A stretch of 64,000 nucleotides of DNA. Origin: Novosphingobium ovatum (GTDB lineage Bacteria > Pseudomonadota > Alphaproteobacteria > Sphingomonadales > Sphingomonadaceae). Shown one piece after another: positions 1-64,000 of the stretch. Where the stretch lies: assembly GCF_009909235.1 (NCBI RefSeq), contig NZ_JAAAPO010000001.1, positions 186,001 to 250,000 on the forward strand, written 5' to 3'. Below the pieces are notes generated by a model. It did not search any database. It was not told the DNA's origin and worked only from the letters and a program-made list of their open reading frames with translations. The stretch's first letter is position 1; every line of letters begins with the position of its first letter. The translations under genes were made by a program, and so were the position numbers.

Positions 1-2
1 TC

Positions 3-2255
3 TCGGCAGCCGCGCTGACCGCATTCCTGCCGGCGATGGCGCAGGCGCAAACAGCGCCCGCCGCACCGCAGGCCGGGTTGGAAGAGATCGTTGTTACCGC
101 GCAAAAGCGCGAACAGAACCTGCAGAGCGTGCCGGTGGCCGTGACCGCGCTGAGCGGCGATGCGCTGGCCAGCAAGAATGTCGCCACCGTGTCGGATCTG
201 CCTCGTCTGGCGCCCAGCTTGACTGTGACGCAGGGCAATGTGCCCACCAACAACTCGATCAATCTGCGCGGTATCGGCACCTCGGCTTTCAGTACCGGGA
301 TCGAGCCGTCGGTGGCCGTAATCGTGGATGACGTTGCGCTGTTGCAGCAGGCGCAGGCCTTTTCGGGGTTGAGCGACATCGCCCGGATCGAAGTTTTGCG
401 CGGCCCGCAGGGCACGTTGTTCGGCAAGAATTCGTCGGCCGGCGCGATCAATATCGTGACGCGCGGCGCCAGCAAGGTGCTGTCGGGCGGGGCTACTTTG
501 CGTGCCACCACGGACGAGGAATATCGCGTTGATGCCACGCTGGCCGGGCCGTTGGGTGACAATATCGGTTTTCGGATCAATGGCTTCTATGGTGATCGCA
601 AGGGGTACATCAACAATCTGACCGATGGTCGCCGCTTTAACAACGATGCCAGCTATGGCCTGCGCGGGCGGCTGGAAATCCGTCCGGCGGCCGGGTTGAA
701 GATCGACCTGATTGCCGGGCATTCTGTCAGTTCCAGCAATGGTACGGCGCGCACTTTCCTGCAGGTGCCGACGGGCGCCACCGTGTTTGGCGCGGCGGTC
801 GCGCCCAGCATTGCCGATATTGCCCCCGGCTATGGCAATTACGCCGTGCGTATCGACGGGCCGCTGTATAACAAGAGCGTACAGAGCACCTTCATCGGCA
901 AGGCGTCCTATGATCTGGGCTTTGCCGATCTGGTGTCGATCACCAGCTATCAGGACTGGAAGTTCCGGTTTGCCGAGGACTTTGACTATCTGACCGGCAC
1001 GGTGCTGGGGCTGTCGGGCGGCATTGTCGCCAACAGCACCTATCACGCCACGCAGTTCACGCAGGAATTGCGGCTGGTCTCGCCCGCGCGCAAGCCGCTG
1101 ACCTATGTGCTGGGGCTGTTCTATTCGGACGGGGCGACCACGCGCACGTTTGATCGCGGGCCATCGGGGCCGGTGGTGGCGCGCTGGAGCTCGCGCAGCG
1201 GGACGATCAGCTATGCCGCCTTTGGTCAGGCCACCTATAGCTTCCTTGATCGCAACCACATCGATGTCGGCCTGCGCTATAACCATGAAAAGGTGTCGGC
1301 TGATTTCATCAATCTGGTGCCCAATGCCTCACCGCCGGCGGCCAATGCCACCTGTCTGGCCACCTGTTCGGGCGTGGCCAATGACGGCGTCGTGACCACC
1401 AAGGTCGCGCTGCGCCGCGATCTGGCCGATGGCGTGATGGGCTATGTCTCCTATGCCCGCGGGTACAAGGGGCAGGGGTTTGACATCTCCTCGGGCTTTA
1501 CCCCGCGCCGGGCGGCCAATCCGGTCAAGCCGGAAACCTCGAACGCCTATGAAATCGGCCTCAAGTCGCGCTTTCTGGACAATCGACTGCAGCTGAACGT
1601 GGCCGCCTTCTGGAGCGACTTCAACAACTTCCAGGCACAGTCGGGCATTCTGTTGCCCGATAACACGATCCAGTTGACGCTGAACAATGTGGGCCGCGTG
1701 CGCACCCGCGGCGTTGAAATCGAGTTGAGCGCCAAGCCCACCCCGGCGCTGCGTCTGGACGGTTCGGTCAGCTATACCGAGGCGATGATCCGCTCCTTCC
1801 CCGGCGCGCAGTGCTATACCGGTCAGACGGTGGGCTGTGTCGATCTGGATGGCGCGGGGCCCTCGACCACCACCGGTCAGGACCTGTCGGGCAAGCGTCT
1901 GGCCAATGCGCCGCGTTTGAAGTTCAACATCGGCGGCACCTATACCATCGCGCTGCCCAAGGCCGCGTTCGACGGGTTTGTCCAGCTGGACTACAACTAT
2001 CAGTCGCGCGTCAACTTTGACCTGTTGCAGAACCCGCTGACGCAACTGGCGCCCTATGGCGTGTTGAATGCCTCCTTTGGCATCACGCCCAAGGGGCGCG
2101 GCGTGGCGCTGACGGTTTTCGTCAACAACGTGTTCGACAAGCATTACGCCTCGAACATCGCGATGGCGACGGGCGGTTCGATCGGGTTGCTGAGCCAGAC
2201 GCTGGGGCGCGATTCGCGTCGTTACGCCGGGCTGAAAGCGCACGTCGAGTTCTGA
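3..2255 (+). CDS. TonB-dependent receptor (5' end outside window)
   Basis: This is an outer-membrane beta-barrel receptor for energy-dependent uptake of an unidentified substrate. The frame is open from the first bases and reads the end of a signal peptide (SAAALTAFLPAMAQAQ), so the true start lies upstream of the window. A TonB-box/plug start (EEIVVTAQKREQN) follows, then plug motifs (RIEVLRGPQGTLFGKNSSAG), then a long barrel ending in the aromatic residue typical of these proteins (HVEF). The class resembles sphingomonad receptors for sugars or aromatics, but the substrate cannot be read from sequence. A strong terminator follows, so it is probably not co-transcribed with the MFS gene downstream. 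Confidence 0.93.
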   Translation, partial: SAAALTAFLPAMAQAQTAPAAPQAGLEEIVVTAQKREQNLQSVPVAVTALSGDALASKNVATVSDLPRLAPSLTVTQGNVPTNNSINLRGIGTSAFSTGIEPSVAVIVDDVALLQQAQAFSGLSDIARIEVLRGPQGTLFGKNSSAGAINIVTRGASKVLSGGATLRATTDEEYRVDATLAGPLGDNIGFRINGFYGDRKGYINNLTDGRRFNNDASYGLRGRLEIRPAAGLKIDLIAGHSVSSSNGTARTFLQVPTGATVFGAAVAPSIADIAPGYGNYAVRIDGPLYNKSVQSTFIGKASYDLGFADLVSITSYQDWKFRFAEDFDYLTGTVLGLSGGIVANSTYHATQFTQELRLVSPARKPLTYVLGLFYSDGATTRTFDRGPSGPVVARWSSRSGTISYAAFGQATYSFLDRNHIDVGLRYNHEKVSADFINLVPNASPPAANATCLATCSGVANDGVVTTKVALRRDLADGVMGYVSYARGYKGQGFDISSGFTPRRAANPVKPETSNAYEIGLKSRFLDNRLQLNVAAFWSDFNNFQAQSGILLPDNTIQLTLNNVGRVRTRGVEIELSAKPTPALRLDGSVSYTEAMIRSFPGAQCYTGQTVGCVDLDGAGPSTTTGQDLSGKRLANAPRLKFNIGGTYTIALPKAAFDGFVQLDYNYQSRVNFDLLQNPLTQLAPYGVLNASFGITPKGRGVALTVFVNNVFDKHYASNIAMATGGSIGLLSQTLGRDSRRYAGLKAHVEF

Positions 2256-2267
2256 TCACATATGCGG

Positions 2268-2303
2268 TAAAGGCTCCGGGTGACGTGTCATCCGGAGCTT
2301 TTG
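2268..2303 (+). terminator. rho-independent terminator after the first TBDR
   Basis: The stem GCTCCGG (2273-2279) pairs with CCGGAGC (2292-2298). Additional inner pairing GGTGAC/GTCATCC and the run TTTT (2299-2302) complete a classical intrinsic terminator 12 bases after the receptor stop codon. Confidence 0.7.
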
Positions 2304-2369
2304 CGCGTCTGGAACGAAAAGAAATGGCCCCGCCATCACGGACGGGCGATCAAAAGGAAGCTGTGCGCC

Positions 2370-3608
2370 ATGGCCCGCATGATCACGTCGCTGCGCTGGT
2401 GGATGATCGGATTGGTCACGCTGGGGACGATCCTGAACTATCTGGCGCGCTCCACCCTGTCGGTGGCGGCCCCCACGCTCAAGGCCGAATTGCACATCAC
2501 CACACAGCAATACAGCTGGGTCGTGATGGCGTTTCAGGCCAGCTATACCGTGATGCAAAGCGTGTCTGGCGCGGTGCTGGATGCGCTGGGGACGCGGGTC
2601 GGGTTCATGATCTTTGCGGTGGGCTGGGCGCTGGCCAATGCGCTGCACGCCTTTGCCGGGGGCTGGGCGGGGCTGGCGTTCTTTCGCGGGCTGCTGGGCG
2701 CCAGCGAGGCCGCGGCAATCCCCGCCGGGGCCAAGGTGGTGGCCGAATGGTTCCCGGCCAAGGAGCGCTCGCTGGCGACCAGCGGGTTTCAGATGGGCAC
2801 CAGCATCGGCAACATGATCGCGCCGCCGCTGGTGACGTTTTGCATCCTGTTGTGGGGGTGGCGCTCGGCCTTTGTGGTGACGGGGGCGATCAGCCTGTTG
2901 TGGGCGATGCTGTGGTGGGTGGCCTATCGCCGGCCGCAGGACCACCCTGCGCTCAGCCCGCAAGAGCGCGACCTGATCGCGCAGGACGAGCCGTTGGTGG
3001 ATGCCACTCAGCCCGCGCCATCGCGCATGGCACTGCTGCGTGAACGCGCGTTCTGGGCGATTGCCGTGCCGCGCTTTCTGGCGGAACCGGCGTGGCAGAC
3101 GTTCAATTTCTTTATCCCGCTGTATCTGGTGACGGTCTGGAAACTGGACCTCAAGACGGTGGCGATCTGGGCGTGGCTGCCGTTTCTGGCGGCGGATCTG
3201 GGATCGCTGGCGGCGGGCATGTTGCCCAACGCGCTGATGCGGCGCGGGGTGGGGCTGGTGCCGTCGCGCAAGGTGACGATGGCGGTGGGCGCGCTGTTGA
3301 TGGCGGGCCCGGCCTGCATGGGGCTGGCGCACAGCGCCCAGATGGCGATCGCGCTGTTCTGCGTCGGCGGTTTTGCGCATCAGATGTTAAGCGGGGCGCT
3401 GATCACACTGTGTTCGGACGTGTTCCCGCGTCAGACGGTGGGCACCGCCACGGGCATGATCGGTTCGGCAGGCTGGATCGGCGGCATCCTGTTCACCTTT
3501 ATCATCGGGCAAAGCGCGGACAGCTTTGGCTATGGCCCCTTGTTCGCCGCCTTTGGCGTGCTGGATCTGTTGGGCTGCGTCGTCTTGTGGAAGATGCTGC
3601 GCGGGTGA
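2370..3608 (+). CDS. MFS transporter, anion:cation symporter (ACS) type
   Basis: This is a 12-helix inner-membrane permease of the family that includes hexuronate and phthalate-type carriers, about 412 aa. It opens with a helix containing LGTILNYLARSTLSVAAPTL and has the family loop motif after helix 4 (FFRGLLGASEAAAIPAGAKV). A longer frame starts at 2280, but the ATG at 2370 has an AAGGAAG ribosome site about 10 bases upstream and begins just before the first helix, so I chose it. It lies between a terminator and a convergent isomerase-fold gene. The substrate is probably an organic or sugar acid, by family only. Confidence 0.85.
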   Translation: MARMITSLRWWMIGLVTLGTILNYLARSTLSVAAPTLKAELHITTQQYSWVVMAFQASYTVMQSVSGAVLDALGTRVGFMIFAVGWALANALHAFAGGWAGLAFFRGLLGASEAAAIPAGAKVVAEWFPAKERSLATSGFQMGTSIGNMIAPPLVTFCILLWGWRSAFVVTGAISLLWAMLWWVAYRRPQDHPALSPQERDLIAQDEPLVDATQPAPSRMALLRERAFWAIAVPRFLAEPAWQTFNFFIPLYLVTVWKLDLKTVAIWAWLPFLAADLGSLAAGMLPNALMRRGVGLVPSRKVTMAVGALLMAGPACMGLAHSAQMAIALFCVGGFAHQMLSGALITLCSDVFPRQTVGTATGMIGSAGWIGGILFTFIIGQSADSFGYGPLFAAFGVLDLLGCVVLWKMLRG

Positions 3609-3620
3609 ATGGCCGCGATG

Positions 3621-3661
3621 GTGCCTGCACCCGTGCCCCGTTGTGGGGCCGGTGCAGGCAC
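3621..3661. terminator. bidirectional hairpin between convergent genes
   Basis: Perfect 11-bp arms GTGCCTGCACC (3621-3631) and GGTGCAGGCAC (3651-3661) enclose a second stem GCCCC/GGGGC. The hairpin lies between the stop codons of the convergent MFS gene and the isomerase-fold gene, and there is no clear U-run. Confidence 0.5.
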
Positions 3662-3672
3662 GGATTTGGCGC

Positions 3673-4596
3673 TTAGTCGTAGATCGGGCGCAGAGTGTTA
3701 TCGAGGTAATAGCGGGTCATCGCCATTGACGCGAGCAGGTCGGGCGAGCCGTCATATTCGATCGACATCCAGCCCTTGAACGCATGCTTTTTCAGCAGGT
3801 GGTACAGGCCCTGTAGGTCCAGTTCGCCCTTGCCCGGTTCCCAGAACCAGCGCGTCCCGTCATCGGTGATTTCGGGGTCCTGCGCGTAACGCACGCTGTC
3901 GGGCTGGTTGGACGATGCGGTGTCCTTCAGGTGGAAGGTGCTGATTCGGTCGTGATAGTCATCATAGAAGGTCAGCAGATCCTCACCCATGATCGAGATC
4001 TGGGCGGTGTCGATGCAATAATGCACGTAGCGCGGGTCGGTGATTTCGATCAGTTCGCGGTGGTTGGGCAGGTTGATCGCACAGAAAAACTCGTTGTGCA
4101 GGCCGATCTTGACGCCGTGATCGGTGGCATAGGCGCCGATCTCGTTCATCACCTTGGCGCATTGCTGCACCTCTTCGCGGGACAGCGGGCCGGTGCCGAA
4201 ATAGTTCTGCGTCGGGCAGGTGTTCATATAGCTGCCGCCAAAGCGCACGATGGTGTCCACCGCCTCGCGGCCTGAACGGACGGCTTCGTCATAATGGTCC
4301 GCGGCATGCGAGGCATGGGCGCCGTGGAACATGCCGATCACCTCGACGCCGCGCGCCTTGGCAAATTCGGTGAACGCCTCGGGCGAGCCGAACAGGGGCA
4401 GGATGTCGGCCATGTCCCATGGCGCGATCTCGATCCCGTCAAAGCCCAAAGCGGACTGATATTTCAGGATGTTGTCCCAATCGGAATAATAGGCCCCGTT
4501 GGTTTTGTCTTCGTAATAGAAATCCCGGAAATTCTCGATCTGCTTGTACGGAATCGATTTCCAGTGGCTCATGTTGGCATAGCGGATGTTGGGCAT
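3673..4596 (-). CDS. sugar phosphate isomerase/epimerase family protein (TIM barrel)
   Basis: This is a 307-aa xylose-isomerase-like (AP endonuclease 2) TIM barrel. The usual four metal ligands can be followed: Glu in GLHNEFF, Asp in CIDTAQ, His in STFHLKD and Glu in MSIEYDG, so it is likely an active metal-dependent isomerase, epimerase or lyase on a sugar-derived substrate. The start has GGAGACTTCC upstream. It forms a head-to-tail pair with the 4617-5573 gene. It is clearly similar to the gene at 36919-37875, with matching blocks TDPxYVH-IDTAQ, FHxKDT and RWFWE. The precise reaction is unknown. Confidence 0.85.
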   Translation of the reverse strand: MPNIRYANMSHWKSIPYKQIENFRDFYYEDKTNGAYYSDWDNILKYQSALGFDGIEIAPWDMADILPLFGSPEAFTEFAKARGVEVIGMFHGAHASHAADHYDEAVRSGREAVDTIVRFGGSYMNTCPTQNYFGTGPLSREEVQQCAKVMNEIGAYATDHGVKIGLHNEFFCAINLPNHRELIEITDPRYVHYCIDTAQISIMGEDLLTFYDDYHDRISTFHLKDTASSNQPDSVRYAQDPEITDDGTRWFWEPGKGELDLQGLYHLLKKHAFKGWMSIEYDGSPDLLASMAMTRYYLDNTLRPIYD

Positions 4597-4616
4597 CGCG
4601 GAAGTCTCCGTCCGGC

Positions 4617-5573
4617 TTATTTCTGGAACTGGTTGAGCAGGGCGCGGCTGCGCAGCAGGGCGCGGAACGGGTCGCGCGTCTGGCGGGCGCTACAGGTGAC
4701 CGGCCCGTGATAGTTGAGCTGATCGAGCAAGGCGGCGATGCCCGTCAGATCGACCGACCCCGTGCCCGGATCGCGGAACACTTGCGTTGCACGGTTGGCG
4801 GGGAATTCGGGGTTGGGTGTTTTCCAGATCTGCGCAGTATCGACAAAGTCGGTGTCGGTCAGGTGCACACAGCCGATCCGGCCGATATGCGCGCGTGCAA
4901 AGCCGGCCGCGTCAATGCCCGCGACATGCAGATGGGCCGTGTCCAGATCCAGCTTTACCGTGTCGGGCAGGGCGTCCAGCAGGGGCAGGATCTTCTCGCC
5001 ACCAAACAGGCCCCAATAATCGTTGCGCAGGACCAGCGTGACGCCCAGTTCCGCCGCCTTGCTTGCCAGATTGCCCAGCAGGTCCAGCGTGCGCTGGGTG
5101 AACATCTCGATCTGGCTGTCGAGATCGGGGTGGTATTGCGCGATGCGGCCATAATAGGCCGAGGGGCTGATGGCGAAATAGTCCGCGCCCAGATCGGCGG
5201 CATGGGCCAGCGCTTCGCCCGCGAAATGGCCGGTCGCGCCAAAGAAGAAGCCCAGATTGTCATTGCGCATGAACAGGTTGGGATCAAATGTGATGCCCGT
5301 GACGCGGGCGATGCCGCGCGTCTGCAACAGCGCGCGGTAACCGGCCGCGTCGCCATATTTGGTGTTCACGCAATAGCGGTTCATCGGCACGCCGCTGCGC
5401 CCGCCAAACTGCCACACCGGCTCATAGGGGATTTCGATCCCCGTAAAGCCAGCGGTGGCAATCAGCGTATAGAGTTCCTCCCAGAAATACCGGCTTTCAT
5501 AGCGGTTGCGGTTGGGTTCCTGATGGTGGCGATTGATCAGATCGAGGCTTATCGAGATCGAGTCCGTATGCAT
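4617..5573 (-). CDS. sugar phosphate isomerase/epimerase-fold protein, degenerate metal site
   Basis: This is a 318-aa TIM barrel of the same superfamily as its neighbour, 20 bases apart. The frame opens at 5660, but the ATG at 5573 (MHTDSISISLDLINR) has GAGGA upstream and avoids overlap with the transporter gene. The metal-site positions read Asp (LRNDYW), Asp (LDTAHLHVAG) and His (CVHLTDTD). The final Glu seen in the paralogues is replaced (PVTCSARQ). Activity may therefore differ, or this may be a non-catalytic partner of the adjacent enzyme. The nearest relative in the window is the 37872-38840 gene. Confidence 0.82.
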   Translation of the reverse strand: MHTDSISISLDLINRHHQEPNRNRYESRYFWEELYTLIATAGFTGIEIPYEPVWQFGGRSGVPMNRYCVNTKYGDAAGYRALLQTRGIARVTGITFDPNLFMRNDNLGFFFGATGHFAGEALAHAADLGADYFAISPSAYYGRIAQYHPDLDSQIEMFTQRTLDLLGNLASKAAELGVTLVLRNDYWGLFGGEKILPLLDALPDTVKLDLDTAHLHVAGIDAAGFARAHIGRIGCVHLTDTDFVDTAQIWKTPNPEFPANRATQVFRDPGTGSVDLTGIAALLDQLNYHGPVTCSARQTRDPFRALLRSRALLNQFQK

Positions 5574-5626
5574 GTCTGTGTTCCGTTTCCTCGGGAGACC
5601 GGGGTGTGTTTCGGGAGAAGTGAGAG

Positions 5627-6931
5627 TCAGGCGGATGTGCCGCGCGCGCCAATCGGCCACAGCAACATCACCAGCGTTTGCGCGATCAGCAGCACCACCG
5701 CCCCGCCACTATAGGTCCAGCGGATGGCTTCGCGCGCGGTGTCAGTGACGTGGCCGGGGACATAGCCTGACGCCCCCAGCACATAGGCAAAGCCGGCCGT
5801 GCCCAGCGCCATGCCCAGCTTGGTCGCCAGGCTGATCCCGGCAGAAAGCAGGCCCTCGCGCCGCACGCCGAATTTGGCTTCGTGGTAATCCACCGTTTCG
5901 GCAACCATGGCAAAGGCCGCCGTGGTGGTGATCGATGTGGCCAGACAGCCGCCGATATACAGGCCAAGGAACAGGCCCACATGGTCCTGCACAAAGGGCA
6001 GGGCGGCAAACAGCACCGCGCCGATGGTCAGCGCGCCCACCGTGCCATTGCGGATACCGGCGCGGGCCAGAATCGCGGGCGCGACAAAGGCCGAAAGCAG
6101 CAGCATCCCCGCCACTGCCGGCAGCATCACCGAGATCATCCACGGCCGCCCCAGCACGTCGATGGCAAAATAGGCGGTGGCGGCCATCATCATGCCAAAG
6201 CGCGCAAAATACAGCAGGCAGGCGCCAAACACGACCAGCCACGCCCGGTTGCGCAGCATCTCTTGCACCGCGGGCCAGATGGCAAAGCGCGGGCTGGCGT
6301 CGTCCTCGTGGCGCTCGCGGCAATTGCGGAACAGCGCCACGGTACAGGCAAAGCCAACGCCTGCGAACAGCATTGCGGTCAGTCCAAACCCACGCTGCTG
6401 ATCGCCCGCGCCAAAGGCCTGAACCAGCGGCATGACGGTTGCCGTGCCCAGCACCACACCCACCGACGTGCCAACCGAGCGCATCCCCGACAGTTTCAGG
6501 CGCTCGCCACCATCCTGCGTCATCATCGGCATCAGCGCGGTATAGGGGATGGCCTGTAGCGACATCAGGATGCCCAGCGCCTTGAACGTCAGGAAGGCAT
6601 AGACCAACTGCGCCCCCTGACCCCATGCCGGCACATGGAACACCGCCACAGACATCAGCGCATAAGGCAGCGCGGTGAACAGGAAATAGACGCGGGTGCG
6701 GCCCCAGCGGCTGCGCGTCTTGTCCACCGAGATGCCGACCATCACGTCGATCACCGCATCCAGCAGCCGCGCAACCAGAAACACCGTGCCGACCGATGCC
6801 GCGGGCAAGCCCACCACATTGGTGTAATAAAACAACAGGAAACCACTGGCCATATTATAGGCCAGACTGGTTCCCATGTCGCCAAAGCCATAGCTCAGCC
6901 TTTCGGAAAGGCTCAATTTTGCGTGTCGCAT
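5627..6931 (-). CDS. GPH-family (MelB-like) sugar:cation symporter
   Basis: This is a glycoside-pentoside-hexuronide:cation symporter of about 434 aa and 12 helices. The N-terminus (LSERLSYGFGDMGTSLAYN) and the loop DVMVGISVDKTRSRWGRTR are hallmarks of the family. The ATG at 6931 was preferred to the GTG at 6937 because GGGAGAG lies 8 bases upstream. It sits among three isomerase-fold genes on the same strand (6969, 4617, 3673), which fits an operon for import and catabolism of a glycoside or uronide. No glycoside hydrolase is present in the window. Confidence 0.88.
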   Translation of the reverse strand: MRHAKLSLSERLSYGFGDMGTSLAYNMASGFLLFYYTNVVGLPAASVGTVFLVARLLDAVIDVMVGISVDKTRSRWGRTRVYFLFTALPYALMSVAVFHVPAWGQGAQLVYAFLTFKALGILMSLQAIPYTALMPMMTQDGGERLKLSGMRSVGTSVGVVLGTATVMPLVQAFGAGDQQRGFGLTAMLFAGVGFACTVALFRNCRERHEDDASPRFAIWPAVQEMLRNRAWLVVFGACLLYFARFGMMMAATAYFAIDVLGRPWMISVMLPAVAGMLLLSAFVAPAILARAGIRNGTVGALTIGAVLFAALPFVQDHVGLFLGLYIGGCLATSITTTAAFAMVAETVDYHEAKFGVRREGLLSAGISLATKLGMALGTAGFAYVLGASGYVPGHVTDTAREAIRWTYSGGAVVLLIAQTLVMLLWPIGARGTSA

Positions 6932-6968
6932 GCCCACATCTCTCCCGAGTGGCGGCGGTTATCTGTTC

Positions 6969-7742
6969 TTAGCAGCCCAGCTTTTGTTGGGTCAGCGCAA
7001 GGGATTGGTCCATCGGCAGGGTGGGGAAATATTCCAGCCCGATCGCCCCGGCATAGCCAAGGTCCGACAGCGTCTGCATGATCTGGCCCCAATCAAGGCT
7101 GCCGGTGCCCGGCTCGTTGCGGGCATCCATGTCGGCCACTTGCACATGCGCAACCAGATGAATGCGGCCGGCCAGTACCTGCGCCATGTCCTCGCCCATA
7201 CAGGCGCTGTGCCACACGTCGTACAGCAGGCGCAGGTTGGGGCTGTTCACCGCCTCGACCAGATCAAGGCCCAGCGTGGTGCTGACCAGATACATCGCCG
7301 AAAACAGGCGCGTGTTCAGCGGTTCCAGCAACAAAGTGACGCCCGCTTCCTCGGCCGCGTCGGCGGCGGCGCGCAGGGCGGTGACGGCATTGGTGAAATG
7401 CTCTTCCTCGCTCAACCCCTCAACGCGAAAGCCCGAGGCGACGATCAGGTCAGGCTTGCCCAGACAGGCGGTGGCTGCGATCGTTTCGCGCACGGCGGTG
7501 ACCATCGCCTCACGCTCGGCCGGGTCGACGATCGAGCGGCGCGGATCAACGCACAACCCCGTCAGGCGCATGCCCGTATCGTTCAGGGCCTGCGCGATCG
7601 CCGCAACCGGCTTGTCGCGCCACAGGTGGAATTCGGCCAGTGCAAAACCGGCGGCCTTGGCGGCACGCAGGCGCGCGTCCAGATCGCCCGCGTCGGTAAA
7701 TTGCCATTCAATGCAGGAAGAAAGTGCGTAGCGCGCAGACAT
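6969..7742 (-). CDS. hydroxypyruvate isomerase / IolI-like TIM-barrel isomerase
   Basis: This 257-aa xylose-isomerase-like TIM barrel is closest in style to hydroxypyruvate or 2-keto-myo-inositol isomerases. A complete metal site is visible: Glu in LLLEPLN, Asp and His in LLYDVWHSACMG, His in AHVQVAD and Glu in GLEYFP. A longer frame starts at 7778, but the ATG at 7742 has an AAAGGA site 5 bases upstream. It is probably the first gene of the minus-strand run 7742 to 3673, and a LacI-type operator candidate lies about 75 bases upstream. Confidence 0.82.
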   Translation of the reverse strand: MSARYALSSCIEWQFTDAGDLDARLRAAKAAGFALAEFHLWRDKPVAAIAQALNDTGMRLTGLCVDPRRSIVDPAEREAMVTAVRETIAATACLGKPDLIVASGFRVEGLSEEEHFTNAVTALRAAADAAEEAGVTLLLEPLNTRLFSAMYLVSTTLGLDLVEAVNSPNLRLLYDVWHSACMGEDMAQVLAGRIHLVAHVQVADMDARNEPGTGSLDWGQIMQTLSDLGYAGAIGLEYFPTLPMDQSLALTQQKLGC

Positions 7743-7815
7743 AGGATCCTTTTCCCATTCTACGGCCCCGCTGCGCATGGCGCGCGTTTGCCTGGCAGGA
7801 TCATTCCCGCTATTT

Positions 7816-7828
7816 TGTTAGCGCTCTC
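7816..7828. promoter_or_regulatory. candidate LacI-type operator
   Basis: TGTTAGCGCTCTC is a near-palindrome centred on AGCGCT (7820-7825). It resembles the TGTTAGCGCTAACA sites bound by LacI/GntR-type sugar regulators. It stands upstream of the isomerase/GPH transporter run. No LacI gene is in the window, so this rests on the motif alone. Confidence 0.3.
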
Positions 7829-8058
7829 TTCGCCCCATTTGCGGCGCAGGTCAATATGCTTTGATGCAAAGCCATGGCACCGGCAATTCCACTCGCAGCG
7901 CGTTCTTGCTCGGGCCGAGCCTCATTCCACTTTATGCGGCCGTGGCAGACGTCGCCCGCGCCGCCCCCGCCAGCAGCAGCGCGTCCAGCAGCAAGGCCGC
8001 GCCAAACCCCAGCGCGTCGAACAACAGTCCGCCGCCTCCCGCGCTCTTTGTCAGGGCC

Positions 8059-8274
8059 GGCCACAGTCGGAACAACCGCGTGCTGGCGTGGGTCACGCTG
8101 GGCGACGGGTGGTACAACAATCATCACCACGCTCCACGATCAGCCTTTCAGGGTTTTACGCCCCAAGAAACAGAAGGCGTGGCGCGGTTGGTACGGAGGC
8201 TGACGCGGCGTGGCTGGGTGCGCAAAATCATTGTGGCCAAGGAGCACTATTCGCGCCGATCAACCCAGCCGTGA
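8059..8274 (+). pseudogene. C-terminal relic of an acyl-CoA delta-9 desaturase
   Basis: This frame reads SRNNRVLAWVTLGDGW followed by YNNHHHAPRSAFQGF, which matches the third histidine box and surrounding block of fatty-acid desaturases (SRNN, LGEGWHNNHH, PRSARxGF). The tail QETEG..VRRLTRRGWVRKIIV also fits the family C-terminus. Upstream of 8059 the frame is low-complexity Ser/Pro/Ala without the first two His boxes or the membrane helices. It ends inside the 3' end of the convergent LuxR gene. I read it as a decayed fragment; a new short gene built on the fragment is less likely. Confidence 0.5.
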
Positions 8275-9036
8275 GACCAGCGCCACCAGTTCGGCCTGAC
8301 GCGACACGCCCACCTTGCCGAACACCGCCTTGAGATGCTGGCGCACGGTATAGGCGCTGATGGCCAGTTGCTCGCCGGTTTGCTCGATGTTGCATCCCTC
8401 GCTGATCAGCGCGGCGACATCGGCCTCGCGCTCGGTTAGGCCGAACAGGCTGGCCAGTTCCTGACGCCGGACCCGCAATGGCGCGTCCAGATCGGTCAGG
8501 TCATGGCGCAGGCGATTGGCCGACAGGGCCCGCCCAACCTCGACGATATTGATCAACTGGGGCGTCAGGATCGCAAACACATCGTGGTGGGTCTGTGTGA
8601 CCATGCCATGGCTTTTGGCGTAATTGGCGGTCAGAAAGCCGACATGACCGCCAGCGTTCAGTATCTTGCCGCCGATGATGTAGTGATAGGGCGCGCGCTC
8701 CAGCCAATCGAGGAATTCGCCCTTGTGGGGGGCGTCCCCGGCCATCAGCACGCTGTCGTCGGCCACTTGTCCCAGCGGCATCGACAACGCCCGGTTGATG
8801 CGCGGATTGATGTGAAAGATGCGCTCTTCGTAATCGCGCCGCACCGCCCCGTCCAGCGCGGCCGAATTGGCCACATAGGCCGCGCCCGTGTTCAGGTCGG
8901 TCAGTTCCAGCGCGCATCCCACCGCGCCCATGGCCTCGCTTAACGACGTCATCGCCGGCATCCATTGGGCCGGGTCCAGCGCGGCCTTGGCAAAGCTGTG
9001 GACGATCGTGCTCAGGTCGTGTTCGCCAATATTCAT
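8260..9036 (-). CDS. LuxR-family transcriptional regulator
   Basis: This is a 258-aa regulator with a C-terminal LuxR/GerE helix-turn-helix (LFGLTEREADVAALISEG, then ISAYTVRQHLKAVFGKVGV). The N-terminal 170 residues look like a small-molecule or PAS-like sensing domain common in sphingomonad regulators beside TonB receptors; I could not assign a ligand, and no phospho-receiver domain is visible. It is divergent from the IclR gene at 9217 with a 180-base shared promoter region. It may control the neighbouring catabolic genes. Confidence 0.85.
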   Translation of the reverse strand: MNIGEHDLSTIVHSFAKAALDPAQWMPAMTSLSEAMGAVGCALELTDLNTGAAYVANSAALDGAVRRDYEERIFHINPRINRALSMPLGQVADDSVLMAGDAPHKGEFLDWLERAPYHYIIGGKILNAGGHVGFLTANYAKSHGMVTQTHHDVFAILTPQLINIVEVGRALSANRLRHDLTDLDAPLRVRRQELASLFGLTEREADVAALISEGCNIEQTGEQLAISAYTVRQHLKAVFGKVGVSRQAELVALVSRLG

Positions 9037-9216
9037 GCACCAGACCTTGTCGACATATTGGGGGCAATATCCGCCTTGATAAGCGTTATCACGTACGTCC
9101 TTGCCGCCGGTGCGGGAAGAGGGATTTTCGGGTGGGGGTGGCGATTGACGGCCCGTGATCGGCTGGCGCTGATTCCCGACCTGTACAAGATTGCCAATAT
9201 GGCCTAGCGGACAGGC

Positions 9217-9942
9217 ATGAATTCTGGACCGGAAACCCTGCCCCCTGGCCGCGCCAGTGCGGAGCGCATTCTGACGATCCTGTCTTGTTTTGAGCGTGGC
9301 GATGAGGCGCTCAGTCTGGCCGAAATCACGCGCCGCACCGAATTGGTGAAAAGCACGGTCCTGCGCCTGTCAGTCGCGCTTTTGGATAGCGGATTTTTGG
9401 TGCGCGACATTCATGGCGACTATCGTCTGGGGCCCGAAATCGCGCGGCTCAATCTGATCTACACCGAAGCGATGCGGATGGAGCACTATATCATTCCGGT
9501 GCTGCAATCGTTGGTGGAGCATACCGGCGAGACCGCGTCGATCTATATACGCCACGGCAGCTATCGACTGTGCCAATACAGGGTGAACTCACCGCATCAA
9601 CTGGGCGTGCACAAGCAGCCGGGTGACGTGCGCCCGATGGATGAAGCCTCCTCGGCGATTATCCTGCGCAATTTTGGCGACAATGGTGAGCACAAGGTGG
9701 CAATCAAGCTGCCCTTGTTTACCGAAGGGGCGTCCGATCCCTATGCCGCGTCGATGTCGATCCCGGTGTTTCAGGGCGGCGGGGCGATGCTGGGCGCGCT
9801 GGTGTTGGCAGGCCCGTGCAATCGCCTGAATGCGGAGCGCGCCGAACAATACAGTGATCTGATGCTCTCGTCCGCGCTGTCGCTCAGCCGGCAATTAGGC
9901 GGGGAGGCGGCATTCCTGCGCGCCTTGCAGGCGCCCGCCTGA
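9217..9942 (+). CDS. IclR-family transcriptional regulator
   Basis: This 241-aa protein has an N-terminal winged helix (ASAERILTILSCFERGDEAL, then LAEITRRTELVKSTVLRLS) and a C-terminal IclR effector domain (GETASIYIRHGSYRLCQYRV, then MDEASSAIIL). IclR proteins usually sense aromatic or organic acids. It is convergent with the dehydrogenase/aldolase pair, 16 bases away, and divergent from the LuxR gene. It is a plausible local regulator of the 10-22 kb locus, though no binding site is proven. Confidence 0.88.
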   Translation: MNSGPETLPPGRASAERILTILSCFERGDEALSLAEITRRTELVKSTVLRLSVALLDSGFLVRDIHGDYRLGPEIARLNLIYTEAMRMEHYIIPVLQSLVEHTGETASIYIRHGSYRLCQYRVNSPHQLGVHKQPGDVRPMDEASSAIILRNFGDNGEHKVAIKLPLFTEGASDPYAASMSIPVFQGGGAMLGALVLAGPCNRLNAERAEQYSDLMLSSALSLSRQLGGEAAFLRALQAPA

Positions 9943-9958
9943 TCCCCCGCCATGCGTT

Positions 9959-10933
9959 TTAGCCCGCGATCGCGTTGACCGCCACCGCGCGTTCAATGTC
10001 GCGTCCGGCCAGATGGTCCAGCACCTGCTGCATCACCATCGTGCCCACCCGCTGCCCGGCCTCGATGGTGCTGGCACCGATATGCGGGCTGATTACCAGA
10101 TTGGATAAGCCGCGGACCCGTTCGGAAAGTTCGGGCGGTTCGACCGGGAACGTGTCCAGCCCCGCGCCGCCGATCTGCTTGCCTTCCAATGCGTCCGCCA
10201 GCGCTTCCAGATCAATCAGCCCGCCGCGCGCGGTGTTCACCAGAATGGCCCCCGGCTTCATCAACGCCAGCTTGTCCGCGCTGATCATGTTGCGCGTGGC
10301 GGGCGTCAATGGACAATGCAGGCTGACCACATCGCTGGTGGCCAACAACTGATCCAGCGAGTCCACCCGCCGGTAGTCCAGTGGCGCATCCTGCGGCAGG
10401 GCCGGATCAAACACCTGCACAGCCATATCCAGCGCCGCGCAGATCCGCGCCAGCGCATGGCCAATCGCGCCTAGCCCCACAACGCCCAACACCTTGCCGT
10501 TCAGTTCGCTGCCCATGAAAAAGGCTTTGTCCCAATGGCCGGAACGGATGCGCGCGTCCTGATAGGCGATGCCCCGCGCCACCCCCAAAATCAGGGCCAG
10601 CGCATGTTCCGCCACCGAGATCGCATTGGCCCCGCGCGCAATCGTCACCAGAATGTTGCGCCGTGTGGCGGCGGCCACATCAATCGTGTCATAGCCTACG
10701 CCGTGCTTGGCGATAATGCGCAGATTGGGCGCGTTGGCCATGGCCGCTTCGGTCACTTCACCCAGACGCAGGATGATCGCGTCGGGGTTGTTCTCCTGCA
10801 TGAAGCGTTCCAGATCGGGCCCACGCAAATAGGTGTCGGTGGTGGTGACACGCGCGCCTGCCTCTTGGGCCAACGCCATCGCCTGAGGGGCGAGGGCGCG
10901 GCCAAAGATCGCGATATGTGGGGCCGCCATCAT
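9959..10933 (-). CDS. D-isomer-specific 2-hydroxyacid dehydrogenase
   Basis: This NAD(P)-dependent dehydrogenase of the 3-phosphoglycerate dehydrogenase family is about 324 aa. The Rossmann motif is GVVGLGAIGHALARI. The catalytic Arg is in VNTARGGLID, the Glu follows in the region around LDTFPVEPPE, and the His is in VISPHIGAST. It lacks the ACT domain of long SerA forms, so serine biosynthesis is not the likely role. The start at 10933 overlaps the stop of the upstream aldolase gene by 4 bases (ATGA), which implies coupled translation. It probably reduces or oxidises a product of that aldolase. Confidence 0.86.
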   Translation of the reverse strand: MMAAPHIAIFGRALAPQAMALAQEAGARVTTTDTYLRGPDLERFMQENNPDAIILRLGEVTEAAMANAPNLRIIAKHGVGYDTIDVAAATRRNILVTIARGANAISVAEHALALILGVARGIAYQDARIRSGHWDKAFFMGSELNGKVLGVVGLGAIGHALARICAALDMAVQVFDPALPQDAPLDYRRVDSLDQLLATSDVVSLHCPLTPATRNMISADKLALMKPGAILVNTARGGLIDLEALADALEGKQIGGAGLDTFPVEPPELSERVRGLSNLVISPHIGASTIEAGQRVGTMVMQQVLDHLAGRDIERAVAVNAIAG

Positions 10934-11613
10934 GCGCCTTCGACGCCGGGGCAGTTGATCGCGCGCAAGGCCTTGTCCACCCATGCCCGCTGGTTTTCGC
11001 CGCGCGCAATGGCGGCCAGTTGCGCTTCCTCGGCCTGATGCTTGGCCGATGCGGCGCGATAGATCGCATCGACCTCGTCCTGCGGCACGGCGACCAGCCC
11101 ATCCAGATCACCCACCATCAGATCGCCAGGGTGGATCACCATGCCATCCAGCGAGATCGGCACATTCACCTCGCCCGGCCCGTCCTTGTACGGCCCGCGA
11201 TGGGTGACACCGGCGGCAAAGATCGGAAAATTGCCCTCAGAGATCGCCGCATAGTCACGCACCGCGCCATTGATGACGATGCCCGCCACCCCCTTGTACC
11301 GGGCATAGGCAATCATCAATTCACCGATTAGCGCATTGGTCAGGTCACCGCCCGCATCCACCACGATGACATCGCCCGGCACGGCCATGTCCAGCGCCTT
11401 GTGCACCATCAGGTTGTCACCCGGTCGGGTCCGCACGGTCAGCGCCGGACCGATCAGCACGCCTTCGCGGTGCAGGGGGCGCAGACGCGCCCCCCCTGCC
11501 GACATGCGGCTCATCACATCGCTGATGTTGGCGACCGGCAGCGTGCGAAACCGCTCGACGTCGGCAAGGCTGACGGCAGATTCGCGCTGCTTTACGCACA
11601 ATCCAGTCATCAT
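10930..11613 (-). CDS. RraA-family aldolase/decarboxylase (HMG/CHA aldolase-like)
   Basis: This is a 227-aa member of the RraA fold that includes 4-hydroxy-4-methyl-2-oxoglutarate/4-carboxy-4-hydroxy-2-oxoadipate aldolases. The signature GGDLTNALIGELM followed by GIVINGAVRD supplies the usual metal and oxyanion residues. Such enzymes release pyruvate or oxaloacetate in the last steps of aromatic-acid breakdown. The gene is translationally coupled to the 2-hydroxyacid dehydrogenase. A regulator-of-RNase-E function is unlikely in this catabolic setting. Confidence 0.82.
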   Translation of the reverse strand: MMTGLCVKQRESAVSLADVERFRTLPVANISDVMSRMSAGGARLRPLHREGVLIGPALTVRTRPGDNLMVHKALDMAVPGDVIVVDAGGDLTNALIGELMIAYARYKGVAGIVINGAVRDYAAISEGNFPIFAAGVTHRGPYKDGPGEVNVPISLDGMVIHPGDLMVGDLDGLVAVPQDEVDAIYRAASAKHQAEEAQLAAIARGENQRAWVDKALRAINCPGVEGA

Positions 11614-11644
11614 TTCATTCCACTTCTACAGGGGGCAGGTAAGG

Positions 11645-14455
11645 TCAGTATTTGAAACGCGCGCCGACGCGGAACGTGCGACCGATCACGTCATGCAGGA
11701 ACGCATTGAACGCGACCGGCACGTTGGCATTTTCGGGGGCGATGGGCGGCGCATTGTCCAAAATGTTGCGCACGTTCAGGAACAACTCGATTTCCGACCC
11801 GCTCATCTTCGGCTTGAAGCTGATCTGGCCGTCGAAATAGACCTGTGCGGAAACATTCTGGAGATCGACGACCGCCGGGCCGCGCGTCACGTCATACGCG
11901 CCGCCACCAACATAGCGGGCCTGCAGGAAGCCGCCGACCGTTTCGCCCTGATAGTTGAACTGGGCTACCCCGCGCCAACGCGGATAGGGGTTGACGCCAG
12001 CCTCGCCCGCGCGGTCAATCGGCGCACCGCCCGGCGTGGTGGTCTCTTGTTTTGCCAGATAGGTGGCCACGGCGCGCAGCGTGACATTGCCCTTTAGCCC
12101 CAACAGGCCATTGGGGGCGCTATAGCCCACTTCGAAATCGATACCGCGCGTTTTGGCCGATGCCAGATTGATGGGCAACGCCGAGAAGCTGGTGATGTTG
12201 CCCGCTGTGTCGCGCGTGAACAGGGCGCAGGCCGCCGCCGTGCCGACATAGCATTGATCCACCGCCGTTTGCGCCGCGATGTTGTCAATGGCCGAGGCAA
12301 TGCTGATGTCGTAAAAATCGACCGACAGGTTCAGATGCGGCACCCATGACGGGCTATAGACCGCGCCAAAGGTCAGCGTGTCGGCGATTTCCGGCTTCAA
12401 CCCGGCATTGCCCGAATTGTTTTGCAGGATGCCGGTGACGCGGACATTGCTCTTGAACGGATCGTTGACCGAGGCAATGCTCTGGCGACCGGCTTGATAC
12501 AGTTCGGACAGGTTGGGCGCGCGAATGTCACGCGAGCGGGTGCCGCGCAGGCGCAGATCATCGAACGGCTTGTACGAGAGGCCCAGCTTCCAGGTCTTGA
12601 CGGTGCCGCTGGTGCTGTAATCGGTCACACGCCCGGCTGCGTTCAATTCCAGTTCGCGGATCAGGGGTAGATCCTTGGCCAGCGGGGCAATGATTTCGAC
12701 AAAGCCCTCCTTGACGTTGTACCGGCCGCTCCACGGGTTGGGATTGCCCAGCAGGAAGGCCCCGGTGGGCGACAGGGCGTCGGTGGTCACATTGACCTTT
12801 TCTGAACGGTATTCGCCGCCAATGGCAAAGCGGATCGGCCCGGCCCAGCCGTTGGCCAAAGGCCCCGACACCGCAAACGAGCCGACATCGGCGTCAATCG
12901 TGGCGTGCGACCAGCTGACCCCGCGCGTGTAATCGAGCGCCGCGTTGGACGGCGAGCCTTCGCCAAAGACGTTGAACGGGACGCAGCCATTGGTGGGGTT
13001 GGTCAGGCTGGAGCGGCAGACGATCTGACCGGTGCTCGGGCTGACCACGGCATCGATGGCAGAGTTGAAGCGAGCGGTGATTTCGTCATTCATCGTCGCA
13101 TTGGTTTGATAGGTTCGCCCGCGCAGGTAATAGGCGTTCCACGACAGACCCGCGATGGTGCCCTTGGCGCCGATGGTGCCCTGCATCGTGTCGCTGTCGC
13201 CGCGCGTGACGATAAAGCCGCGCTCACGCGAAAAACGGAGCATGGTGAGCGAGGTGACACCCACCGCTTGCATTTGATTGCGGATGGCATCTGGCAGGAA
13301 GGCGTTGTCGCGCTGGATCGTGAAGGGGTTGGCGGTTTGGCGGCGGTTATAGGTGTTGTTCACGGTCGATGAGGAGCGACCATACATCGCATCGGCATAC
13401 AGGCTCAGCGCGTCCGAGACATCGAAGCCGACATGGACATAACCGCTGCCGCGCTCCAGCGGACGGTTGATTTCCTGAATGTTTTCGGTCGGAACGCCAT
13501 CGCCTCCCACCTGCTGCGTGCTGGTGGTATAGGTGCCGTAATTATAGGCCGCCGCCACGCCGCCAGGCATGAACTGGATACCCTTGAACAGGGCGTTGTT
13601 TGCGGCGGTGCCGCCATTGCCCCCGATAATCAGGCCGCCATACGTGCCCACGGTCAACACATTCGGCTTGAGCACAAGCGTGGGCGTGCCGCTGGGGTTG
13701 TTGATCAAGCCCCACCCCTGGCTGGCCCATGGGCGCGCGCTCGGGGCAACGCCATCATTTCGGAAATATTCGCCGCTGACCAGAATATGGCCGCGCCCTT
13801 CGGCAAATTTCAGGCCGGCGGACAAGGTGGCGCGGATCTCGCGGTTGTCGCCTTCCTGTGCCAGCCCGTAATTGATCTCGCCCTTCAGGCCGGTGAACTT
13901 TTTGTCCAGAATGAAGTTGACGACGCCCGCCACCGCGTCAGACCCATAGGCGGCCGATGCGCCACCGGTGACAACCTCGACTCGCTGAACCACGGCCGAG
14001 GGCAGGATGTTCGCGTCGACACTGCCTGTCAGGCTGGAGGACACCATGCGGCGTCCGTCAAACAGCGTCAGCGTACGGGTGGGCCCCAGTGAGCGCAGAT
14101 TCAGGAAGCTTTGCCCGACACGGGATGAGCCGGAATTGCGCTGTGGCCCCGAAGTATTGGTCAGGGACGGCAATTGGCGCAGCGATTCCGCCAGCGTCGA
14201 GGGGGCGGCTTTGGTCAATTGCTCGGCACCCATGACCGTTACGGGGGTAGGGGCGGTAAAGCCGGCACGCGCGATGCGCGACCCCGTCACAACGATGTCG
14301 GGTGCCGTCGGCTCGGCCGGGCGGGTCGGCGCGGCGGCAGGTGCGGCACTGTCCTGTTCGGCGGCATGGGCGAGCGAGGTGCCGCTCAGGCTGGCGGCCA
14401 ATGCGATCAGCGACGCGCAGGGAACGGCGGTCAGCCGGTTACGAATGGAAAACAT
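11645..14455 (-). CDS. TonB-dependent receptor (936 aa, paralogue of 18242-21052)
   Basis: This is an outer-membrane receptor with a signal peptide ending near SLAHA, a TonB-box/plug start (DIVVTGSRIARAGF), plug motifs (LRSLGPTRTLTLFDGRRM, GGASAAYGSDAVAGVVNFIL) and a C-terminal barrel strand ending FKY. An ATG lies 7 codons upstream, but the ATG at 14455 follows AGGAGAGG. Its length equals that of the receptor at 18242 and the plug regions match nearly residue for residue, so the two are local duplicates. It lies immediately downstream of the ACS-type MFS gene and upstream of the aldolase pair, on the same strand. Confidence 0.93.
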   Translation of the reverse strand: MFSIRNRLTAVPCASLIALAASLSGTSLAHAAEQDSAAPAAAPTRPAEPTAPDIVVTGSRIARAGFTAPTPVTVMGAEQLTKAAPSTLAESLRQLPSLTNTSGPQRNSGSSRVGQSFLNLRSLGPTRTLTLFDGRRMVSSSLTGSVDANILPSAVVQRVEVVTGGASAAYGSDAVAGVVNFILDKKFTGLKGEINYGLAQEGDNREIRATLSAGLKFAEGRGHILVSGEYFRNDGVAPSARPWASQGWGLINNPSGTPTLVLKPNVLTVGTYGGLIIGGNGGTAANNALFKGIQFMPGGVAAAYNYGTYTTSTQQVGGDGVPTENIQEINRPLERGSGYVHVGFDVSDALSLYADAMYGRSSSTVNNTYNRRQTANPFTIQRDNAFLPDAIRNQMQAVGVTSLTMLRFSRERGFIVTRGDSDTMQGTIGAKGTIAGLSWNAYYLRGRTYQTNATMNDEITARFNSAIDAVVSPSTGQIVCRSSLTNPTNGCVPFNVFGEGSPSNAALDYTRGVSWSHATIDADVGSFAVSGPLANGWAGPIRFAIGGEYRSEKVNVTTDALSPTGAFLLGNPNPWSGRYNVKEGFVEIIAPLAKDLPLIRELELNAAGRVTDYSTSGTVKTWKLGLSYKPFDDLRLRGTRSRDIRAPNLSELYQAGRQSIASVNDPFKSNVRVTGILQNNSGNAGLKPEIADTLTFGAVYSPSWVPHLNLSVDFYDISIASAIDNIAAQTAVDQCYVGTAAACALFTRDTAGNITSFSALPINLASAKTRGIDFEVGYSAPNGLLGLKGNVTLRAVATYLAKQETTTPGGAPIDRAGEAGVNPYPRWRGVAQFNYQGETVGGFLQARYVGGGAYDVTRGPAVVDLQNVSAQVYFDGQISFKPKMSGSEIELFLNVRNILDNAPPIAPENANVPVAFNAFLHDVIGRTFRVGARFKY

Positions 14456-14497
14456 CGTCCTCTCCTGATTTCTCAATCTACGTGTTTGAAAATTTGT

Positions 14498-15796
14498 TTA
14501 GATTTTGGCTGGCGCTAATGCCGCCGTCTGGGCTGAACGCGCCACGGCCAGGATCGAGAGCGCGCTGGCCACCGCCAATGCCGCCAGCGGCGCAAGCGCC
14601 AGCGCATAGCTGTGCGTCGCATCGTAAACCCAGCCATACAGGTTCACCATGATCGCTCCGCCGATCAGATTTGACGTTGCATTGATCGCCGCGATGCCCA
14701 CAGCCGCCTCTGACGGTTTCAGCCAGCCCGAGGCCAGGCTCCAGAACGGGCCCTTGAAGCAATAGGCCCCCGCCAAAGCGCCGGTCAGCAACACCACCAC
14801 CATCACCAGACCGCTCGACAGCGAGATGAGCAGCGCGCTCAGCGCGATCAGCAGCAGGGGAATGGCGGTGTGCCAGCCCCGCTCGTTCTGGCGGTCAGAG
14901 CTGTAGCCCCACAGGACCATCGCGATCGTTGCCACGCCATAGGGAATGGAATTGACCAGACCCGTGGCAAAATCCGTAAGGCCAAAGGATTTGAGGAATT
15001 GGGGCTGCCACACCCCCAGCACCGAACCCGACGCCGAGGCGCCGCAACAGGCCAGCACCAGCGCCCAGAACTGAGGCCTTTTCAACAGCGCCCATTTGGA
15101 CACCGTGGGTCCGGCGACCGGAGCGTTGGCGGGCGTGAGCGCTTGGCGCAGCCACGCGCGCTCGTCATCGGTCAGCCAACGGGCCTGATCCGGGCGATCT
15201 GACAGCCAGAACAGGCACGCAACCCCCAGCACGGTTGCTGGCAGGCCCTCTACGATGAACAGCCACTGCCAACCTTGCAGCCCCAGCGCGCCATCGAGCG
15301 ACAAGAGCGCGCCGGACAGGGGCGACGAGATGAAGCTGGCCACCGGAATGCCCACGGCAAACATCGCCAGCACCCGCCCGCGATAGGCCGACGGCATCCA
15401 ATAGGTCAGATACAGCACGATGCCGGGGAAAAAGCCCGCCTCTGCAGCGCCAAGGATCAGGCGCAGCGCATAAAAGGAGGTTGGCCCTGTCACCAGTGCG
15501 GTCGCCGCCGAGACAAGCCCCCATGTGATCATGATGCGCGCGATCCAGCGCCGCGCGCCAAAACGTTCCAGCGCCAGATTGCTGGGCACTTCCAGCGCGA
15601 AATAGGAAACAAAGAACAGGCTGGCGCCAAAGCCGAACTGGACCTTGGTCAGGCCGATGTCCGCGCTCATCTGTAGCGAGGCCATGCCGACATTGGTGCG
15701 ATCGATCAGGGCCAGCAAATAGCAGGCGACAAGGAACGGCAAAAGGCGCCAGCGCACCTTCTTCATCACCGCTCGTTCCATGGCGTAATCGGACAA
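14498..15796 (-). CDS. MFS transporter, ACS family (organic-acid type)
   Basis: This 432-aa, 12-helix permease has the family N-terminus VRWRLLPFLVACYLLALIDR followed by TNVGMASL, and LGAAEAGFFPGIVLYLTYWM in helix 4. These features are typical of phthalate, tartrate or 4-hydroxyphenylacetate carriers. The start is a TTG at 15796 with GGGAGAG 6 bases upstream; the ATG five codons later lacks such a site. It is followed by the TBDR at 14455 and is divergent from the hydrolase pair across a 170-base region holding a palindromic site. It probably moves the periplasmic product into the cell. Confidence 0.87.
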   Translation of the reverse strand: MSDYAMERAVMKKVRWRLLPFLVACYLLALIDRTNVGMASLQMSADIGLTKVQFGFGASLFFVSYFALEVPSNLALERFGARRWIARIMITWGLVSAATALVTGPTSFYALRLILGAAEAGFFPGIVLYLTYWMPSAYRGRVLAMFAVGIPVASFISSPLSGALLSLDGALGLQGWQWLFIVEGLPATVLGVACLFWLSDRPDQARWLTDDERAWLRQALTPANAPVAGPTVSKWALLKRPQFWALVLACCGASASGSVLGVWQPQFLKSFGLTDFATGLVNSIPYGVATIAMVLWGYSSDRQNERGWHTAIPLLLIALSALLISLSSGLVMVVVLLTGALAGAYCFKGPFWSLASGWLKPSEAAVGIAAINATSNLIGGAIMVNLYGWVYDATHSYALALAPLAALAVASALSILAVARSAQTAALAPAKI

Positions 15797-15858
15797 GGCA
15801 TCTCTCCCATCGCCACATGTGGCGGCATTGTTCTGACTGCTGCAAGCGATAGCCTATT

Positions 15859-15875
15859 TTGCAATGGCGTTGCAA
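15859..15875. promoter_or_regulatory. candidate operator TTGCAA-N5-TTGCAA
   Basis: Two copies of the self-complementary TTGCAA (15859-15864, 15870-15875) are separated by 5 bases in the region between the divergent MFS gene and the metallo-hydrolase pair. A variant with the same spacing lies at 18143-18159 ahead of the second 936-aa receptor. Confidence 0.4.
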
Positions 15876-15966
15876 TATAGAAAATTCAGCGGTAAACCAC
15901 CCAAGGCCGGGCAACACCGGCATGGAGAGAATGCGCCGATCACGCGCCGTCAGGAAGGTTGGGGAC

Positions 15967-17061
15967 ATGCATAGGGAATTGCGAGCCATACGTGGCAAAT
16001 GGCTGCTGGGATTGGGTCTGGCTTGTGCCGGGCTGGCAGGGCCGGTTCTGGCGTCGGGTGACATCCCGCCGGCGCGTCAGGGCCGGGCGGATGCCGCGCG
16101 GATCAACACCCCCAATGGTGGCCGTCAGGAGATTCGCAACCGTCAGGACATGGAGCGCCTGAGTGGCTATACCGCGCCGGGGGCCAAGGCCTATGCCGCG
16201 ATGGCCGCTGACGCCAGCGCCGGACAGTGGCCAGTTACGCTGTTTTACCGTTGCCGCAATGTGCCGGGCGGCAGCGCCATTCACGCGCCGATGCCTCAAC
16301 CAATCGAGGTGTTCGACGGCGTGTATTCCATCGGCGATGACGCCAACAATGTCTGGGCGATCGACACCGCCGAGGGCATCATTCTGATCGACGCTTTGTC
16401 GAACGAGGAAGATGCCAAGAGGGTCATCGTCGAGAACATGCGCAAGCTGAAGCTTGACCCCGCTCGGATTCGCTACATTTTGATTACCCACAACCACGGC
16501 GACCACTATGGTGGCGCGGCCTATCTCAAGTCGCTGTCGGGCGCGCATCTGGCCATGAGCCGCGAGGATTGGGAGGGTAAGGCGTTGGGCGCGCCGATGC
16601 CGGTCAAGGCCGCCGATGACTTCTATTTGACCGATGGGCAAAAGATTACGCTGGGCGGGCGCACGATCTCGGTTGTGCTGACGCCGGGGCATACGCCGGG
16701 CACGGTGTCCTTGGTTTTCCCGGTGACGGACAAGGGTCAGCCTCATGTCGCATCGCTGTTTGGTGGTCAGGGATCGCCTAAGAATCTGGCCGCATTGCAA
16801 CAGTTCCGTAAATCGCTCGACCATTTTGCCGATGTGACCGATGCGATGCAGGCCGATGTGGTCCTGTCCAATCACACCGTGGGCGATGACGGCCTGACCA
16901 AGGTTGCCCTGTTGGCCAAGCGCAAGCCGGGGCAGCCCAATCCCTATGTGGCGGGGCGCGAGGGCGTGATCCGCTATAGCGCGCTGTGGCAGGCCTGTCT
17001 GAGCGCCGACATCGACCAGATCGCATGGAATGCGGCCGCCAGACCCGATGCGGTCAAGTGA
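15967..17061 (+). CDS. exported metallo-beta-lactamase-fold hydrolase (subclass B3-like) 1
   Basis: This 364-aa protein has an N-terminal signal sequence (GKWLLGLGLACAGLAGPVLA), so it should act in the periplasm. The zinc motif is THNHGDHYGG (HxHxDH), the next His is in LTPGHTPGT and a late His is in VLSNHTVGDD. This is the arrangement of B3 beta-lactamases and related lactonases or esterases. The ATG at 15967 has AGGAAGG about 8 bases upstream. It is followed after 17 bases by a paralogue. Location beside TonB receptors suggests hydrolysis of an imported nutrient rather than antibiotic resistance; this is inference. Confidence 0.85.
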   Translation: MHRELRAIRGKWLLGLGLACAGLAGPVLASGDIPPARQGRADAARINTPNGGRQEIRNRQDMERLSGYTAPGAKAYAAMAADASAGQWPVTLFYRCRNVPGGSAIHAPMPQPIEVFDGVYSIGDDANNVWAIDTAEGIILIDALSNEEDAKRVIVENMRKLKLDPARIRYILITHNHGDHYGGAAYLKSLSGAHLAMSREDWEGKALGAPMPVKAADDFYLTDGQKITLGGRTISVVLTPGHTPGTVSLVFPVTDKGQPHVASLFGGQGSPKNLAALQQFRKSLDHFADVTDAMQADVVLSNHTVGDDGLTKVALLAKRKPGQPNPYVAGREGVIRYSALWQACLSADIDQIAWNAAARPDAVK

Positions 17062-17078
17062 GGGAAGGGAGCTAGACA

Positions 17079-18095
17079 ATGGCAATCCGTAAACACGCAG
17101 GTCTGATCGCGACCTCGGTTGTGGCTCTGACCGCTTTGGCGGTGGGCGGTGGCGCGGTGGCACAGGCGCCTCATGCCCGCACCACGCCCAAGCCGGTGCG
17201 CACCTATCAAGACCTTGAGCGCGAAACCGGCCTCAAGACCCCAGCCGGACTGGCCTTTGGGCGTATGGCGGTGGATGTGGCTGGAAAGGACTGGCCTGAT
17301 ACGGTGTCCTTTCGCTGCTATTCCAATGGTGGCCATGTGGAATCCGGCCTGAAAGCGCCACCGGCGACCAAGGTGTTCGACAATGTCTATTATCTCGGCG
17401 ATGCTGATGTGTCGTCATGGGCAATCAAGACAAGCCAAGGCATCATCCTGATCGACGCGTTGACGACCGAGGCGGACGCGCAGCGGTTGGTGGTGGACGG
17501 GCTGCGCTCGGTCGGTCTGGATGCGCGTGACATTCGGTATATTCTCGTCACCCACGAACATTTCGACCATTTCGGCGGCGCCAGCCTGCTCAAGCGTCTG
17601 TCAGGCGCCAAGATTGGTATGAGCGAGGTCGCGTGGCAGGGGCTTGCCCGTCAGAAGGCCAAGGAGGGTTCGCCGATCCCCGAGCGTGATCTGGTGCTGG
17701 AGGATGGGGCGAAAATCATGCTGGGCGATACCAGTGTGACCGCTGTGCTGACGCCGGGGCATACGCCGGGCACGATGTCCTTCATCTATCCCGCCCGCTT
17801 GAATGGTGTGGAGCATATGGCGGCGACATGGGGCGGTAACGGCTTTCCCTCGGCGATCAAGGATCGCTTTACCTTTCTGGAATCGATCGAACATTTTGCC
17901 GGTTACACGGCAAAGGCCGGTGTTGATGTGGAACTGTCGATTCATGGCGACAACGATGATCTGATCGGGCGGCTGGAGCGTTTGCGCGCCGGCAAGGGCA
18001 ATAGTTTCGTGGCCGGCCGTGAGCGCTATTTGCGGTTCGAGGAGGTCTACCGGCTTTGCAGCCGTGCCCGCATGGCGGACCGGGGCGACTTTTAA
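17079..18095 (+). CDS. exported metallo-beta-lactamase-fold hydrolase (subclass B3-like) 2
   Basis: This 338-aa paralogue of the preceding gene has a signal peptide ending near AVAQA. The zinc ligands are in THEHFDHFGG and LTPGHTPGT, with a late His in ELSIHGDNDD. A strong ribosome site (GGGAAGGGAGC) precedes the ATG. The conserved LTPGHTPGT block and shared tails show that the two arose by duplication, while their active-site surroundings differ (HNHGDHYGG against HEHFDHFGG), so they may act on different bonds or stereoisomers. A perfect 12-bp terminator stem follows. Confidence 0.85.
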   Translation: MAIRKHAGLIATSVVALTALAVGGGAVAQAPHARTTPKPVRTYQDLERETGLKTPAGLAFGRMAVDVAGKDWPDTVSFRCYSNGGHVESGLKAPPATKVFDNVYYLGDADVSSWAIKTSQGIILIDALTTEADAQRLVVDGLRSVGLDARDIRYILVTHEHFDHFGGASLLKRLSGAKIGMSEVAWQGLARQKAKEGSPIPERDLVLEDGAKIMLGDTSVTAVLTPGHTPGTMSFIYPARLNGVEHMAATWGGNGFPSAIKDRFTFLESIEHFAGYTAKAGVDVELSIHGDNDDLIGRLERLRAGKGNSFVAGRERYLRFEEVYRLCSRARMADRGDF

Positions 18096-18106
18096 AACAG
18101 CGTATT

Positions 18107-18142
18107 GGGCAGAGGGGGGGAAGTCCCCCTCTGCCCTCATTT
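18107..18142 (+). terminator. rho-independent terminator of the hydrolase pair
   Basis: Perfect 12-bp arms GGGCAGAGGGGG (18107-18118) and CCCCCTCTGCCC (18125-18136) have a 6-base loop, followed by TCATTT. Confidence 0.7.
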
Positions 18143-18159
18143 ATGCAACGACATTGCGT
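18143..18159. promoter_or_regulatory. candidate operator ATGCAA-N5-TTGCGT
   Basis: The site has the same spacing and core (TGCAA-N5-TTGC) as the one at 15859-15875. It lies directly after the terminator and about 85 bases ahead of the TBDR start, where the promoter is expected. Confidence 0.35.
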
Positions 18160-18241
18160 TTTAATGGAATCGGCGTTATGCAGGCCAAAGAGGTGATCAT
18201 CGCCGGTAAAGGTGACGACCCTGCCTAGGGAGGCATGCCTG

Positions 18242-21052
18242 ATGACATTGTATTCGAAGACCCGCTTAGCTACGTCCTCTGCCCTTGCAGTTATCGGGCT
18301 GGCGACGGCGGGAGCGGCCCAGGCGCAAGACGCCGCGGCCAGCGACAAAACCCCGTCTGCACAAGAGATTGTCGTGACCGGTTCGCGCATCGCGCGCTCG
18401 GGCTTTACCACGCCCACGCCCGTGACCATGTTGTCGAACGTGGATCTGGCCAAGGCTTCTCCCTCGACCATTTCCGAGGCGCTGCGCACGCTGCCCGCGC
18501 TGACCAACACGTCGGGCACCCAGCGCAATTCGGGCAGCACCGGCGGCGGGCAAAGCTTTCTCAATCTGCGCGGGCTGGGCGCCAGTCGCACGCTGACGCT
18601 GATCAATGGCCACCGTTTTGTCTCCACCAACATCACCGGCAGCGTTGATGCCAATCTGGTCCCGGGGGCGCTGGTTGAACGTGTCGATCTGGTGACGGGC
18701 GGCGCGTCGGCGGCCTATGGTTCGGACGCGATCGCGGGCGTGGTCAATTTCGTGCTCAACACCCGCTATTCGGGGGTCAAGGGACAGGTGCAATATGGCC
18801 TGTCCTCGCATGACGACAACCACGAATTTCTGGCCACAATGACGGCCGGTTCACGGTTTGCCGGCGGGCGCGGGCACATCGTGGTCAGCGGTGAATATTT
18901 CAAGAATGGTGGCGTGCCGGGCGATGCCCGCGATTGGGCCAGAGCCGGCTATCAGATCATCACCAACCCGACCGGCACGGGCACGCCCGACAATCCCTCG
19001 CAGATTCTGGCTCCCAATGTGCGGCTTGTCACCAGCTATGGCGGCCTGATCCTGAATGGCAATGGCGGCACCGCAACCGCCAATGCCAGCTTTCGCGGCA
19101 TTACCTTTGGTCCCGGCGGCACTGTCGGCGCGTTCAACTTTGGCTCGTTGACGTCCAGCGGCACACAGGTGGGCGGTGATGGTGTGGACAACGGCATCAT
19201 TCAGCAGATCAACCGCCCGCTCGAGCGCAAGTCGATCTTTGCTCATGCCCTGTTTGATGTGACCCCACAGTGGCAGGTCTTTGCCGAGGGTAGCTATTCC
19301 GAGGTGCATTCCGACTATATCAACGGGCCCAACGTCCACAACAGCACCGCCGCGCAAACCGCCTATATCACCATTCAACGCGACAATGCCTATCTGCCTG
19401 TCAGCGTGCGCAACCAGATGACATCTGCCGGTGTCACCAGCCTGACGATGACCCGTTGGGATCTGGAGGATGGGCTGACCCATACCGACAACCTGAACAA
19501 GACCCTGCGTCTGGTGGGCGGATTTTCGGGGCGCTTGGGAGGATCGTGGAAGCTGGACGGCTATTTCCAGTGGGGCGAGAACCGGAACACCAATATCGTC
19601 AAGAACACCAACAAGATCGGCAATTTCGCGCTGGCCGTCGATGCTGTGGTCAACCCGGCCGACGGCAAGATCGTCTGCCGATCGACGTTGGCCAATCCGT
19701 CCAATGGCTGTGTGCCGTTCAATCCCTTCGGCGTGGGCAGCCCTTCGGCCGCGGCGCTGGCCTATGTCAACGGGGATAGCCCAGCCTATATCCGCACCAG
19801 CCAACAGGTGGCGGCGCTGAACCTGTCTGGTGAACCGTTCTCGACATGGGCGGGGCCGGTGTCGGTGGCGTTGGGCGGCGAATATCGGCGCGAGACGGCG
19901 GATGTGACCTCCGATGCCCTGTCGGTGGCCAACGGTTACAAGATCGGCAATCAGCAGCCGTGGTCGGGCGCCTATACGATTCGTGAGGGGTATTTTGAGA
20001 CGGTTGTACCTTTGGCGCATGACCTGACGCTGTTGCGCAAGCTGGATCTGAACGCGGCCGTGCGCCTGACCGATTACAGCACCAGCGGCACGGTCACGAC
20101 GTGGAAGGCGGGCGTCAACTACACGCCGCTTGACGGGATCCGTTTTCGCCTGACCCGTTCGCGTGACATTCGCGCGCCCAACCTGAACGAGTTGTATTCG
20201 CGTGGCCGTCAGGGCGTCTCGACGGTGCGCGATCCGTTCAAGGGCAACGCGACCGTGTCGAATGTCTCCAGCCTGACGACGGGTAACCCCGCGCTGACTC
20301 CCGAAATCGCCAACACGCTGACCTATGGCGCGGTCTTCAGTCCGCGTTTCGCGCCTGGTTTCCAGCTGTCGGTCGATTATTACGACATTACCATCGACGG
20401 CGCGATCGCCACCGTCACCGATCAGGTCGCGCTTGATCAATGTTTTGCAGGCGTTGCCAGCCTGTGCACACTGAGTAGCCGCGATACGGCGGGCAATCTG
20501 ACCTCGTTCCGTTCGGCCCCGATCAACTATTCGCGGCTGCGGACTAGTGGCATCGACATCGAGGCCTCGTATCGCGTGCCGATGGAGGCATTGTTTGCCA
20601 GTTGGAAGGGCCGTTTGACGCTGCGCGCCGTGGCCAATCGGGTGAACCACTATGTCACTTCGGCCCCGGGTCTGGTGACGCGCGATGTGGCCGGTTCCAT
20701 CGTCGACAGCCAGCCCAAATGGCGCGGTCAGGCGATGATCGATTATGCCAACGGGCCATTCAACGCGACGCTGATCGGCCGATATGTCAGCGGCGGGACC
20801 TATGACGTTTCTCGCTCTGCCGCCCAACTGGGGTATCAAAAAGTGGCGGACTATGCCGTGTTCGACGGTCAGGTCAGTTTTACGCTGCCCGCGCTGGGCA
20901 AGGATGGGCAGATCTATCTGAACGTGCGCAACCTGTTTGACCGCACGCCGCGCATTGCGCCGCTGGCGGGCAATCTGGCGATCGACACCAATCCATTCCT
21001 GTATGACACGGTCGGCCGCATGTTCCGGATCGGCATCAAGGCGGGGTTCTAA
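18242..21052 (+). CDS. TonB-dependent receptor (936 aa, paralogue of 11645-14455)
   Basis: This is an outer-membrane receptor with a signal peptide ending near AGAAQAQ, a TonB-box/plug start (EIVVTGSRIARSGF), plug motifs (LRGLGASRTLTLINGHRF, GGASAAYGSDAIAGVVNFVL) and a barrel ending IKAGF. The ATG at 18242 has GGGAGG about 8 bases upstream and was preferred to the upstream start at 18212. The plug region of the 11645 receptor aligns without gaps over long stretches. The cyclase-family gene starts 3 bases after the stop codon, making a two-gene operon bounded by terminators. Confidence 0.93.
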   Translation: MTLYSKTRLATSSALAVIGLATAGAAQAQDAAASDKTPSAQEIVVTGSRIARSGFTTPTPVTMLSNVDLAKASPSTISEALRTLPALTNTSGTQRNSGSTGGGQSFLNLRGLGASRTLTLINGHRFVSTNITGSVDANLVPGALVERVDLVTGGASAAYGSDAIAGVVNFVLNTRYSGVKGQVQYGLSSHDDNHEFLATMTAGSRFAGGRGHIVVSGEYFKNGGVPGDARDWARAGYQIITNPTGTGTPDNPSQILAPNVRLVTSYGGLILNGNGGTATANASFRGITFGPGGTVGAFNFGSLTSSGTQVGGDGVDNGIIQQINRPLERKSIFAHALFDVTPQWQVFAEGSYSEVHSDYINGPNVHNSTAAQTAYITIQRDNAYLPVSVRNQMTSAGVTSLTMTRWDLEDGLTHTDNLNKTLRLVGGFSGRLGGSWKLDGYFQWGENRNTNIVKNTNKIGNFALAVDAVVNPADGKIVCRSTLANPSNGCVPFNPFGVGSPSAAALAYVNGDSPAYIRTSQQVAALNLSGEPFSTWAGPVSVALGGEYRRETADVTSDALSVANGYKIGNQQPWSGAYTIREGYFETVVPLAHDLTLLRKLDLNAAVRLTDYSTSGTVTTWKAGVNYTPLDGIRFRLTRSRDIRAPNLNELYSRGRQGVSTVRDPFKGNATVSNVSSLTTGNPALTPEIANTLTYGAVFSPRFAPGFQLSVDYYDITIDGAIATVTDQVALDQCFAGVASLCTLSSRDTAGNLTSFRSAPINYSRLRTSGIDIEASYRVPMEALFASWKGRLTLRAVANRVNHYVTSAPGLVTRDVAGSIVDSQPKWRGQAMIDYANGPFNATLIGRYVSGGTYDVSRSAAQLGYQKVADYAVFDGQVSFTLPALGKDGQIYLNVRNLFDRTPRIAPLAGNLAIDTNPFLYDTVGRMFRIGIKAGF

Positions 21053-21055
21053 GCC

Positions 21056-22075
21056 ATGACTGACAATGCAAGGCTTGCGCTGGTTTGCGCGATGCTGGCG
21101 CTGGCTCCTGCCGGCGCCAGCGCCAAGACCGACCATACGGTGACCCAGCAAACCATGGACAACTGGAAAAAGACCCAAAGCAATTGGGGACGGTGGGGCA
21201 AAGACGATCAGAAAGGCACGCTGAACCTGATTACGCCGGCGGTGCGCAAGCGCGCGGCGGCCTTGGTTCGGAGCGGCACGGCGGTTTCCATGTCGCGTGA
21301 GATCGTGCCTCAGCACGTCGGCGCCACCGCCCCGGCCACCCCGTCGCCCGTTCAGCAGCGCATGTTGTCTGGCCCGCCCAAGCGTCCCACAGGCTCGACC
21401 GACAGCCTGACGATTGCCGCGCATGGCTATACGATCACGCATTTCGACGCGCTGGGCCACCATCTGTTCGATGGCAAGATGTACAATGGCTATGCGGCCA
21501 GTGAACACCTCTCGATGGACAACGGCCTGACGCGGGGCAGCATTGCCGCCTATGCCGAGGGCGTGTTCACGCGCGGGGTGCTGGTTGACCTGCCACTGCT
21601 CAAGGGGGTTCCTTATCTGGAGCCGGGCACCCCGATCTATGTCGAGGATCTGGAGGCGTGGGAGCACTTTTCCGGCGTCAAGATTGGCGCCGGGGATGCG
21701 GTGTTCATCCGCACTGGCCGCTGGGAGCGCGAGGCTGCCAAGGGCGAATGGGAAATCGGCAAATTGGCTGCCGGGCTTGATGCGTCAACCATCCCTTGGT
21801 TGCGCCGTCGCAACATTGCGCTGTTGGGCAGCGAATCCGCGTTGAGCGTGCTGCCTTTCCCCGCATCGACCACCATCACCAACCCCGATGACTACCTGCC
21901 GGTGCATAATTTCGCACTGGTAGCGTTTGGTATGCCATTGATTGACAATACCGATTTGGGGCTGGTCGCCAAGACCGCACAAAAGCTGAAGCGCTGGACG
22001 TTTCTGCTGACGGTTTCACCTATTCGTGTGACGACGGGCACCGGTGTGCCGGTCAATCCAATCGCAACCTTCTAA
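21056..22075 (+). CDS. exported cyclase-family (KynB-like) hydrolase
   Basis: This 339-aa protein has a signal peptide (ALVCAMLALAPAGASA) and a cyclase/kynurenine-formamidase fold. The metal motif HFDALGHH appears in the expected place, and later segments VLVDLPLLKG and DAVFIRTGRW match the family. Members hydrolyse amides, lactones or isatin-like rings using a metal. The gene begins 3 bases after the receptor, so uptake and periplasmic hydrolysis are probably co-expressed. A strong terminator follows. Confidence 0.83.
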   Translation: MTDNARLALVCAMLALAPAGASAKTDHTVTQQTMDNWKKTQSNWGRWGKDDQKGTLNLITPAVRKRAAALVRSGTAVSMSREIVPQHVGATAPATPSPVQQRMLSGPPKRPTGSTDSLTIAAHGYTITHFDALGHHLFDGKMYNGYAASEHLSMDNGLTRGSIAAYAEGVFTRGVLVDLPLLKGVPYLEPGTPIYVEDLEAWEHFSGVKIGAGDAVFIRTGRWEREAAKGEWEIGKLAAGLDASTIPWLRRRNIALLGSESALSVLPFPASTTITNPDDYLPVHNFALVAFGMPLIDNTDLGLVAKTAQKLKRWTFLLTVSPIRVTTGTGVPVNPIATF

Positions 22076-22089
22076 ACCGCCTCCACCCT

Positions 22090-22123
22090 GCCCGGGAAGC
22101 CGCACGGCCTCCCGGGCTTTTTT
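22090..22123 (+). terminator. rho-independent terminator after the cyclase gene
   Basis: The stem GCCCGGGA (22090-22097) pairs with TCCCGGGC (22110-22117), extended inside by GCC/GGC, and is followed by six T (22118-22123). Confidence 0.85.
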
Positions 22124-22156
22124 GACGGCGTTCCACTTGAAACACGTTTACGCGGC

Positions 22157-22691
22157 TTGTCGCTCCTTGTCGGGGTGATCGGCGCCGGGCGCGTTTTGGC
22201 GGGCATCACCAACTGGCCGGCGTATCTTGTGGAGCATAGGCATATCCATGTCACGGGCGACGGCGAGATCAAGCTCTGGACCCTGACCAGCGCGAAAACG
22301 GCCATGGCGTACAGGGTCGCGACCGCTTTGGCCAACGCCGGGCTGGGGGGCAGCGCGGCCCCATTGGTGACGATTGCGATCTGGGCAAAAGTGATCGTCA
22401 ATGCGGCGCTTAACGACATTTGGGCGTTGACCCGGATGACGGTGGGGTGGGGTGGGTGATTTTGCCCCGGCCCGTGATATGGCGTGGCAGGCGGTGGACG
22501 AGGCCATTGCCATCGCTTTTGCCGCGGGCGTGGCAGTTGATCCTGAACGTGTGCGGCAGAGTGTGACCTTTGTCATGGCCCACCATCGCGCGCACAAGCC
22601 TTCGATGCTGCAGGATGTCGAGGTGGGGCTGCTCACCGAAGTAGATGCCATTCAGGGTGGTTTGCTAGACGCGCGCAGCGCCATGGCGTGA
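22157..22691 (+). pseudogene. broken 2-dehydropantoate 2-reductase (PanE-like) gene
   Basis: Two frames together give the second half of a ketopantoate reductase. The first has GRVLAGITNWPAYLV and WAKVIVNAALNDIWALTRM (22157-22459). After a frameshift near 22445 in a G/T-rich run, the second has GDFAPARDMAWQAVDEAIAI and then HRAHKPSMLQDVEVG with LTEVDAIQG (22452-22691). The Lys and Asn of AKVIVNAALN and the family C-terminal block SMLQDV are recognisable. The N-terminal NADP-binding half is missing and a terminator lies where it should be. This is a truncated and frameshifted relic. Confidence 0.72.
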
Positions 22692-23038
22692 CCGCGCCCG
22701 CATTGGCCCATTGCGCCGCATTGCTGCGCAGCATTGACCATATAGCCCGGTATCGTTCGTCGCGCTCTGCGCTCAGGCCATGATGGCGCAGAGGGCGGTG
22801 GGCTGACTTGTCCCATTATGGCAGCGTTACTATGAACAATTCATGGACGCATGTGTGAAAAATACATGTGATGTCGCCTCGTCATGGCGGGGGTAAAAGG
22901 GGGGTGTTCGCGCATTACGACTGAAGTAAATCGCAGTGAATTTAATTACTTGGGCGTAACAAACCGTTCATAATTGAATCCGGCCTGTCGCATTGCACGT
23001 GCATTTCGGCCCCCGAATCACCAAGGGGGGCTTCTCAC
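22692..23038. other. intergenic region, promoter of the 23039 TBDR
   Basis: This stretch of 347 bases has no gene. The last 130 bases are AT-rich against the local background (around TTTAATTACTTGGGCGTAAC), which suits a promoter. A repeated CATGTG (22852-22876) is present but I assign it no function. The ribosome site AAGGGGGG lies just before the ATG of the receptor. Confidence 0.4.
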
Positions 23039-25396
23039 ATGACTCGTTCAATCCTGATCGCCGCGTGCTCGGTGCTGGCTCTGGCTGTCGCCACGCCTGC
23101 CATGGCCGATGAAATCACGCCGGCGGTTCCGGCCGCGATGGGCGGCGATGGTCTGGAAACCATCGTCGTTACCGCGCAAAAGCGTCGCGAAAACCTGCAA
23201 ACCACGCCGATCTCGATCTCGGTGCTGACCGCTACCGCGCTGGAACAGCGCCATGTGACCTCGCTGGTGGATCTGGGCGATGGCGCCATCCCCAGCCTCA
23301 AGGTCGCGCCGTTCTATTCGCGCAATTCGGCGCTGATTGTGAACATTCGCGGTGTGGGCGTTCTGGGCGATTCCAACCAGCCGGCCCGCGATCAGGGCGT
23401 GGGCGTCTATGTTGATGGCGTGTATATGGGCCGTGCTCAGGGCTTGGGCACGGCGCTCTATGACATCGAAAATGTCGAAGTGCTGAAGGGCCCGCAAGGC
23501 ACGCTCTTTGGCCGCAACACCGAAGGCGGCGCGGTCAATATCACCACCCGTCGCCCCACCGGCCAGTTCCACCTGTCGACGACGGTGGGCTATGGCAATT
23601 TTGGCGCGTACAAGGGGGAATTGCACCTTGATCTGCCCGAATATCATGGTGTTGCGCTGAAAATTGATGCCGTTGCCGCGCACCGCGATCCGATGGTGTT
23701 GAACCCGTTGAATGGCGCTGCGGGCTTCAACCAATATGACAAGCGCGGCGCCCATATCGAGGCGCTGTGGCATGCCGCCCCCAATTTCACCGCCGATTAC
23801 GCGATGGATGTGTCCTATGACGCATCGACCTCGCTCTACCTGCAACTGGTGGCGCCCGGCTCGCTGCGTCAGGCGGCGGCTGGCACGATCCAGACCGAGC
23901 GCGCCCGCGTTGCCAATGTCGGCGTCGCGCAACAGCCCAGCATTGGCAAGACCTTTGGTCAGCGCCTGACGCTGGATTGGCAGGTGGCGCAAAACCTGAC
24001 GCTGAAGTCCATCACCGCCTATCGCGACCTGACCCAGTCGCAGTTCGACAACGGTTCGGCCGCCAGCGGCATGTCGAATGCGACGGGCGTGTTTACCGGT
24101 GTCGCCTTTGCCCGCAATTCACTGGCCGCCTTCCGCCAGAACCAGGTCAGCCAGGAATTTCAGGCCATTGGCGAAATCCCGCAGTTGAAATTCGTGGGCG
24201 GCGCCATGTGGTATCAAGAGCGCGTGCAGGACAATGCGCAGGCATATAACACCAACGCCTTCACCGATGCCGCCGGTAGCGCCTATGTGGTGAACAACAT
24301 CGATCCCGCCACGCAGCGCATCGACCGCGCCAGCCATGTCGTCACCACCAGCGCGGGCCTGTATGGTCAGGCCACCTTCACGCCTGCCTATTTCCACGAT
24401 CAGTTGCACCTGACGGGCGGTCTGCGCTGGACCCGCGACATGAAGCATGGGCAGTTGTTCATCGTCAATGGCGCTACGCCGGTGGCCTTTGGCGTGACCG
24501 GCCCGCGCAATCTGGATGCGGCATGGTCGCGCATCGATCCCATGGTCAATCTGGCCTATGACCTCACCCGCGACAACCACGTCTATGTCAAATGGAGCAC
24601 GGGCTATCGTTCGGGCGGCGCCAATTCGCGTTCGCTGACCTATTCGGCGTTTAACCCTGAAAGCGTGTCGATCTTTGAAATCGGCACCAAGAACGAGTTC
24701 TGGAACCGCCGCGCCCGCCTGAACCTGTCGGTCTATGCGGGGGCCTACAAGAACATTCAGGTCGATTTCTTCGGTTTGTATGAAACATTTGTGGGCGGCG
24801 TACTGACCCGCTCGACCCGCACCACCACCGAAACGATCAATGCGCCTGGGACTGGCGCTCTGCGTGGCGCCGAAGCCGAATTTGCGATCAATCCGGTCGA
24901 TGGGCTGACGCTGGGCCTGTCCTATGCCTATACCTATGTGCGCATTCCCTCGACGGTAAACCCGTTCCCGAACAGCTCGGGCGTGTATAACACCAATCCT
25001 GTGCCGATCTATCAGGCCTATACGCCGCGCCATTCGGCCAGTGGCACGATCGACTATGAAGCGCAGATGAGCGGGTACAAGCTGCGCCTGCACCTGGATG
25101 GCAATTTTGACTCCGGGTTTTACGGGAACAACTATGACCCGGTGTATTATGCGCCCGGCGATGCCCGCAACGTCTATCAGCCCAAGGGTGACAAGGCGTT
25201 TGTGGTCAATGGTCGTCTGGCCTTTGCTGATATCGGCCTTGGCCGGTCGGACGCCCGCCTGACCGCGGCGCTGTGGGTGCGCAACATGTTCAACGAACAG
25301 CACCTTTTCTACAAGTCGCTGTCGGCCACCAGCGGGACCAGTGGCTTCTTCAACGATCCGCGCACGTTTGGCGGCGAAATCAACATCAAGTTCTGA
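23039..25396 (+). CDS. TonB-dependent receptor (785 aa)
   Basis: This is an outer-membrane receptor with a signal peptide (ACSVLALAVATPAMA), a TonB-box/plug start (ETIVVTAQKRRENL), plug signature (VEVLKGPQGTLFGRNTEGGA) and a C-terminal barrel strand ending INIKF. It resembles the receptor at the start of the window more than the 936-aa pair. The ATG has AAGGGGGG upstream. It is followed after 23 bases by an exported phosphatase-like gene, probably in one operon. The substrate is not deducible. Confidence 0.93.
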   Translation: MTRSILIAACSVLALAVATPAMADEITPAVPAAMGGDGLETIVVTAQKRRENLQTTPISISVLTATALEQRHVTSLVDLGDGAIPSLKVAPFYSRNSALIVNIRGVGVLGDSNQPARDQGVGVYVDGVYMGRAQGLGTALYDIENVEVLKGPQGTLFGRNTEGGAVNITTRRPTGQFHLSTTVGYGNFGAYKGELHLDLPEYHGVALKIDAVAAHRDPMVLNPLNGAAGFNQYDKRGAHIEALWHAAPNFTADYAMDVSYDASTSLYLQLVAPGSLRQAAAGTIQTERARVANVGVAQQPSIGKTFGQRLTLDWQVAQNLTLKSITAYRDLTQSQFDNGSAASGMSNATGVFTGVAFARNSLAAFRQNQVSQEFQAIGEIPQLKFVGGAMWYQERVQDNAQAYNTNAFTDAAGSAYVVNNIDPATQRIDRASHVVTTSAGLYGQATFTPAYFHDQLHLTGGLRWTRDMKHGQLFIVNGATPVAFGVTGPRNLDAAWSRIDPMVNLAYDLTRDNHVYVKWSTGYRSGGANSRSLTYSAFNPESVSIFEIGTKNEFWNRRARLNLSVYAGAYKNIQVDFFGLYETFVGGVLTRSTRTTTETINAPGTGALRGAEAEFAINPVDGLTLGLSYAYTYVRIPSTVNPFPNSSGVYNTNPVPIYQAYTPRHSASGTIDYEAQMSGYKLRLHLDGNFDSGFYGNNYDPVYYAPGDARNVYQPKGDKAFVVNGRLAFADIGLGRSDARLTAALWVRNMFNEQHLFYKSLSATSGTSGFFNDPRTFGGEINIKF

Positions 25397-25419
25397 TCTG
25401 ACGAAGGGGGGAATCTGAC

Positions 25420-26298
25420 ATGTTTGCTCGCACCCATTTGCGCATTTTTCTGGCCGCTTTGGTGGCTGTGCCTGTGGGGGCGGTGACGCTGCTCCCGGTT
25501 CCCTCGACATTCGCCCGGCCTGTGGCGGCGGTTCCGCATGTGCGCGAACTGCCGCTGCAGGGCGGGCGCAATTTTCGCGATCTGGGCGGTTATCGCACCT
25601 CTGATGGCCGCAAGGTCGTTTGGGGACAGCTGTATCGTTCAGGCTCGATGACCAATCTGACGCTGGCCGATTACGCCTATTTGCAGCATCGGGGGCTGCG
25701 CGTGGTGTGTGACCTGCGCGACACGCGTGAGCGCGGGGCCGAACCGGTGCATTGGCCCGAACGCGGCGCGCCGCGGGTGTTGTTTGATGATTACGCGCTA
25801 GATTCGGCGGGTTTCATGCCGCAAGGCCCGATGCGCGAATGGACCGCCGATCAAGCGCGCGCGCGGTTGGCTTCGTCCTATCCGCGGATGCTGGTCCAGT
25901 TCAATGGTCAATACCGCCGCATGTTTGGCGAATTGCTGGCCGGCCATGCGCCTTTGGCGGTCAATTGTTCGGCGGGCAAGGATCGCACGGGCATTGCCTC
26001 GGCGTTGATCCTGACGGCGCTGGGCGTGCCGCGCGCCACCGTGATCGAGGATTATCTACTGACCAACACCTATTTGCGTCCCGAAACCCTGATGCGTGGG
26101 GCGGCAACCGCCAACAGCGCCTGGGCGCAACTCGCGCCCGAAGTGATGCGCGCGATGATGGCAGCCGACCGCTCGTATATCGAGGCGGCCTTTGCCGTGG
26201 TTGATGCCCATGCTGGCGGGGCCGAAGGCTATTTGCGTGATGAATTGGGGCTGGATGCGCGGGCCCTGCGCCGCCTGCGCAATCTGTACACCCGTTAA
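25420..26298 (+). CDS. exported tyrosine/serine protein phosphatase-like protein
   Basis: This 292-aa protein of the atypical tyrosine phosphatase family (Pfam Y_phosphatase3 type) begins with a signal peptide or anchor (IFLAALVAVPVGAVTLL). The diagnostic N-terminal block is LQGGRNFRDLGGYRTSDG. The active-site P-loop is VNCSAGKDRTGIASAL (CX5R with Lys). Members hydrolyse phosphotyrosine, phosphoinositides or other phosphomonoesters. Its export and position behind a TBDR suggest it removes phosphate from an imported compound in the periplasm; this is inference. Confidence 0.85.
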   Translation: MFARTHLRIFLAALVAVPVGAVTLLPVPSTFARPVAAVPHVRELPLQGGRNFRDLGGYRTSDGRKVVWGQLYRSGSMTNLTLADYAYLQHRGLRVVCDLRDTRERGAEPVHWPERGAPRVLFDDYALDSAGFMPQGPMREWTADQARARLASSYPRMLVQFNGQYRRMFGELLAGHAPLAVNCSAGKDRTGIASALILTALGVPRATVIEDYLLTNTYLRPETLMRGAATANSAWAQLAPEVMRAMMAADRSYIEAAFAVVDAHAGGAEGYLRDELGLDARALRRLRNLYTR

Positions 26299-26306
26299 GC
26301 CGGGAC

Positions 26307-26339
26307 GCCGCCGAACGCCAAGACAACGCGTTCGGCGGC
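26307..26339 (+). terminator. hairpin after the phosphatase gene
   Basis: Perfect 12-bp arms GCCGCCGAACGC (26307-26318) and GCGTTCGGCGGC (26328-26339) have a 9-base loop, 9 bases after the stop codon. No U-run follows, so it is a terminator or mRNA 3' stabiliser. Confidence 0.5.
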
Positions 26340-26475
26340 TCCTGGTCTGGTTTGTGCCCCGGCAGGTCTGGGCAGGGATTTTTCAAATCATGGCAATAAA
26401 TCTGCGTCAGCCCGCCATTGCTGACAAAATTATTGTTGCAGCCTGAATGGAAATTTCAACATTTGCAGTTGTCGC

Positions 26476-26506
26476 TTGACTCTTGGGCACCTGTGCCGCA
26501 TAGGAT
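26476..26506 (+). promoter_or_regulatory. candidate promoter of the cold-shock gene
   Basis: TTGACT (26476-26481) and TAGGAT (26501-26506) resemble -35 and -10 boxes with a 19-base gap (17 if CATAGG at 26499 is used). This would give a leader of about 115 bases, in line with the long untranslated leaders of cold-shock genes. Confidence 0.35.
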
Positions 26507-26578
26507 TTCGTGCTATCGTCGCCTGCGACGGAATTTGACGCCTAAAGCGCTCTCCTTCCTTTCTCACGCTTCCCAGCT

Positions 26579-26611
26579 CCGCTCGCACTCATGCGGGCGG
26601 GTTTTCTGTTT
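26579..26611 (+). promoter_or_regulatory. attenuator-like hairpin in the cold-shock leader
   Basis: Arms CCGCTCGCA (26579-26587) and TGCGGGCGG (26592-26600) pair over 9 bp with one T-G wobble and a 4-base loop. TTTTCTGTTT follows. The element lies between the candidate promoter and the start codon, about 20 bases before the gene, which is where a transcription attenuator or RNA thermosensor would act. Confidence 0.45.
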
Positions 26612-26629
26612 CGTGCAAAGGAACGCCCT

Positions 26630-26836
26630 ATGCCTATCGGAATCGTCAAATTCTTCAATACTGACAAAGGTTATGGTTTTATCGCTCCGGCTGACGGCGG
26701 CGATGACAGCTTTGTCCACATCAGCGCTGTTCAGGCCGCCGGCATGGCGACCCTGAACAAGGATCAGCGCGTCAGCTATGAGATCGAAACCGATCGTCGT
26801 GGCAAGCAGTCTGCGGTAAATCTGGCTTCGGCCTGA
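26630..26836 (+). CDS. cspA: cold-shock protein (CspA family)
   Basis: This 68-aa single cold-shock domain binds single-stranded RNA/DNA and acts as an RNA chaperone. The RNA-binding motifs are intact: RNP1 KGYGFI and RNP2 FVHI. The start MPIGIVKFFNTDKG is typical, with AAAGGAA upstream; the longer frame from 26591 runs through the leader hairpin and is not needed. It appears monocistronic, with its own promoter and a downstream hairpin. The paralogue letter is not certain, as genomes carry several csp genes. Confidence 0.92.
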   Translation: MPIGIVKFFNTDKGYGFIAPADGGDDSFVHISAVQAAGMATLNKDQRVSYEIETDRRGKQSAVNLASA

Positions 26837-26871
26837 CCCGAGGTTCGCCGAGGCTCCGCAGGGGCCTCGGG
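26837..26871 (+). terminator. hairpin after the cold-shock gene
   Basis: CCCGAGG (26837-26843) pairs with CCTCGGG (26865-26871), with a competing inner stem CCGAGGC/GCCTCGG. It begins directly after the stop codon and has no U-run. Confidence 0.45.
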
Positions 26872-27063
26872 AACTGTCCGTCTTGGCGAAAGAACCTCTC
26901 TCGACAAGACGGCCCGCATTCGGCCTGCTGGATCCGCTGCTGCGTGATCGCGGGCCGGGTGCGGGAAATCGCCCGGACCGGGCGTTTTTCACATCTATCC
27001 TTTTTCCTGCAATCCTGCGGCGCATTTGCCGCATCCCTTATCCGAGTTCATCAAACACAAGAC

Positions 27064-27201
27064 ATGCATACGCTTTTGAAGACTATCCGCTTTTCCCTGA
27101 AGACCCTGTCCCCCCGCCGCAGCCGCCCGGCTGATGCGCCCCCTTCCGGCCTGCTGTCGACCGCCGAATTGCGGCGTCTGGTAGCCGATATGGTGGATTG
27201 A
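27064..27201 (+). CDS. small hypothetical protein (45 aa)
   Basis: The peptide starts MHTLLKTIRFSLKTL, has an Arg/Pro-rich middle and ends GLLSTAELRRLVADMVD. The amphipathic C-terminal helix (STAELRRLVADMVD) is of a kind I recall from small sphingomonad proteins, and the codon use in the second half is GC-rich at third positions like real genes here. The ribosome site is weak. It may form a unit with the 74-aa gene 55 bases downstream. Function unknown. Confidence 0.45.
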   Translation: MHTLLKTIRFSLKTLSPRRSRPADAPPSGLLSTAELRRLVADMVD

Positions 27202-27256
27202 CCCAGGTCTTTCATCATCAGCCAGGCGGGCACAGGCACAATCCACGAGGCATGCC

Positions 27257-27481
27257 ATGACCGCTCCGGCCACCCATTATCAAGCCTGCGCCGATGCCGC
27301 CCTGCGCGAAGCCAGCGCCAGTGCCTTGACCAACGTGCGCGATCGCCATTTGCGCTCTGCCAAGGCATGGCAGGATCTGGCCGATCGCGCGGTCGAAATC
27401 GAAACCAACCGCCAGATCCGCCTGGCCGACAAGGCGGCAGAGGCCGACCCGATGCCGGCGCTCGCCACGGTTGCAAACTGA
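27257..27481 (+). CDS. small hypothetical protein (74 aa)
   Basis: This is a short all-helical, soluble, charged protein (YQACADAALREASASALTNV, then HLRSAKAWQDLADRAVEIE). A GAGG site lies upstream of the ATG. The pattern NVRDRHLRSAKAWQDLADRA recurs in small alphaproteobacterial hypothetical proteins as I remember them, but no function is known to me. It is convergent with the methyltransferase-like gene, 6 bases apart. Confidence 0.55.
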   Translation: MTAPATHYQACADAALREASASALTNVRDRHLRSAKAWQDLADRAVEIETNRQIRLADKAAEADPMPALATVAN

Positions 27482-27487
27482 CGCGGT

Positions 27488-28156
27488 TCAGCGATTGCGG
27501 GCAAACCAGATATGGTGCAGCCCGCCTTCGCCGGACTTGCGCGCTTGCACGCCCACTTCGCTGACCTCGAACCCTGCCCGCTCCAACCGGCGGGTAAAGG
27601 CAGGCTCGCCACTGGCTGACCAGATCGCCAGAATGCCGCCCGGCCGCAGCGCCATGCGCGCCGCCGCCAGTCCGGCGGGCGAATAAAGCGTGTCATTGCG
27701 GCGGCGGGTCAGCCCCTCGGGGCCATTGTCGACATCCAGCAGAATGGCGTCATAACCATCCACCGCCGAATGGATCAACAGGCCCACATCGTCATTTACC
27801 AGCGTCACGCGGGCATCGTCCAGACACCCGGCGGTGATCTGGTGCATCGCGCCGCGCGCCCATGCGATGATCGCGGGAGCAATTTCGGCGACCACGACCT
27901 CTGCCTGAGCCCCCAGCGCGGCCAAGGCCGCCCTCAGGGTAAAGCCCATGCCATAGCCCCCGATCAGCATTTGCGCCGCAGGCCGGTCCAACCTTTCGCA
28001 GGTCATCGTGGCCAGCGCCTCTTCGGAGGCGACAATATCGGTGCTCATCAACTCGTGCTGTTCCAGCACGATGGCGAATTCGTCCCCCTTGCGGATCAGG
28101 CGCAGTTCCGCCCCGCCGGGGACATGGGCGGTATCGACCAGTTGATAGCCAGACAT
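27488..28156 (-). CDS. spermidine synthase-like class I methyltransferase fold protein
   Basis: This is a 222-aa Rossmann-like protein of the polyamine-synthase (PABS)/SAM-methyltransferase group. Motif I is MLIGGYGMGFTLRAAL, followed by acidic loop VVVAEIAPAI and LLDVDNGPEG. The frame extends to 28450, but conserved sequence starts at MSGYQLVDTA (ATG at 28156), so I chose that start. The polyamine gatekeeper motif is not obvious, so true spermidine synthase activity is doubtful. It stands alone between a convergent small gene and a 295-base gap. Confidence 0.72.
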   Translation of the reverse strand: MSGYQLVDTAHVPGGAELRLIRKGDEFAIVLEQHELMSTDIVASEEALATMTCERLDRPAAQMLIGGYGMGFTLRAALAALGAQAEVVVAEIAPAIIAWARGAMHQITAGCLDDARVTLVNDDVGLLIHSAVDGYDAILLDVDNGPEGLTRRRNDTLYSPAGLAAARMALRPGGILAIWSASGEPAFTRRLERAGFEVSEVGVQARKSGEGGLHHIWFARNR

Positions 28157-28410
28157 CAAAACCACGCCTTGGCGCGGATGCCGCATGATGCTGGGCCGGC
28201 GGCAGGAGGAAAAGGGCAGGCGGTGCGCCCGGCAAAGCGGAGGGCCACTTGGGGGATAGGCATAAGGCTCCGGGGGCAAGGACGCAGGTAGCGCTGGCGC
28301 TGCGAAGGGCAGGAGATGCCCGGAAAGAAACCGCCAGTGCGGCGCGCGCCACAACGGCGCAAACAATGCATGGTCCCTAACCGATCCCTGCGTCTTGGGC
28401 CATGCTGTTT

Positions 28411-28436
28411 CTGCCCCGGCAATCACACCGGGGCAG
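28411..28436 (-). terminator. hairpin downstream of the NDH-2 gene
   Basis: Perfect 9-bp arms CTGCCCCGG (28411-28419) and CCGGGGCAG (28428-28436) have an 8-base loop. It lies 15 bases beyond the stop of the minus-strand dehydrogenase. It is the only structure I see in the gap 28157-28451. Confidence 0.5.
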
Positions 28437-28451
28437 AAAAGCGGCACCAAG

Positions 28452-29660
28452 TTATGGCACGATCACATGATCAGGATTGGCGATGGCGAACACCACGTCG
28501 CGATCGGGGGCCGGGGGATAGATCCAGACGCGGTTGATCTCCTGCTTGATGGCCTTGGCCTCGGCGTGGGTATGGCGGACCTGACGGTCCCACCCTTCGG
28601 TATATAGCGCTCCCCATGCCCCCAGATCGATGCAGGTGACATATTTGGGCTGGCTATAGGCATGCATGGGCAAACCCATGAGGTCTGCGGCCGCGTTGTG
28701 GCCGGCCACCCGCCCCAGGCTGAGGGCATGCTGGCACGACATGGGCGCGACATGGCCCACATCATCCGTGGCGATATGGGCCATGTCGCCCGTGACAAAG
28801 ACTCCCGCCGCATCGGGCGCGCGCAGCCATGCATCGGCGTGGACCCGGCCCAGATCATCGTGCTGGCCGGGAATTTGGGCGGCCAACGGGTGGGCGCGCA
28901 GGCCCGCGCTCCAGATTACCGTGCGCGCGGCGATATGCTCACCCGACGACAGCGTCACCCCCTCGGTCGAGATCGCCGTGACACGGGTGCCAAGCCGCAA
29001 CTCCACTCCGGCGTGGGTCAGCGCCGCCTGCACATGGGCTGCTGCCGCCGCGCCCAGCGCTTCGCCCGGTAGGCGGCCTGTATCCACCATCACCACGCGG
29101 ATCCGCGCCGCTGGGTCGAGCGCCGCGCGCAGCCGCATCGGCATTTCGGTCGCCGTCTCCACCCCAGTCAGTCCGCCGCCCGCCACGATCACGGTATCAC
29201 GCGCCAGCGAAGGCGGCAGCGAGGCCAGCGACTGGATATGCTGCTCCAGCGCCAATGCCTGCGCATAGGTGTCATTGTCGAAGGCGAAGGCGTCAAGGCC
29301 GGGCACCGCCGGGCGATGCAACCGGCTGCCTGTGGCCAGCACCAGTCGGTCATAGGGGATCGTGGCAGTCTCGCCCGAGATCAGCCGTACCGTGGCCTGG
29401 CGGGCGGCAATGTCCAGACTTTCGACCGCGCCTGCCACATGTTTGGCCCCTACCGCCGCCAACAGTGGCGCGATGTCGGGCGTCATGGCATCGACAGGGG
29501 CCTCGTACAGGCGGGGACGGATCGTCAGCATCGGTGCGGGCGAGACGACCAGCACCTGAATGTCGTCCTGACGCCCGGACAGGGCGATGATCCGGCAGGC
29601 CGACAGGGCCGCCCAAAGCCCGGCAAAGCCGGAGCCTGCAACAAGGATGGTGTGTTTCAT
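28452..29660 (-). CDS. type II NADH dehydrogenase (NDH-2) family FAD oxidoreductase
   Basis: This flavoprotein of about 402 aa has two dinucleotide-binding motifs: FAD site LVAGSGFAGLWAAL at the start and NADH site VIVAGGGLTGVETA near the middle. The later block GVFVTGDMAHI is the second FAD contact. NDH-2 enzymes pass electrons from NADH to quinone at the membrane surface without pumping protons. The frame begins at 29690, but the ATG at 29660 has AGGA 9 bases upstream. An Rrf2 regulator on the same strand lies 153 bases upstream and may control it. Confidence 0.85.
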   Translation of the reverse strand: MKHTILVAGSGFAGLWAALSACRIIALSGRQDDIQVLVVSPAPMLTIRPRLYEAPVDAMTPDIAPLLAAVGAKHVAGAVESLDIAARQATVRLISGETATIPYDRLVLATGSRLHRPAVPGLDAFAFDNDTYAQALALEQHIQSLASLPPSLARDTVIVAGGGLTGVETATEMPMRLRAALDPAARIRVVMVDTGRLPGEALGAAAAAHVQAALTHAGVELRLGTRVTAISTEGVTLSSGEHIAARTVIWSAGLRAHPLAAQIPGQHDDLGRVHADAWLRAPDAAGVFVTGDMAHIATDDVGHVAPMSCQHALSLGRVAGHNAAADLMGLPMHAYSQPKYVTCIDLGAWGALYTEGWDRQVRHTHAEAKAIKQEINRVWIYPPAPDRDVVFAIANPDHVIVP

Positions 29661-29813
29661 GCCAATATCCTGTGTGAATCGGCCGGGCACAGGTCATCGC
29701 GCGCCATGCGATCGTCGGGCGCGAGGGCGCATTCGCCGACCGGCCCGGCAAAGAGCCCGCGAATGTGCGTTTTGTTATGTGGTGGAGAAGGGCAGAAGCG
29801 CCTTGTCGGAGGG

Positions 29814-30356
29814 TCAGCCCGGATCGTCGCGGGATCGGCGGCCTGTGCGAAGGGTGCGATCGGCCAGACGCTGGCCTATCCAGTCATTGGCCTCGGCCAG
29901 AAAGGCGGCAGGGGCCTTTTGGTGAAAGCGGGCGCCGACATCGGCCAGGGTCTGGGCCGCAAGGGCCGCGCGCATGGCCTGTTCTGCCTGCATCATCACG
30001 GCATGCACGGCGCAGGGGCCATGGGTTGCCCAGTCCGGCGCACCAGCGGTGAAAAGAGCGCAGCGTTCGCGGACTTCCTGGCATTCGAACAGGGGTTTGT
30101 CGCCTTCGATGGCATCAACGATATCAAGGAACGAAATGTCCTGCGCCGGGCGGGCCAGCAAATAGCCGCCGCGCACGCCTTCACTGGCCTTGAGGATTCC
30201 GGCCTTTTCCAGTTTGGGGAAGATTTTCGCGATGAAGCTGGGCGAGACGCCCTGCAACTCGGCCAGATCGCGGCTGCTGACGGGCCGCCCGTCGTTCCCA
30301 ACCAACCAGAGCAGGCAGTGAATGCCATATTCGACACTTGCTGTGATATGCGCCAT
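29814..30356 (-). CDS. Rrf2-family transcriptional regulator
   Basis: This 180-aa protein has the Rrf2 winged helix (SVEYGIHCLLWLVGNDGRPV, then LAELQGVSPSFIAKIFPKLE, GGYLLAR). Three cysteines follow (FECQ, ERCALF, GPCAVH), spaced C-X6-C-X15-C. This differs from the IscR arrangement but could still hold an Fe-S cluster or sense redox state. A perfect palindrome touches its start codon, suggesting autorepression. The neighbouring NDH-2 gene is the likely target. Confidence 0.87.
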   Translation of the reverse strand: MAHITASVEYGIHCLLWLVGNDGRPVSSRDLAELQGVSPSFIAKIFPKLEKAGILKASEGVRGGYLLARPAQDISFLDIVDAIEGDKPLFECQEVRERCALFTAGAPDWATHGPCAVHAVMMQAEQAMRAALAAQTLADVGARFHQKAPAAFLAEANDWIGQRLADRTLRTGRRSRDDPG

Positions 30357-30357
30357 G

Positions 30358-30382
30358 AACGCTGACTAACTTGGTCAGCGTT
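30358..30382. promoter_or_regulatory. palindromic operator abutting the Rrf2 start codon
   Basis: AACGCTGAC (30358-30366) and GTCAGCGTT (30374-30382) form perfect 9-bp arms with a 7-base spacer, ending 2 bases from the ATG at 30356. On the minus strand a TTGACC lies just outside it (30391-30386), so the palindrome would cover the promoter, and the transcript might be nearly leaderless. Confidence 0.6.
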
Positions 30383-30462
30383 TCAGGTCAAGGGTGAACG
30401 GCGACAATATTGGTCTGTGTTATTGGGCGGCCGGTGCGCTCATGTGCCATGAGGCCAAATCA

Positions 30463-31356
30463 TCAATCGCGATAGCGCAGCGCGTCCAGCAGCAGGCGAA
30501 AGGCCATCGTTGGTTGGCGCGCGCTGGGGTAATAAAGGTACAGCCCGTCAAAAGGCTCGCACCAATCATCAAGCACCCGCACCAGAGCCCCGCTGGCCAG
30601 ATGGTGTTCGACATGGTTTTCGATGCTGAAACCGATGCCATGGCCGGCCAGCGCCGCTTCGACCATCAGATCCATATCGTTGACCACCAGATGGCCTTCG
30701 ACCTTGACGCGGATGTCTCGCCCGTTCTGTTCAAATTCCCACGCATACAACGCGCCCGACGTGGTCAGGCGCAGGTTGATGCAGGCGTGTTTGTGCAGGT
30801 CATGCGGGGTACGGGGAAGGCCGCGCGCCGCCAGATAGGCGGGCGAGGCATAGGCCGCCATCCGCAGCCTTGGCCCGATGCGCACCGCGATCATGTCCTT
30901 GTCCAGACTTTCGCCCAGCCGCACCCCGGCATCAAAACGGCCGCTGACAATATCGGCAAAGCCTGAATCGACGTTCAATTCGATGTGGATATCGGGGTGT
31001 TCATGCATGATCCGGTTGATCGTGGGCCAAAGGACCAATCTTGCGGCATGGGCGGAACAGGTAATGCGCACCGTGCCTGCCGGCTTGTCACGCATGGCCG
31101 TCAATATGGCCAGCTTGTCCTCGATCGCGGCAAAGGCGGGGCGCAGCGTCTCCAGCAGGCTTTCGCCCGCCTCGGTCGGGGCCACGCTGCGGGTGGTGCG
31201 GGTGAGCAGCCGCAGGCCCAGCTTTTCCTCCAGTCGCCGCACGCAATGGCTCAGCGCCGATTGCGAAACGCCCAGCTTGGCCGCCGCGCGGGTAAAGCTG
31301 GCCTCCTGTGCCACGCTCATGAATTTGGCCAGATTGCCCAGATCATCGCTTTCCAT
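30463..31356 (-). CDS. LysR-family transcriptional regulator
   Basis: This is a 297-aa LysR regulator. The N-terminal helix-turn-helix is FTRAAAKLGVSQSALSHCVR followed by RLEEKLGLRLLTRTTR, and a substrate-binding domain follows from about residue 90 (GTVRITCSAHAARLVLWPTI). It is divergent from an aldo/keto reductase gene. This head-to-head arrangement is common for LysR regulators of redox enzymes, and a T-N11-A palindrome lies between them. The effector is unknown. Confidence 0.92.
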   Translation of the reverse strand: MESDDLGNLAKFMSVAQEASFTRAAAKLGVSQSALSHCVRRLEEKLGLRLLTRTTRSVAPTEAGESLLETLRPAFAAIEDKLAILTAMRDKPAGTVRITCSAHAARLVLWPTINRIMHEHPDIHIELNVDSGFADIVSGRFDAGVRLGESLDKDMIAVRIGPRLRMAAYASPAYLAARGLPRTPHDLHKHACINLRLTTSGALYAWEFEQNGRDIRVKVEGHLVVNDMDLMVEAALAGHGIGFSIENHVEHHLASGALVRVLDDWCEPFDGLYLYYPSARQPTMAFRLLLDALRYRD

Positions 31357-31369
31357 GCCAACTCCCGCT

Positions 31370-32460
<1,091 letters not shown>

Positions 32461-32558
32461 TCGGGGGCGAAGGCTCGTTTCCGGCCCGAACCGGCCTTGT
32501 TCAGGCGGATAACCTGTGGGGCAGCCCCCGGTATCCGCCATGAACAGCGCCACCGCGC

Positions 32559-33299
32559 CTATGATCGGGCGATGCCGGCCTTCTCTACGGGGGTGTCGAC
32601 GGGGTGATCTTGCTCCACGCGTTCGGAATAGCGATCGACCAATTGTTCGGCGTGGGGGCGAAGCAGCACGGTAAAGCGCACCAGTTCCTCGCAGACATCG
32701 ACGATGCGGTCATAATAGGACGAGGGCTTCATGCGGCCCGCCTCGTCAAATTCCTCATAGGCCTTGGCAACCGAGGACTGGTTGGGGATGGTGAACATCC
32801 GCATCCACCGCCCCAGCACCCGCAGCGTGTTGACCGAGTTGAACGATTGCGACCCGGCGCACACCTGCATCACCGCCAGTGTGCGACCTTGTGTCGGGCG
32901 CATCCCTTTCATGGCCAGCGGCAAGTGATCGATCTGGGTTTTCATGATGCCGGTGATCTGGCCGTGGCGCTCGGGGCTGCACCAGACCTGGCCCTCGGAC
33001 CACAGCGACAAGGCGCGCAGTTCTGCCACGGCCGGGTGATCGTCGCCTGCCACCTGATCGGGCAAAGGCAGATCGAATGGATTGAAAATCCGTACCTCGC
33101 AGCCAAAATGGATCAGCAGCCGCGCGGCCTCTTCCACCACCAATCGTGAATAGGACCGCGCCCGCAGCGATCCGTACAGCAACAGGATGCGCGGCGGCGG
33201 GGTCATCTCGCCCAGACCCTCGGCGGGTCGGCGGTGGGCATATTCGGGCTTGAGCGCGGGCAGGTGATGCGGGTCGGACAGGTCGATCAGGCGGGTCAT
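32559..33299 (-). CDS. arsH: arsenical resistance protein ArsH (FMN reductase fold)
   Basis: This 246-aa flavodoxin-like protein has the FMN/phosphate loop [13 protein letters not shown] and the ArsH block [20 protein letters not shown]. ArsH enzymes oxidise trivalent organoarsenicals and reduce quinones using NADPH. It is the last gene of the ars operon and starts within the stop of the aquaglyceroporin gene (ATGA overlap). Confidence 0.93.
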
Positions 33300-33955
33300 T
33301 GGCTATCCTCATGCGGGAACAATCCCGCGGCGATGAAATGTGCGGCCAGCGCGCCCGCGATTTGCGCCGCGATAAATCCGGGCACATCGGCCGGCGCGAT
33401 ACCGGCAAAGGTATCGGTCAAACACCGCGCGATTGTGATTGCGGGATTGGCAAAGCTGGTGGAGGAGGTGAACCAATAGGCCGCCACGATATAGAAGGCG
33501 ACGCTGGGCGGTACCCAGACATGGCGATGCTTGACCGTGCCCAGAATCGTCAGGATCAAGCCAAAGGTGGCGATGGCCTCGCCCAGCCATTGGCCGGGGC
33601 CTGTGCGGGCGTGGCGCGAGAATTCCAGCACCGGCAGGTCGAACATGACATGCGCGGCCCATACACCCAGAATGCCCCCCGCCATTTGCGCCGCGACATA
33701 GCCCACGCTTTGGGCGGTGGTGACTTCGCCCCGCAGACGCATGATCAGGGTGACCGCCGGGTTGAAATGCGCGCCCGACACCGGCCCCAGCATGGTGATC
33801 AGCACAAACAGCATCGCGCCTGTGGCAAAGGTATTGCCCAGCAGCGCCACCGCCACATTCCCGCCCGCAAGGCTTTCGGCCATGATGCCAGAGCCGACCA
33901 CGGTGACGAACAACAGAAAGCTGCCAATGGCCTCACTGGTCAGTTTTTGCCTCAT
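33296..33955 (-). CDS. aqpS: MIP-family aquaglyceroporin (AqpS-like arsenite channel)
   Basis: This is a 219-aa, six-helix channel with the two NPA boxes AHFNPAVTL and SFANPAITI. The longer frame starts at 34069, but the ATG at 33955 overlaps the stop of the arsenate reductase by 4 bases and precedes the first helix ([17 protein letters not shown]). In Sinorhizobium a channel of this kind in the ars operon exports arsenite made by ArsC, replacing ArsB or Acr3. No such pump is present here, so the same role is likely. Confidence 0.9.
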
Positions 33956-34458
33956 GCCGCGCCTTCCATCTGCCCGATTTCGGCCAGTTTGGCCTGAATC
34001 TCGGCCCGGTCCATCGTTTCGAACGGCAGGGCCAACAGGGCTTGTGCGCGCATCGTCAGCCACCGCCACGTCTCTTCAAACGCGGCGTCCTCGGCGGCTT
34101 CCCCGCCCTCGACATCGGCCGGGTCTGGCAGGCCCCAATGGGCGCGCAATGGCGTGCCGGGAAACACCGGGCACGCTTCACCGGCGGCATTGCCGCAAAC
34201 GGTGATGACCAGATCGATATGCGGCGCGTCGGCGGCTGAAAATTCCAGCCAGCTTTTCGAACGGAACGTGGTGGTGTCGATCCCGCGCCGCGCCAGCAGG
34301 CGCAGGGCACCGGGATGCGGCACACCCTTGGGCTTGCTGCCCGCGCTGAATGCCTGAACCCGTCCCGGGGCAAGGGTGTTGAAAATCGCTTCGCCCAGAA
34401 TAGAGCGCGCGGAATTGCCGGTGCACAGCACCAGAATGGAAAACACAGGCTTGGTCAT
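33952..34458 (-). CDS. arsenate reductase, low-molecular-weight phosphatase type (second copy)
   Basis: This 168-aa protein reduces arsenate to arsenite using a P-loop LCTGNSARS (CX5R). The region ITVCGNAAGEACPVFPG carries further cysteines, and the general-acid region GLPDPAD matches the family. It overlaps aqpS by 4 bases and lies 8 bases after the glutaredoxin-type arsC. It is a diverged duplicate of the 34907-35428 protein, with the same block order (AFSAGSKPKG against AFSAGSHPKG) and a substantially different C-terminus. Confidence 0.88.
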   Translation of the reverse strand: MTKPVFSILVLCTGNSARSILGEAIFNTLAPGRVQAFSAGSKPKGVPHPGALRLLARRGIDTTTFRSKSWLEFSAADAPHIDLVITVCGNAAGEACPVFPGTPLRAHWGLPDPADVEGGEAAEDAAFEETWRWLTMRAQALLALPFETMDRAEIQAKLAEIGQMEGAA

Positions 34459-34466
34459 GGGCTCTC

Positions 34467-34910
34467 TCAGGCGCTGGGGATGCGGTTGCCGTTGGCGTCA
34501 ACCACCTGCTCGCCATCTTCCTTGGCAAAGGCGCCCTGTTGGGCGGCGGGGAGCAGATCCAGCACGTCTTCGGAAGGGCGGCACAGTTTCACGCCCAGCG
34601 GCGAGACCACCAGCGGGCGATTGATCAAGATCGGATGTGCCATCATGGCATCCACCAGTTGCGCATCCGTCAGGCCGGGATCGCCAAGCCCCAGTTCGGC
34701 AAAAGGTGTCCCCTTTTCGCGGAGCAGCGCGCGCGCCCCGATTCCCGCCCGCGCAATCAGGCTTTGCAAAAGCGCGCGCGAGGGCGGCGTCTTGAGATAT
34801 TCGACCACATGCGGTTCGATCCCGGCATTGCGGATCATCGCCAGCGTGTTGCGCGACGTGCCGCATTCCGGGTTGTGATAGATGATGATGTCGGTGATTT
34901 GCGTGGTCAT
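34467..34910 (-). CDS. arsC: arsenate reductase, glutaredoxin-linked type
   Basis: This 147-aa ArsC of the ArsC/Spx thioredoxin fold has the catalytic Cys in YHNPECGTSRNT. The arginine segment ILINRPLVVSPLGVKLCRPS is as in E. coli ArsC. It converts arsenate to arsenite with glutathione and glutaredoxin. The start overlaps the preceding arsenate reductase stop by 4 bases. Finding it between two phosphatase-type reductases is unusual. Confidence 0.93.
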   Translation of the reverse strand: MTTQITDIIIYHNPECGTSRNTLAMIRNAGIEPHVVEYLKTPPSRALLQSLIARAGIGARALLREKGTPFAELGLGDPGLTDAQLVDAMMAHPILINRPLVVSPLGVKLCRPSEDVLDLLPAAQQGAFAKEDGEQVVDANGNRIPSA

Positions 34911-35428
34911 TGTGCATCCTTGGCCATCTGGGTGGCGCCTTCTTCCTTGCCAATCTTGCGCACGCGCTGCTCGAGTTCGAGACGGGCGAGGCCAGAAGTC
35001 GGCAGCGATACAAACAGTTCGATACGGCGGCGCAGGTGGCTCATCGCCTTGTAGAAGGCGAGTTTCTGGCCCGGGCCTTCAACCTGCGCCGGATCCTCGA
35101 TGCCCCAATGCGCGGTCATGGGCTGGCCGGGCCACACCGGACAGGTCTCGCCGGCCGCATTGTCGCAGACCGTGATCACAAAATCCATTTCAGGCGCACC
35201 GTCCGCCTCGAACTCGCGCCAATTCTTGGAACGGAAGCCCTCATGCGGGAAATCATATTCCTTGAGCAGTTCGAGGGCCATCGGGTGAACCTCACCCTTG
35301 GGGTGGCTGCCGGCGCTGAAGGCGCGAAACCGACCACCACCCAAATGCGTGAGCAGCGATTCCGCGAAAATCGACCGGGCCGAATTGCCGGTACATAGGA
35401 ACAGCACGTTGAAGACACGGTCGGTCAT
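34907..35428 (-). CDS. arsenate reductase, low-molecular-weight phosphatase type (first copy)
   Basis: This 173-aa member of the phosphatase-like ArsC family has the P-loop FLCTGNSARS and cysteines in ITVCDNAAGETCPVWPG. The C-terminal helix ends with charged residues (RVRKIGKEEG). The start at 35428 overlaps the arsR stop by 4 bases; the upstream frame to 35515 only re-reads arsR sequence. It is the second gene of the ars operon. Confidence 0.9.
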   Translation of the reverse strand: MTDRVFNVLFLCTGNSARSIFAESLLTHLGGGRFRAFSAGSHPKGEVHPMALELLKEYDFPHEGFRSKNWREFEADGAPEMDFVITVCDNAAGETCPVWPGQPMTAHWGIEDPAQVEGPGQKLAFYKAMSHLRRRIELFVSLPTSGLARLELEQRVRKIGKEEGATQMAKDAQ

Positions 35429-35784
35429 GCGACATCCTTTTTGCATGTCATGGCAGTGGGCATAGGGGGCGGGCAGCACATCTCTTCCGTGGTGCAGGGC
35501 ACGCCGCCGCAGCAATTCTCGGTCAGATAGCCCATCAGGGCGTTCATCACGTCATAGTTGGCGCTGTAGATGATCAGGCGGCTTTGGCGGCGCTGGGTGA
35601 CAAGGCCCGCGTTGGCAAGGGCGGCCAGATGGAAGCTCATCGAGGAGGCCGCCAGGCCCAGCTTCTCGGCAATCGCGCCCGCAGGCATCCCTGCGCCACC
35701 GGCCTGCACCAGCAGGCGGAAGGCGGCAAGGCGATGTTCCTGAGACAAGGCGCCCAAGGCGCGGATGACCATTGTGGAATCCAT
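35425..35784 (-). CDS. arsR: ArsR-family repressor of the ars operon
   Basis: This 119-aa winged-helix repressor contains LAASSMSFHLAALANAGLVT as its DNA-recognition region. The C-terminus is rich in cysteine (ENCCGGVPCTTEEMCCPPP, CKK), forming the likely As(III) site, rather than the ELCVCDL motif in the recognition helix of the E. coli type. It is the first gene of the operon, with a palindromic site just upstream. Confidence 0.92.
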   Translation of the reverse strand: MDSTMVIRALGALSQEHRLAAFRLLVQAGGAGMPAGAIAEKLGLAASSMSFHLAALANAGLVTQRRQSRLIIYSANYDVMNALMGYLTENCCGGVPCTTEEMCCPPPMPTAMTCKKDVA

Positions 35785-35797
35785 GGCACATTCCTAA

Positions 35798-35817
35798 ATT
35801 TCAACTGTTATGGAAAT
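35798..35817. promoter_or_regulatory. candidate ArsR operator
   Basis: ATTTC (35798-35802) and GAAAT (35813-35817) form an inverted repeat with a 10-base spacer, 13 bases upstream of the arsR ATG in an AT-rich stretch where the promoter is expected. Confidence 0.4.
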
Positions 35818-35990
35818 ATGACATTGACCCGCGCCGTCAAGAGCGCGCGCATCCCTTGATCCCCGGTGGCGAATGGGGCCACGCAGCGATTTGCGGTGGA
35901 GGGTCCGGCGAGGGTGATCCTGGGCGCTGTCTGAAAATGGGTGGCCGCGCGCGGCCCATGCGCCGAGCGGCGCAGGCCCGCAGACCACGA

Positions 35991-36668
35991 TTACGCCAGA
36001 ATATATTTGATGATCATTTGGCTGATTTCGTCGATCATGGCGTCCCATTCCATCCTTTGCAGAGAGGAGGACTGGGCATCCTGGCTGATATGCCGCGCAA
36101 AAGTGGCGAACAACACGTGAAAGACGACCTGCGCGCGCATCTCGAGGTTGGGCGGGGCCTGATCGCCATATTGCGCAAGAGCGGCCGCAAAGCGTTTGAC
36201 CGCAGCCATTTCCTGTTGCTCTCCGGCGTCTGACATGGCTCGATCGACCGCAGCCTTGCGCATGGCAAGGCGCAGCATCAGGGCATGGGCCTTGACGATC
36301 TGGGCCTGCGCCCGGACGTAGGCCAGAATGAAATCCTCAATGCTGCTGGCTGCTTTTAGCGAGGCGGCAATCGCGTCAGTTTCATCGGTCGCCATTTGTG
36401 CCAAATCTTGCCCGATCACGGCGCGGACCAGATCATCCTTGTTCTGAAAACGGAAGTAGATCGAGCCGATAGACACTTTCCCCAGAAAGCTGACGTCCTG
36501 CAGGGTGAAATCCTCGCTCTGCCTTTCCACCATCAGCCTGCGTGCCGCCGCCAACATGCGATCGAGTGAGGCGCGGCTGCGCGGCTGTGTTGGCTTGCGT
36601 GATCGTTGCGCACCATCATCAGCGTTTTCACTGCCCGCTACTGATTTGACGGCCCTTGCCATTTCCAC
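35991..36668 (-). CDS. TetR-family transcriptional regulator
   Basis: This 225-aa protein has an N-terminal TetR helix-turn-helix (RSRASLDRMLAAARRLMVER, then FTLQDVSFLGKVSIGSIYFR). Its C-terminal ligand domain is helical and not assignable. The true start may be the second Met (MARAVKSV). It is divergent from the isomerase-fold pair at 36919 with a 250-base gap containing two palindromes, so it is a candidate regulator of that pair. Confidence 0.88.
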   Translation of the reverse strand: MEMARAVKSVAGSENADDGAQRSRKPTQPRSRASLDRMLAAARRLMVERQSEDFTLQDVSFLGKVSIGSIYFRFQNKDDLVRAVIGQDLAQMATDETDAIAASLKAASSIEDFILAYVRAQAQIVKAHALMLRLAMRKAAVDRAMSDAGEQQEMAAVKRFAAALAQYGDQAPPNLEMRAQVVFHVLFATFARHISQDAQSSSLQRMEWDAMIDEISQMIIKYILA

Positions 36669-36816
36669 TCACCTTGATGCCGCACTCTCAAGACCGCGCG
36701 GATTACACCTCTTCAATTGAGGTGGTGCGGGGCATCTGTCCATACCGCGCCTGTCACGCGACTTAGGTGAATGAACAGAGCTTCCCTTCACTCCCTATGT
36801 CAACACAATCACATCG

Positions 36817-36828
36817 CGCCTGCAGGCG
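36817..36828. repeat. 12-bp perfect palindrome upstream of the isomerase-fold pair
   Basis: CGCCTGCAGGCG is a perfect palindrome in the gap between the TetR gene and the 36919 gene, about 24 bases upstream of the palindromic -10 region. It could be an operator. Confidence 0.3.
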
Positions 36829-36851
36829 TCAACGATTCCCCTTTGTGTAAT

Positions 36852-36866
36852 TAGAATATAATTCTA
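36852..36866 (+). promoter_or_regulatory. -10 promoter element embedded in a palindrome
   Basis: TAGAAT-ATA-ATTCTA is a perfect inverted repeat and contains a consensus -10 box TATAAT (36857-36862). Transcription would begin about 50 bases before the GTG start at 36919. A repressor bound here would block the promoter; the divergent TetR protein is the obvious candidate. Confidence 0.45.
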
Positions 36867-36918
36867 TAAAGTGATTCGAGCTAGGCAAGGTCATTGCTGT
36901 GCCGAGGCGGAGGGGAAA

Positions 36919-37875
36919 GTGAGCAAAATCAAATGGCAATATGCCGACCACTGGCGAACAGATTCGCCCAAGGGGCCGGTCAACCAGTTTGCCTCCCGCG
37001 CGGAAATGGACCGCTTTATCAAGCAGATCGCCGCCGTTGGTCTGCGCGGGGTGGGCATGTTCGCGTGGAATCTGGGCGCGGTCTCGGCGATGTTTGGCGG
37101 GTTGCCCGCGTATAACGCCTTCCTTGCCGAGCGCGGGATCGAGAAGATCGTCGATCTGTTCTGGTGCCAGCCTCAGGCGAGCCCCGGCATGACTCTCCAC
37201 AAGCCCGAACACGCCGGGCGCGTGATGGGCATGCTGGATCACTTTGCCGGCCTTGCAGGCGGACTGGGCGTTGAAAACCTGATCGTCATGCCCGCGCATG
37301 GCTATGTCGACACGCAGCCGGTGGACGCCGACCGCATCAAGGTGTTGGCTGATCTGTGGAACGCGGTGGGCCGCATGTCTCTGGAAAAGCACGGGATGAA
37401 GCTGGGCTGCCACCACGAATTCTGGTGCGGCATCCGATCACAGGACGAGATCGACCAGTTCTATGCGCTGACCGATCCGGCCTATGTGCACCTGTATATC
37501 GACACGGCCCAACATGTGATCGCAGGCGTCGATCCGGTGGCGCTGTATCGCCAATATGCCCAGCGCGTGAACGGCTTCCATTTCAAGGATACCCGCCACG
37601 TCGACACGGTAGAAGACTATCGCAGCCAGCCTGACCCCGAGCTTTGCGCCAGCACCACGCCGCGCTGGTTCTGGGAAATGGGCACGCCGGGCGGGCTGGT
37701 TGATTTCCCCGCGCTGATGCAGGCGCTGAAGGAAAACAACTACGAAGGCTGGATCGGCGTCGAGCACGACAAGGCCGACGTTGGCGGTGGCAACTATCCC
37801 GAAAGCACCGCGCTGGCCATGTGGTATGCGCAAAATGTGCTGGAACCGATCTTTTACGGAAAGGCCGCAGCATGA
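36919..37875 (+). CDS. sugar phosphate isomerase/epimerase family protein (TIM barrel)
   Basis: This 318-aa xylose-isomerase-like barrel has an intact metal site: Glu in GCHHEFW, Asp in YIDTAQH, His in NGFHFKDT and Glu in IGVEHDK. The GTG at 36919 with GGAGGGG just upstream fits better than the ATG at 36871, which lies near the predicted transcription start. It is a clear homologue of the 3673-4596 protein. It overlaps the next gene by 4 bases (ATGA), so the two products are made in tight stoichiometry. Confidence 0.83.
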   Translation: MSKIKWQYADHWRTDSPKGPVNQFASRAEMDRFIKQIAAVGLRGVGMFAWNLGAVSAMFGGLPAYNAFLAERGIEKIVDLFWCQPQASPGMTLHKPEHAGRVMGMLDHFAGLAGGLGVENLIVMPAHGYVDTQPVDADRIKVLADLWNAVGRMSLEKHGMKLGCHHEFWCGIRSQDEIDQFYALTDPAYVHLYIDTAQHVIAGVDPVALYRQYAQRVNGFHFKDTRHVDTVEDYRSQPDPELCASTTPRWFWEMGTPGGLVDFPALMQALKENNYEGWIGVEHDKADVGGGNYPESTALAMWYAQNVLEPIFYGKAAA

Positions 37876-38840
37876 CCCTGCGCTGGAGCTATGCCCTGAA
37901 CCAGTGGAACAATGGCCACGACCGCTTCGTCTTGCGCGAGGCTCATGCCAACGCGTTCAAGACGCTGGCGATAAGCGGTTTTGACGCGGTGGAAATCCCC
38001 TGCGGCTCCGGCCGATGGGAGCCTTTGGGGCGCAAGGACTGGATCGAGAAGTTCTACGGCTCGGTCGCAGGGCTGCGTGCGGACATGGCAGCCTGCGGCA
38101 TCAAGGCCGCGTCGAGCTTCCTTTTCAATCCTGCCGAGCCGATCTTCGAGGAAGGCGCCTATGGCCTGTCGGTTCTGAACCCCGCCGATCACGGTCGGAT
38201 TGTGAACACGCTGCGCCAATATGCCGAACTGTTGCCCGCGCTGGGCGGCGACACGCTGGTGGTGCGCGCGCTGCCGAACTGGAGCGAGAAGGCGTCGGTC
38301 GACCTCGCCACGATGCAGGTGGCGGCTGATGGCTGGAACGCGGTGGGGGCGATGCTGGCGCCGCATGGGGTAAAGCTGGCGCTGAATTTTGATTGCGTGA
38401 CCATGGCTCGCACCGGGGATGACATGGCGCTGTTGCTCGACCTGTGCGATCCCGAAACGGTTGGCCTGTCGCTGGACACGGCGGACGCGGCGATCATGGG
38501 GCTGGACCCGGTGGCGCTGATGGGCCGGTTTGCCGGGCGCTTGGTGCATGTTCAACTCAAGAACGCGCTCGAACGTGACACGCTGGGCGAATACAGGTTG
38601 CCCTTTCCCGACAAGTTCATGCTGGCCGGTGGCGGCGCGCGCAAGGTGGCGCGCTGGTATGGCGAACTGGAGAGTGAGGCCGGCATTGTCGATATCGCCG
38701 CCTGCCATGCAGCGCTGGTCGCGCAGGGCTATGCCGGATGGGTGGTGGTCGAAAGCGACCAGAGCCCGGTTCCGGCCACCAGCGCGATGCTCAATGGGTG
38801 GTTTGTGAAAAATCGGCTCAAGCACGCGGAACTGGCCTGA
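37872..38840 (+). CDS. sugar phosphate isomerase/epimerase-fold partner protein
   Basis: This 322-aa TIM barrel is translationally coupled to the preceding gene. The metal-site positions read Asp (LNFDCV, in place of Glu), Asp (LDTADAAIMG), His (VHVQLKN) and Glu (VVVESDQS). The segment TLAISGFDAVEIPCGSG and the Asp-for-Glu change relate it to the 4617-5573 protein. Each of the two loci in this window therefore has one canonical and one divergent member of the superfamily. The reaction is unknown. Confidence 0.8.
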   Translation: MTLRWSYALNQWNNGHDRFVLREAHANAFKTLAISGFDAVEIPCGSGRWEPLGRKDWIEKFYGSVAGLRADMAACGIKAASSFLFNPAEPIFEEGAYGLSVLNPADHGRIVNTLRQYAELLPALGGDTLVVRALPNWSEKASVDLATMQVAADGWNAVGAMLAPHGVKLALNFDCVTMARTGDDMALLLDLCDPETVGLSLDTADAAIMGLDPVALMGRFAGRLVHVQLKNALERDTLGEYRLPFPDKFMLAGGGARKVARWYGELESEAGIVDIAACHAALVAQGYAGWVVVESDQSPVPATSAMLNGWFVKNRLKHAELA

Positions 38841-38968
38841 GGCGTGGATGGGGGCGCTGCCGTCCGGGCGGCGTTACCCTGCGCGCGGGGGAGCGTTCCA
38901 CGCTTTCGCCCTGCGGTCCAAAGTCCGCTGCTGCGTTCTGCTTTGAAAATTTTCCCGGTAAAATCGGT

Positions 38969-39004
38969 CACCATAAAATCCTGCTTTATCGGGATTTTAT
39001 GGTG
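38969..39004. repeat. 13-bp inverted repeat running into the tRNA 3' end
   Basis: CACCATAAAATCC (38969-38981) and GGATTTTATGGTG (38992-39004) are perfectly complementary with a 10-base loop. The right arm includes the last five bases of the minus-strand tRNA-Val, so the precursor could fold its CACCA end into a hairpin. It may also act as the tRNA terminator. Confidence 0.6.
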
Positions 39005-39074
39005 GGCGCGACAGGGATTGAACCTGTGACCCCACCCGTGTGAAGGGTGTGCTCTACCGCTGAGCTACGCGCCC
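39000..39074 (-). tRNA. tRNA-Val (anticodon CAC)
   Basis: This 75-base tRNA folds cleanly: acceptor GGGCGCG/CGCGCCC, D arm GCTC/GAGC, anticodon stem CACCC/GGGTG with loop TTCACAC (anticodon CAC, codon GUG), variable GGGTC, and T arm ACAGG/CCTGT with loop TTCAATC. Discriminator A and CCA are encoded. It is divergent from the DUF3297 gene. A perfect inverted repeat overlaps its 3' end. Confidence 0.95.
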
Positions 39075-39177
39075 ACTGGCTTCGACGTTGCTTCGTTGCG
39101 AAGCGTCTCCGTTGCCGGGAGCCGCGCCTTTAATGGGGTTCGCCAGCGTTGACAAGAACTTTTTGAAAATTATTGCG

Positions 39178-39495
39178 ATGCCCATGAACAATGCATCTGA
39201 CACGCCCGACAGCACCCCCGCCACTGGCGGTGCCGACACTCCGCCCGATCGTCTGGCGATCGACCCGAAAAGCCCGTTCTGCGACATGGATCTGCTGCGC
39301 CGTGGCGTGGGGATCCGTTTCAAGGGCACCGTGCGCAACAACGTTGAGGAATATTGCATTTCCGAAGGTTGGGTGCGCGTTCAGGCCGGCAAGGCGGTCG
39401 ACCGCAAGGGCAATCCCCTGACCATCAAACTGAACGGCCCGGTTGAAGCGTGGTACGAGGATCTGGGCGAGAGCGCGCCGGTCGCCAAGGCCTGA
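39178..39495 (+). CDS. DUF3297 family protein
   Basis: This 105-aa small soluble protein has the conserved core PPDRLAIDPKSPFCDMDLLR, RGVGIRFKGTVRNNVEEYCI and SEGWVRVQAGKAVDRKGNPL. The family is widespread in alpha- and gammaproteobacteria and has no known function. The start may be the ATG at 39178 or 39184; the upstream frame extension covers tRNA promoter sequence. The N-terminal Thr/Pro-rich stretch is poorly conserved. A strong terminator follows. Confidence 0.85.
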   Translation: MPMNNASDTPDSTPATGGADTPPDRLAIDPKSPFCDMDLLRRGVGIRFKGTVRNNVEEYCISEGWVRVQAGKAVDRKGNPLTIKLNGPVEAWYEDLGESAPVAKA

Positions 39496-39556
39496 TTTGC
39501 CTGTGTCAGGTGATTCGCGCGAATCACCCGGCGCCCACCTGTTTCGCGCATGACAA

Positions 39557-39586
39557 AAGGCCCCGGCCATATTGGTCCGGGGCCTT
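39557..39586 (+). terminator. terminator after the DUF3297 gene
   Basis: AAGGCCCCGG (39557-39566) and CCGGGGCCTT (39577-39586) form a perfect 10-bp stem with a 10-base loop, followed by CGTCTTTT. Confidence 0.75.
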
Positions 39587-39751
39587 CGTCTTTTCCGGCC
39601 GCTGTTAACCGCTTGAGGCTTGGCGAGCGCAAGGCACCGGGCGGGTGGTCCCATTCACCCCGCCGGCACACTTGTGCCGCTCCCTGTTGGCAAGGGCTGG
39701 AAAATGGGGCGGTGTCTCGGCCGCCCGGTTGTTCGATAATCAGCCCGAAGG

Positions 39752-40390
39752 TCAGCGCCCGACAAAAGCCGCGATGATCGCGCCGATCGGGTCGGCCTGC
39801 CAGCCTTTGCGGGTCAGGCCGTGGCTGCCGGCAGGCACGGGGCGGTTATAGATGAACCCTTGCACCGGCCAGGCAGTGCTGCCCAATCCCGCCTTGGGGG
39901 CGAACCACACGCGCACGCTGCTCCAGTCGTTGTTGGGCGAGACGTCAACCGCGCGGACATTGTCCTCCACCTGCCCGCGCTGACCGCCGATGGGCGACCA
40001 ATTGGCGTGGCGTAACAACACTGTACGGGCATCGATGATTTTGCTGACGGCGGCGACATGGCCCAGCACCATATTGCCATGCGGCTTGAACGTCATCACC
40101 GCGCCCACCCGCGGCGTGGTCCCGCGGGCATAGCGGCCCTCGGCCTGCGACCACCAGCTGCGCGCGTCGCCAAACAATTGGATGCCCGACACGGCCCGCG
40201 CATAAGGCACACATTGCAGATAGGTTGGCAGCGCCGTCGATCCTCCGCCACGCACGTCGACGAACTCGATCGCGGGGCGTGCGATTGCCTGTGGGGCAAG
40301 GCTCGCGCAGCCGATGGCGAGGGGCCACAGCACCGCCCGCAGCAGGGGGCGGGACGTGTGACGGGCCGAGGTGAAGGGCTTTTGCATCAT
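39752..40390 (-). CDS. exported CHAP-domain peptidoglycan hydrolase-like protein
   Basis: This is a CHAP (NlpC/P60-like) amidase or endopeptidase of about 212 aa. A signal peptide (VLWPLAIGCASLAPQAIA) precedes the domain. The catalytic Cys is in LQCVPYARAVSGI, the His is in MVLGHVAAV and the polar residue is in RHANWSP. It should cleave cell-wall peptides in the periplasm. Two adjacent ATG codons (40390, 40387) are possible starts. The C-terminal 70 residues after the domain are of unknown role. It is divergent from der. Confidence 0.82.
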   Translation of the reverse strand: MMQKPFTSARHTSRPLLRAVLWPLAIGCASLAPQAIARPAIEFVDVRGGGSTALPTYLQCVPYARAVSGIQLFGDARSWWSQAEGRYARGTTPRVGAVMTFKPHGNMVLGHVAAVSKIIDARTVLLRHANWSPIGGQRGQVEDNVRAVDVSPNNDWSSVRVWFAPKAGLGSTAWPVQGFIYNRPVPAGSHGLTRKGWQADPIGAIIAAFVGR

Positions 40391-40575
40391 GCATATTGGG
40401 ATAAACCCCCAGCCGTTATGGCCGCCCTGCAAGGTTTGGTTACCAAATCGGCAACGTTGTGCCGCCGGCAATTCCGGCGTTAACCATGAAAAAGCAGCGG
40501 TTTGGCCGAGATGGAGCGAAAAGCGGCATCGTCGCCCTTGCCAAGGGCTAACATTCGGGCCAATCGGAACATGAA

Positions 40576-41958
40576 ATGTTACCCCAAGTGATCATCATCG
40601 GCCGACCCAATGTCGGCAAATCGACTCTGTTCAACCGACTCGTTGGCAAGAAGCTGGCGCTGGTGGATGATCAGCCTGGCGTCACGCGCGATCGCCGTTT
40701 TGGCGAGGCGCATTTGTTGGGGCTGGACTTTACCATCGTCGACACGGCCGGTTGGGAGGAGGACGATCCCTCCAGCCTGCCCGGCCGCATGCGCGCCCAG
40801 ACCGAGGCGGCGCTGGTGGGCGCTGATGTCGCGCTGTTTGTGATCGACGCGCGTGCCGGACTGACTCCGCTGGACGAGGAAATCTCGCGTTATCTGCGCG
40901 AACAGCCGGTGCCGGTGATCCTGTGCGCCAACAAGGCTGAGGGGCGCGCGGGCGAAAGCGGGTTGTATGAGGCGTTCAGCCTGGGCATGGGCGAACCCGT
41001 TGCCATCAGCGCCGAGCATGGCGAGGGCATGGCCGACCTGTTCGAAGCGCTGCTGCCCCACGTCGAGCGTGAGGACGATGACGACATCGCCCCTATCGAT
41101 TACGAGGACGAGGAAGCGCTGAACGCGGCGCCGCTGAAGCTGGCGATCGTGGGCCGCCCCAATGCGGGCAAGTCGACGCTGATCAACGCCATCCTGAACG
41201 AAGACCGGCTGCTGACCGGGCCAGAGGCGGGCATCACGCGCGATTCGATCGCCATCGATTGGCAGTGGCGCGATCCCAAGACCGGCGAGGACCGTCCCGT
41301 CCGCCTGATCGACACGGCCGGGATGCGCAAAAGAGCACAGGTGACTGACAAGCTGGAGCGCATGGCCGTGGCCGATGCACGCCACGCGATCGACTTTGCC
41401 GAGGTGGTGGTGCTGTTGCTGGACGCCACCCGCGGGCTGGAGCATCAGGACCTGAAGATTGCCAGCATGGTGCTGGAAGAAGGCCGCGCCTTGATGATCG
41501 CCATCAACAAATGGGACGTGGCCGAGGAGGCGAGCAGCCTGTTCAACGGCATCCGCGCCGCGCTGGACGAAGGTTTGGCGCAGGTGCGTGGGTTGCCGCT
41601 GCTGGCGGTCTCGGCCCGCACGGGCAAGGGGCTGGACCAGATGCTGGGGGCGGCATTTGAACTGCGCGCGGCGTGGAGCAAGCGCGTGCCGACCGCCGCG
41701 CTCAACCGCTGGTTTGACGATGCGCTGGCCGCCAACCCGCCGCCAGCGCCCGGTGGACGGCGGATCAAGCTGCGCTTTATCACCCAGGCCAAGACCCGCC
41801 CGCCCGGTTTTGTGCTGTTCGGCACGCGTCTGGACGATCTGCCGGTCAGCTATCAGCGCTATCTGGTCAACGGCATCCGCCGCGAGCTGGGCTTTGACGC
41901 GGTGCCGGTGCGCCTGTTCCTGCGCACGCCCAAGAACCCGTTCGCCAAAAAGGACTGA
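40576..41958 (+). CDS. der: ribosome biogenesis GTPase Der (EngA)
   Basis: This is an essential 460-aa double-GTPase for 50S assembly. The first domain has GRPNVGKST, DTAGWEEDD and NKAEG (a variant of NKxD). The second has GRPNAGKST, DTAGMRKR and NKWD. A C-terminal KH-like domain follows, ending FLRTPKNPFAKKD. The acidic linker (EREDDDDIAPIDYEDEEAL) separates the domains. Length matches the family. Confidence 0.97.
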   Translation: MLPQVIIIGRPNVGKSTLFNRLVGKKLALVDDQPGVTRDRRFGEAHLLGLDFTIVDTAGWEEDDPSSLPGRMRAQTEAALVGADVALFVIDARAGLTPLDEEISRYLREQPVPVILCANKAEGRAGESGLYEAFSLGMGEPVAISAEHGEGMADLFEALLPHVEREDDDDIAPIDYEDEEALNAAPLKLAIVGRPNAGKSTLINAILNEDRLLTGPEAGITRDSIAIDWQWRDPKTGEDRPVRLIDTAGMRKRAQVTDKLERMAVADARHAIDFAEVVVLLLDATRGLEHQDLKIASMVLEEGRALMIAINKWDVAEEASSLFNGIRAALDEGLAQVRGLPLLAVSARTGKGLDQMLGAAFELRAAWSKRVPTAALNRWFDDALAANPPPAPGGRRIKLRFITQAKTRPPGFVLFGTRLDDLPVSYQRYLVNGIRRELGFDAVPVRLFLRTPKNPFAKKD

Positions 41959-42000
41959 GGCAAAACGGTGCCTGTGCCCGGTGGCTGTGGTCACCGGGGC

Positions 42001-42885
42001 TCAGTGGTCAGGATCGTCGAAAAAGCGGACGGTGCCGGTAAAATAGCTGGCGACTGGCGCTCCGGCGCGGTCCTGCGCGGGTTTGAACCGGGCGCGGCGC
42101 ATCAGCACCGTGCACACCTCATTGCCGAACTCGGCTGGCTGCGTCTCGCTTTGCAGGATGCAGCGGGTGGGGGTGCCGGCGGCATCGACCATCAGGCGGT
42201 AATGCACCACCCCATTCAAATTGCGCATTTCCGCGGTCAGCGGATAGTCCCAGCCATCGCGCATCCACTTTTGCGGCTCGCCGATCGGTTCGGGCAGGCG
42301 CTTCCACGCGGCCTGTTGTTCGGGGGTAAAGCCCCATTGCGTCACCAGCGCGGCGGTGCAGGTGTTCAGCGCCTTGGCCACCTCGGCCATGGGGCCCACT
42401 TTCAGCGTCATGGCGCGGCCGCTGGTGGGCGTCAGGCGAAACAGGATGTCCTGATTTTGCCAGATCGCCTGTATCTTGGGCAGGGCCATGCCCAGAATCA
42501 ACAAGGGCGTTGCCTGTGCGCCAATCACCCCGCGTATGGCGGTCGCGCCGCTCTTTGGCTCGCCCGGCTCAAAGCCATAGCTGACCTTCTTGTACGGGTC
42601 GGAGCCGACAAACTGTTTCCCCACCAAGGTGATATAGCCGTCCATATCGGGGGCATAGGAATCCATGATCAGGATCACCTTGTCCTCACCCTGACCGAAT
42701 TCGCGCATCAGGCGGCAACTGTCGTCGCTGTAATTCAGGTTCCAGCGCGAGGACGGGGCCAGTTCCAGCGGCGCGGTTTGGGCATGGGCGGTCGCTGGCG
42801 CGCCCAGCGTCAGGCCCAGCCACGCCATGCCAGCGATCCACACCCCCGACTTTCGCGGCTGCGTGATGCGCAATTCTTCCTCCAT
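42001..42885 (-). CDS. exported protein with TonB C-terminal-like domain
   Basis: This is a 294-aa protein with a signal peptide (AGMAWLGLTLGAPATAHA). The first 190 residues are of unknown fold (SRWNLNYSDDSCRLMREFGQ). The C-terminal 90 residues resemble a TonB energy-transducer C-terminal domain (NLNGVVHYRLMVDAAGTPTR, then CTVLMRRARFKPAQD). There is no N-terminal transmembrane anchor of the TonB type, so it is not a classical TonB. The ATG at 42885 has AGGGG upstream. It is convergent with der. Confidence 0.7.
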   Translation of the reverse strand: MEEELRITQPRKSGVWIAGMAWLGLTLGAPATAHAQTAPLELAPSSRWNLNYSDDSCRLMREFGQGEDKVILIMDSYAPDMDGYITLVGKQFVGSDPYKKVSYGFEPGEPKSGATAIRGVIGAQATPLLILGMALPKIQAIWQNQDILFRLTPTSGRAMTLKVGPMAEVAKALNTCTAALVTQWGFTPEQQAAWKRLPEPIGEPQKWMRDGWDYPLTAEMRNLNGVVHYRLMVDAAGTPTRCILQSETQPAEFGNEVCTVLMRRARFKPAQDRAGAPVASYFTGTVRFFDDPDH

Positions 42886-43009
42886 CCCCTGTTGGCGGCA
42901 CAGGGTGATGCGATTGTGCGGCTTCGTCAAATGAAATACAGTAATATACGCATCCGACTGTCGGTTATCGCATGTATTGCCTTGTATTGATCGGTCGCTG
43001 TCCTTACGA

Positions 43010-43744
43010 TTACAGGAAATTGTTCGGCCAGATCATCGTGCGCCACATATGCGCCACGGGCGACCCGTCAAAGCCCAACCCTTCGGCCGGCTGGCGAAAG
43101 TTGCGGGCGATGATGCCTTCCAGTTCGGACGGGTCAACATCGGGAAAATCGTCAAAGAAATACGTATCATACAGTGTCACCGCCCGCGCTGTGGCGTGCC
43201 ACTTGTGGCCCTGCGCCTCGGCCGCGTCGCGCATCAGATATTCCGGCGGCTGATAATCTGCCCCGAAAAAGCGGTGGTAACTGTCAGGATAGGCATAGCC
43301 CACCGCCGGATCGGGTACATAGCGCAAGGCCTGGTGATACTTGACCGCCCACGCCACTTCTTCGGACACATAGGGCGCGATCAGTTGCGCCCCCCAGTAA
43401 CCGTGGTCTGACCGGATCAGACAGCCATTGGCGATGTCATGTAACAGACAGGCGATCACCACCGTCTCGCTTTGCCCATCATCCAGCGCCCGTTTGGCCG
43501 AGACCAGCAGATGCCGCCGCGTCAATTCGCCAAAGCGCAGGCGGAAGAAATCCAGCAGACAGGGGCGTTCGGGCATACGGGGCAGGGCGGGGTTGTCGCC
43601 CATCATCATCACCGTTTTGGGGTTCAGCCGCGCCAGCAACTCCATTTCGTTATCGACGAAATCGGTACCCACCCATCCCACCGGGCTGGGATAGATCTGA
43701 CGTTCGCGCCCTTCCTGTGGCCAAGGGCGGGTGTCGTCGGTCAT
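43010..43744 (-). CDS. HD-domain protein
   Basis: This 244-aa all-helical protein carries an HD signature VVIACLLHDIANGCLI with a further His in KYHQALRYVP. Metal-dependent phosphohydrolase or oxygenase (PhnZ/MIOX-like) activity is possible. The substrate is unknown. The C-terminus (GSPVAHMWRTMIWPNNFL) is unusually aromatic. It lies 61 bases downstream of the DUF418 gene on the same strand. Confidence 0.72.
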   Translation of the reverse strand: MTDDTRPWPQEGRERQIYPSPVGWVGTDFVDNEMELLARLNPKTVMMMGDNPALPRMPERPCLLDFFRLRFGELTRRHLLVSAKRALDDGQSETVVIACLLHDIANGCLIRSDHGYWGAQLIAPYVSEEVAWAVKYHQALRYVPDPAVGYAYPDSYHRFFGADYQPPEYLMRDAAEAQGHKWHATARAVTLYDTYFFDDFPDVDPSELEGIIARNFRQPAEGLGFDGSPVAHMWRTMIWPNNFL

Positions 43745-43805
43745 GCTGCCTCTCCTGTCTGCGGGGCGCAGGATATGGCGCGCGCGCCGTCCAAGGCAAG
43801 CCTAG

Positions 43806-45041
43806 TCAGCGCCGGAACGGCAGGCGACGCCCTTCGGTCAGGCAGCGCCACAGCCATTCCAGCGGCCCCATGCGGAAATGGCGTAGCCATGGGGCGCTCC
43901 ACGCCAGCATCAGCGCCCACATGCCCGCGACAAAGCCCATCTGCGCGGCCGGGCCAACCCGCCCGAACAGGCCCAGCCCCCAGCCATAGAAACAGGCGCA
44001 CATGCACACTGTGGTGGCGATATAATTGCTGAAGGCCATGCGCCCCGCCGCGATCAATCGCGCGCCGATCGGGCTGTGGGCCAGCGCGGGCGTAGCCAGC
44101 ACCAGCGCGGCGGCATAGGCCAGCGCCATCGCCAGATGCTCTGGCCCGGCGGCATAGGCCAGCACCACCGGCATCGAGAGCACCGGAAAGCCCTGCGCCC
44201 ATATCCACCACGCCAGCCCCAGCGCCATCGGCAGGCCCAGCGCCATTCCGCCGCCAACGCTCACCCACAACGCCCGCCTGCTCCACCCACCGTCAAAGAA
44301 ACCGCCGCGATACAGCGCCACGCCGATCAGCATCAGCGGCAATGTCTCGCCAATGCTGGACAGCCACATCACCAGCGGAAACAGCGCGCTATGGGCCAGC
44401 TTGTCCCCGATCAGCGTCCAGAACCCCATCTGCCCTTGCGCGATGTCACGGGCCATCTGCTGGGCGTGGCGGGTCAACTCGGCGGCATCGACGGCTGTGG
44501 GGGCATGTAACAACGGCCAGCCCGCCGCCAGATTGCCCATGTGCCACAACAGGAAAAACACCACAGCACCAATCCACAGCGCCCGCAAAGGCACCCGCCG
44601 CAGCATCAGCGCCAGCACGCCACATGCCGCGTATGTGAACAGGATATCGCCCCACCACAGCAGGATGTAATGCAGCCAGCCCAGCAGCAGCAGCCAGCCC
44701 AGCCGGCGCAACTGCATCTCCTCGCCACTGGGCAGGCGCAGGCCAGCGAGGCGTTCGCGCGCGTCAACCCGTTCGACGAACAGGCACAGGCTGGCGCCAA
44801 ACAACAGGCTGAAGAGCGCGCGCAACTTGCCCTCGGCCAGCACGAACACCGCGACATAGGCGGCATGATCGGCCCATGATCCGGGCGCGGGCATGTCGGG
44901 GGACAGCGTGGCGGCGGGCGGCCCGGCAAAACCGGCAATATTGACCAGCAATATGCCCAGCACCGCCACACCCCGGATCAGGTCCAGCGTGACGATGCGG
45001 TCAGTCGCGGTCAAATCGGCGGGGCCCAGCGTTTGTGCCAT
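43806..45041 (-). CDS. DUF418 family integral membrane protein
   Basis: This 411-aa protein has about 10 membrane segments. The N-terminal block ATDRIVTLDLIRGVAVLGIL followed by LVNIAGFAGP, and the C-terminal block GRMAFSNYIATTVCMCACFY, are hallmarks of DUF418 (YeiB-like) proteins, which are related to acyltransferase-3 membrane domains. The biochemical role is not established. It is 15 bases downstream of the SPOR-domain gene. Confidence 0.85.
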   Translation of the reverse strand: MAQTLGPADLTATDRIVTLDLIRGVAVLGILLVNIAGFAGPPAATLSPDMPAPGSWADHAAYVAVFVLAEGKLRALFSLLFGASLCLFVERVDARERLAGLRLPSGEEMQLRRLGWLLLLGWLHYILLWWGDILFTYAACGVLALMLRRVPLRALWIGAVVFFLLWHMGNLAAGWPLLHAPTAVDAAELTRHAQQMARDIAQGQMGFWTLIGDKLAHSALFPLVMWLSSIGETLPLMLIGVALYRGGFFDGGWSRRALWVSVGGGMALGLPMALGLAWWIWAQGFPVLSMPVVLAYAAGPEHLAMALAYAAALVLATPALAHSPIGARLIAAGRMAFSNYIATTVCMCACFYGWGLGLFGRVGPAAQMGFVAGMWALMLAWSAPWLRHFRMGPLEWLWRCLTEGRRLPFRR

Positions 45042-45056
45042 GGCCCCGCTCTTGGA

Positions 45057-46397
45057 TCAGTCGCGCACCACGACGCAAGTGATATCGGCGGCCGTCAGCT
45101 TGCGACAGGCGGCGCGGGCCGCCTCCTCGGAAAAGCCGGTGGCCAGCAGGCGCGTGACCGCGCCAACCGGGATGGTCTGACGCTGATGACCGGCGACTTC
45201 GGGGAAAGCCTTGGCCCGTTTCCACTGCGCTTCGACATTGCTGGCCACGCCAAACGCGCCCAGCTGGATCTTGTACGGGCCACCCTCTGCCGCGCGCGGG
45301 GCGGGCTTGGGCGCGGGGCGCGGGGCCGGTTCGGCACGCATCGGTTCGGGGCGGGCAGGTTCGGGGCGCGCCATGGCAACCGGCGGCGGCGGTGTCACCG
45401 CGTGGAAGCTGGGCGCGGGGACAGGCGCGGGGCGCGGCATTGCTGTGCGGGGCAGCGGGGTGGGCACCGGCGGCAGGCCACGCGGCGTACCAGCCATCGG
45501 CGCTGGGCCTGCCATCGGCGCGGGCGCGGCCATCGGCGAAGGCGCGGCCATCGGTGCCGGAATGGTCAAAGGCGCGGGGCGCGGCGCGGGGCGCTGTGGC
45601 GCGATCATCGGTTGCGGCGCGGCCATCGCCAGCGGCGGCGCGCTGACCGGCGCTGGGGCGGCGGGGCCAGCCATGCCTGCTGGCATCGGCTGGGGCGTGC
45701 CCAGGTCGGCGGCGGTAAATTGGCGGCGGCGATTCGCCTCGATCTGGGCGGCCATTTCGGTGGCCAGCGACATCGCCTTCTGGCGGTCCTCCAGACTGAC
45801 AAAGCGGTCCATCTGCGCCAGCGCCTGACGCGCCTGCGCCAGTCCGGCCTGCTGCGCCAGACTTTCAAGCGCATAGGCACGCACCCAGTCCTTGGGCATG
45901 CCCTCGGCGTTGAAATGGGCGATGCCCAACAGGTATTGCGCGCGCGGATCACCCCGCTCGGCGGCGGTCTTGATATAGGGCATGGCGGCGGCATGCTGGC
46001 CGCGCTGGAACAACAGCAGGCCGTAATTGTCGGCCGCCTGCAAATGGCCTTGTCCGGCGGCCTTGGCATACAGCATTTCGGCGCGGGCCAGATCCTGCGG
46101 CACGCCGCGTCCCAGCTTGTACGCCTGTGCCAGATTGAATTGCGCATCAGCATCGCCGCGTTCGGCCAGCGGGGTCCATTCTTTCACCGCTGCACCAAAT
46201 TCGCGCGTAGCCGTGGCCGAATCGCCCGCCCGCATCGCCGAATCGCCGCGCACCCATGCGTCGGCCCCCGCCTTTACATCGGCCATTGCCGGCGCGCCCA
46301 GCAGCCACAGCCCCGCCACACCTGCCAGCGCCATCGGTCGCAATGCGCGCCAACCCGTTGCAAATGCGTCATCCAAAAAGCGATGCTGCTGCTGCAT
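45057..46397 (-). CDS. Sel1/TPR-repeat protein with C-terminal SPOR domain
   Basis: This 446-aa exported protein has a signal peptide (AGVAGLWLLGAPAMA), then Sel1-like repeats (GDADAQFNLAQAYKLGRGVP, GDPRAQYLLGIAHFNAEGMP). A long Ala/Pro/Met-rich linker (about residues 235-370) and a SPOR domain (YKIQLGAFGVASNVEAQWKR) follow. SPOR domains bind denuded glycan at the septum, so a division-site role is likely. AAGGTG precedes the ATG. It is divergent from another SPOR protein. Confidence 0.85.
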   Translation of the reverse strand: MQQQHRFLDDAFATGWRALRPMALAGVAGLWLLGAPAMADVKAGADAWVRGDSAMRAGDSATATREFGAAVKEWTPLAERGDADAQFNLAQAYKLGRGVPQDLARAEMLYAKAAGQGHLQAADNYGLLLFQRGQHAAAMPYIKTAAERGDPRAQYLLGIAHFNAEGMPKDWVRAYALESLAQQAGLAQARQALAQMDRFVSLEDRQKAMSLATEMAAQIEANRRRQFTAADLGTPQPMPAGMAGPAAPAPVSAPPLAMAAPQPMIAPQRPAPRPAPLTIPAPMAAPSPMAAPAPMAGPAPMAGTPRGLPPVPTPLPRTAMPRPAPVPAPSFHAVTPPPPVAMARPEPARPEPMRAEPAPRPAPKPAPRAAEGGPYKIQLGAFGVASNVEAQWKRAKAFPEVAGHQRQTIPVGAVTRLLATGFSEEAARAACRKLTAADITCVVVRD

Positions 46398-46570
46398 TGT
46401 AACACCTTTCGTCCTGCCCCAGCCGAAGATTCAGCCTGTGCTGGCTGCGGCCAATAGCGTGTGGGCGCGTTCAGTTTCCGGCAACCATTCCCGCCCGTTT
46501 GACAGCACATGGTTATCAAATTCTTTCTCCGCGCCAATCCTTACCAAAATTACCACGGAGCAGGTCGGCA

Positions 46571-46585
46571 TTAACCCAAAATTAG
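46571..46585. promoter_or_regulatory. CtrA-like box between the divergent SPOR genes
   Basis: TTAA-N7-TTAG (46571-46585) differs by one base from the alphaproteobacterial CtrA consensus TTAA-N7-TTAA. It lies in the 308-base gap shared by two genes likely to act in cell division. I see no other feature in that gap. Confidence 0.45.
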
Positions 46586-46705
46586 GAACGTTCTGCAATG
46601 TTTCCCGCAGAAATTCATGCGTCCGTTTGGGATCAATGTTTCCGGCGGATCGTGCGGATAATTGATTCACCCCGGCTTTTGCCCAGGATGGCAGGGATAC
46701 CGACG

Positions 46706-48151
46706 ATGACTGCTAAGTGCTTCATTCCTCACCGCCGCCCCGCCCGTTCGGGGCTGCTGCTGCCCTTGGCCTCCAGCGCTGGTCTGGCGCTGGCGCTGAT
46801 GGCGATGGGTGCGCCCGTATCGGCGCAGGCCGCTGCGGGCGGTGCCGGTACCACGCTGACGGGCGGCGCGGCCGATGCGGCGGTGGCCATGGCTGAATCG
46901 GCTGTGCAGGCCAGTCCGCGTGACGTTGCCACCCGCGTCGCACTGGGTCGCGCCTATCTCAAGGCGGGGCGTTATCAATCGGCCGAAACGGCGCTGAGCG
47001 ATGCCATGACGTTGGGTGACACCTCGGGCCGCACGCTGCTGATGCTCTCGCTGGCCGAGGTCGCCTCGGGCCATTCGAGCGATGCCATCGCCCTGCTGGA
47101 CCGTGCCAAGGCCGATGTGCCCGCGGCCGATCTGGGGCTGGCGCTGGCGTTGGCCGGTGAGCCGGGCCGTGGTGTTGCGGTGCTGCTGGACGCGGTGCGC
47201 GCTGGCGAGCGTTCGGACAAGTTGCGGGCCAATCTGGCCTATGCCTATGCGCTGGACGGCAAATGGGGCGAAGCGCGCAATCTGGTGGCGATGGATCTGC
47301 CTGCCGCGCAAGTGGATGCGCGCATGACCGAATGGGCGCAACTGGCCCGTCCCGAAGCGGCCAAGGACCGCGTTGCCCAATTGCTGGGCGTGCCCGCGCG
47401 TGAAGACGCCGGCATGCCGGTCGCTCTGGCGTTGAGCGGCCAGCAGAACGGCGTGCAACTGGCCGCCGCCGCGCCTGAACCTGCGCCGATGCCTGCCGCC
47501 GTTGCACAGCCTGTGCCTGCGGCCGAACTGCCTGCCACGGTTGAGCCTGTGGCGCCTGCGCCGATGATGGCGGCCGCGCCGGCCCCGGTCTTCCAGCCGG
47601 TGCCGCTCAAGGCCGCCCCGGCCCCCGTTGCCGCCAAACGTCTGGCCAAGGCCAACGCCAAGTTGGGTCCCAAGACGGGCAAGACCAAGCCCAAGCCGGA
47701 CGCCGCGCTGGCTGATGCCGCGCCGGTGGACGCGGCCCCGGCGGCCATCGCGCCCAAGCCGGTCCGCGTCGCGGCCAAGACCCGCCCGATGCGCGTGGCG
47801 ATGGCCAATGTCGCGCTGGCCACCAAGCCGGTCTCGGCCAAGCCTGCGCCGGCAGCGGCCGGTGACAGCGGGGCCCATGCGGTCCAGTTGGGCTCGTTTT
47901 CCAGCGCGGCCAATGCCGAACGCGCCCGCGCGACCTTTGCCCAGCGCGACGCCGATCTGCGCGGCCGCGAGATCGTCATCGCCAAGGCCGTGGTCAATGG
48001 TCGCAATTTCTGGCGCGTGCAGGTCAAGGGCTATACCGCCGTGGCCGCCGCGCAAAAATGCGGCACCGTGCAGAAAAAGGGCGCGGTGTGCATGGCCTTT
48101 GCCGCCGGCTCGCTGCCGGGGGAAACCGGCCCGGCGCTGGCTTCGCGCTGA
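46706..48151 (+). CDS. TPR-like protein with C-terminal SPOR domain
   Basis: This exported protein of about 481 aa has a signal peptide (LASSAGLALALMAMGAPVSA) and TPR-like repeats (RVALGRAYLKAGRYQSAETA, LRANLAYAYALDGKWGEARN). A 160-residue Ala/Pro/Lys-rich linker and a SPOR domain (HAVQLGSFSSAANAERARAT) follow. The start at 46706 (MTAKCFIPHRR) was chosen for GGGA upstream and position before the signal; 46688 is also possible. Its architecture mirrors that of the divergent gene, suggesting an ancient duplication or parallel roles at the septum. Confidence 0.82.
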   Translation: MTAKCFIPHRRPARSGLLLPLASSAGLALALMAMGAPVSAQAAAGGAGTTLTGGAADAAVAMAESAVQASPRDVATRVALGRAYLKAGRYQSAETALSDAMTLGDTSGRTLLMLSLAEVASGHSSDAIALLDRAKADVPAADLGLALALAGEPGRGVAVLLDAVRAGERSDKLRANLAYAYALDGKWGEARNLVAMDLPAAQVDARMTEWAQLARPEAAKDRVAQLLGVPAREDAGMPVALALSGQQNGVQLAAAAPEPAPMPAAVAQPVPAAELPATVEPVAPAPMMAAAPAPVFQPVPLKAAPAPVAAKRLAKANAKLGPKTGKTKPKPDAALADAAPVDAAPAAIAPKPVRVAAKTRPMRVAMANVALATKPVSAKPAPAAAGDSGAHAVQLGSFSSAANAERARATFAQRDADLRGREIVIAKAVVNGRNFWRVQVKGYTAVAAAQKCGTVQKKGAVCMAFAAGSLPGETGPALASR

Positions 48152-48188
48152 TCCTGTCGCCCTGTCGCGGGGCGCCTGTTGCGTGTGG

Positions 48189-48215
48189 AAAGCGGGCTGG
48201 CAACGGCCCGCTTTT
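48189..48215 (+). terminator. terminator after the SPOR gene
   Basis: AAAGCGGGC (48189-48197) and GCCCGCTTT (48206-48214) form a perfect 9-bp stem with an 8-base loop and end in TTTT. Confidence 0.7.
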
Positions 48216-48250
48216 CGCATGTCGGCAACGCGCGCGCACGGCAGATGTGA

Positions 48251-48287
48251 GAAGGGCCACACCGGCATCAGCGCGGTATGGCCCTTC
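48251..48287 (-). terminator. hairpin, probable terminator of the micro-ORF transcript
   Basis: GAAGGGCCA (48251-48259) and TGGCCCTTC (48279-48287) pair perfectly, extended inward by ACCG/CGGT. It lies about 60 bases downstream of the micro-ORF stop on the minus strand. There is no U-run. Confidence 0.4.
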
Positions 48288-48347
48288 ACATGGTCAGCGG
48301 CCGGAAAGTGCCGCCCACGAAGCCTTTATCGCCAGGAAGAACAGGGA

Positions 48348-48404
48348 TTAGCGATAATGCCTCGCGCTGCGGATTGCCGACCTCTCTGCTGAACCATGAG
48401 ACAT
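48348..48404 (-). CDS. 18-codon micro-ORF with an extended Shine-Dalgarno
   Basis: The peptide is MSHGSAERSAIRSARHYR, basic and without a membrane segment. The reason for calling it is the 15-base string GAAAGGAGGTGATCC immediately upstream of the ATG (one base between). It is fully complementary to the 3' end of 16S rRNA, far beyond a normal ribosome site. Such a site suggests either a very highly translated small peptide or a regulatory leader or decoy RNA. It is too short for codon statistics. No gene follows it on this strand before the convergent SPOR gene. Confidence 0.45.
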   Translation of the reverse strand: MSHGSAERSAIRSARHYR

Positions 48405-48727
48405 CGGATCACCTCCTTTCGCGCTGTTGAGCCAAGAGCCGAAAGAGGCCGCCCGGACCGGGACGCATCACCGTCCGCGCGATCGGGCTGGGCCGCCATT
48501 CGACGGGGCCGGTCAGCACCGAAAGGCGCTGGGGCCTTGGCCACAATGTGTCGCATTCGCCCCTGCACAACAAGTCTTGCGGCAAAATATTTTGTCGTCA
48601 GAATGGAGTCTTCGCGCCGCAAAGGGGGCGGTGATTTGCGCCGCGCGTCAATGGGTTGCGCGCCCGCTCGGCGGTATGCGGCCGATTGCGCCGGGCCATT
48701 TATCAACAACCGTTGGGCTGAGGCGAA
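48405..48727. other. gap between micro-ORF and lipoprotein gene
   Basis: These 323 bases contain no convincing gene. The palindromic GGCAAAATATTTTGTC around 48580-48596 is much more AT-rich than its surroundings and, on the minus strand, precedes the micro-ORF by about 180 bases, so it may mark a promoter for that transcript. Confidence 0.3.
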
Positions 48728-49312
48728 TCAGCCCCCCGCGCGGCACCGTTCCACCACGCGCCCGACCGCCGGATCGGCCGGCAGGTACAGTGGCGTCATC
48801 CCCGGCACCGCCACCATCAACCGCGCGCGGGTAAAGGCCATGGCGTCCAGCAGGCGATCGCCCACCGGCAGCACCGCCTGTACACCGATCGCGCCGCCGG
48901 TGGCCAGTGGCGCGGCATTCAGCGTGCGCTTTTGCGTGGCGGTGCTGATTTCGATCTGGGGGATGAAGGGGGCGGGGCCGCCCGCCGCCGCACTGCGTTC
49001 CAGCACCACCCCGCCACGCGCCGGGTCACAACGCAGGGCGAATGCGCCCTCGGCCCCGCGATAGGCCGCCTGTGGGGGCACGGCGCCGCTGCCAACGCTC
49101 CATGCGCCCGCGCTGATCGGCGCCTGCGTCCATGGCACGGTGGGGGCGGGCGGCGGTGGTGGCGCAACTGGCGCAACGGTGGGCGCTGGCGCGGGCGGCG
49201 GCGCGCTGATCACGGGGGCTGCCGCCTCGTCACAGGCGGACAGGGCGCAGGCCCCGCACAACAGGACCAGCGTGGAAATGACGGGCGCGCGGCGCGCAGG
49301 ATTTGCCTTCAT
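48728..49312 (-). CDS. hypothetical lipoprotein
   Basis: This is a 194-aa protein with a lipoprotein signal (LVLLCGACALSAC, Cys near residue 27). A proline-rich linker (PPPAPAPTVAPVAPPPPPAP) and a small conserved-looking domain ending VPGMTPLYLPADPAVGRVVE follow. The frame is open much further upstream, but that part is the complement of tlyA. The ATG at 49312 begins the signal sequence; one at 49363 is possible. Function unknown. It is divergent from tlyA. Confidence 0.7.
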   Translation of the reverse strand: MKANPARRAPVISTLVLLCGACALSACDEAAAPVISAPPPAPAPTVAPVAPPPPPAPTVPWTQAPISAGAWSVGSGAVPPQAAYRGAEGAFALRCDPARGGVVLERSAAAGGPAPFIPQIEISTATQKRTLNAAPLATGGAIGVQAVLPVGDRLLDAMAFTRARLMVAVPGMTPLYLPADPAVGRVVERCRAGG

Positions 49313-49384
49313 CGCGCCGGTATGGAATGAGGGCGCGGCCCAGACAACCGCTTTGTCCTCCATTCTTCCCAACGGCGACACACT

Positions 49385-50179
49385 TTGACCCACACTCCCA
49401 AGCCCAAACCCGCCGCCAAGATCCGTGTTGATCAGGCGCTGGTGGAACGCGGCATCGCCGAGAGCCGCGCGCGGGCGCAGGCGCTGATTTTGGCCGGCGT
49501 GGTGTTTTCGGGCGAGACCAAGATCGCCAAGGCGGGCCAGACCATCGCCGCCGACGCTCCGCTGGAGGCGCGCGGGCGCGACCATCCGTGGGTGTCGCGC
49601 GGCGGGATCAAGCTGGCCCATGCCATCGCCCATTTCGCGCTGGACCCGACCGGCGTCAACGCGATGGACATCGGCAGCAGCACCGGCGGCTTTACCGATG
49701 TGTTGCTGACGCATGGGGCGGACCATGTCTTTGCGGTGGATTCGGGCACCAACCAACTGGCGTGGAAGCTGCGTCAGGATCCGCGCGTCACTGTGCTGGA
49801 ACAGACCAGCGCCCGTATCCTGACCGCCGATCATATCACCGCGCCCTGTGCGTGGGTGGTGTGCGACGCCAGCTTTATCGCGCTGGCCAAGGTGCTGGAC
49901 GTGCCCTTGGCGCTGGCCGCGCCCGATTGCCGTCTGGTCGCGCTGATCAAGCCGCAGTTCGAGGTGGGGCGGGCCGAGGTGGGCAAGGGCGGCGTGGTGC
50001 GTGATCCCACGTTGCACGCGCGGGTCTGCGACGAGGTGCGCGGCTGGGTGGAAGGATTGGGCTTTACGGTCGATGGCATCGTGGAAAGCCCGATCACCGG
50101 ACCAGAAGGCAATGTCGAATTCCTGATCTCGGCATGGCGTGGCCGTCCGGTCGGGGCGGCAGGGGATGTGGCGGAATAG
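49385..50179 (+). CDS. tlyA: TlyA-family rRNA methyltransferase
   Basis: This 264-aa protein has an N-terminal S4 RNA-binding domain (RVDQALVERGIAESRARAQA) and an FtsJ-like methyltransferase domain (MDIGSSTGGFTDVLLTHGAD as SAM motif, LIKPQFE as part of the catalytic set). Relatives 2'-O-methylate rRNA. The start is a TTG at 49385; no ATG lies before the S4 domain. It is a single gene followed by a 361-base gap. Confidence 0.85.
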   Translation: MTHTPKPKPAAKIRVDQALVERGIAESRARAQALILAGVVFSGETKIAKAGQTIAADAPLEARGRDHPWVSRGGIKLAHAIAHFALDPTGVNAMDIGSSTGGFTDVLLTHGADHVFAVDSGTNQLAWKLRQDPRVTVLEQTSARILTADHITAPCAWVVCDASFIALAKVLDVPLALAAPDCRLVALIKPQFEVGRAEVGKGGVVRDPTLHARVCDEVRGWVEGLGFTVDGIVESPITGPEGNVEFLISAWRGRPVGAAGDVAE

Positions 50180-50540
50180 GGCTGAACCGGATCAATTCCA
50201 GCGCATTGCTTCCTCTGGGCGCGAAATGGCTCCATTTTGGTGGGGCCGACCTTGATCGCATTGCGTGCCCGGCCGTAGGGGGTAAATACGGAATTAAGCA
50301 TTTCTGGCCGCGGGAATTCGGATTCGCCCCCGCAATCCCGCCGGAATCTGGAACATGATACGCGCCGGGCGGACAACGCCCCCGCGGGAGAGGTTGAGGA
50401 GGGTGCGGGCCGGTTCCGCACTGTTGAGAGGGCCTGTGGGGATTCCCTGCATGGTTCAGGCTGCGCGGGTCGTCCGCGTATGGAGGGTGTGACGCCGGCG
50501 CCGTGATGGTGTCCGGCTGACGCGGGAGCGTTGTGCCAAG
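50180..50540. other. intergenic region upstream of tspO
   Basis: These 361 bases have no gene that I can support. The last 170 bases are very GC-rich with several short complementary segments (GGGCGG/CCGCCC type), but no fold matching a riboswitch I know. An AT-richer segment around 50284-50311 (TAAATACGGAATTAAGCATT) may be the promoter. Confidence 0.3.
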
Positions 50541-51095
50541 ATGACCGAGATTGCTTCTTCGTGGCAATTGCGCATGGGTTTTGCGCGATGGGCATTGGTG
50601 ACTGTACCGGGGGTGATGCTGCTGGGCTTTTTGTCCGGGCGGCTGGCGGGCAGCGCGGCGGACAATCCGTGGTTTGCGGCGCTGGTCAAACCGGCGCTAT
50701 ATCCCCCGCCAATCGTCTTTCCGCTGGTGTGGAGCGTACTGTACCTGATGATGGGGGTGGCGCTGGCCATCGTCATTGCGGCGCGGGCCGCGCCCGGGCG
50801 TGGCTTGGCGGTGATGCTGTTCATCACCCAATTGCTGCTTAATCTGGTGTGGTCGCCGTTGTTCTTTGGCGGACATCAGATCGGCGCATCGCTGTCGCTG
50901 TTGCTGGCGATTGCGGTGGGCATTGCGGCGACGATGGCGCTGTTTGGCCGGGTGCGGCCGGTGGCGGCATGGCTGATGGCGCCCTATCTGGCGTGGGTGC
51001 TGTTTGCCGGGGTGCTGACGTGGCAATTGCTGGTGCTCAATCCGGGGGCGGACGGGCTGGCCACATCCTCGGTCGTCGCACGGATGAAGCTGTAG
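50541..51095 (+). CDS. tspO: TspO/MBR family membrane protein
   Basis: This 184-aa, five-helix protein has the family motifs NPWFAALVKPALYPPPIVFP followed by LVWSVLYLMMG, LLLNLVWSPLFFGGHQ, and a final helix with WVLFAGVLTWQLLVLNPG. TspO proteins bind porphyrins and affect tetrapyrrole and stress regulation. The N-terminal 12 residues before MGFARWAL may be extra. The ribosome site is weak. Confidence 0.88.
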   Translation: MTEIASSWQLRMGFARWALVTVPGVMLLGFLSGRLAGSAADNPWFAALVKPALYPPPIVFPLVWSVLYLMMGVALAIVIAARAAPGRGLAVMLFITQLLLNLVWSPLFFGGHQIGASLSLLLAIAVGIAATMALFGRVRPVAAWLMAPYLAWVLFAGVLTWQLLVLNPGADGLATSSVVARMKL

Positions 51096-51230
51096 GCGGG
51101 GCAAATTGCAGCGCGGGCAGTGTGCCCCCTTGCGCGGCGGGCAATGCAGCGCCATTTAGGGCGCGGTGCGGCCGCGCGGTGATCGCGGGCCGCGCGCAAA
51201 TGTCCATCAAACACGGAAAATGGCGCCAAG

Positions 51231-51485
51231 ATGCAAAGCGAAAACCCCCTGATCGCCGACTTTGTCAAGCTGATGAACAGCGCGGCGGGCACGCTGGCGG
51301 GCGCGACCAAGGAAGCGCGCGATTCGGCGCGTGAGCGTTTGCGTGAGACGTTCGGCGGGGTGGATTTCGTCAGCCGTGAGGAATTTGACGCGGTCAAGCA
51401 GATGGCAGCCAAGGCGCGTGAAGAGGCCGAGGACCTGAAGGCCCGCATCGCCGCGCTGGAAGCCAAGCTGAACGCGCAAGGCTAA
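51231..51485 (+). CDS. UbiK-family accessory factor (BMFP domain)
   Basis: This 84-aa helical protein has an amphipathic N-terminus (NPLIADFVKLMNSAAGTLAG) and a C-terminal coiled coil (REEAEDLKARIAALEAKLNA). This matches the BMFP/UbiK family that assists late ubiquinone biosynthesis and binds membranes as a trimer. VSREEFDAVKQMAAKAREE is the conserved hinge. Confidence 0.85.
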   Translation: MQSENPLIADFVKLMNSAAGTLAGATKEARDSARERLRETFGGVDFVSREEFDAVKQMAAKAREEAEDLKARIAALEAKLNAQG

Positions 51486-51519
51486 ACCGACAGGCGCGGT
51501 CCTACACAGGGTTTCTGGC

Positions 51520-51999
51520 ATGTCTGTGGCGATCCATCCTGCCACAGCGGCCGATATCGCCGGGATTATCGCGCTGAACGCGGATGTGCAGGCGGCACAT
51601 GCGGCCGCTTTGCCGCATTTGTTTCATGCGCAACTGGCGCCTGATGCCGCTGTCGCGTTTTGGTAGGCGCGGCTGACGGCGGCGGATCATCAGGTGGCGG
51701 TGGTGCGCGCCGATACGCGGCCATGCGCCTATGTCTGGTGGGAATGGCAGGTGCGGCCCGCCCATCTGCTCGGCCCGGCGCGGGCGCGGGCCTATAGTCA
51801 CCACATGGCGGTGGCCGCATCGGCGCGGCGGCAGCGTATCGGCCGCGCCTTGGTCGCCTATGTGGGCGATCAGGCGGCGCGGCGTGGGTCAGGCGATCTG
51901 GCGCTGGACGTGTGGGCGATCAATCCGTCAGCACAGGCGTTCTATGCCGCCTTGGGCTTTACCCCACAGCGAATGGTGATGATCCGCGCGGCAGGCTGA
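51520..51999 (+). pseudogene. GNAT acetyltransferase gene with an in-frame amber codon
   Basis: The frame from the ATG at 51520 (MSVAIHPATAADIAGIIALN) to 51999 is a complete GNAT protein of about 159 codons, broken only by TAG at 51664-51666 after codon 48 (AVAFW*ARLTAADHQ). The C-terminal half keeps the acetyl-CoA loop (ASARRQRIGRALVAYV) and the tail NPSAQAFYAALGF. No frameshift or other stop is seen. A C-to-T change in a CAG codon would explain it. Either a recent nonsense mutation, a sequencing error or read-through is possible. Confidence 0.78.
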
Positions 52000-52000
52000 A

Positions 52001-52660
52001 TCAGCCCTGTGGTTTCAAAAGCTCGCGGACAAAGGGGATCAGCCCGGTCTGGCGCGTGCGCTTCATGCGCTCGGCGGCCAGAATTTCGCGTACTTGGGCG
52101 AAACAGGCGTCGATGTCATCGTTCACCACGACATAGTCATAGCTGTCCCAGTGGGTGATTTCGGCCTGTGCGCGGGCCATGCGGTCAGCGATGACTTCGG
52201 CCGAATCGGTGCCGCGGCCCGACAGGCGGCGGTGCAGTTCCTGAATGCTGGGCGGCAGGACAAAGATGCGCACGACATCGGTTCCGGCCTTCTGGCTCAA
52301 TTGCTGCGTGCCCTGCCAGTCGATGTCGAACAGGAAATCGCGGCCTTCCTTTAGCCCTTCGCGGATCTGTGCCTTGGGCGTGCCGTAGGAATTGCCGAAA
52401 ACGGTAGCCCATTCGTAAAAGGCGTTGTCCTCGGCCATGCGGTCAAAGGTATCGCGGCTGACGAAATAATAGTCCTTGCCCTCGACCTCGCCGGGGCGGG
52501 GGGCGCGTGTGGTGACAGACACCGAGGGCCGGATTTCGCTATCCTCGGCCAGCAGGCGGCGGGCGATGGTGGTTTTGCCCGCGCCCGATGGGCTGGACAG
52601 GATCAGCATCAGGCCACGGCGTTGCAGGCGATTGGCGGCGGCAGAGATCGTATCAGGCAT
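52001..52660 (-). CDS. gmk: guanylate kinase
   Basis: This 219-aa enzyme phosphorylates GMP to GDP with ATP. The P-loop is ILSSPSGAGKTTI, and the GMP-binding region follows (SVSVTTRAPRPGEVEGKDYY). The lid and core are DIDWQGTQQL and RRLSGRGTDS. Length is normal. The gene is convergent with the broken GNAT gene (1-base gap). Confidence 0.97.
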   Translation of the reverse strand: MPDTISAAANRLQRRGLMLILSSPSGAGKTTIARRLLAEDSEIRPSVSVTTRAPRPGEVEGKDYYFVSRDTFDRMAEDNAFYEWATVFGNSYGTPKAQIREGLKEGRDFLFDIDWQGTQQLSQKAGTDVVRIFVLPPSIQELHRRLSGRGTDSAEVIADRMARAQAEITHWDSYDYVVVNDDIDACFAQVREILAAERMKRTRQTGLIPFVRELLKPQG

Positions 52661-52701
52661 AGCGCCCGATGCCGCAAGCCGGGGCCGCGATCAAGAGGGG
52701 A

Positions 52702-53007
52702 TCAGTCCACCTTGCGCTGGTCAGTCAGCGCGGGGGCAGCCTGCGTGCCCTCGGTCCGCGCGGCGGCGTCACGCGCCTTTTTGCGGTCGTACAGATGTTT
52801 GGCCAACAGCGCGCCGCCCACGACGATCGCGCCGGGCACCGATTTGGTCGCCACCCGCAACAGCGCGGCGCCAGCGATCTTGCGCGGCAGGCTGATGCGT
52901 TGCTGGCCCTTGGTGGCGTCGGCGGTCAGCACCACGCTGTCGACCGCCTTGGCCACCAGCTTGGTTCCGTTGTCGCGCAACACCTTGCCCAGCAACGCCT
53001 TGCTCAT
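52702..53007 (-). CDS. hypothetical protein co-translated with SspB
   Basis: This is a 101-aa basic protein with one hydrophobic stretch (GAALLRVATKSVPGAIVVGG followed by ALLAKHLYDRKKARD), probably a single membrane segment with a Lys/Arg-rich cytoplasmic tail. Its start overlaps the sspB stop by 4 bases, so the two are coupled. I do not recognise the family. Confidence 0.7.
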   Translation of the reverse strand: MSKALLGKVLRDNGTKLVAKAVDSVVLTADATKGQQRISLPRKIAGAALLRVATKSVPGAIVVGGALLAKHLYDRKKARDAAARTEGTQAAPALTDQRKVD

Positions 53008-53495
53008 TTCTTGCGGCCGAAATCGACGGTCACGACATTCGACCCATCCTCGGCAACGGCGACAGGGCCGTCGGGCGAATCGTTCTCCGCATCCTCATGC
53101 GGTTCGTGCTCCATATCCTCGACCGAGGCCTGGAATTGCAGGCCAAAATCCACCGCCGGATCAACAAAGGCCGTGATCGCCGAGAACGGGATCACCAGCT
53201 TGGCTGGCAGCTGGTTGAACGACAGGCCCACGGTAAAGCCATCGGATTCAACATGCAGGTCCCAGAACTTGTTTTGCAGGACGATGGTCATCTCGTCGGG
53301 GAAACGCGTTTTCAGGTTCTGCGGGATGTCGACGCCGGGGGCCTGCGTCTTGAACGTGATATAGAAATGGTGGTTGCCCGGCAGATTGCCGCCAGAGGAT
53401 TCCACCTGCCCCAGCACACGGCCGACCACCGCACGCAGGGCCTCCTGCACGATTTCGTCATAGGGGATGAGGCTGTCGGGCATGTTGTCAGTCAT
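53004..53495 (-). CDS. sspB: SspB-family ClpXP adaptor
   Basis: This 163-aa protein matches alphaproteobacterial SspB (DUF2390-like). A substrate-binding barrel is present (HHFYITFKTQAPGVDIPQNL, then FWDLHVESDGFTVGLSFNQL and LVIPFSAITAFVDPAVDFGL), followed by an acidic linker and a short C-terminal ClpX-binding tail (NVVTVDFGRKK). It delivers ssrA-tagged proteins to ClpXP. Confidence 0.9.
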   Translation of the reverse strand: MTDNMPDSLIPYDEIVQEALRAVVGRVLGQVESSGGNLPGNHHFYITFKTQAPGVDIPQNLKTRFPDEMTIVLQNKFWDLHVESDGFTVGLSFNQLPAKLVIPFSAITAFVDPAVDFGLQFQASVEDMEHEPHEDAENDSPDGPVAVAEDGSNVVTVDFGRKK

Positions 53496-53650
53496 GCGCA
53501 GTCAAGTGGCGCTTGGGGGCCGCGCGGTCAAGGGGGGATTGCCCGCGGCGCGCCACATCCGCCCCGATCGGCGCGGTTTTGGCCCGAAAGGGCGGGCAAA
53601 GGGCGCGCGCGGCCTTGCCATTGGGGCCTCCGCGCGTATAGGGGCAGGCC

Positions 53651-54259
53651 ATGCGCACCGCCCGTATCGCCCGCAAGACGCACGAGACCGATATTCTCGT
53701 GGACGTGAACCTCGATGGAACGGGGAAGTATGATGTCTCGACCGGCATCGGCTTCCTTGACCACATGGTCGAGCAGTTCTCGCGCCATTCGCTGATCGAC
53801 ATGACCGTCCATATCAAGGGCGACCTGCATGTCGATCAACACCACACGACCGAGGATTGCGCCATCGCGCTGGGCCAGTGCATCGCACAGGCGCTGGGCG
53901 ACAAGGGCGGGATTGGCCGCTATGGTCAGGTCTATTCCCCCATGGACGAGGCGCTGGCCCGCGTGGCGCTGGACATCTCTGGCCGTCCGTGGCTGGTGTG
54001 GAAGGTGCCGTTCTCGCAGCCCCGTCTGGGCGAAATGGACACCGAGCTGTTCGAGCACTGGTTCCAGTCCTTTGCGCAGGCCTGTGGCATCACGCTGCAC
54101 ATCGAATTGCTGTACGGCAGCAACAACCACCACATCATCGAGGGCGTCTACAAGGGCCTTGCCCGCGCGATGCGGACGGCGGTGGAACTGGACCCGCGCA
54201 AGGGCGGCGCCATCCCCAGCACCAAGGGGTTGCTGGGTGACGGTTCGCTGGCAGGCTGA
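53651..54259 (+). CDS. hisB: imidazoleglycerol-phosphate dehydratase
   Basis: This 202-aa monofunctional HisB lacks the histidinol-phosphatase domain of enterobacteria. The metal-binding motifs are [14 protein letters not shown] and [10 protein letters not shown], with early GIGFLDHM. It catalyses step six of histidine synthesis and leads a tight cluster hisB-hisH-hisA-hisF. Confidence 0.97.
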
Positions 54260-54270
54260 CGGGGCAGACC

Positions 54271-54891
54271 ATGGCTGAGGTTCTGGCGCTGATCGATTAT
54301 GGCGCAGGCAATCTGCATTCGGTGGCCAATGCGCTGAAGGCGGCGGGCGCGCAGGGCGTGCGTGTGACGGCCGACCCTGAGGTTGTGCGCGGCGCCGACC
54401 GCATTGTCCTGCCCGGCGTTGGCTCGTTCCGCGCCTGTGCCGAGGGGTTGCGCGCCATCCCCGGCCTGATCGCCGCGATGGAAGAGCGCGTGCTGGAGGG
54501 CGGCGCGCCGTTTCTGGGCATTTGCGTGGGGATGCAATTGCTGGCCACGCAGGGCGTTGAACATGGCGTGACGCAGGGCCTTGGCTGGATCGGCGGCGAG
54601 GTCCGCCATATCGAACGCACGGACCCCGCGATCAAGATCCCGCATATGGGCTGGAACGATGTCCTGCCCGCCGCCCACGCGCCCCTGATCGAGGGTGGTG
54701 AGGCCTATTTCCTGCACTCCTATCACTTTGTCCCCGACAATGGCCATCACAGCGCGGCGGTCACCGATCACGGTGGCGGGCTGGTCGCGGCGGTGGCGCG
54801 CGACAATATCGTGGGCGTGCAATTCCACCCGGAAAAGAGCCAGTCCTATGGGCTGGAGCTGTTGTCCCGCTTTTTGACATGGAAGCCGTAA
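54271..54891 (+). CDS. hisH: imidazole glycerol phosphate synthase, glutaminase subunit
   Basis: This is a 206-aa class I glutamine amidotransferase. The triad is visible as Cys in LGICVGMQLLA and His and Glu in VQFHPEKSQ. It partners HisF to make IGP and AICAR. It starts 11 bases after hisB and ends 1 base before hisA. Confidence 0.97.
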   Translation: MAEVLALIDYGAGNLHSVANALKAAGAQGVRVTADPEVVRGADRIVLPGVGSFRACAEGLRAIPGLIAAMEERVLEGGAPFLGICVGMQLLATQGVEHGVTQGLGWIGGEVRHIERTDPAIKIPHMGWNDVLPAAHAPLIEGGEAYFLHSYHFVPDNGHHSAAVTDHGGGLVAAVARDNIVGVQFHPEKSQSYGLELLSRFLTWKP

Positions 54892-54892
54892 G

Positions 54893-55624
54893 ATGATCGT
54901 ATTTCCCGCCATCGACCTCAAGGGTGGTCAGGTTGTGCGCCTGTCCGAAGGCGATATGGATCGCGCCACTGTTTATGGTGACAATCCGGCGGCGCAGGCG
55001 ATGCTGTTTGCCAATGCCGGCAGCCAGTATCTGCATGTGGTCGATCTGGACGGCAGCTTTGCCGGGCGCGCGGAAAACGCGGCGGCGGTGCAGGCGATTT
55101 TGGCCGAATTTCCCGGCCATGTGCAATTGGGCGGCGGCATCCGCACCCGCGAAGCCGTCGAGGGCTGGTTCGATCTGGGCGTCAGCCGCGTCGTCATGGG
55201 CTCTGCCGCGCTGAAGGATCCCGAATTCGTCAAGGACATGGCGCGCGCCTTCCCCGGCGGGATCGTTGTGGCCGTGGACGCGCGCGATGGCTTTGTCGCG
55301 ACCGAGGGCTGGGCCGATGTGTCGGACGTGGCGGTGGTGGATCTGGCCCGCCGGTTCGAGGATGCGGGCGTGGCCTCGCTGCTCTTCACCGACATTGGCC
55401 GCGATGGTCTGCTAAAGGGCGTGAACATTGACGCCACCGTTGATCTGGCGCGCCGCGTGGACATTCCGGTGATCGCGTCCGGCGGGGTCAAGGGGCTGGA
55501 CGATATCCGCCTGTTGGCGCTGCACGCCGGGGACGGGATCGAGGGCGTCATCACTGGCCGCGCCCTGTACGAGGGCAAGCTGGATCTGGCCGCCGCCATC
55601 GCCATGGCGATGAAGGACAACTGA
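54893..55624 (+). CDS. hisA: ProFAR isomerase
   Basis: This 243-aa TIM barrel isomerises ProFAR to PRFAR. The catalytic Asp is in [12 protein letters not shown] and the second in FTDIGRDG. Phosphate-binding loops are QLGGGIRT and IASGGVK. It is packed with hisH and hisF, one base between genes. Confidence 0.97.
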
Positions 55625-55625
55625 G

Positions 55626-56402
55626 ATGACCGTCCGTGTCCGCGTCATCCCCTGTCTGGACGTGCGCGATGGGCGTGTGGTCAAGGGCGTGAACTTTGTC
55701 GATCTGCGTGATGCGGGCGACCCGGTGGAACAGGCCCGCGCCTATGACGCGGCGGGCGCGGACGAATTGTGCTTTCTGGACATCAGCGCCAGCCACGAAG
55801 GGCGCGGCACCTTGCTGGACGTGGTGCGCCGCACGGCCGAGGTGTGCTTTATGCCGCTGACGGTGGGTGGCGGCGTGCGATCGGCCGAGGACGCGCGCGC
55901 CTTGCTGCTGGCCGGCGCGGACAAGGTGGCGGTGAACAGCGCCGCCGTCAGCCGCCCCGAAGTGGTGCGCGACATCGCGGAAAAGTTCGGTAGCCAGTGC
56001 ATCGTCGCCAGTGTCGACGCGCGCCGGGTGAACGCGCCCGGTGAGCCTTCGCGCTGGGAAATCTTTACCCATGGCGGGCGCAAGGCCACCGGCATCGACG
56101 CGCTGGAACATGCGGTGCGGCTGACCGCGCTGGGGGCTGGCGAATTGCTGGTGACCAGCATGGATGGCGATGGCACGCAGGCGGGCTATGATCTGGAACT
56201 GACGCGCGCGATTGCCGACGCGGCCAGCATTCCGGTGATCGCCAGCGGGGGCGTGGGCAATCTGGACCATCTGGTCGCGGGCGTTACGCAGGGCCATGCC
56301 AGCGCTGTGCTGGCGGCCAGCATTTTCCATTTTGGCAAGCACACCATTGCCCAGGCGCATGCCGCATTGCGCGCCGCCGGATTGCCCGCCCGCGCGCATT
56401 GA
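55626..56402 (+). CDS. hisF: imidazole glycerol phosphate synthase, cyclase subunit
   Basis: This is a 258-aa TIM barrel with the catalytic Asp residues in [17 protein letters not shown] and ASVDARR, and the loop [16 protein letters not shown]. It is homologous to HisA and the partner of HisH. The his cluster is interrupted after this gene by a small secreted protein before hisE. Confidence 0.97.
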
Positions 56403-56512
56403 TCCGGGCTTTGGCCGCCCTGCCGTATTGTCGGTGGGGTTGACACGGGCAGGCCGCCTTTCGGCAAATCCTTGTCGGGAAATTTACCAATGCCGCGCGT
56501 CCGGGCTGCGGC

Positions 56513-56600
56513 GTTAACCATCCCGCGCCCGCATTTTCGGCCTTTTTGGTAAATGGCACGGCCTTTGCGTTAACGATCCTGACACAGGGAGGTGTTAACC
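56513..56600 (+). promoter_or_regulatory. repeated GTTAAC half-sites upstream of a small exported protein
   Basis: GTTAACC (56513), GTTAACG (56569) and GTTAACC (56594) lie within 90 bases before the ATG at 56601, the last one touching the ribosome site GGAGGT. They resemble CtrA half-sites but lack TTAA-N7-TTAA spacing. Confidence 0.3.
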
Positions 56601-56789
56601 ATGCGGACATTCCTTAACCTTTCGGCAGGGCTGCTGCTCAGTGTGATGCTGGCCCAGCCGGTGCTGGCGCAAACGGGCGGGCCGATTACCGGGACGTCGG
56701 ATCTCTCGCTGATGGCGTTGGGGCTGGCGGGGCTGATGTTGGGCCATATTGGCGGGCAAAGCCGCAAGCGTATCCAGCCCGAGGACTGA
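56601..56789 (+). CDS. small exported protein with C-terminal membrane/sorting-like tail
   Basis: This 62-aa protein has a signal peptide (FLNLSAGLLLSVMLAQPVLA). A short mature region ends in a hydrophobic helix and a basic tail (LMALGLAGLMLGHIGGQSRK). The layout resembles exosortase-type sorting tails, but no PEP motif is seen, so it may simply be anchored. GGAGGTG precedes the ATG at 56601. It lies between hisF and hisE. Function unknown. Confidence 0.65.
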   Translation: MRTFLNLSAGLLLSVMLAQPVLAQTGGPITGTSDLSLMALGLAGLMLGHIGGQSRKRIQPED

Positions 56790-56872
56790 AATGATCAGGC
56801 AGGCCCCGTCGGTGCGGATGGGGCCTGCATGATGGCTTGACCAATGCGTGCGGAGACCGCATCGCTGGCGCC

Positions 56873-57217
56873 ATGGAATCGCCCGCTGACATTGCCGCTC
56901 TGGCCACGCTTGCCCGTCTGGAAGCCACCATCGCCCAGCGGCGGCAGGCCGACCCCAGCACATCCTATGTCGCCAAGCTGAGCGCGCGCGGCACACCCAA
57001 GATCGCCCAGAAAGTGGGCGAGGAAGCCGTGGAATCGGTGATCGCCGCCATGGCTGACGACCGCGCCGGGCTGATCGGGGAAAGCGCCGACCTGTTGTTC
57101 CACCTGATGGTGCTGTGGGCGGACAAGGGCGTCGCGTTGGCCGATGTCTGCGCCGAACTGGACCGCCGCGAAGGCACCAGCGGCATCGCCGAAAAGGCCA
57201 GCCGCCCCAAGGCCTGA
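56873..57217 (+). CDS. hisE: phosphoribosyl-ATP diphosphatase
   Basis: This 114-aa monofunctional HisE (no HisI domain) of the MazG-like fold has the metal-binding block [14 protein letters not shown] and [12 protein letters not shown]. It hydrolyses PR-ATP to PR-AMP. The start is the ATG at 56873; the open frame to 56837 begins with TTG and adds unconserved residues. A HIT protein follows after 26 bases. Confidence 0.95.
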
Positions 57218-57243
57218 TCCACCACAGCACAAGGTTTCCGCCA

Positions 57244-57621
57244 ATGCCGATCGACCCCCGCCAGCCCTATGACGACGCCAATATCTTTGCCCGGATCCTG
57301 CGCGGCGAGATCCCCTGCAACAAGGTGTATGAGGACGACTTCGCGCTGGCCTTCCACGACATCGCCCCGCAGGCGCCGGTGCATGTGCTGGTGATCCCCA
57401 AGGGGCCCTATGTCAGCTGGGATGACTTTTCCGCCCATGCGCCCGCCGATTTGATCGCGGGTTATGTGCGCGCGGTGGGACATGTGGCGCGGGAACTGGG
57501 TCTGGTCGATCCGGGCTATCGCCTGTTGGCCAATATCGGCGTGGATGGCGGGCAGGAAGTGCCCCATCTGCACATCCACCTGTTTGGCGGCGCGCCGCTG
57601 GGGCGGATGATTTCGGCCTGA
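57244..57621 (+). CDS. HIT-family nucleotide hydrolase
   Basis: This 125-aa protein has the histidine triad PHLHIHLFGG and the N-terminal NIFARILRGEIPCNKVYED. Bacterial HIT proteins of this HinT type hydrolyse AMP-lysine-like phosphoramidates. It bridges hisE and the tol-pal cluster. Confidence 0.93.
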   Translation: MPIDPRQPYDDANIFARILRGEIPCNKVYEDDFALAFHDIAPQAPVHVLVIPKGPYVSWDDFSAHAPADLIAGYVRAVGHVARELGLVDPGYRLLANIGVDGGQEVPHLHIHLFGGAPLGRMISA

Positions 57622-57691
57622 AAAATCCGCGCCGGAACGGGTGAGCGCCCTTGCGGGGATGGGCGGCTTGCGTCTAGACCCCTGTGTCACG

Positions 57692-58159
57692 ATGAGCCAG
57701 CCACCGCCCCCACCCTCCGGCGCCCTCGACGGGCCGACGCACCTGTATACCGTGCGCGCCTTTTACGAGGATACCGACCTGTCGGGCGTGGTATATCATG
57801 CCAATTATCTCAAATGGTTCGAACGCGCGCGCTCTGACCTGCTGCGCCTGCTGGGCATTGATCAGCGCGCCGCGGTCGAGGCGGGCGAGGGTGCCTATGC
57901 CGTCGCCGAGATGACCATCCGTTACGCCAGTCCGGCCAAGCTGGACGATGTGGTGGTGGTGCGCAGCAGCGTCGAGGAGCTGGGCGCGGCCTCCTGTCGC
58001 ATGCGTCAGCTTGCGTTCAGGGGCGACGTGCTGTTGGCACAGGCCAGCGTGCGGGTCGGCTTTGTCGCGCCCGATGGCCGCCCGCGCCGCCAGCCTGCGC
58101 CTTGGCGCGCGGCTTTTGCCCAATTCATGGCCGCCCACGCGGCCACCAACCCGTCCTGA
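57692..58159 (+). CDS. ybgC: acyl-CoA thioesterase YbgC
   Basis: This 155-aa hotdog-fold enzyme has the active site EDTDLSGVVYHANYLKWFER. It is the usual first gene of the tol-pal operon. The ATG at 57692 begins before the domain, and the frame upstream overlaps nothing useful. It is followed by tolQ after 22 bases. Confidence 0.93.
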   Translation: MSQPPPPPSGALDGPTHLYTVRAFYEDTDLSGVVYHANYLKWFERARSDLLRLLGIDQRAAVEAGEGAYAVAEMTIRYASPAKLDDVVVVRSSVEELGAASCRMRQLAFRGDVLLAQASVRVGFVAPDGRPRRQPAPWRAAFAQFMAAHAATNPS

Positions 58160-58181
58160 TGTCCAAAGGCCAGAGCCACAC

Positions 58182-58913
58182 ATGACCGACCTTTCGCTGC
58201 TTTCCCTTGCCGCCGCCTCGCTGCCTGCCGGGGGCGGCGCGCCTTCGCATCTTGATCCGCTGGCGCTGTTCATGAACGCGGACATCGTGGTCAAATGCGT
58301 GCTGGCGGCGCTGGCGGCGGCCAGTGTTTGGGGCTGGATGATCATCCTCTCGTTTGGCATCCGCGTCAGCGTGCTGCGCCGGGGCAGCGATGAGTACGAG
58401 GCCGAGTTCTGGAAGGCGCGCGACATTGACGCGTTCCAGAACGCCCGTTCCGGCGGCAAGACGGCTGATCTGCCGGTGGCCAAGGTGGTGAGCGCGGCCC
58501 TGTCCGAATGGCGCCGCAGCGTTGGTGGCAAGGTGGACCGTGAGGGCGCGCGCGCGCGTCTGGCCGCCGTGATGGACAGCGTGGTGGCGCAGGAGAGCGA
58601 GCGTCTGGGCGATCGGCTGAACTTTCTGGCGACGGTGGGATCGGTCGCGCCCTTTGTCGGCCTGTTCGGCACGGTGTGGGGCATCATGAACAGCTTTTTC
58701 CAGATCGGGCAGCAACAGAATTCCTCGCTGGCGGTCGTCGCCCCCGGCATTTCCGAGGCGCTGTTTGCCACCGCCATCGGCCTGTTCGCGGCCATTCCGG
58801 CGGTGATCGCCTATAACCGTTTCAGCCATGTGGTGAACGGGTTCGAGGCGCGGCTGCAACGCTTTGCCGACCGGTTCCACGCCACGCTGTCGCGCGAACT
58901 GGATGGGATGTAA
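58182..58913 (+). CDS. tolQ: Tol-Pal system proton channel subunit TolQ
   Basis: This 243-aa, three-helix membrane protein of the ExbB/MotA family has [20 protein letters not shown] followed by WGIMNSF, and [20 protein letters not shown]. With TolR it forms the proton-driven motor for outer-membrane constriction at division. Confidence 0.97.
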
Positions 58914-58917
58914 GCCG

Positions 58918-59457
58918 ATGGCGATGGGCCTGCATTCCTATCGCAAGCGGGGCCGGGGCCGGGGTGGCCGCGCCCCCATGGCCGAGATCAACGTCACGCC
59001 GCTGGTCGACGTGATGCTGGTGCTGCTGATCATCTTCATGGTGACGGCCCCGTTGCTCAAGGCGGGGATTCCGATCCATCTGCCTGACAGCCGGGCCAAG
59101 CCGCTGGACCAGACGCCGCAGCAGGTGACGGTGACGATGGCGCAGGACGGCACGGTCTATCTGGACGACGCGCCGATCTCGAACGGAGAGCTGGGCGACC
59201 GGATCGCCGCACTGCCGCGCGGGGCCGATGGGCAGATGCCGCTGGTGACGCTGCGCGCGGACAAGGGGCTGGAATATGGCCGCGTCGTCGCGCTGATGGG
59301 TGAATTGAACCATGCCGGGATCACCACCATCTCGCTGGTGACGATGGCAGGCGTGACGGCGCCCGCGCCGTCTGGGGCAGGCGTGACGGCGCCCGCGCCG
59401 TCTGGGGCTGGTGTCACGGCGCCAGCGCCTGCCACCACGACGGGGAGCGGGCAGTAA
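58918..59457 (+). CDS. tolR: Tol-Pal system motor subunit TolR
   Basis: This 179-aa ExbD-family protein has a single N-terminal helix with the key Asp in EINVTPLVDVMLVLLIIFMV and a periplasmic domain. It ends in a repeat-encoded tail (AGVTAPAPSG, twice exact plus one degenerate copy) that is longer than usual for the family. It is spaced 4 bases from tolQ and 5 from tolA. Confidence 0.96.
   Translation: MAMGLHSYRKRGRGRGGRAPMAEINVTPLVDVMLVLLIIFMVTAPLLKAGIPIHLPDSRAKPLDQTPQQVTVTMAQDGTVYLDDAPISNGELGDRIAALPRGADGQMPLVTLRADKGLEYGRVVALMGELNHAGITTISLVTMAGVTAPAPSGAGVTAPAPSGAGVTAPAPATTTGSGQ
59347..59430 (+). repeat. tandem 30-bp repeat in the 3' end of tolR
   Basis: Two identical 30-bp units occupy 59347-59376 and 59377-59406, followed by a degenerate third copy to about 59430. 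Each unit codes for AGVTAPAPSG. The reading frame is kept, so repeat number can change tail length. Confidence 0.85.
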
Positions 59458-59462
59458 TCCGC

Positions 59463-60482
59463 ATGGCCACCGCCCGGTTCAGAGGGATTGAAGGCGCGGC
59501 GCTGTTGCTGGCGGCGGCAGGGCATGTGGCGCTGATCGTCGTGCTGGCGATGCAGCCTGTGCCTCCGCGCGCCCGTCCGCCCGAACGGATGGAAGTGACG
59601 ATCAGCGATGCGGTCGGGCTGACCTCGCAATCGCCCAGCCGTGAGGCTGCCGCGCCCGATCTGGCGCCCACTTTGGGTGAACGCGCACCGGGAGAGGCCG
59701 CGCCGCCGCCGCCCGCCCCCGCGCCAATGCCAGAGCCAAAGCCTGAGCCCAAACCGCTGCCGCCGCCCCCGCCGCCCAAACCCGTGCCGCCCAAACCCGC
59801 GCCGCCCAAGCCGGAGCTTTTCCCGCCGCGTCCGGTGCCAAAGCCCATGCCGGTGCCGCCGCCCAAGCCCGTGCCGGTGCCGCCAAAGCCGCAACCCGCC
59901 CCGCCAAAGCCCGCGCCGCGCGCGACACCCGTGCCCGATCCGCTGGGCCGGTTGATGGCGCACACGCCGCCCGCGCCCACCCCGCGCGCGCAACCCGCCC
60001 CCGGCCCCCGCGCCACGGCCAGCCCCAGCCGCAACGGTCAGGGCGGCAGCGCCGCCAGTCCCAAGCCGCAGGACAAGCCGGGCGGCACCCGCATCGGTGC
60101 CGACTTTATGAAGGGGTTGGGCGCCGACACCGGCAAGGCCAAGACACCGCCGGGCGCTACCATTGGCCCGAATGTGCGTTCCGCGCTAAAGGGGGCGATC
60201 ACCCGTTCATTGAAACCCCATTGGCGCGTGCCGCAGGGGGTGGATACGGACGAACTGGTAACAACGCTGGCCTTTGACCTGAACCGCGATGGCTCGATCA
60301 ACGGGCCGATCCGCGTGGTGCGTCAGGGTGGCATCACCGATGCCAATCGCCGTCAGGCCGATCTGCACAAGGAAAACGCCATTCGCGCGGTGCGCCTTGC
60401 CGCACCTTTTCAGTTGCCTCCTGAATATTACGAGGCATGGAAGAACATCGAGTGGAGCTTTGACAGGAACCTTTCCCAATGA
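59463..60482 (+). CDS. tolA: Tol-Pal system protein TolA
   Basis: This is a 339-aa protein with an N-terminal membrane anchor (GAALLLAAAGHVALIVVLAM). A very long Pro/Lys/Ala linker (about residues 60-200, PKPEPKPLPPPPPPKP and similar) leads to a C-terminal TolA/TonB-like domain (SLKPHWRVPQGVDTDELVTT). It spans the periplasm and links the motor to TolB and Pal. It overlaps tolB by 4 bases. Confidence 0.94.
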   Translation: MATARFRGIEGAALLLAAAGHVALIVVLAMQPVPPRARPPERMEVTISDAVGLTSQSPSREAAAPDLAPTLGERAPGEAAPPPPAPAPMPEPKPEPKPLPPPPPPKPVPPKPAPPKPELFPPRPVPKPMPVPPPKPVPVPPKPQPAPPKPAPRATPVPDPLGRLMAHTPPAPTPRAQPAPGPRATASPSRNGQGGSAASPKPQDKPGGTRIGADFMKGLGADTGKAKTPPGATIGPNVRSALKGAITRSLKPHWRVPQGVDTDELVTTLAFDLNRDGSINGPIRVVRQGGITDANRRQADLHKENAIRAVRLAAPFQLPPEYYEAWKNIEWSFDRNLSQ

Positions 60483-61876
60483 TCATGCGTAAAGCCCTTC
60501 CTGCCGTGTCGCTGCTGTCGCTGTTGCTGGCGGGCGGCGCTGTTGCCCAGACCATCACGCCCGCGCCTTTGGTCAACGCCGCGCCTGCGGCGCCTGAACC
60601 TGTGGGCGGGCCGCTGACGGGCACGGTGTCGGACGATTCGGCGTGGCAGTCATTGGGCATCGCCATCCCAGCCATGGCCACGCCGGCCGATGTGCCCACG
60701 GCGGCCAGCGCGGGCGGGACAGCGGCGCTGGGCCATGCGATCTCGACGGTGATCACGGCCGATCTCAAGAACAATGGCCTGTTCAAGCCGACCGGGCCGG
60801 ACGCGCTGCCGCAGGTGCCATTGCCGCAGGTCGATGCGCCCGAATTTGCCGGGTGGAGCGCGCGCGGCGCCGAAATGCTGGTCCATGGCAGCGTCAGCGC
60901 CGGGGCCGATGGGCGGCTGACGGTGGTGTGCAACCTGTATGACATCGCGCTCAAGCAGCAGTTGGTGCATGACAGCTGGGCCTTTGCCGCGGCTGACTGG
61001 CGGCGCGCGGCGCATAAATGCGCGGACAAGATCTATGCCCGCCTGTCCGGGGAAAGCCCGTTTTTCGACAGCCGCATCGCCTATATCGCGGAAACCGGGC
61101 CCAAGAATTTCCGCATGAAGCGCTTGGCGATCATGGATTCGGACGGGGCCAACCACCGCTATATCACCACGGGTCAGGCGATGGCGATGACGCCGCGTTT
61201 TTCGCCCGATTACAAATCGATCGTCTATCTGTCGTACCTCAACGGCCGCCCGCGCATCTATGTCTATGACGTGGAACGCAACACACAGCGGCTGGTGATC
61301 GAGACCGGCAGCCCCACCTTTGCCCCGCGCTGGTCGCCCGATGGCAAGTGGCTGCTCTATTCGATGGCGGTGGCGGGCAACACCAATATCTATCGCATTG
61401 CCGCCGCCGGTGGACAGCCGCAGCAATTGACGGATACGCCCGGCATCAATGTCGGCGGCAGCTATAGCCCCGATGGCCGCCGCATCGTGTTCGAAAGCGA
61501 CCGTTCGGGCACGCAGCAGATCTATCTGATGAACGCTGATGGCACGAATCAGCACCGCCTCAGCTTTTTCGGCGGGCGCAGCGCCACGCCTGAATGGAGC
61601 CCGCGCGGGGATCAGATCGCCTTTACCCACATCGCAGGGAATTTGCGTATTGCGGTGATGCCGGTGGATGGGGGATCGTTCCGCCATCTAACCGACAGCT
61701 GGCAGGATGAGGCACCGACCTGGGCGCCCAACGGCCGCATCATCCAGTTCTTTCGGACAGAGGCGAATTCGGGCCGTACCAGCCTGTGGCAGGTCGATCT
61801 GACCGGCCGGAACGAACGCCGCCTGCCCACACCTGTTGACGGATCGGACCCCGCGTGGGGGCCGATTCGCGAATGA
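60479..61876 (+). CDS. tolB: Tol-Pal system protein TolB
   Basis: This 465-aa periplasmic protein has a signal peptide (PAVSLLSLLLAGGAVA) and an N-terminal domain. A six-bladed beta-propeller with WD-like repeats follows (PTFAPRWSPDGKWLLYS, INVGGSYSPDGRRIVFESDR, SATPEWSPRGDQIAFT). It shuttles between TolA and Pal. It is coupled to tolA by an ATGA overlap. Confidence 0.97.
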   Translation: MIMRKALPAVSLLSLLLAGGAVAQTITPAPLVNAAPAAPEPVGGPLTGTVSDDSAWQSLGIAIPAMATPADVPTAASAGGTAALGHAISTVITADLKNNGLFKPTGPDALPQVPLPQVDAPEFAGWSARGAEMLVHGSVSAGADGRLTVVCNLYDIALKQQLVHDSWAFAAADWRRAAHKCADKIYARLSGESPFFDSRIAYIAETGPKNFRMKRLAIMDSDGANHRYITTGQAMAMTPRFSPDYKSIVYLSYLNGRPRIYVYDVERNTQRLVIETGSPTFAPRWSPDGKWLLYSMAVAGNTNIYRIAAAGGQPQQLTDTPGINVGGSYSPDGRRIVFESDRSGTQQIYLMNADGTNQHRLSFFGGRSATPEWSPRGDQIAFTHIAGNLRIAVMPVDGGSFRHLTDSWQDEAPTWAPNGRIIQFFRTEANSGRTSLWQVDLTGRNERRLPTPVDGSDPAWGPIRE

Positions 61877-61932
61877 ACTTTCCGGACCGGGGGGAACCGG
61901 TTAGGTTATCCCAACTGACTAAGGAGAAGACC

Positions 61933-62469
61933 ATGCCGAACATGCCCCAACTGGCCCGTCGTCACGGCGCGCTGGTCGCGCTGACGGTGTCGGCGCTGGC
62001 GTTGGCCGCCTGTGCCAGCACGCCCAAGGAACTGCCGCCGCCACCCGTTGCCGTGGCCAGCAGCACGGTGGAAACCCCGCCGCAGACCCCGCCCGGCCCG
62101 GCCGAGGGATCGGCTGCGCATTATCTGGCGACGATGATGGGCCGTGACACGGTCTATTTCGCCTATGACAAATATAACATCGATCCGGTCGCGGCCGCCT
62201 CGTTGCAGGCGCAGGCGCAGTGGTTGATGCGTTACGCCGGCAAGCGCGCCACGATCGAGGGTCACGCCGACGAGCGCGGCACCCGCGATTACAACATCGC
62301 GCTGGGTGAGCGTCGCGCGACGGCGGCCAAGAACTATCTGGTGTCGCTGGGCGTGGATGCGGCCCGTCTGACGGTGGTCAGCTATGGCAAGGATCGCCCG
62401 GTGGCGCTGGGCTCGGACGAGGCGTCCTGGGCCAAGAACCGTCGCGCCGTGACGGTGGTGATCGACTGA
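61933..62469 (+). CDS. pal: peptidoglycan-associated lipoprotein Pal
   Basis: This 178-aa outer-membrane lipoprotein has the lipobox LALAACAS and an OmpA-like domain that binds diaminopimelate of peptidoglycan (TIEGHADERGTRDYNIALGE, then NRRAVTVVID). AAGGAGAAG precedes the ATG. No cpoB (ybgF) gene follows in this window, although a usual operon would have one. Confidence 0.97.
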   Translation: MPNMPQLARRHGALVALTVSALALAACASTPKELPPPPVAVASSTVETPPQTPPGPAEGSAAHYLATMMGRDTVYFAYDKYNIDPVAAASLQAQAQWLMRYAGKRATIEGHADERGTRDYNIALGERRATAAKNYLVSLGVDAARLTVVSYGKDRPVALGSDEASWAKNRRAVTVVID

Positions 62470-62489
62470 TCCAGCGGGCTTGACCGCAC

Positions 62490-62529
62490 AACAGGCGTCG
62501 GCGCCGGGCAACCGGTTCCGGCGCCTGTT
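62490..62529 (+). terminator. terminator of the tol-pal operon
   Basis: AACAGGCG (62490-62497) and CGCCTGTT (62522-62529) pair perfectly and enclose a GC-rich inner stem-loop; GCGTTT follows. Confidence 0.6.
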
Positions 62530-62585
62530 GCGTTTGGGGCCGTATGCTGCGCTTTTGGCGCCGCGCGCCGGTCAGCGCCGCGAAA

Positions 62586-62765
62586 TCAGCGCGTTGCCGG
62601 CAGCAGGCGGGCGGGGAGCAGGTCGGAGGGCGCCTCGACCGAGAGGTGCCACAGGCTTTCGCGCTGCATCGCGGCTTCCTCGAACGCGCCACAGCGTGAG
62701 GACAGCGCCAACAGCGCCATCGCGGCGATCGAGAAGCAGGCAGAGATGGTCAGTTGGCGGCTCAT
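62586..62765 (-). CDS. small exported hypothetical protein (59 aa)
   Basis: This is a short protein with a signal-peptide-like start (ISACFSIAAMALLALSSRCG) and a mature tail MQRESLWHLSVEAPSDLLPA. The long open frame upstream on this strand is only the complement of the J-domain gene, so I begin at the ATG 62765. The pattern recalls small sphingomonad proteins, without known function. It is divergent from the J-domain gene. Confidence 0.55.
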   Translation of the reverse strand: MSRQLTISACFSIAAMALLALSSRCGAFEEAAMQRESLWHLSVEAPSDLLPARLLPATR

Positions 62766-62926
62766 GACAGGCGTGTGAGTAATACAAACTGTCCGCTTAT
62801 GCAATGCGGCGTGGCCCGGTTGCCCCATGGAACAGGGCGCGGCGACAGGGTTTTTTCGCCCCGCTTGCCGCAAATCGCCATAGCCGTCTTGCGCAATCGC
62901 TCGCTTGCCTGCAAAACCTGCCGCCC

Positions 62927-63469
62927 ATGAGCCGCGTCCGTAGAAACAATGATTGGGGTTTTCCTCGCTGGCGCGGCTATGAAGGTGGCCGCGAGGCCGC
63001 CAATGTGCGCATGTGCGACAAGGCGGGCTGTAACGAGCCGGGCAATTGTCCCGCGCCCAAATCCCCCAACAGCCCGGAACGCTGGTATTTCTGTCAGCCA
63101 CACGCGGCCGAATACAACGCGGGGTGGGACTATTTCGCCGGTCTGGACGCCGAGGAGACCAAGGTGCGCGAAAAGGCCGAGCAGCAGACCAACGCGGGCT
63201 ATCGCGAATCGGCCTATTACGGCTGGGCCGGGTCGGGCGATGGCAGCCGCAGCCGGGACGAGCTGCGTGCGCTGGAGGTGCTGGGGCTGGAGCCGGACGC
63301 TGATTTCGACGCGGTGAAAAAGGCGTGGCGCACCAAGGCCAAGGAGGTGCACCCCGACGTGCGCCCCAATGACGCCGAGGCGGCCAAGGCGTTTCAGGCG
63401 CTGCAACTGGCCTATGACGTGCTGCGCAGTGCCGAGGATCGCCGCCAGTGGAAGGGGCATGCCGGGTAA
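62927..63469 (+). CDS. J-domain protein with Cys-rich N-terminus
   Basis: This 180-aa protein has a putative metal-binding N-terminus (MCDKAGCNEPGNC, then YFCQPHAAEYNAGWDYFAGL) and a C-terminal DnaJ domain with HPD in KEVHPDVRPND. The J domain should stimulate DnaK; the N-terminus probably targets a specific client. The combination is conserved in alphaproteobacteria as I remember it. The ATG at 62927 is used, as upstream codons are unconserved. Confidence 0.87.
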   Translation: MSRVRRNNDWGFPRWRGYEGGREAANVRMCDKAGCNEPGNCPAPKSPNSPERWYFCQPHAAEYNAGWDYFAGLDAEETKVREKAEQQTNAGYRESAYYGWAGSGDGSRSRDELRALEVLGLEPDADFDAVKKAWRTKAKEVHPDVRPNDAEAAKAFQALQLAYDVLRSAEDRRQWKGHAG

Positions 63470-63521
63470 TCGGCGCTCGTGATCCGGGCGGCAGGGTCAT
63501 CCCCACCGCCCGGCGTTACCA

Positions 63522-64000
63522 TCAGTCCTGACCGGGCATGCCCATCGGCGGACCACCCGCGCCGCCGGGGCCACCCATGCCGCCGGGGCCGCCGGGGCCG
63601 CGCATGCCGGGACGGCCGCCATGAGCCGGCCGCATCGCCTCGATTTCCTCGCGCGAGAGCACGCCGTCCTTGTTGCTGTCCGCCTTGGTAAAGCGGGCGC
63701 GTTCATAGGTCATCAGCTCCTCCAGGCACAGGCCCAGATCGTAATTGGCATTGGCCTTGGCGATCACCACCGCGTTCAGCGGTTCGACGGCCAGCATCAG
63801 CGCCAGATCCCGCTCGCCAGTGCCCAGATCGGGCTCGATGCTGGCGGGGACGACTTCGGAAAAGTCCTCGGCCGGTTCGTCGGAAAAGGCCACCGTGCCC
63901 TTGCGCGATTGCCATGTGATGAATTCATTCACGTCGATCCGCCCGTCGCGGTTGGTGTCGATCGTGGCGAAACGGGCGCGGATGACATCATTGCGGCGCA
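63522..64000 (-). CDS. EF-hand protein (N-terminus outside window)
   Basis: The frame is open to the window edge and includes two calcium-binding loops, DTNRDGRIDVNE and DSNKDGVLSREE, about 90 residues apart. It ends in a Gly/Pro/Met-rich tail (GMRGPGGPGGMGGPGG). The GTG near 63932 lies inside the first loop and is not the start. It is probably an exported calcium-binding protein, but the signal peptide is not in view. Confidence 0.8.
   Translation of the reverse strand, partial: RRNDVIRARFATIDTNRDGRIDVNEFITWQSRKGTVAFSDEPAEDFSEVVPASIEPDLGTGERDLALMLAVEPLNAVVIAKANANYDLGLCLEELMTYERARFTKADSNKDGVLSREEIEAMRPAHGGRPGMRGPGGPGGMGGPGGAGGPPMGMPGQD

Follow-up and report, generated by a model that had tools for sequence, protein, structure and literature searches.

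Introduction

The dual-function small RNAs SgrS/SgrT, RNAIII and Spot 42/SpfP are known from other bacteria, and 6S RNA is known to mimic the binding site of RNA polymerase. Closest to the locus described here is the Caulobacter sRNA CC2171, held in Rfam as RF01867 and typed there, according to the model and its one-line description, as an sRNA gene. The Rfam 15 paper counts RF01867 among the structures that R-scape improved, and its entry there bears the number 1 (PMC11701678); a table row names MH_s33 of Mesorhizobium huakuii as RF01867 (PMC5596092). Shine-Dalgarno sites were reported for 24.6% of Caulobacter coding sequences, and ribosome profiling in the same organism showed that two previously predicted ncRNAs are translated, in a passage from which their names are absent (PMC4117421). 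In Staphylococcus aureus, extended Shine-Dalgarno sites are reported as a general feature of initiation (PMC13009471). A literature search by name gave PMC11701678 and PMC5596092 as the only relevant papers, and among the matches listed by name and topic there was no functional study of the CC2171/RF01867 RNA.

Here, we analysed a 64-kb stretch of DNA from Novosphingobium ovatum (64,000 nucleotides; hereafter the window), in which a micro-ORF on the minus strand is preceded by a long complement of the 16S rRNA 3' end. The preliminary description of this locus covered neither the fold around the ORF, nor the match to Rfam, nor the conservation. By its sequence, the element is a stand-alone structured small RNA.

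Results

A 15-base complement of the 16S rRNA tail

We located the Shine-Dalgarno site GAAAGGAGGTGATCC at positions 48406-48420 of the minus strand, where a single base (48405) separates it from the ATG (48404-48402) of an 18-codon ORF and GGAGG lies 7 bases from the start codon. Since the window's assembly shows no 16S tail, complementarity was judged on the 16S tail of another genome in the genus: its strand opposite 16S is ...TTAGAAAGGAGGTGATCCAGCC..., and the complementarity covers exactly 15 bases. Both the coordinates and this real 16S tail confirm the earlier claim of a 15-base complement one base before an 18-codon ORF. Chance had been called very unlikely, and the site is indeed far from it: GAAAGGAGGTGATCC has a single match in the window, no copy in 100 shuffles of the window, and no other exact copy anywhere in the assembly, where the closest sequences carry two mismatches. 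A remnant or antisense copy of 16S rDNA would account for the identity of the 15 bases with the opposite strand of the 16S tail. However, this identity breaks off on either side after exactly 15 bases, and the site is conserved together with a promoter block, the ORF and the fold. We therefore rejected such an origin, as well as chance, and give either next to no credence.

A divergent relative of CC2171

At curated cut-offs, an Rfam search of the whole window returned only a tRNA. In a permissive search, positions 48253-48428 of the minus strand matched RF01867 over its full length (model positions 1-159 of 159) with 46.3 bits, under the gathering score of 75, and an E-value of 1.3e-8 for the 501 bases searched. 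Across the class, RF01867 was found in 26 of 142 genomes at E<=0.001 and in 5 of 142 above the cut-off; among 14 named control genomes, only Caulobacter vibrioides had a match. The window's element and RF01867 share, in sequence and fold, the 5' core GAAAGGAGGUGAUCC-N-RUG-UCU-CAU, a closing helix from CAU to the 3' AUG, and the 3' hairpin. They differ at the start, where the window has ATG and MSHGS whereas RF01867 has GTG (in the model consensus) and VSHC, and also in the inner hairpin, in a bulge within the closing helix and in the long 5' leader of the window's RNA. Judged from these likenesses, the locus is a divergent sphingomonad branch homologous to CC2171, that is, a below-cut-off variant centred on a translation start. 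One sphingomonad genome (G091) holds Caulobacter-type MSHCH (L098/L160) as well as sphingomonad-type MSHGS (L117) copies, from which it appears that the two types may coexist as paralogues.

Conservation and distribution

A pattern of site plus ATG, allowing up to one mismatch, was found in 120 of 149 family genomes and 82 of 96 genera, singly in most genomes and doubly in eight, and its reversed control had no match in the 149 genomes; the matches include non-elements, as in G028 and G085, where the place differs from that found by the RNA model. We read 91 of the 120 loci (90 and the window), and the exact 15-mer was present in 86 of the 91, a count that is favoured by the pattern. A second search used a model, R1, which was built on 35 loci from codon 7 to the terminator hairpin and omits the initiation site. 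R1 matches 118 of the 149 family genomes and 30 of the 31 genomes of the genus, own genome included. The 39 R1 loci that were read consist of nine family places missed by the pattern plus 30 from the genus, one of which is the window's own, and the ribosome site with its ATG was seen in 38 of them. None was recognisable in L362, which may be a degenerate copy; its genome, G803, carries a second R1 place. The conservation in close relatives proposed as a check on the site was thus found by both searches, in loci that are related by descent, so that the counts are not independent events.

The exact 15-mer occurs in 22 of the 38 R1 loci with a site, GAAAGGAGGTGA followed by CC occurs in 15 (13 of these one base shorter), and one locus differs otherwise. 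GAAAGGAGGTGACCGATG, shorter by one base, replaces the 15-mer in several close relatives, and the contiguous complement to the 16S tail is only 12 bases in several relatives. Because the 15-mer is inexact in many R1 loci, it is the strong site with its ATG that is conserved, and not all 15 bases are required. A site one base shorter, GGTGACCGATG, was observed in several genera (L328-L330, L332-L336, L343, L348, L358, L365 and L366). Its presence in some genera where other members keep GGTGATCCGATG suggests repeated loss.

The joint core AAGGAGGTGATCC-N-RTG-TCTCAT, with up to two mismatches, was detected in 56 of 386 alphaproteobacterial genomes. In a phylum-wide draw, with classes split by hand, 42 of 113 alphaproteobacteria had the joint core compared to none of 186 genomes of other classes. 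At up to three mismatches it was found in 13 of 14 own-family genomes and in none of 46 genomes from other families of the same order; either its distribution is patchy or the copies in these families have diverged, although the element is present in more distant orders. Hosts among the matches listed include Sphingomonas, Novosphingobium, Erythrobacter, Sphingobium and Methylobacterium, as well as Bosea, Microvirga, Brevundimonas, Azospirillum and Roseomonas.

Promoter, transcript and neighbouring genes

Upstream of the site on the minus strand, we found the promoter block CAAGnCTTG (48571-48579), a motif recurring in relatives, in which CTTG is the putative -35 element. Further upstream lies an A/T-rich stretch with the palindrome CAAAATATTTTG (48583-48594, minus strand), and A/T-rich stretches in relatives were comparable as judged by eye. 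Of the 91 family loci, 70 have CAAGnCTTG within 230 nt upstream, whereas 100 mononucleotide shuffles gave a mean of 0.23 and at most 2. A second motif, CTTG-N14-18-GAnTCA, is present upstream in 67 of the 91, again with a shuffle mean of about 0.2. The window has the former without the latter. GANTC is the motif of the CcrM methylase. The GAnTCA that stands 14-18 nt behind CTTG in those 67 loci contains GANTC, and cell-cycle control is possible there.

With its start placed from the promoter block, the 5' leader would be about 125 nt long (48421-48545, minus strand); it includes CCTCTTTCG, which can pair with the Shine-Dalgarno site. The leader varies in length and sequence, down to about 15-25 nt in some relatives. 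At the other end, a terminator-like hairpin, GAAGGGCC...GGCCCTTC (48251-48287, minus strand; recognised by sequence and fold), directly adjoins the closing helix of the RNA and is without a long T run behind. The AT-rich palindrome and the strong downstream hairpin that had been noticed earlier are thus both located, and a transcript of about 300 nt, again counted from the promoter block, is plausible. A short independent transcript, as had been proposed, is supported by the conserved promoter block, the covarying structure, the terminator-like hairpin and the lack of a fixed downstream gene.

Neighbouring genes were surveyed at 266 loci with enough flank, some of which were fetched twice. The upstream gene was read as lipoprotein-like at 88 of the 266, and a TlyA-like gene lies further upstream on the opposite strand at 45. 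In the window, the upstream gene had no Pfam match, and positions 49385-50179 of the plus strand encode a TlyA-like rRNA methyltransferase in which Pfam finds an FtsJ domain and, below its cut-off, S4; this neighbour is possibly a matter of mere synteny. Downstream, a putative branched-chain aminotransferase gene follows on the same strand at 42 loci and the other genes vary. Together with the terminator-like hairpin after the ORF, the aminotransferase gene is what would be expected if the micro-ORF were the leader peptide of a transcription or translation attenuator for a downstream gene. Nevertheless, neighbours differ among loci and the window's own downstream gene, for a TPR/SPOR protein, is convergent, so that the leader function suggested in the preliminary description is unsupported; for the window we rejected an attenuator, and we consider this reading very unlikely.

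The micro-ORF is maintained but its peptide is not

The micro-ORF, MSHGSAERSAIRSARHYR, comprises 18 codons from ATG to TAA (48348-48404, minus strand; TAA at 48348-48350), as delimited by translation and by comparison with relatives. Among 259 distinct loci the start codon was ATG in 167, GTG in 90 and TTG in 2, a tally biased by the fact that most of these loci were found with patterns containing RTG; the stop tally is unbiased. In frame 0, the first stop falls at codon 14-30 in 248 of 259 loci; the two remaining frames reach 66 of 256 and 93 of 258. By type, 129 of 134 CATGG-type and 119 of 125 other-type loci have their first in-frame stop in this interval. The CATGG type consists of the sphingomonads and five Azospirillum-type loci, and the latter are its five exceptions, with 56-59 codons. 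A stop before codon 14 was found in frame 0 in none of the 259 loci but in 95 and 59 loci in the other two frames (frame +1, 39/134 CATGG-type and 56/122 other-type; frame +2, 21/134 and 38/124, respectively). Stop identity varies: across 98 distinct 18-codon ORFs, TAA was used in 56, TGA in 31 and TAG in 11. In the 91 family loci read, the ORF begins with MSHG in 89 and is 15-25 aa long, with 18 aa in 71. The frame is broken behind codon 6 in at least two loci (L020 and L025).

Third codon positions were the least variable in the 98 ORFs, and the synonymous fraction of single-base codon differences was 0.21 in frame 0 compared to 0.35 and 0.41 in the other frames; two smaller other-type sets (25 and 17 ORFs) gave the same outcome, in a codon-position test that is confounded by RNA structure. 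Since stop and frame are constrained and yet the amino acids are not conserved, an ORF of about 18 codons is maintained and the peptide is not. It is probably translation itself, rather than the peptide, that is under selection. Two simple readings were rejected on these tests, namely a purely protein-coding one, because the codon-position test goes against peptide conservation, and a pure structure without an ORF, against which the stop-position test speaks.

An ordinary small mRNA, whose product would be an abundant micropeptide of mostly 18-26 aa, could explain the strong initiation site, the constrained ORF length and the partly conserved residues ([MV]SH, plus a W in the other type), and is in keeping with the 56-59 aa secreted-looking protein that follows the same site in Azospirillum and at a small number of further loci. 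The low variability of third positions and the low synonymous fraction in frame 0, seen in all three sets, count against it, as does the overlap of many conserved residues with the initiation region or predicted RNA pairing. As an unconserved amino-acid sequence makes a functional peptide less likely, we regard this explanation as improbable; of the abundant peptide suggested earlier, the maintained ORF stands and a conserved sequence does not. The secreted-looking proteins behind this kind of site (e.g. MSHGAKPV...) were observed at L219, L248, L261, L124, L121 and L167, including Azospirillum, and a Pfam search of three of these 56-59 aa proteins gave no match at E<=0.01.

The ribosome decoy of the preliminary description is kept as a rival: a non-coding ribosome-binding RNA, mimicking an mRNA, would hold 30S subunits as a decoy or a store, and the ORF would be incidental. 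The complementarity of the site to the 16S tail, the unconserved peptide and a stable structure from codon 3 on all agree with such an RNA, which would require very high abundance. The position of the in-frame stop and the absence of early in-frame stops, both far outside what the other two frames show, favour translation over pure decoying, and we judge this rival unlikely.

Fold and covariation

The 191-nt element has a predicted folding energy of -97.1 kcal/mol (folding z -5.8), and the predicted whole transcript has a folding z of -5.1. In the predicted fold, all on the minus strand, a closing helix joins CATGGTTCAGC in codons 3-6 (48388-48398) to GCTGACCATG (48289-48298), the first two bases of which compete with a local hairpin, GCGGC...GCCGC (48297-48314). 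An inner long hairpin (48316-48366), supported by covariation, has the stop codon at the edge of its apical loop. In addition, GGTCGG (48377-48382) has two possible partners, CCGAT at the start codon and CCGGCC close to the 3' end, and is invariant in alignments A1 and A2 save for its first base in one A1 sequence.

When the drawn structure was evaluated on 55 sequences of one subgroup, 98.0% of its cells were paired compared to 91.8% after shuffling. Changes on both sides were seen in 16 pairs (7.0 shuffled) and 92 cells (21.0 shuffled), and sliding the partners by 1-3 columns dropped pairing to 22-53% of cells. This support comes from the inner hairpin, where 14 of 15 pairs have changes on both sides, and from the local hairpin, where 2 of 5 do. 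RNAalifold, run on the same alignment, paired the site and start region and left out the closing helix. Neither this helix nor the pairing of the start codon with GGTCGG varies within the 55 sequences, where they can therefore give no covariation signal. Among 126 other-type loci, a closing-type helix reached p<=0.05 in 46 and p<=0.01 in 13; most of these helices are CATTGTC/GACAATG, and the sequences differ in some loci.

Predicted masking of the initiation site

In the full-length predicted fold of the window's RNA, the site pairs with CCTCTTTCG in the leader. Across loci, the predicted paired fraction of GGAGG is 0.74-0.78, compared to 0.67-0.68 for all bases, and GGAGG is mostly free in only 13 of 259 predicted folds; the ORF is the site's main predicted partner in only 61 of 259. 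The best internal duplex of the site was stronger than in shuffles, with a mean z of -1.28 in the SHC group (40/91 below -1.5), -1.23 in a mixed group (16/35 below -1.5) and a weak -0.72 in the window's own type, CATGG (16/135 below -1.5). A duplex with the 16S tail is predicted at about -30 to -32 kcal/mol versus -15.6 to -17.5 kcal/mol for the best internal one.

At 71 of 126 other-type loci, CCAG stands at the junction of site and start, and CTGG[AG]N follows at +20 to +66 in 57 of these 71, where 7.9 were expected and 200 shuffles reached at most 15, for a tail-like motif that was chosen after inspecting the loci and in loci that are related. It lies in one reading frame in 53 of the 57, with spacings that step by three, a further point against an incidental ORF. 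The motif often reads CCTGGATCnTCGCCTC; in this form it is complementary to the site and similar to the 16S tail, CTGGATCACCTCC. This 16S-tail-like piece could mask the site in the 57 loci, as modelled; the CCAG group comes mostly from other orders, and tail-like masking is weak in sphingomonads. In a further group of ORFs, which start with MSSE..., MSNE... or the like (L102, L112, L137, L144 and L161), a different partner for the site is possible, namely GGAGCAnCCTCC or a close variant located around +51 to +56. Overall, masking is a common prediction of the folding models, with lineage-specific partners.

Discussion

Comparison between genomes shows, at the level of sequence, that the element is conserved and structured and that its frame and stop are constrained. 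In our preferred reading, which we hold to be about equally likely to be right or wrong, the element is a switch RNA that masks itself, responds to ribosomes and has its micro-ORF translated. Its very strong initiation site would open an 18-codon ORF that runs through the first half of the fold. In the resting fold this site would be masked by the RNA itself and would open solely on strong pairing to the 16S tail. A ribosome translating codons 3-18 would then break the closing helix and expose the 3' half, so that the ORF would be translated to remodel the RNA. The RNA would thereby sense, or switch in response to, initiation-competent 30S subunits instead of supplying a functional peptide, and its candidate outputs are the exposed 3' half, RNA stability and ribosome sequestration.

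A bolder form of the switch reading, which is speculative and on the doubtful side, extends to the whole class. Here the RNA would combine the 16S-tail complement with an internal imitation of the tail, CUGGAUCnUCGCCUCC, within the ORF in many lineages. The RNA copy and the real tail would compete for one site, and the RNA would report or buffer free initiating 30S subunits, as a '6S RNA of the ribosome' with a translated reset.

The RF01867 family seems to reach further across Alphaproteobacteria than the cut-off reveals, and a translation start seems to lie at its centre. This makes its function testable, since a peptide, a decoy and a switch predict different behaviour of start, stop and site mutants. 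If it is true that the RNA senses initiating ribosomes, it would add a new layer of translation control in a class where Caulobacter, a well-studied member, has Shine-Dalgarno sites at a minority of its genes.

Like SgrS/SgrT, RNAIII and Spot 42/SpfP, the element is a small structured RNA with a short ORF. Unlike in these dual-function RNAs, it is the initiation site that is conserved here and not the peptide, and the window's RNA is without a known base-pairing target. The likeness to 6S RNA would lie, by analogy, in the idea of mimicking the binding site of a core machine, which here would be the ribosome and not RNA polymerase. The extended sites of S. aureus and the window's site have in common a long pairing with the 16S tail near the start codon; in contrast to S. 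aureus, the window's assembly has one exact site of this kind, and it lies within a structured RNA (PMC13009471).
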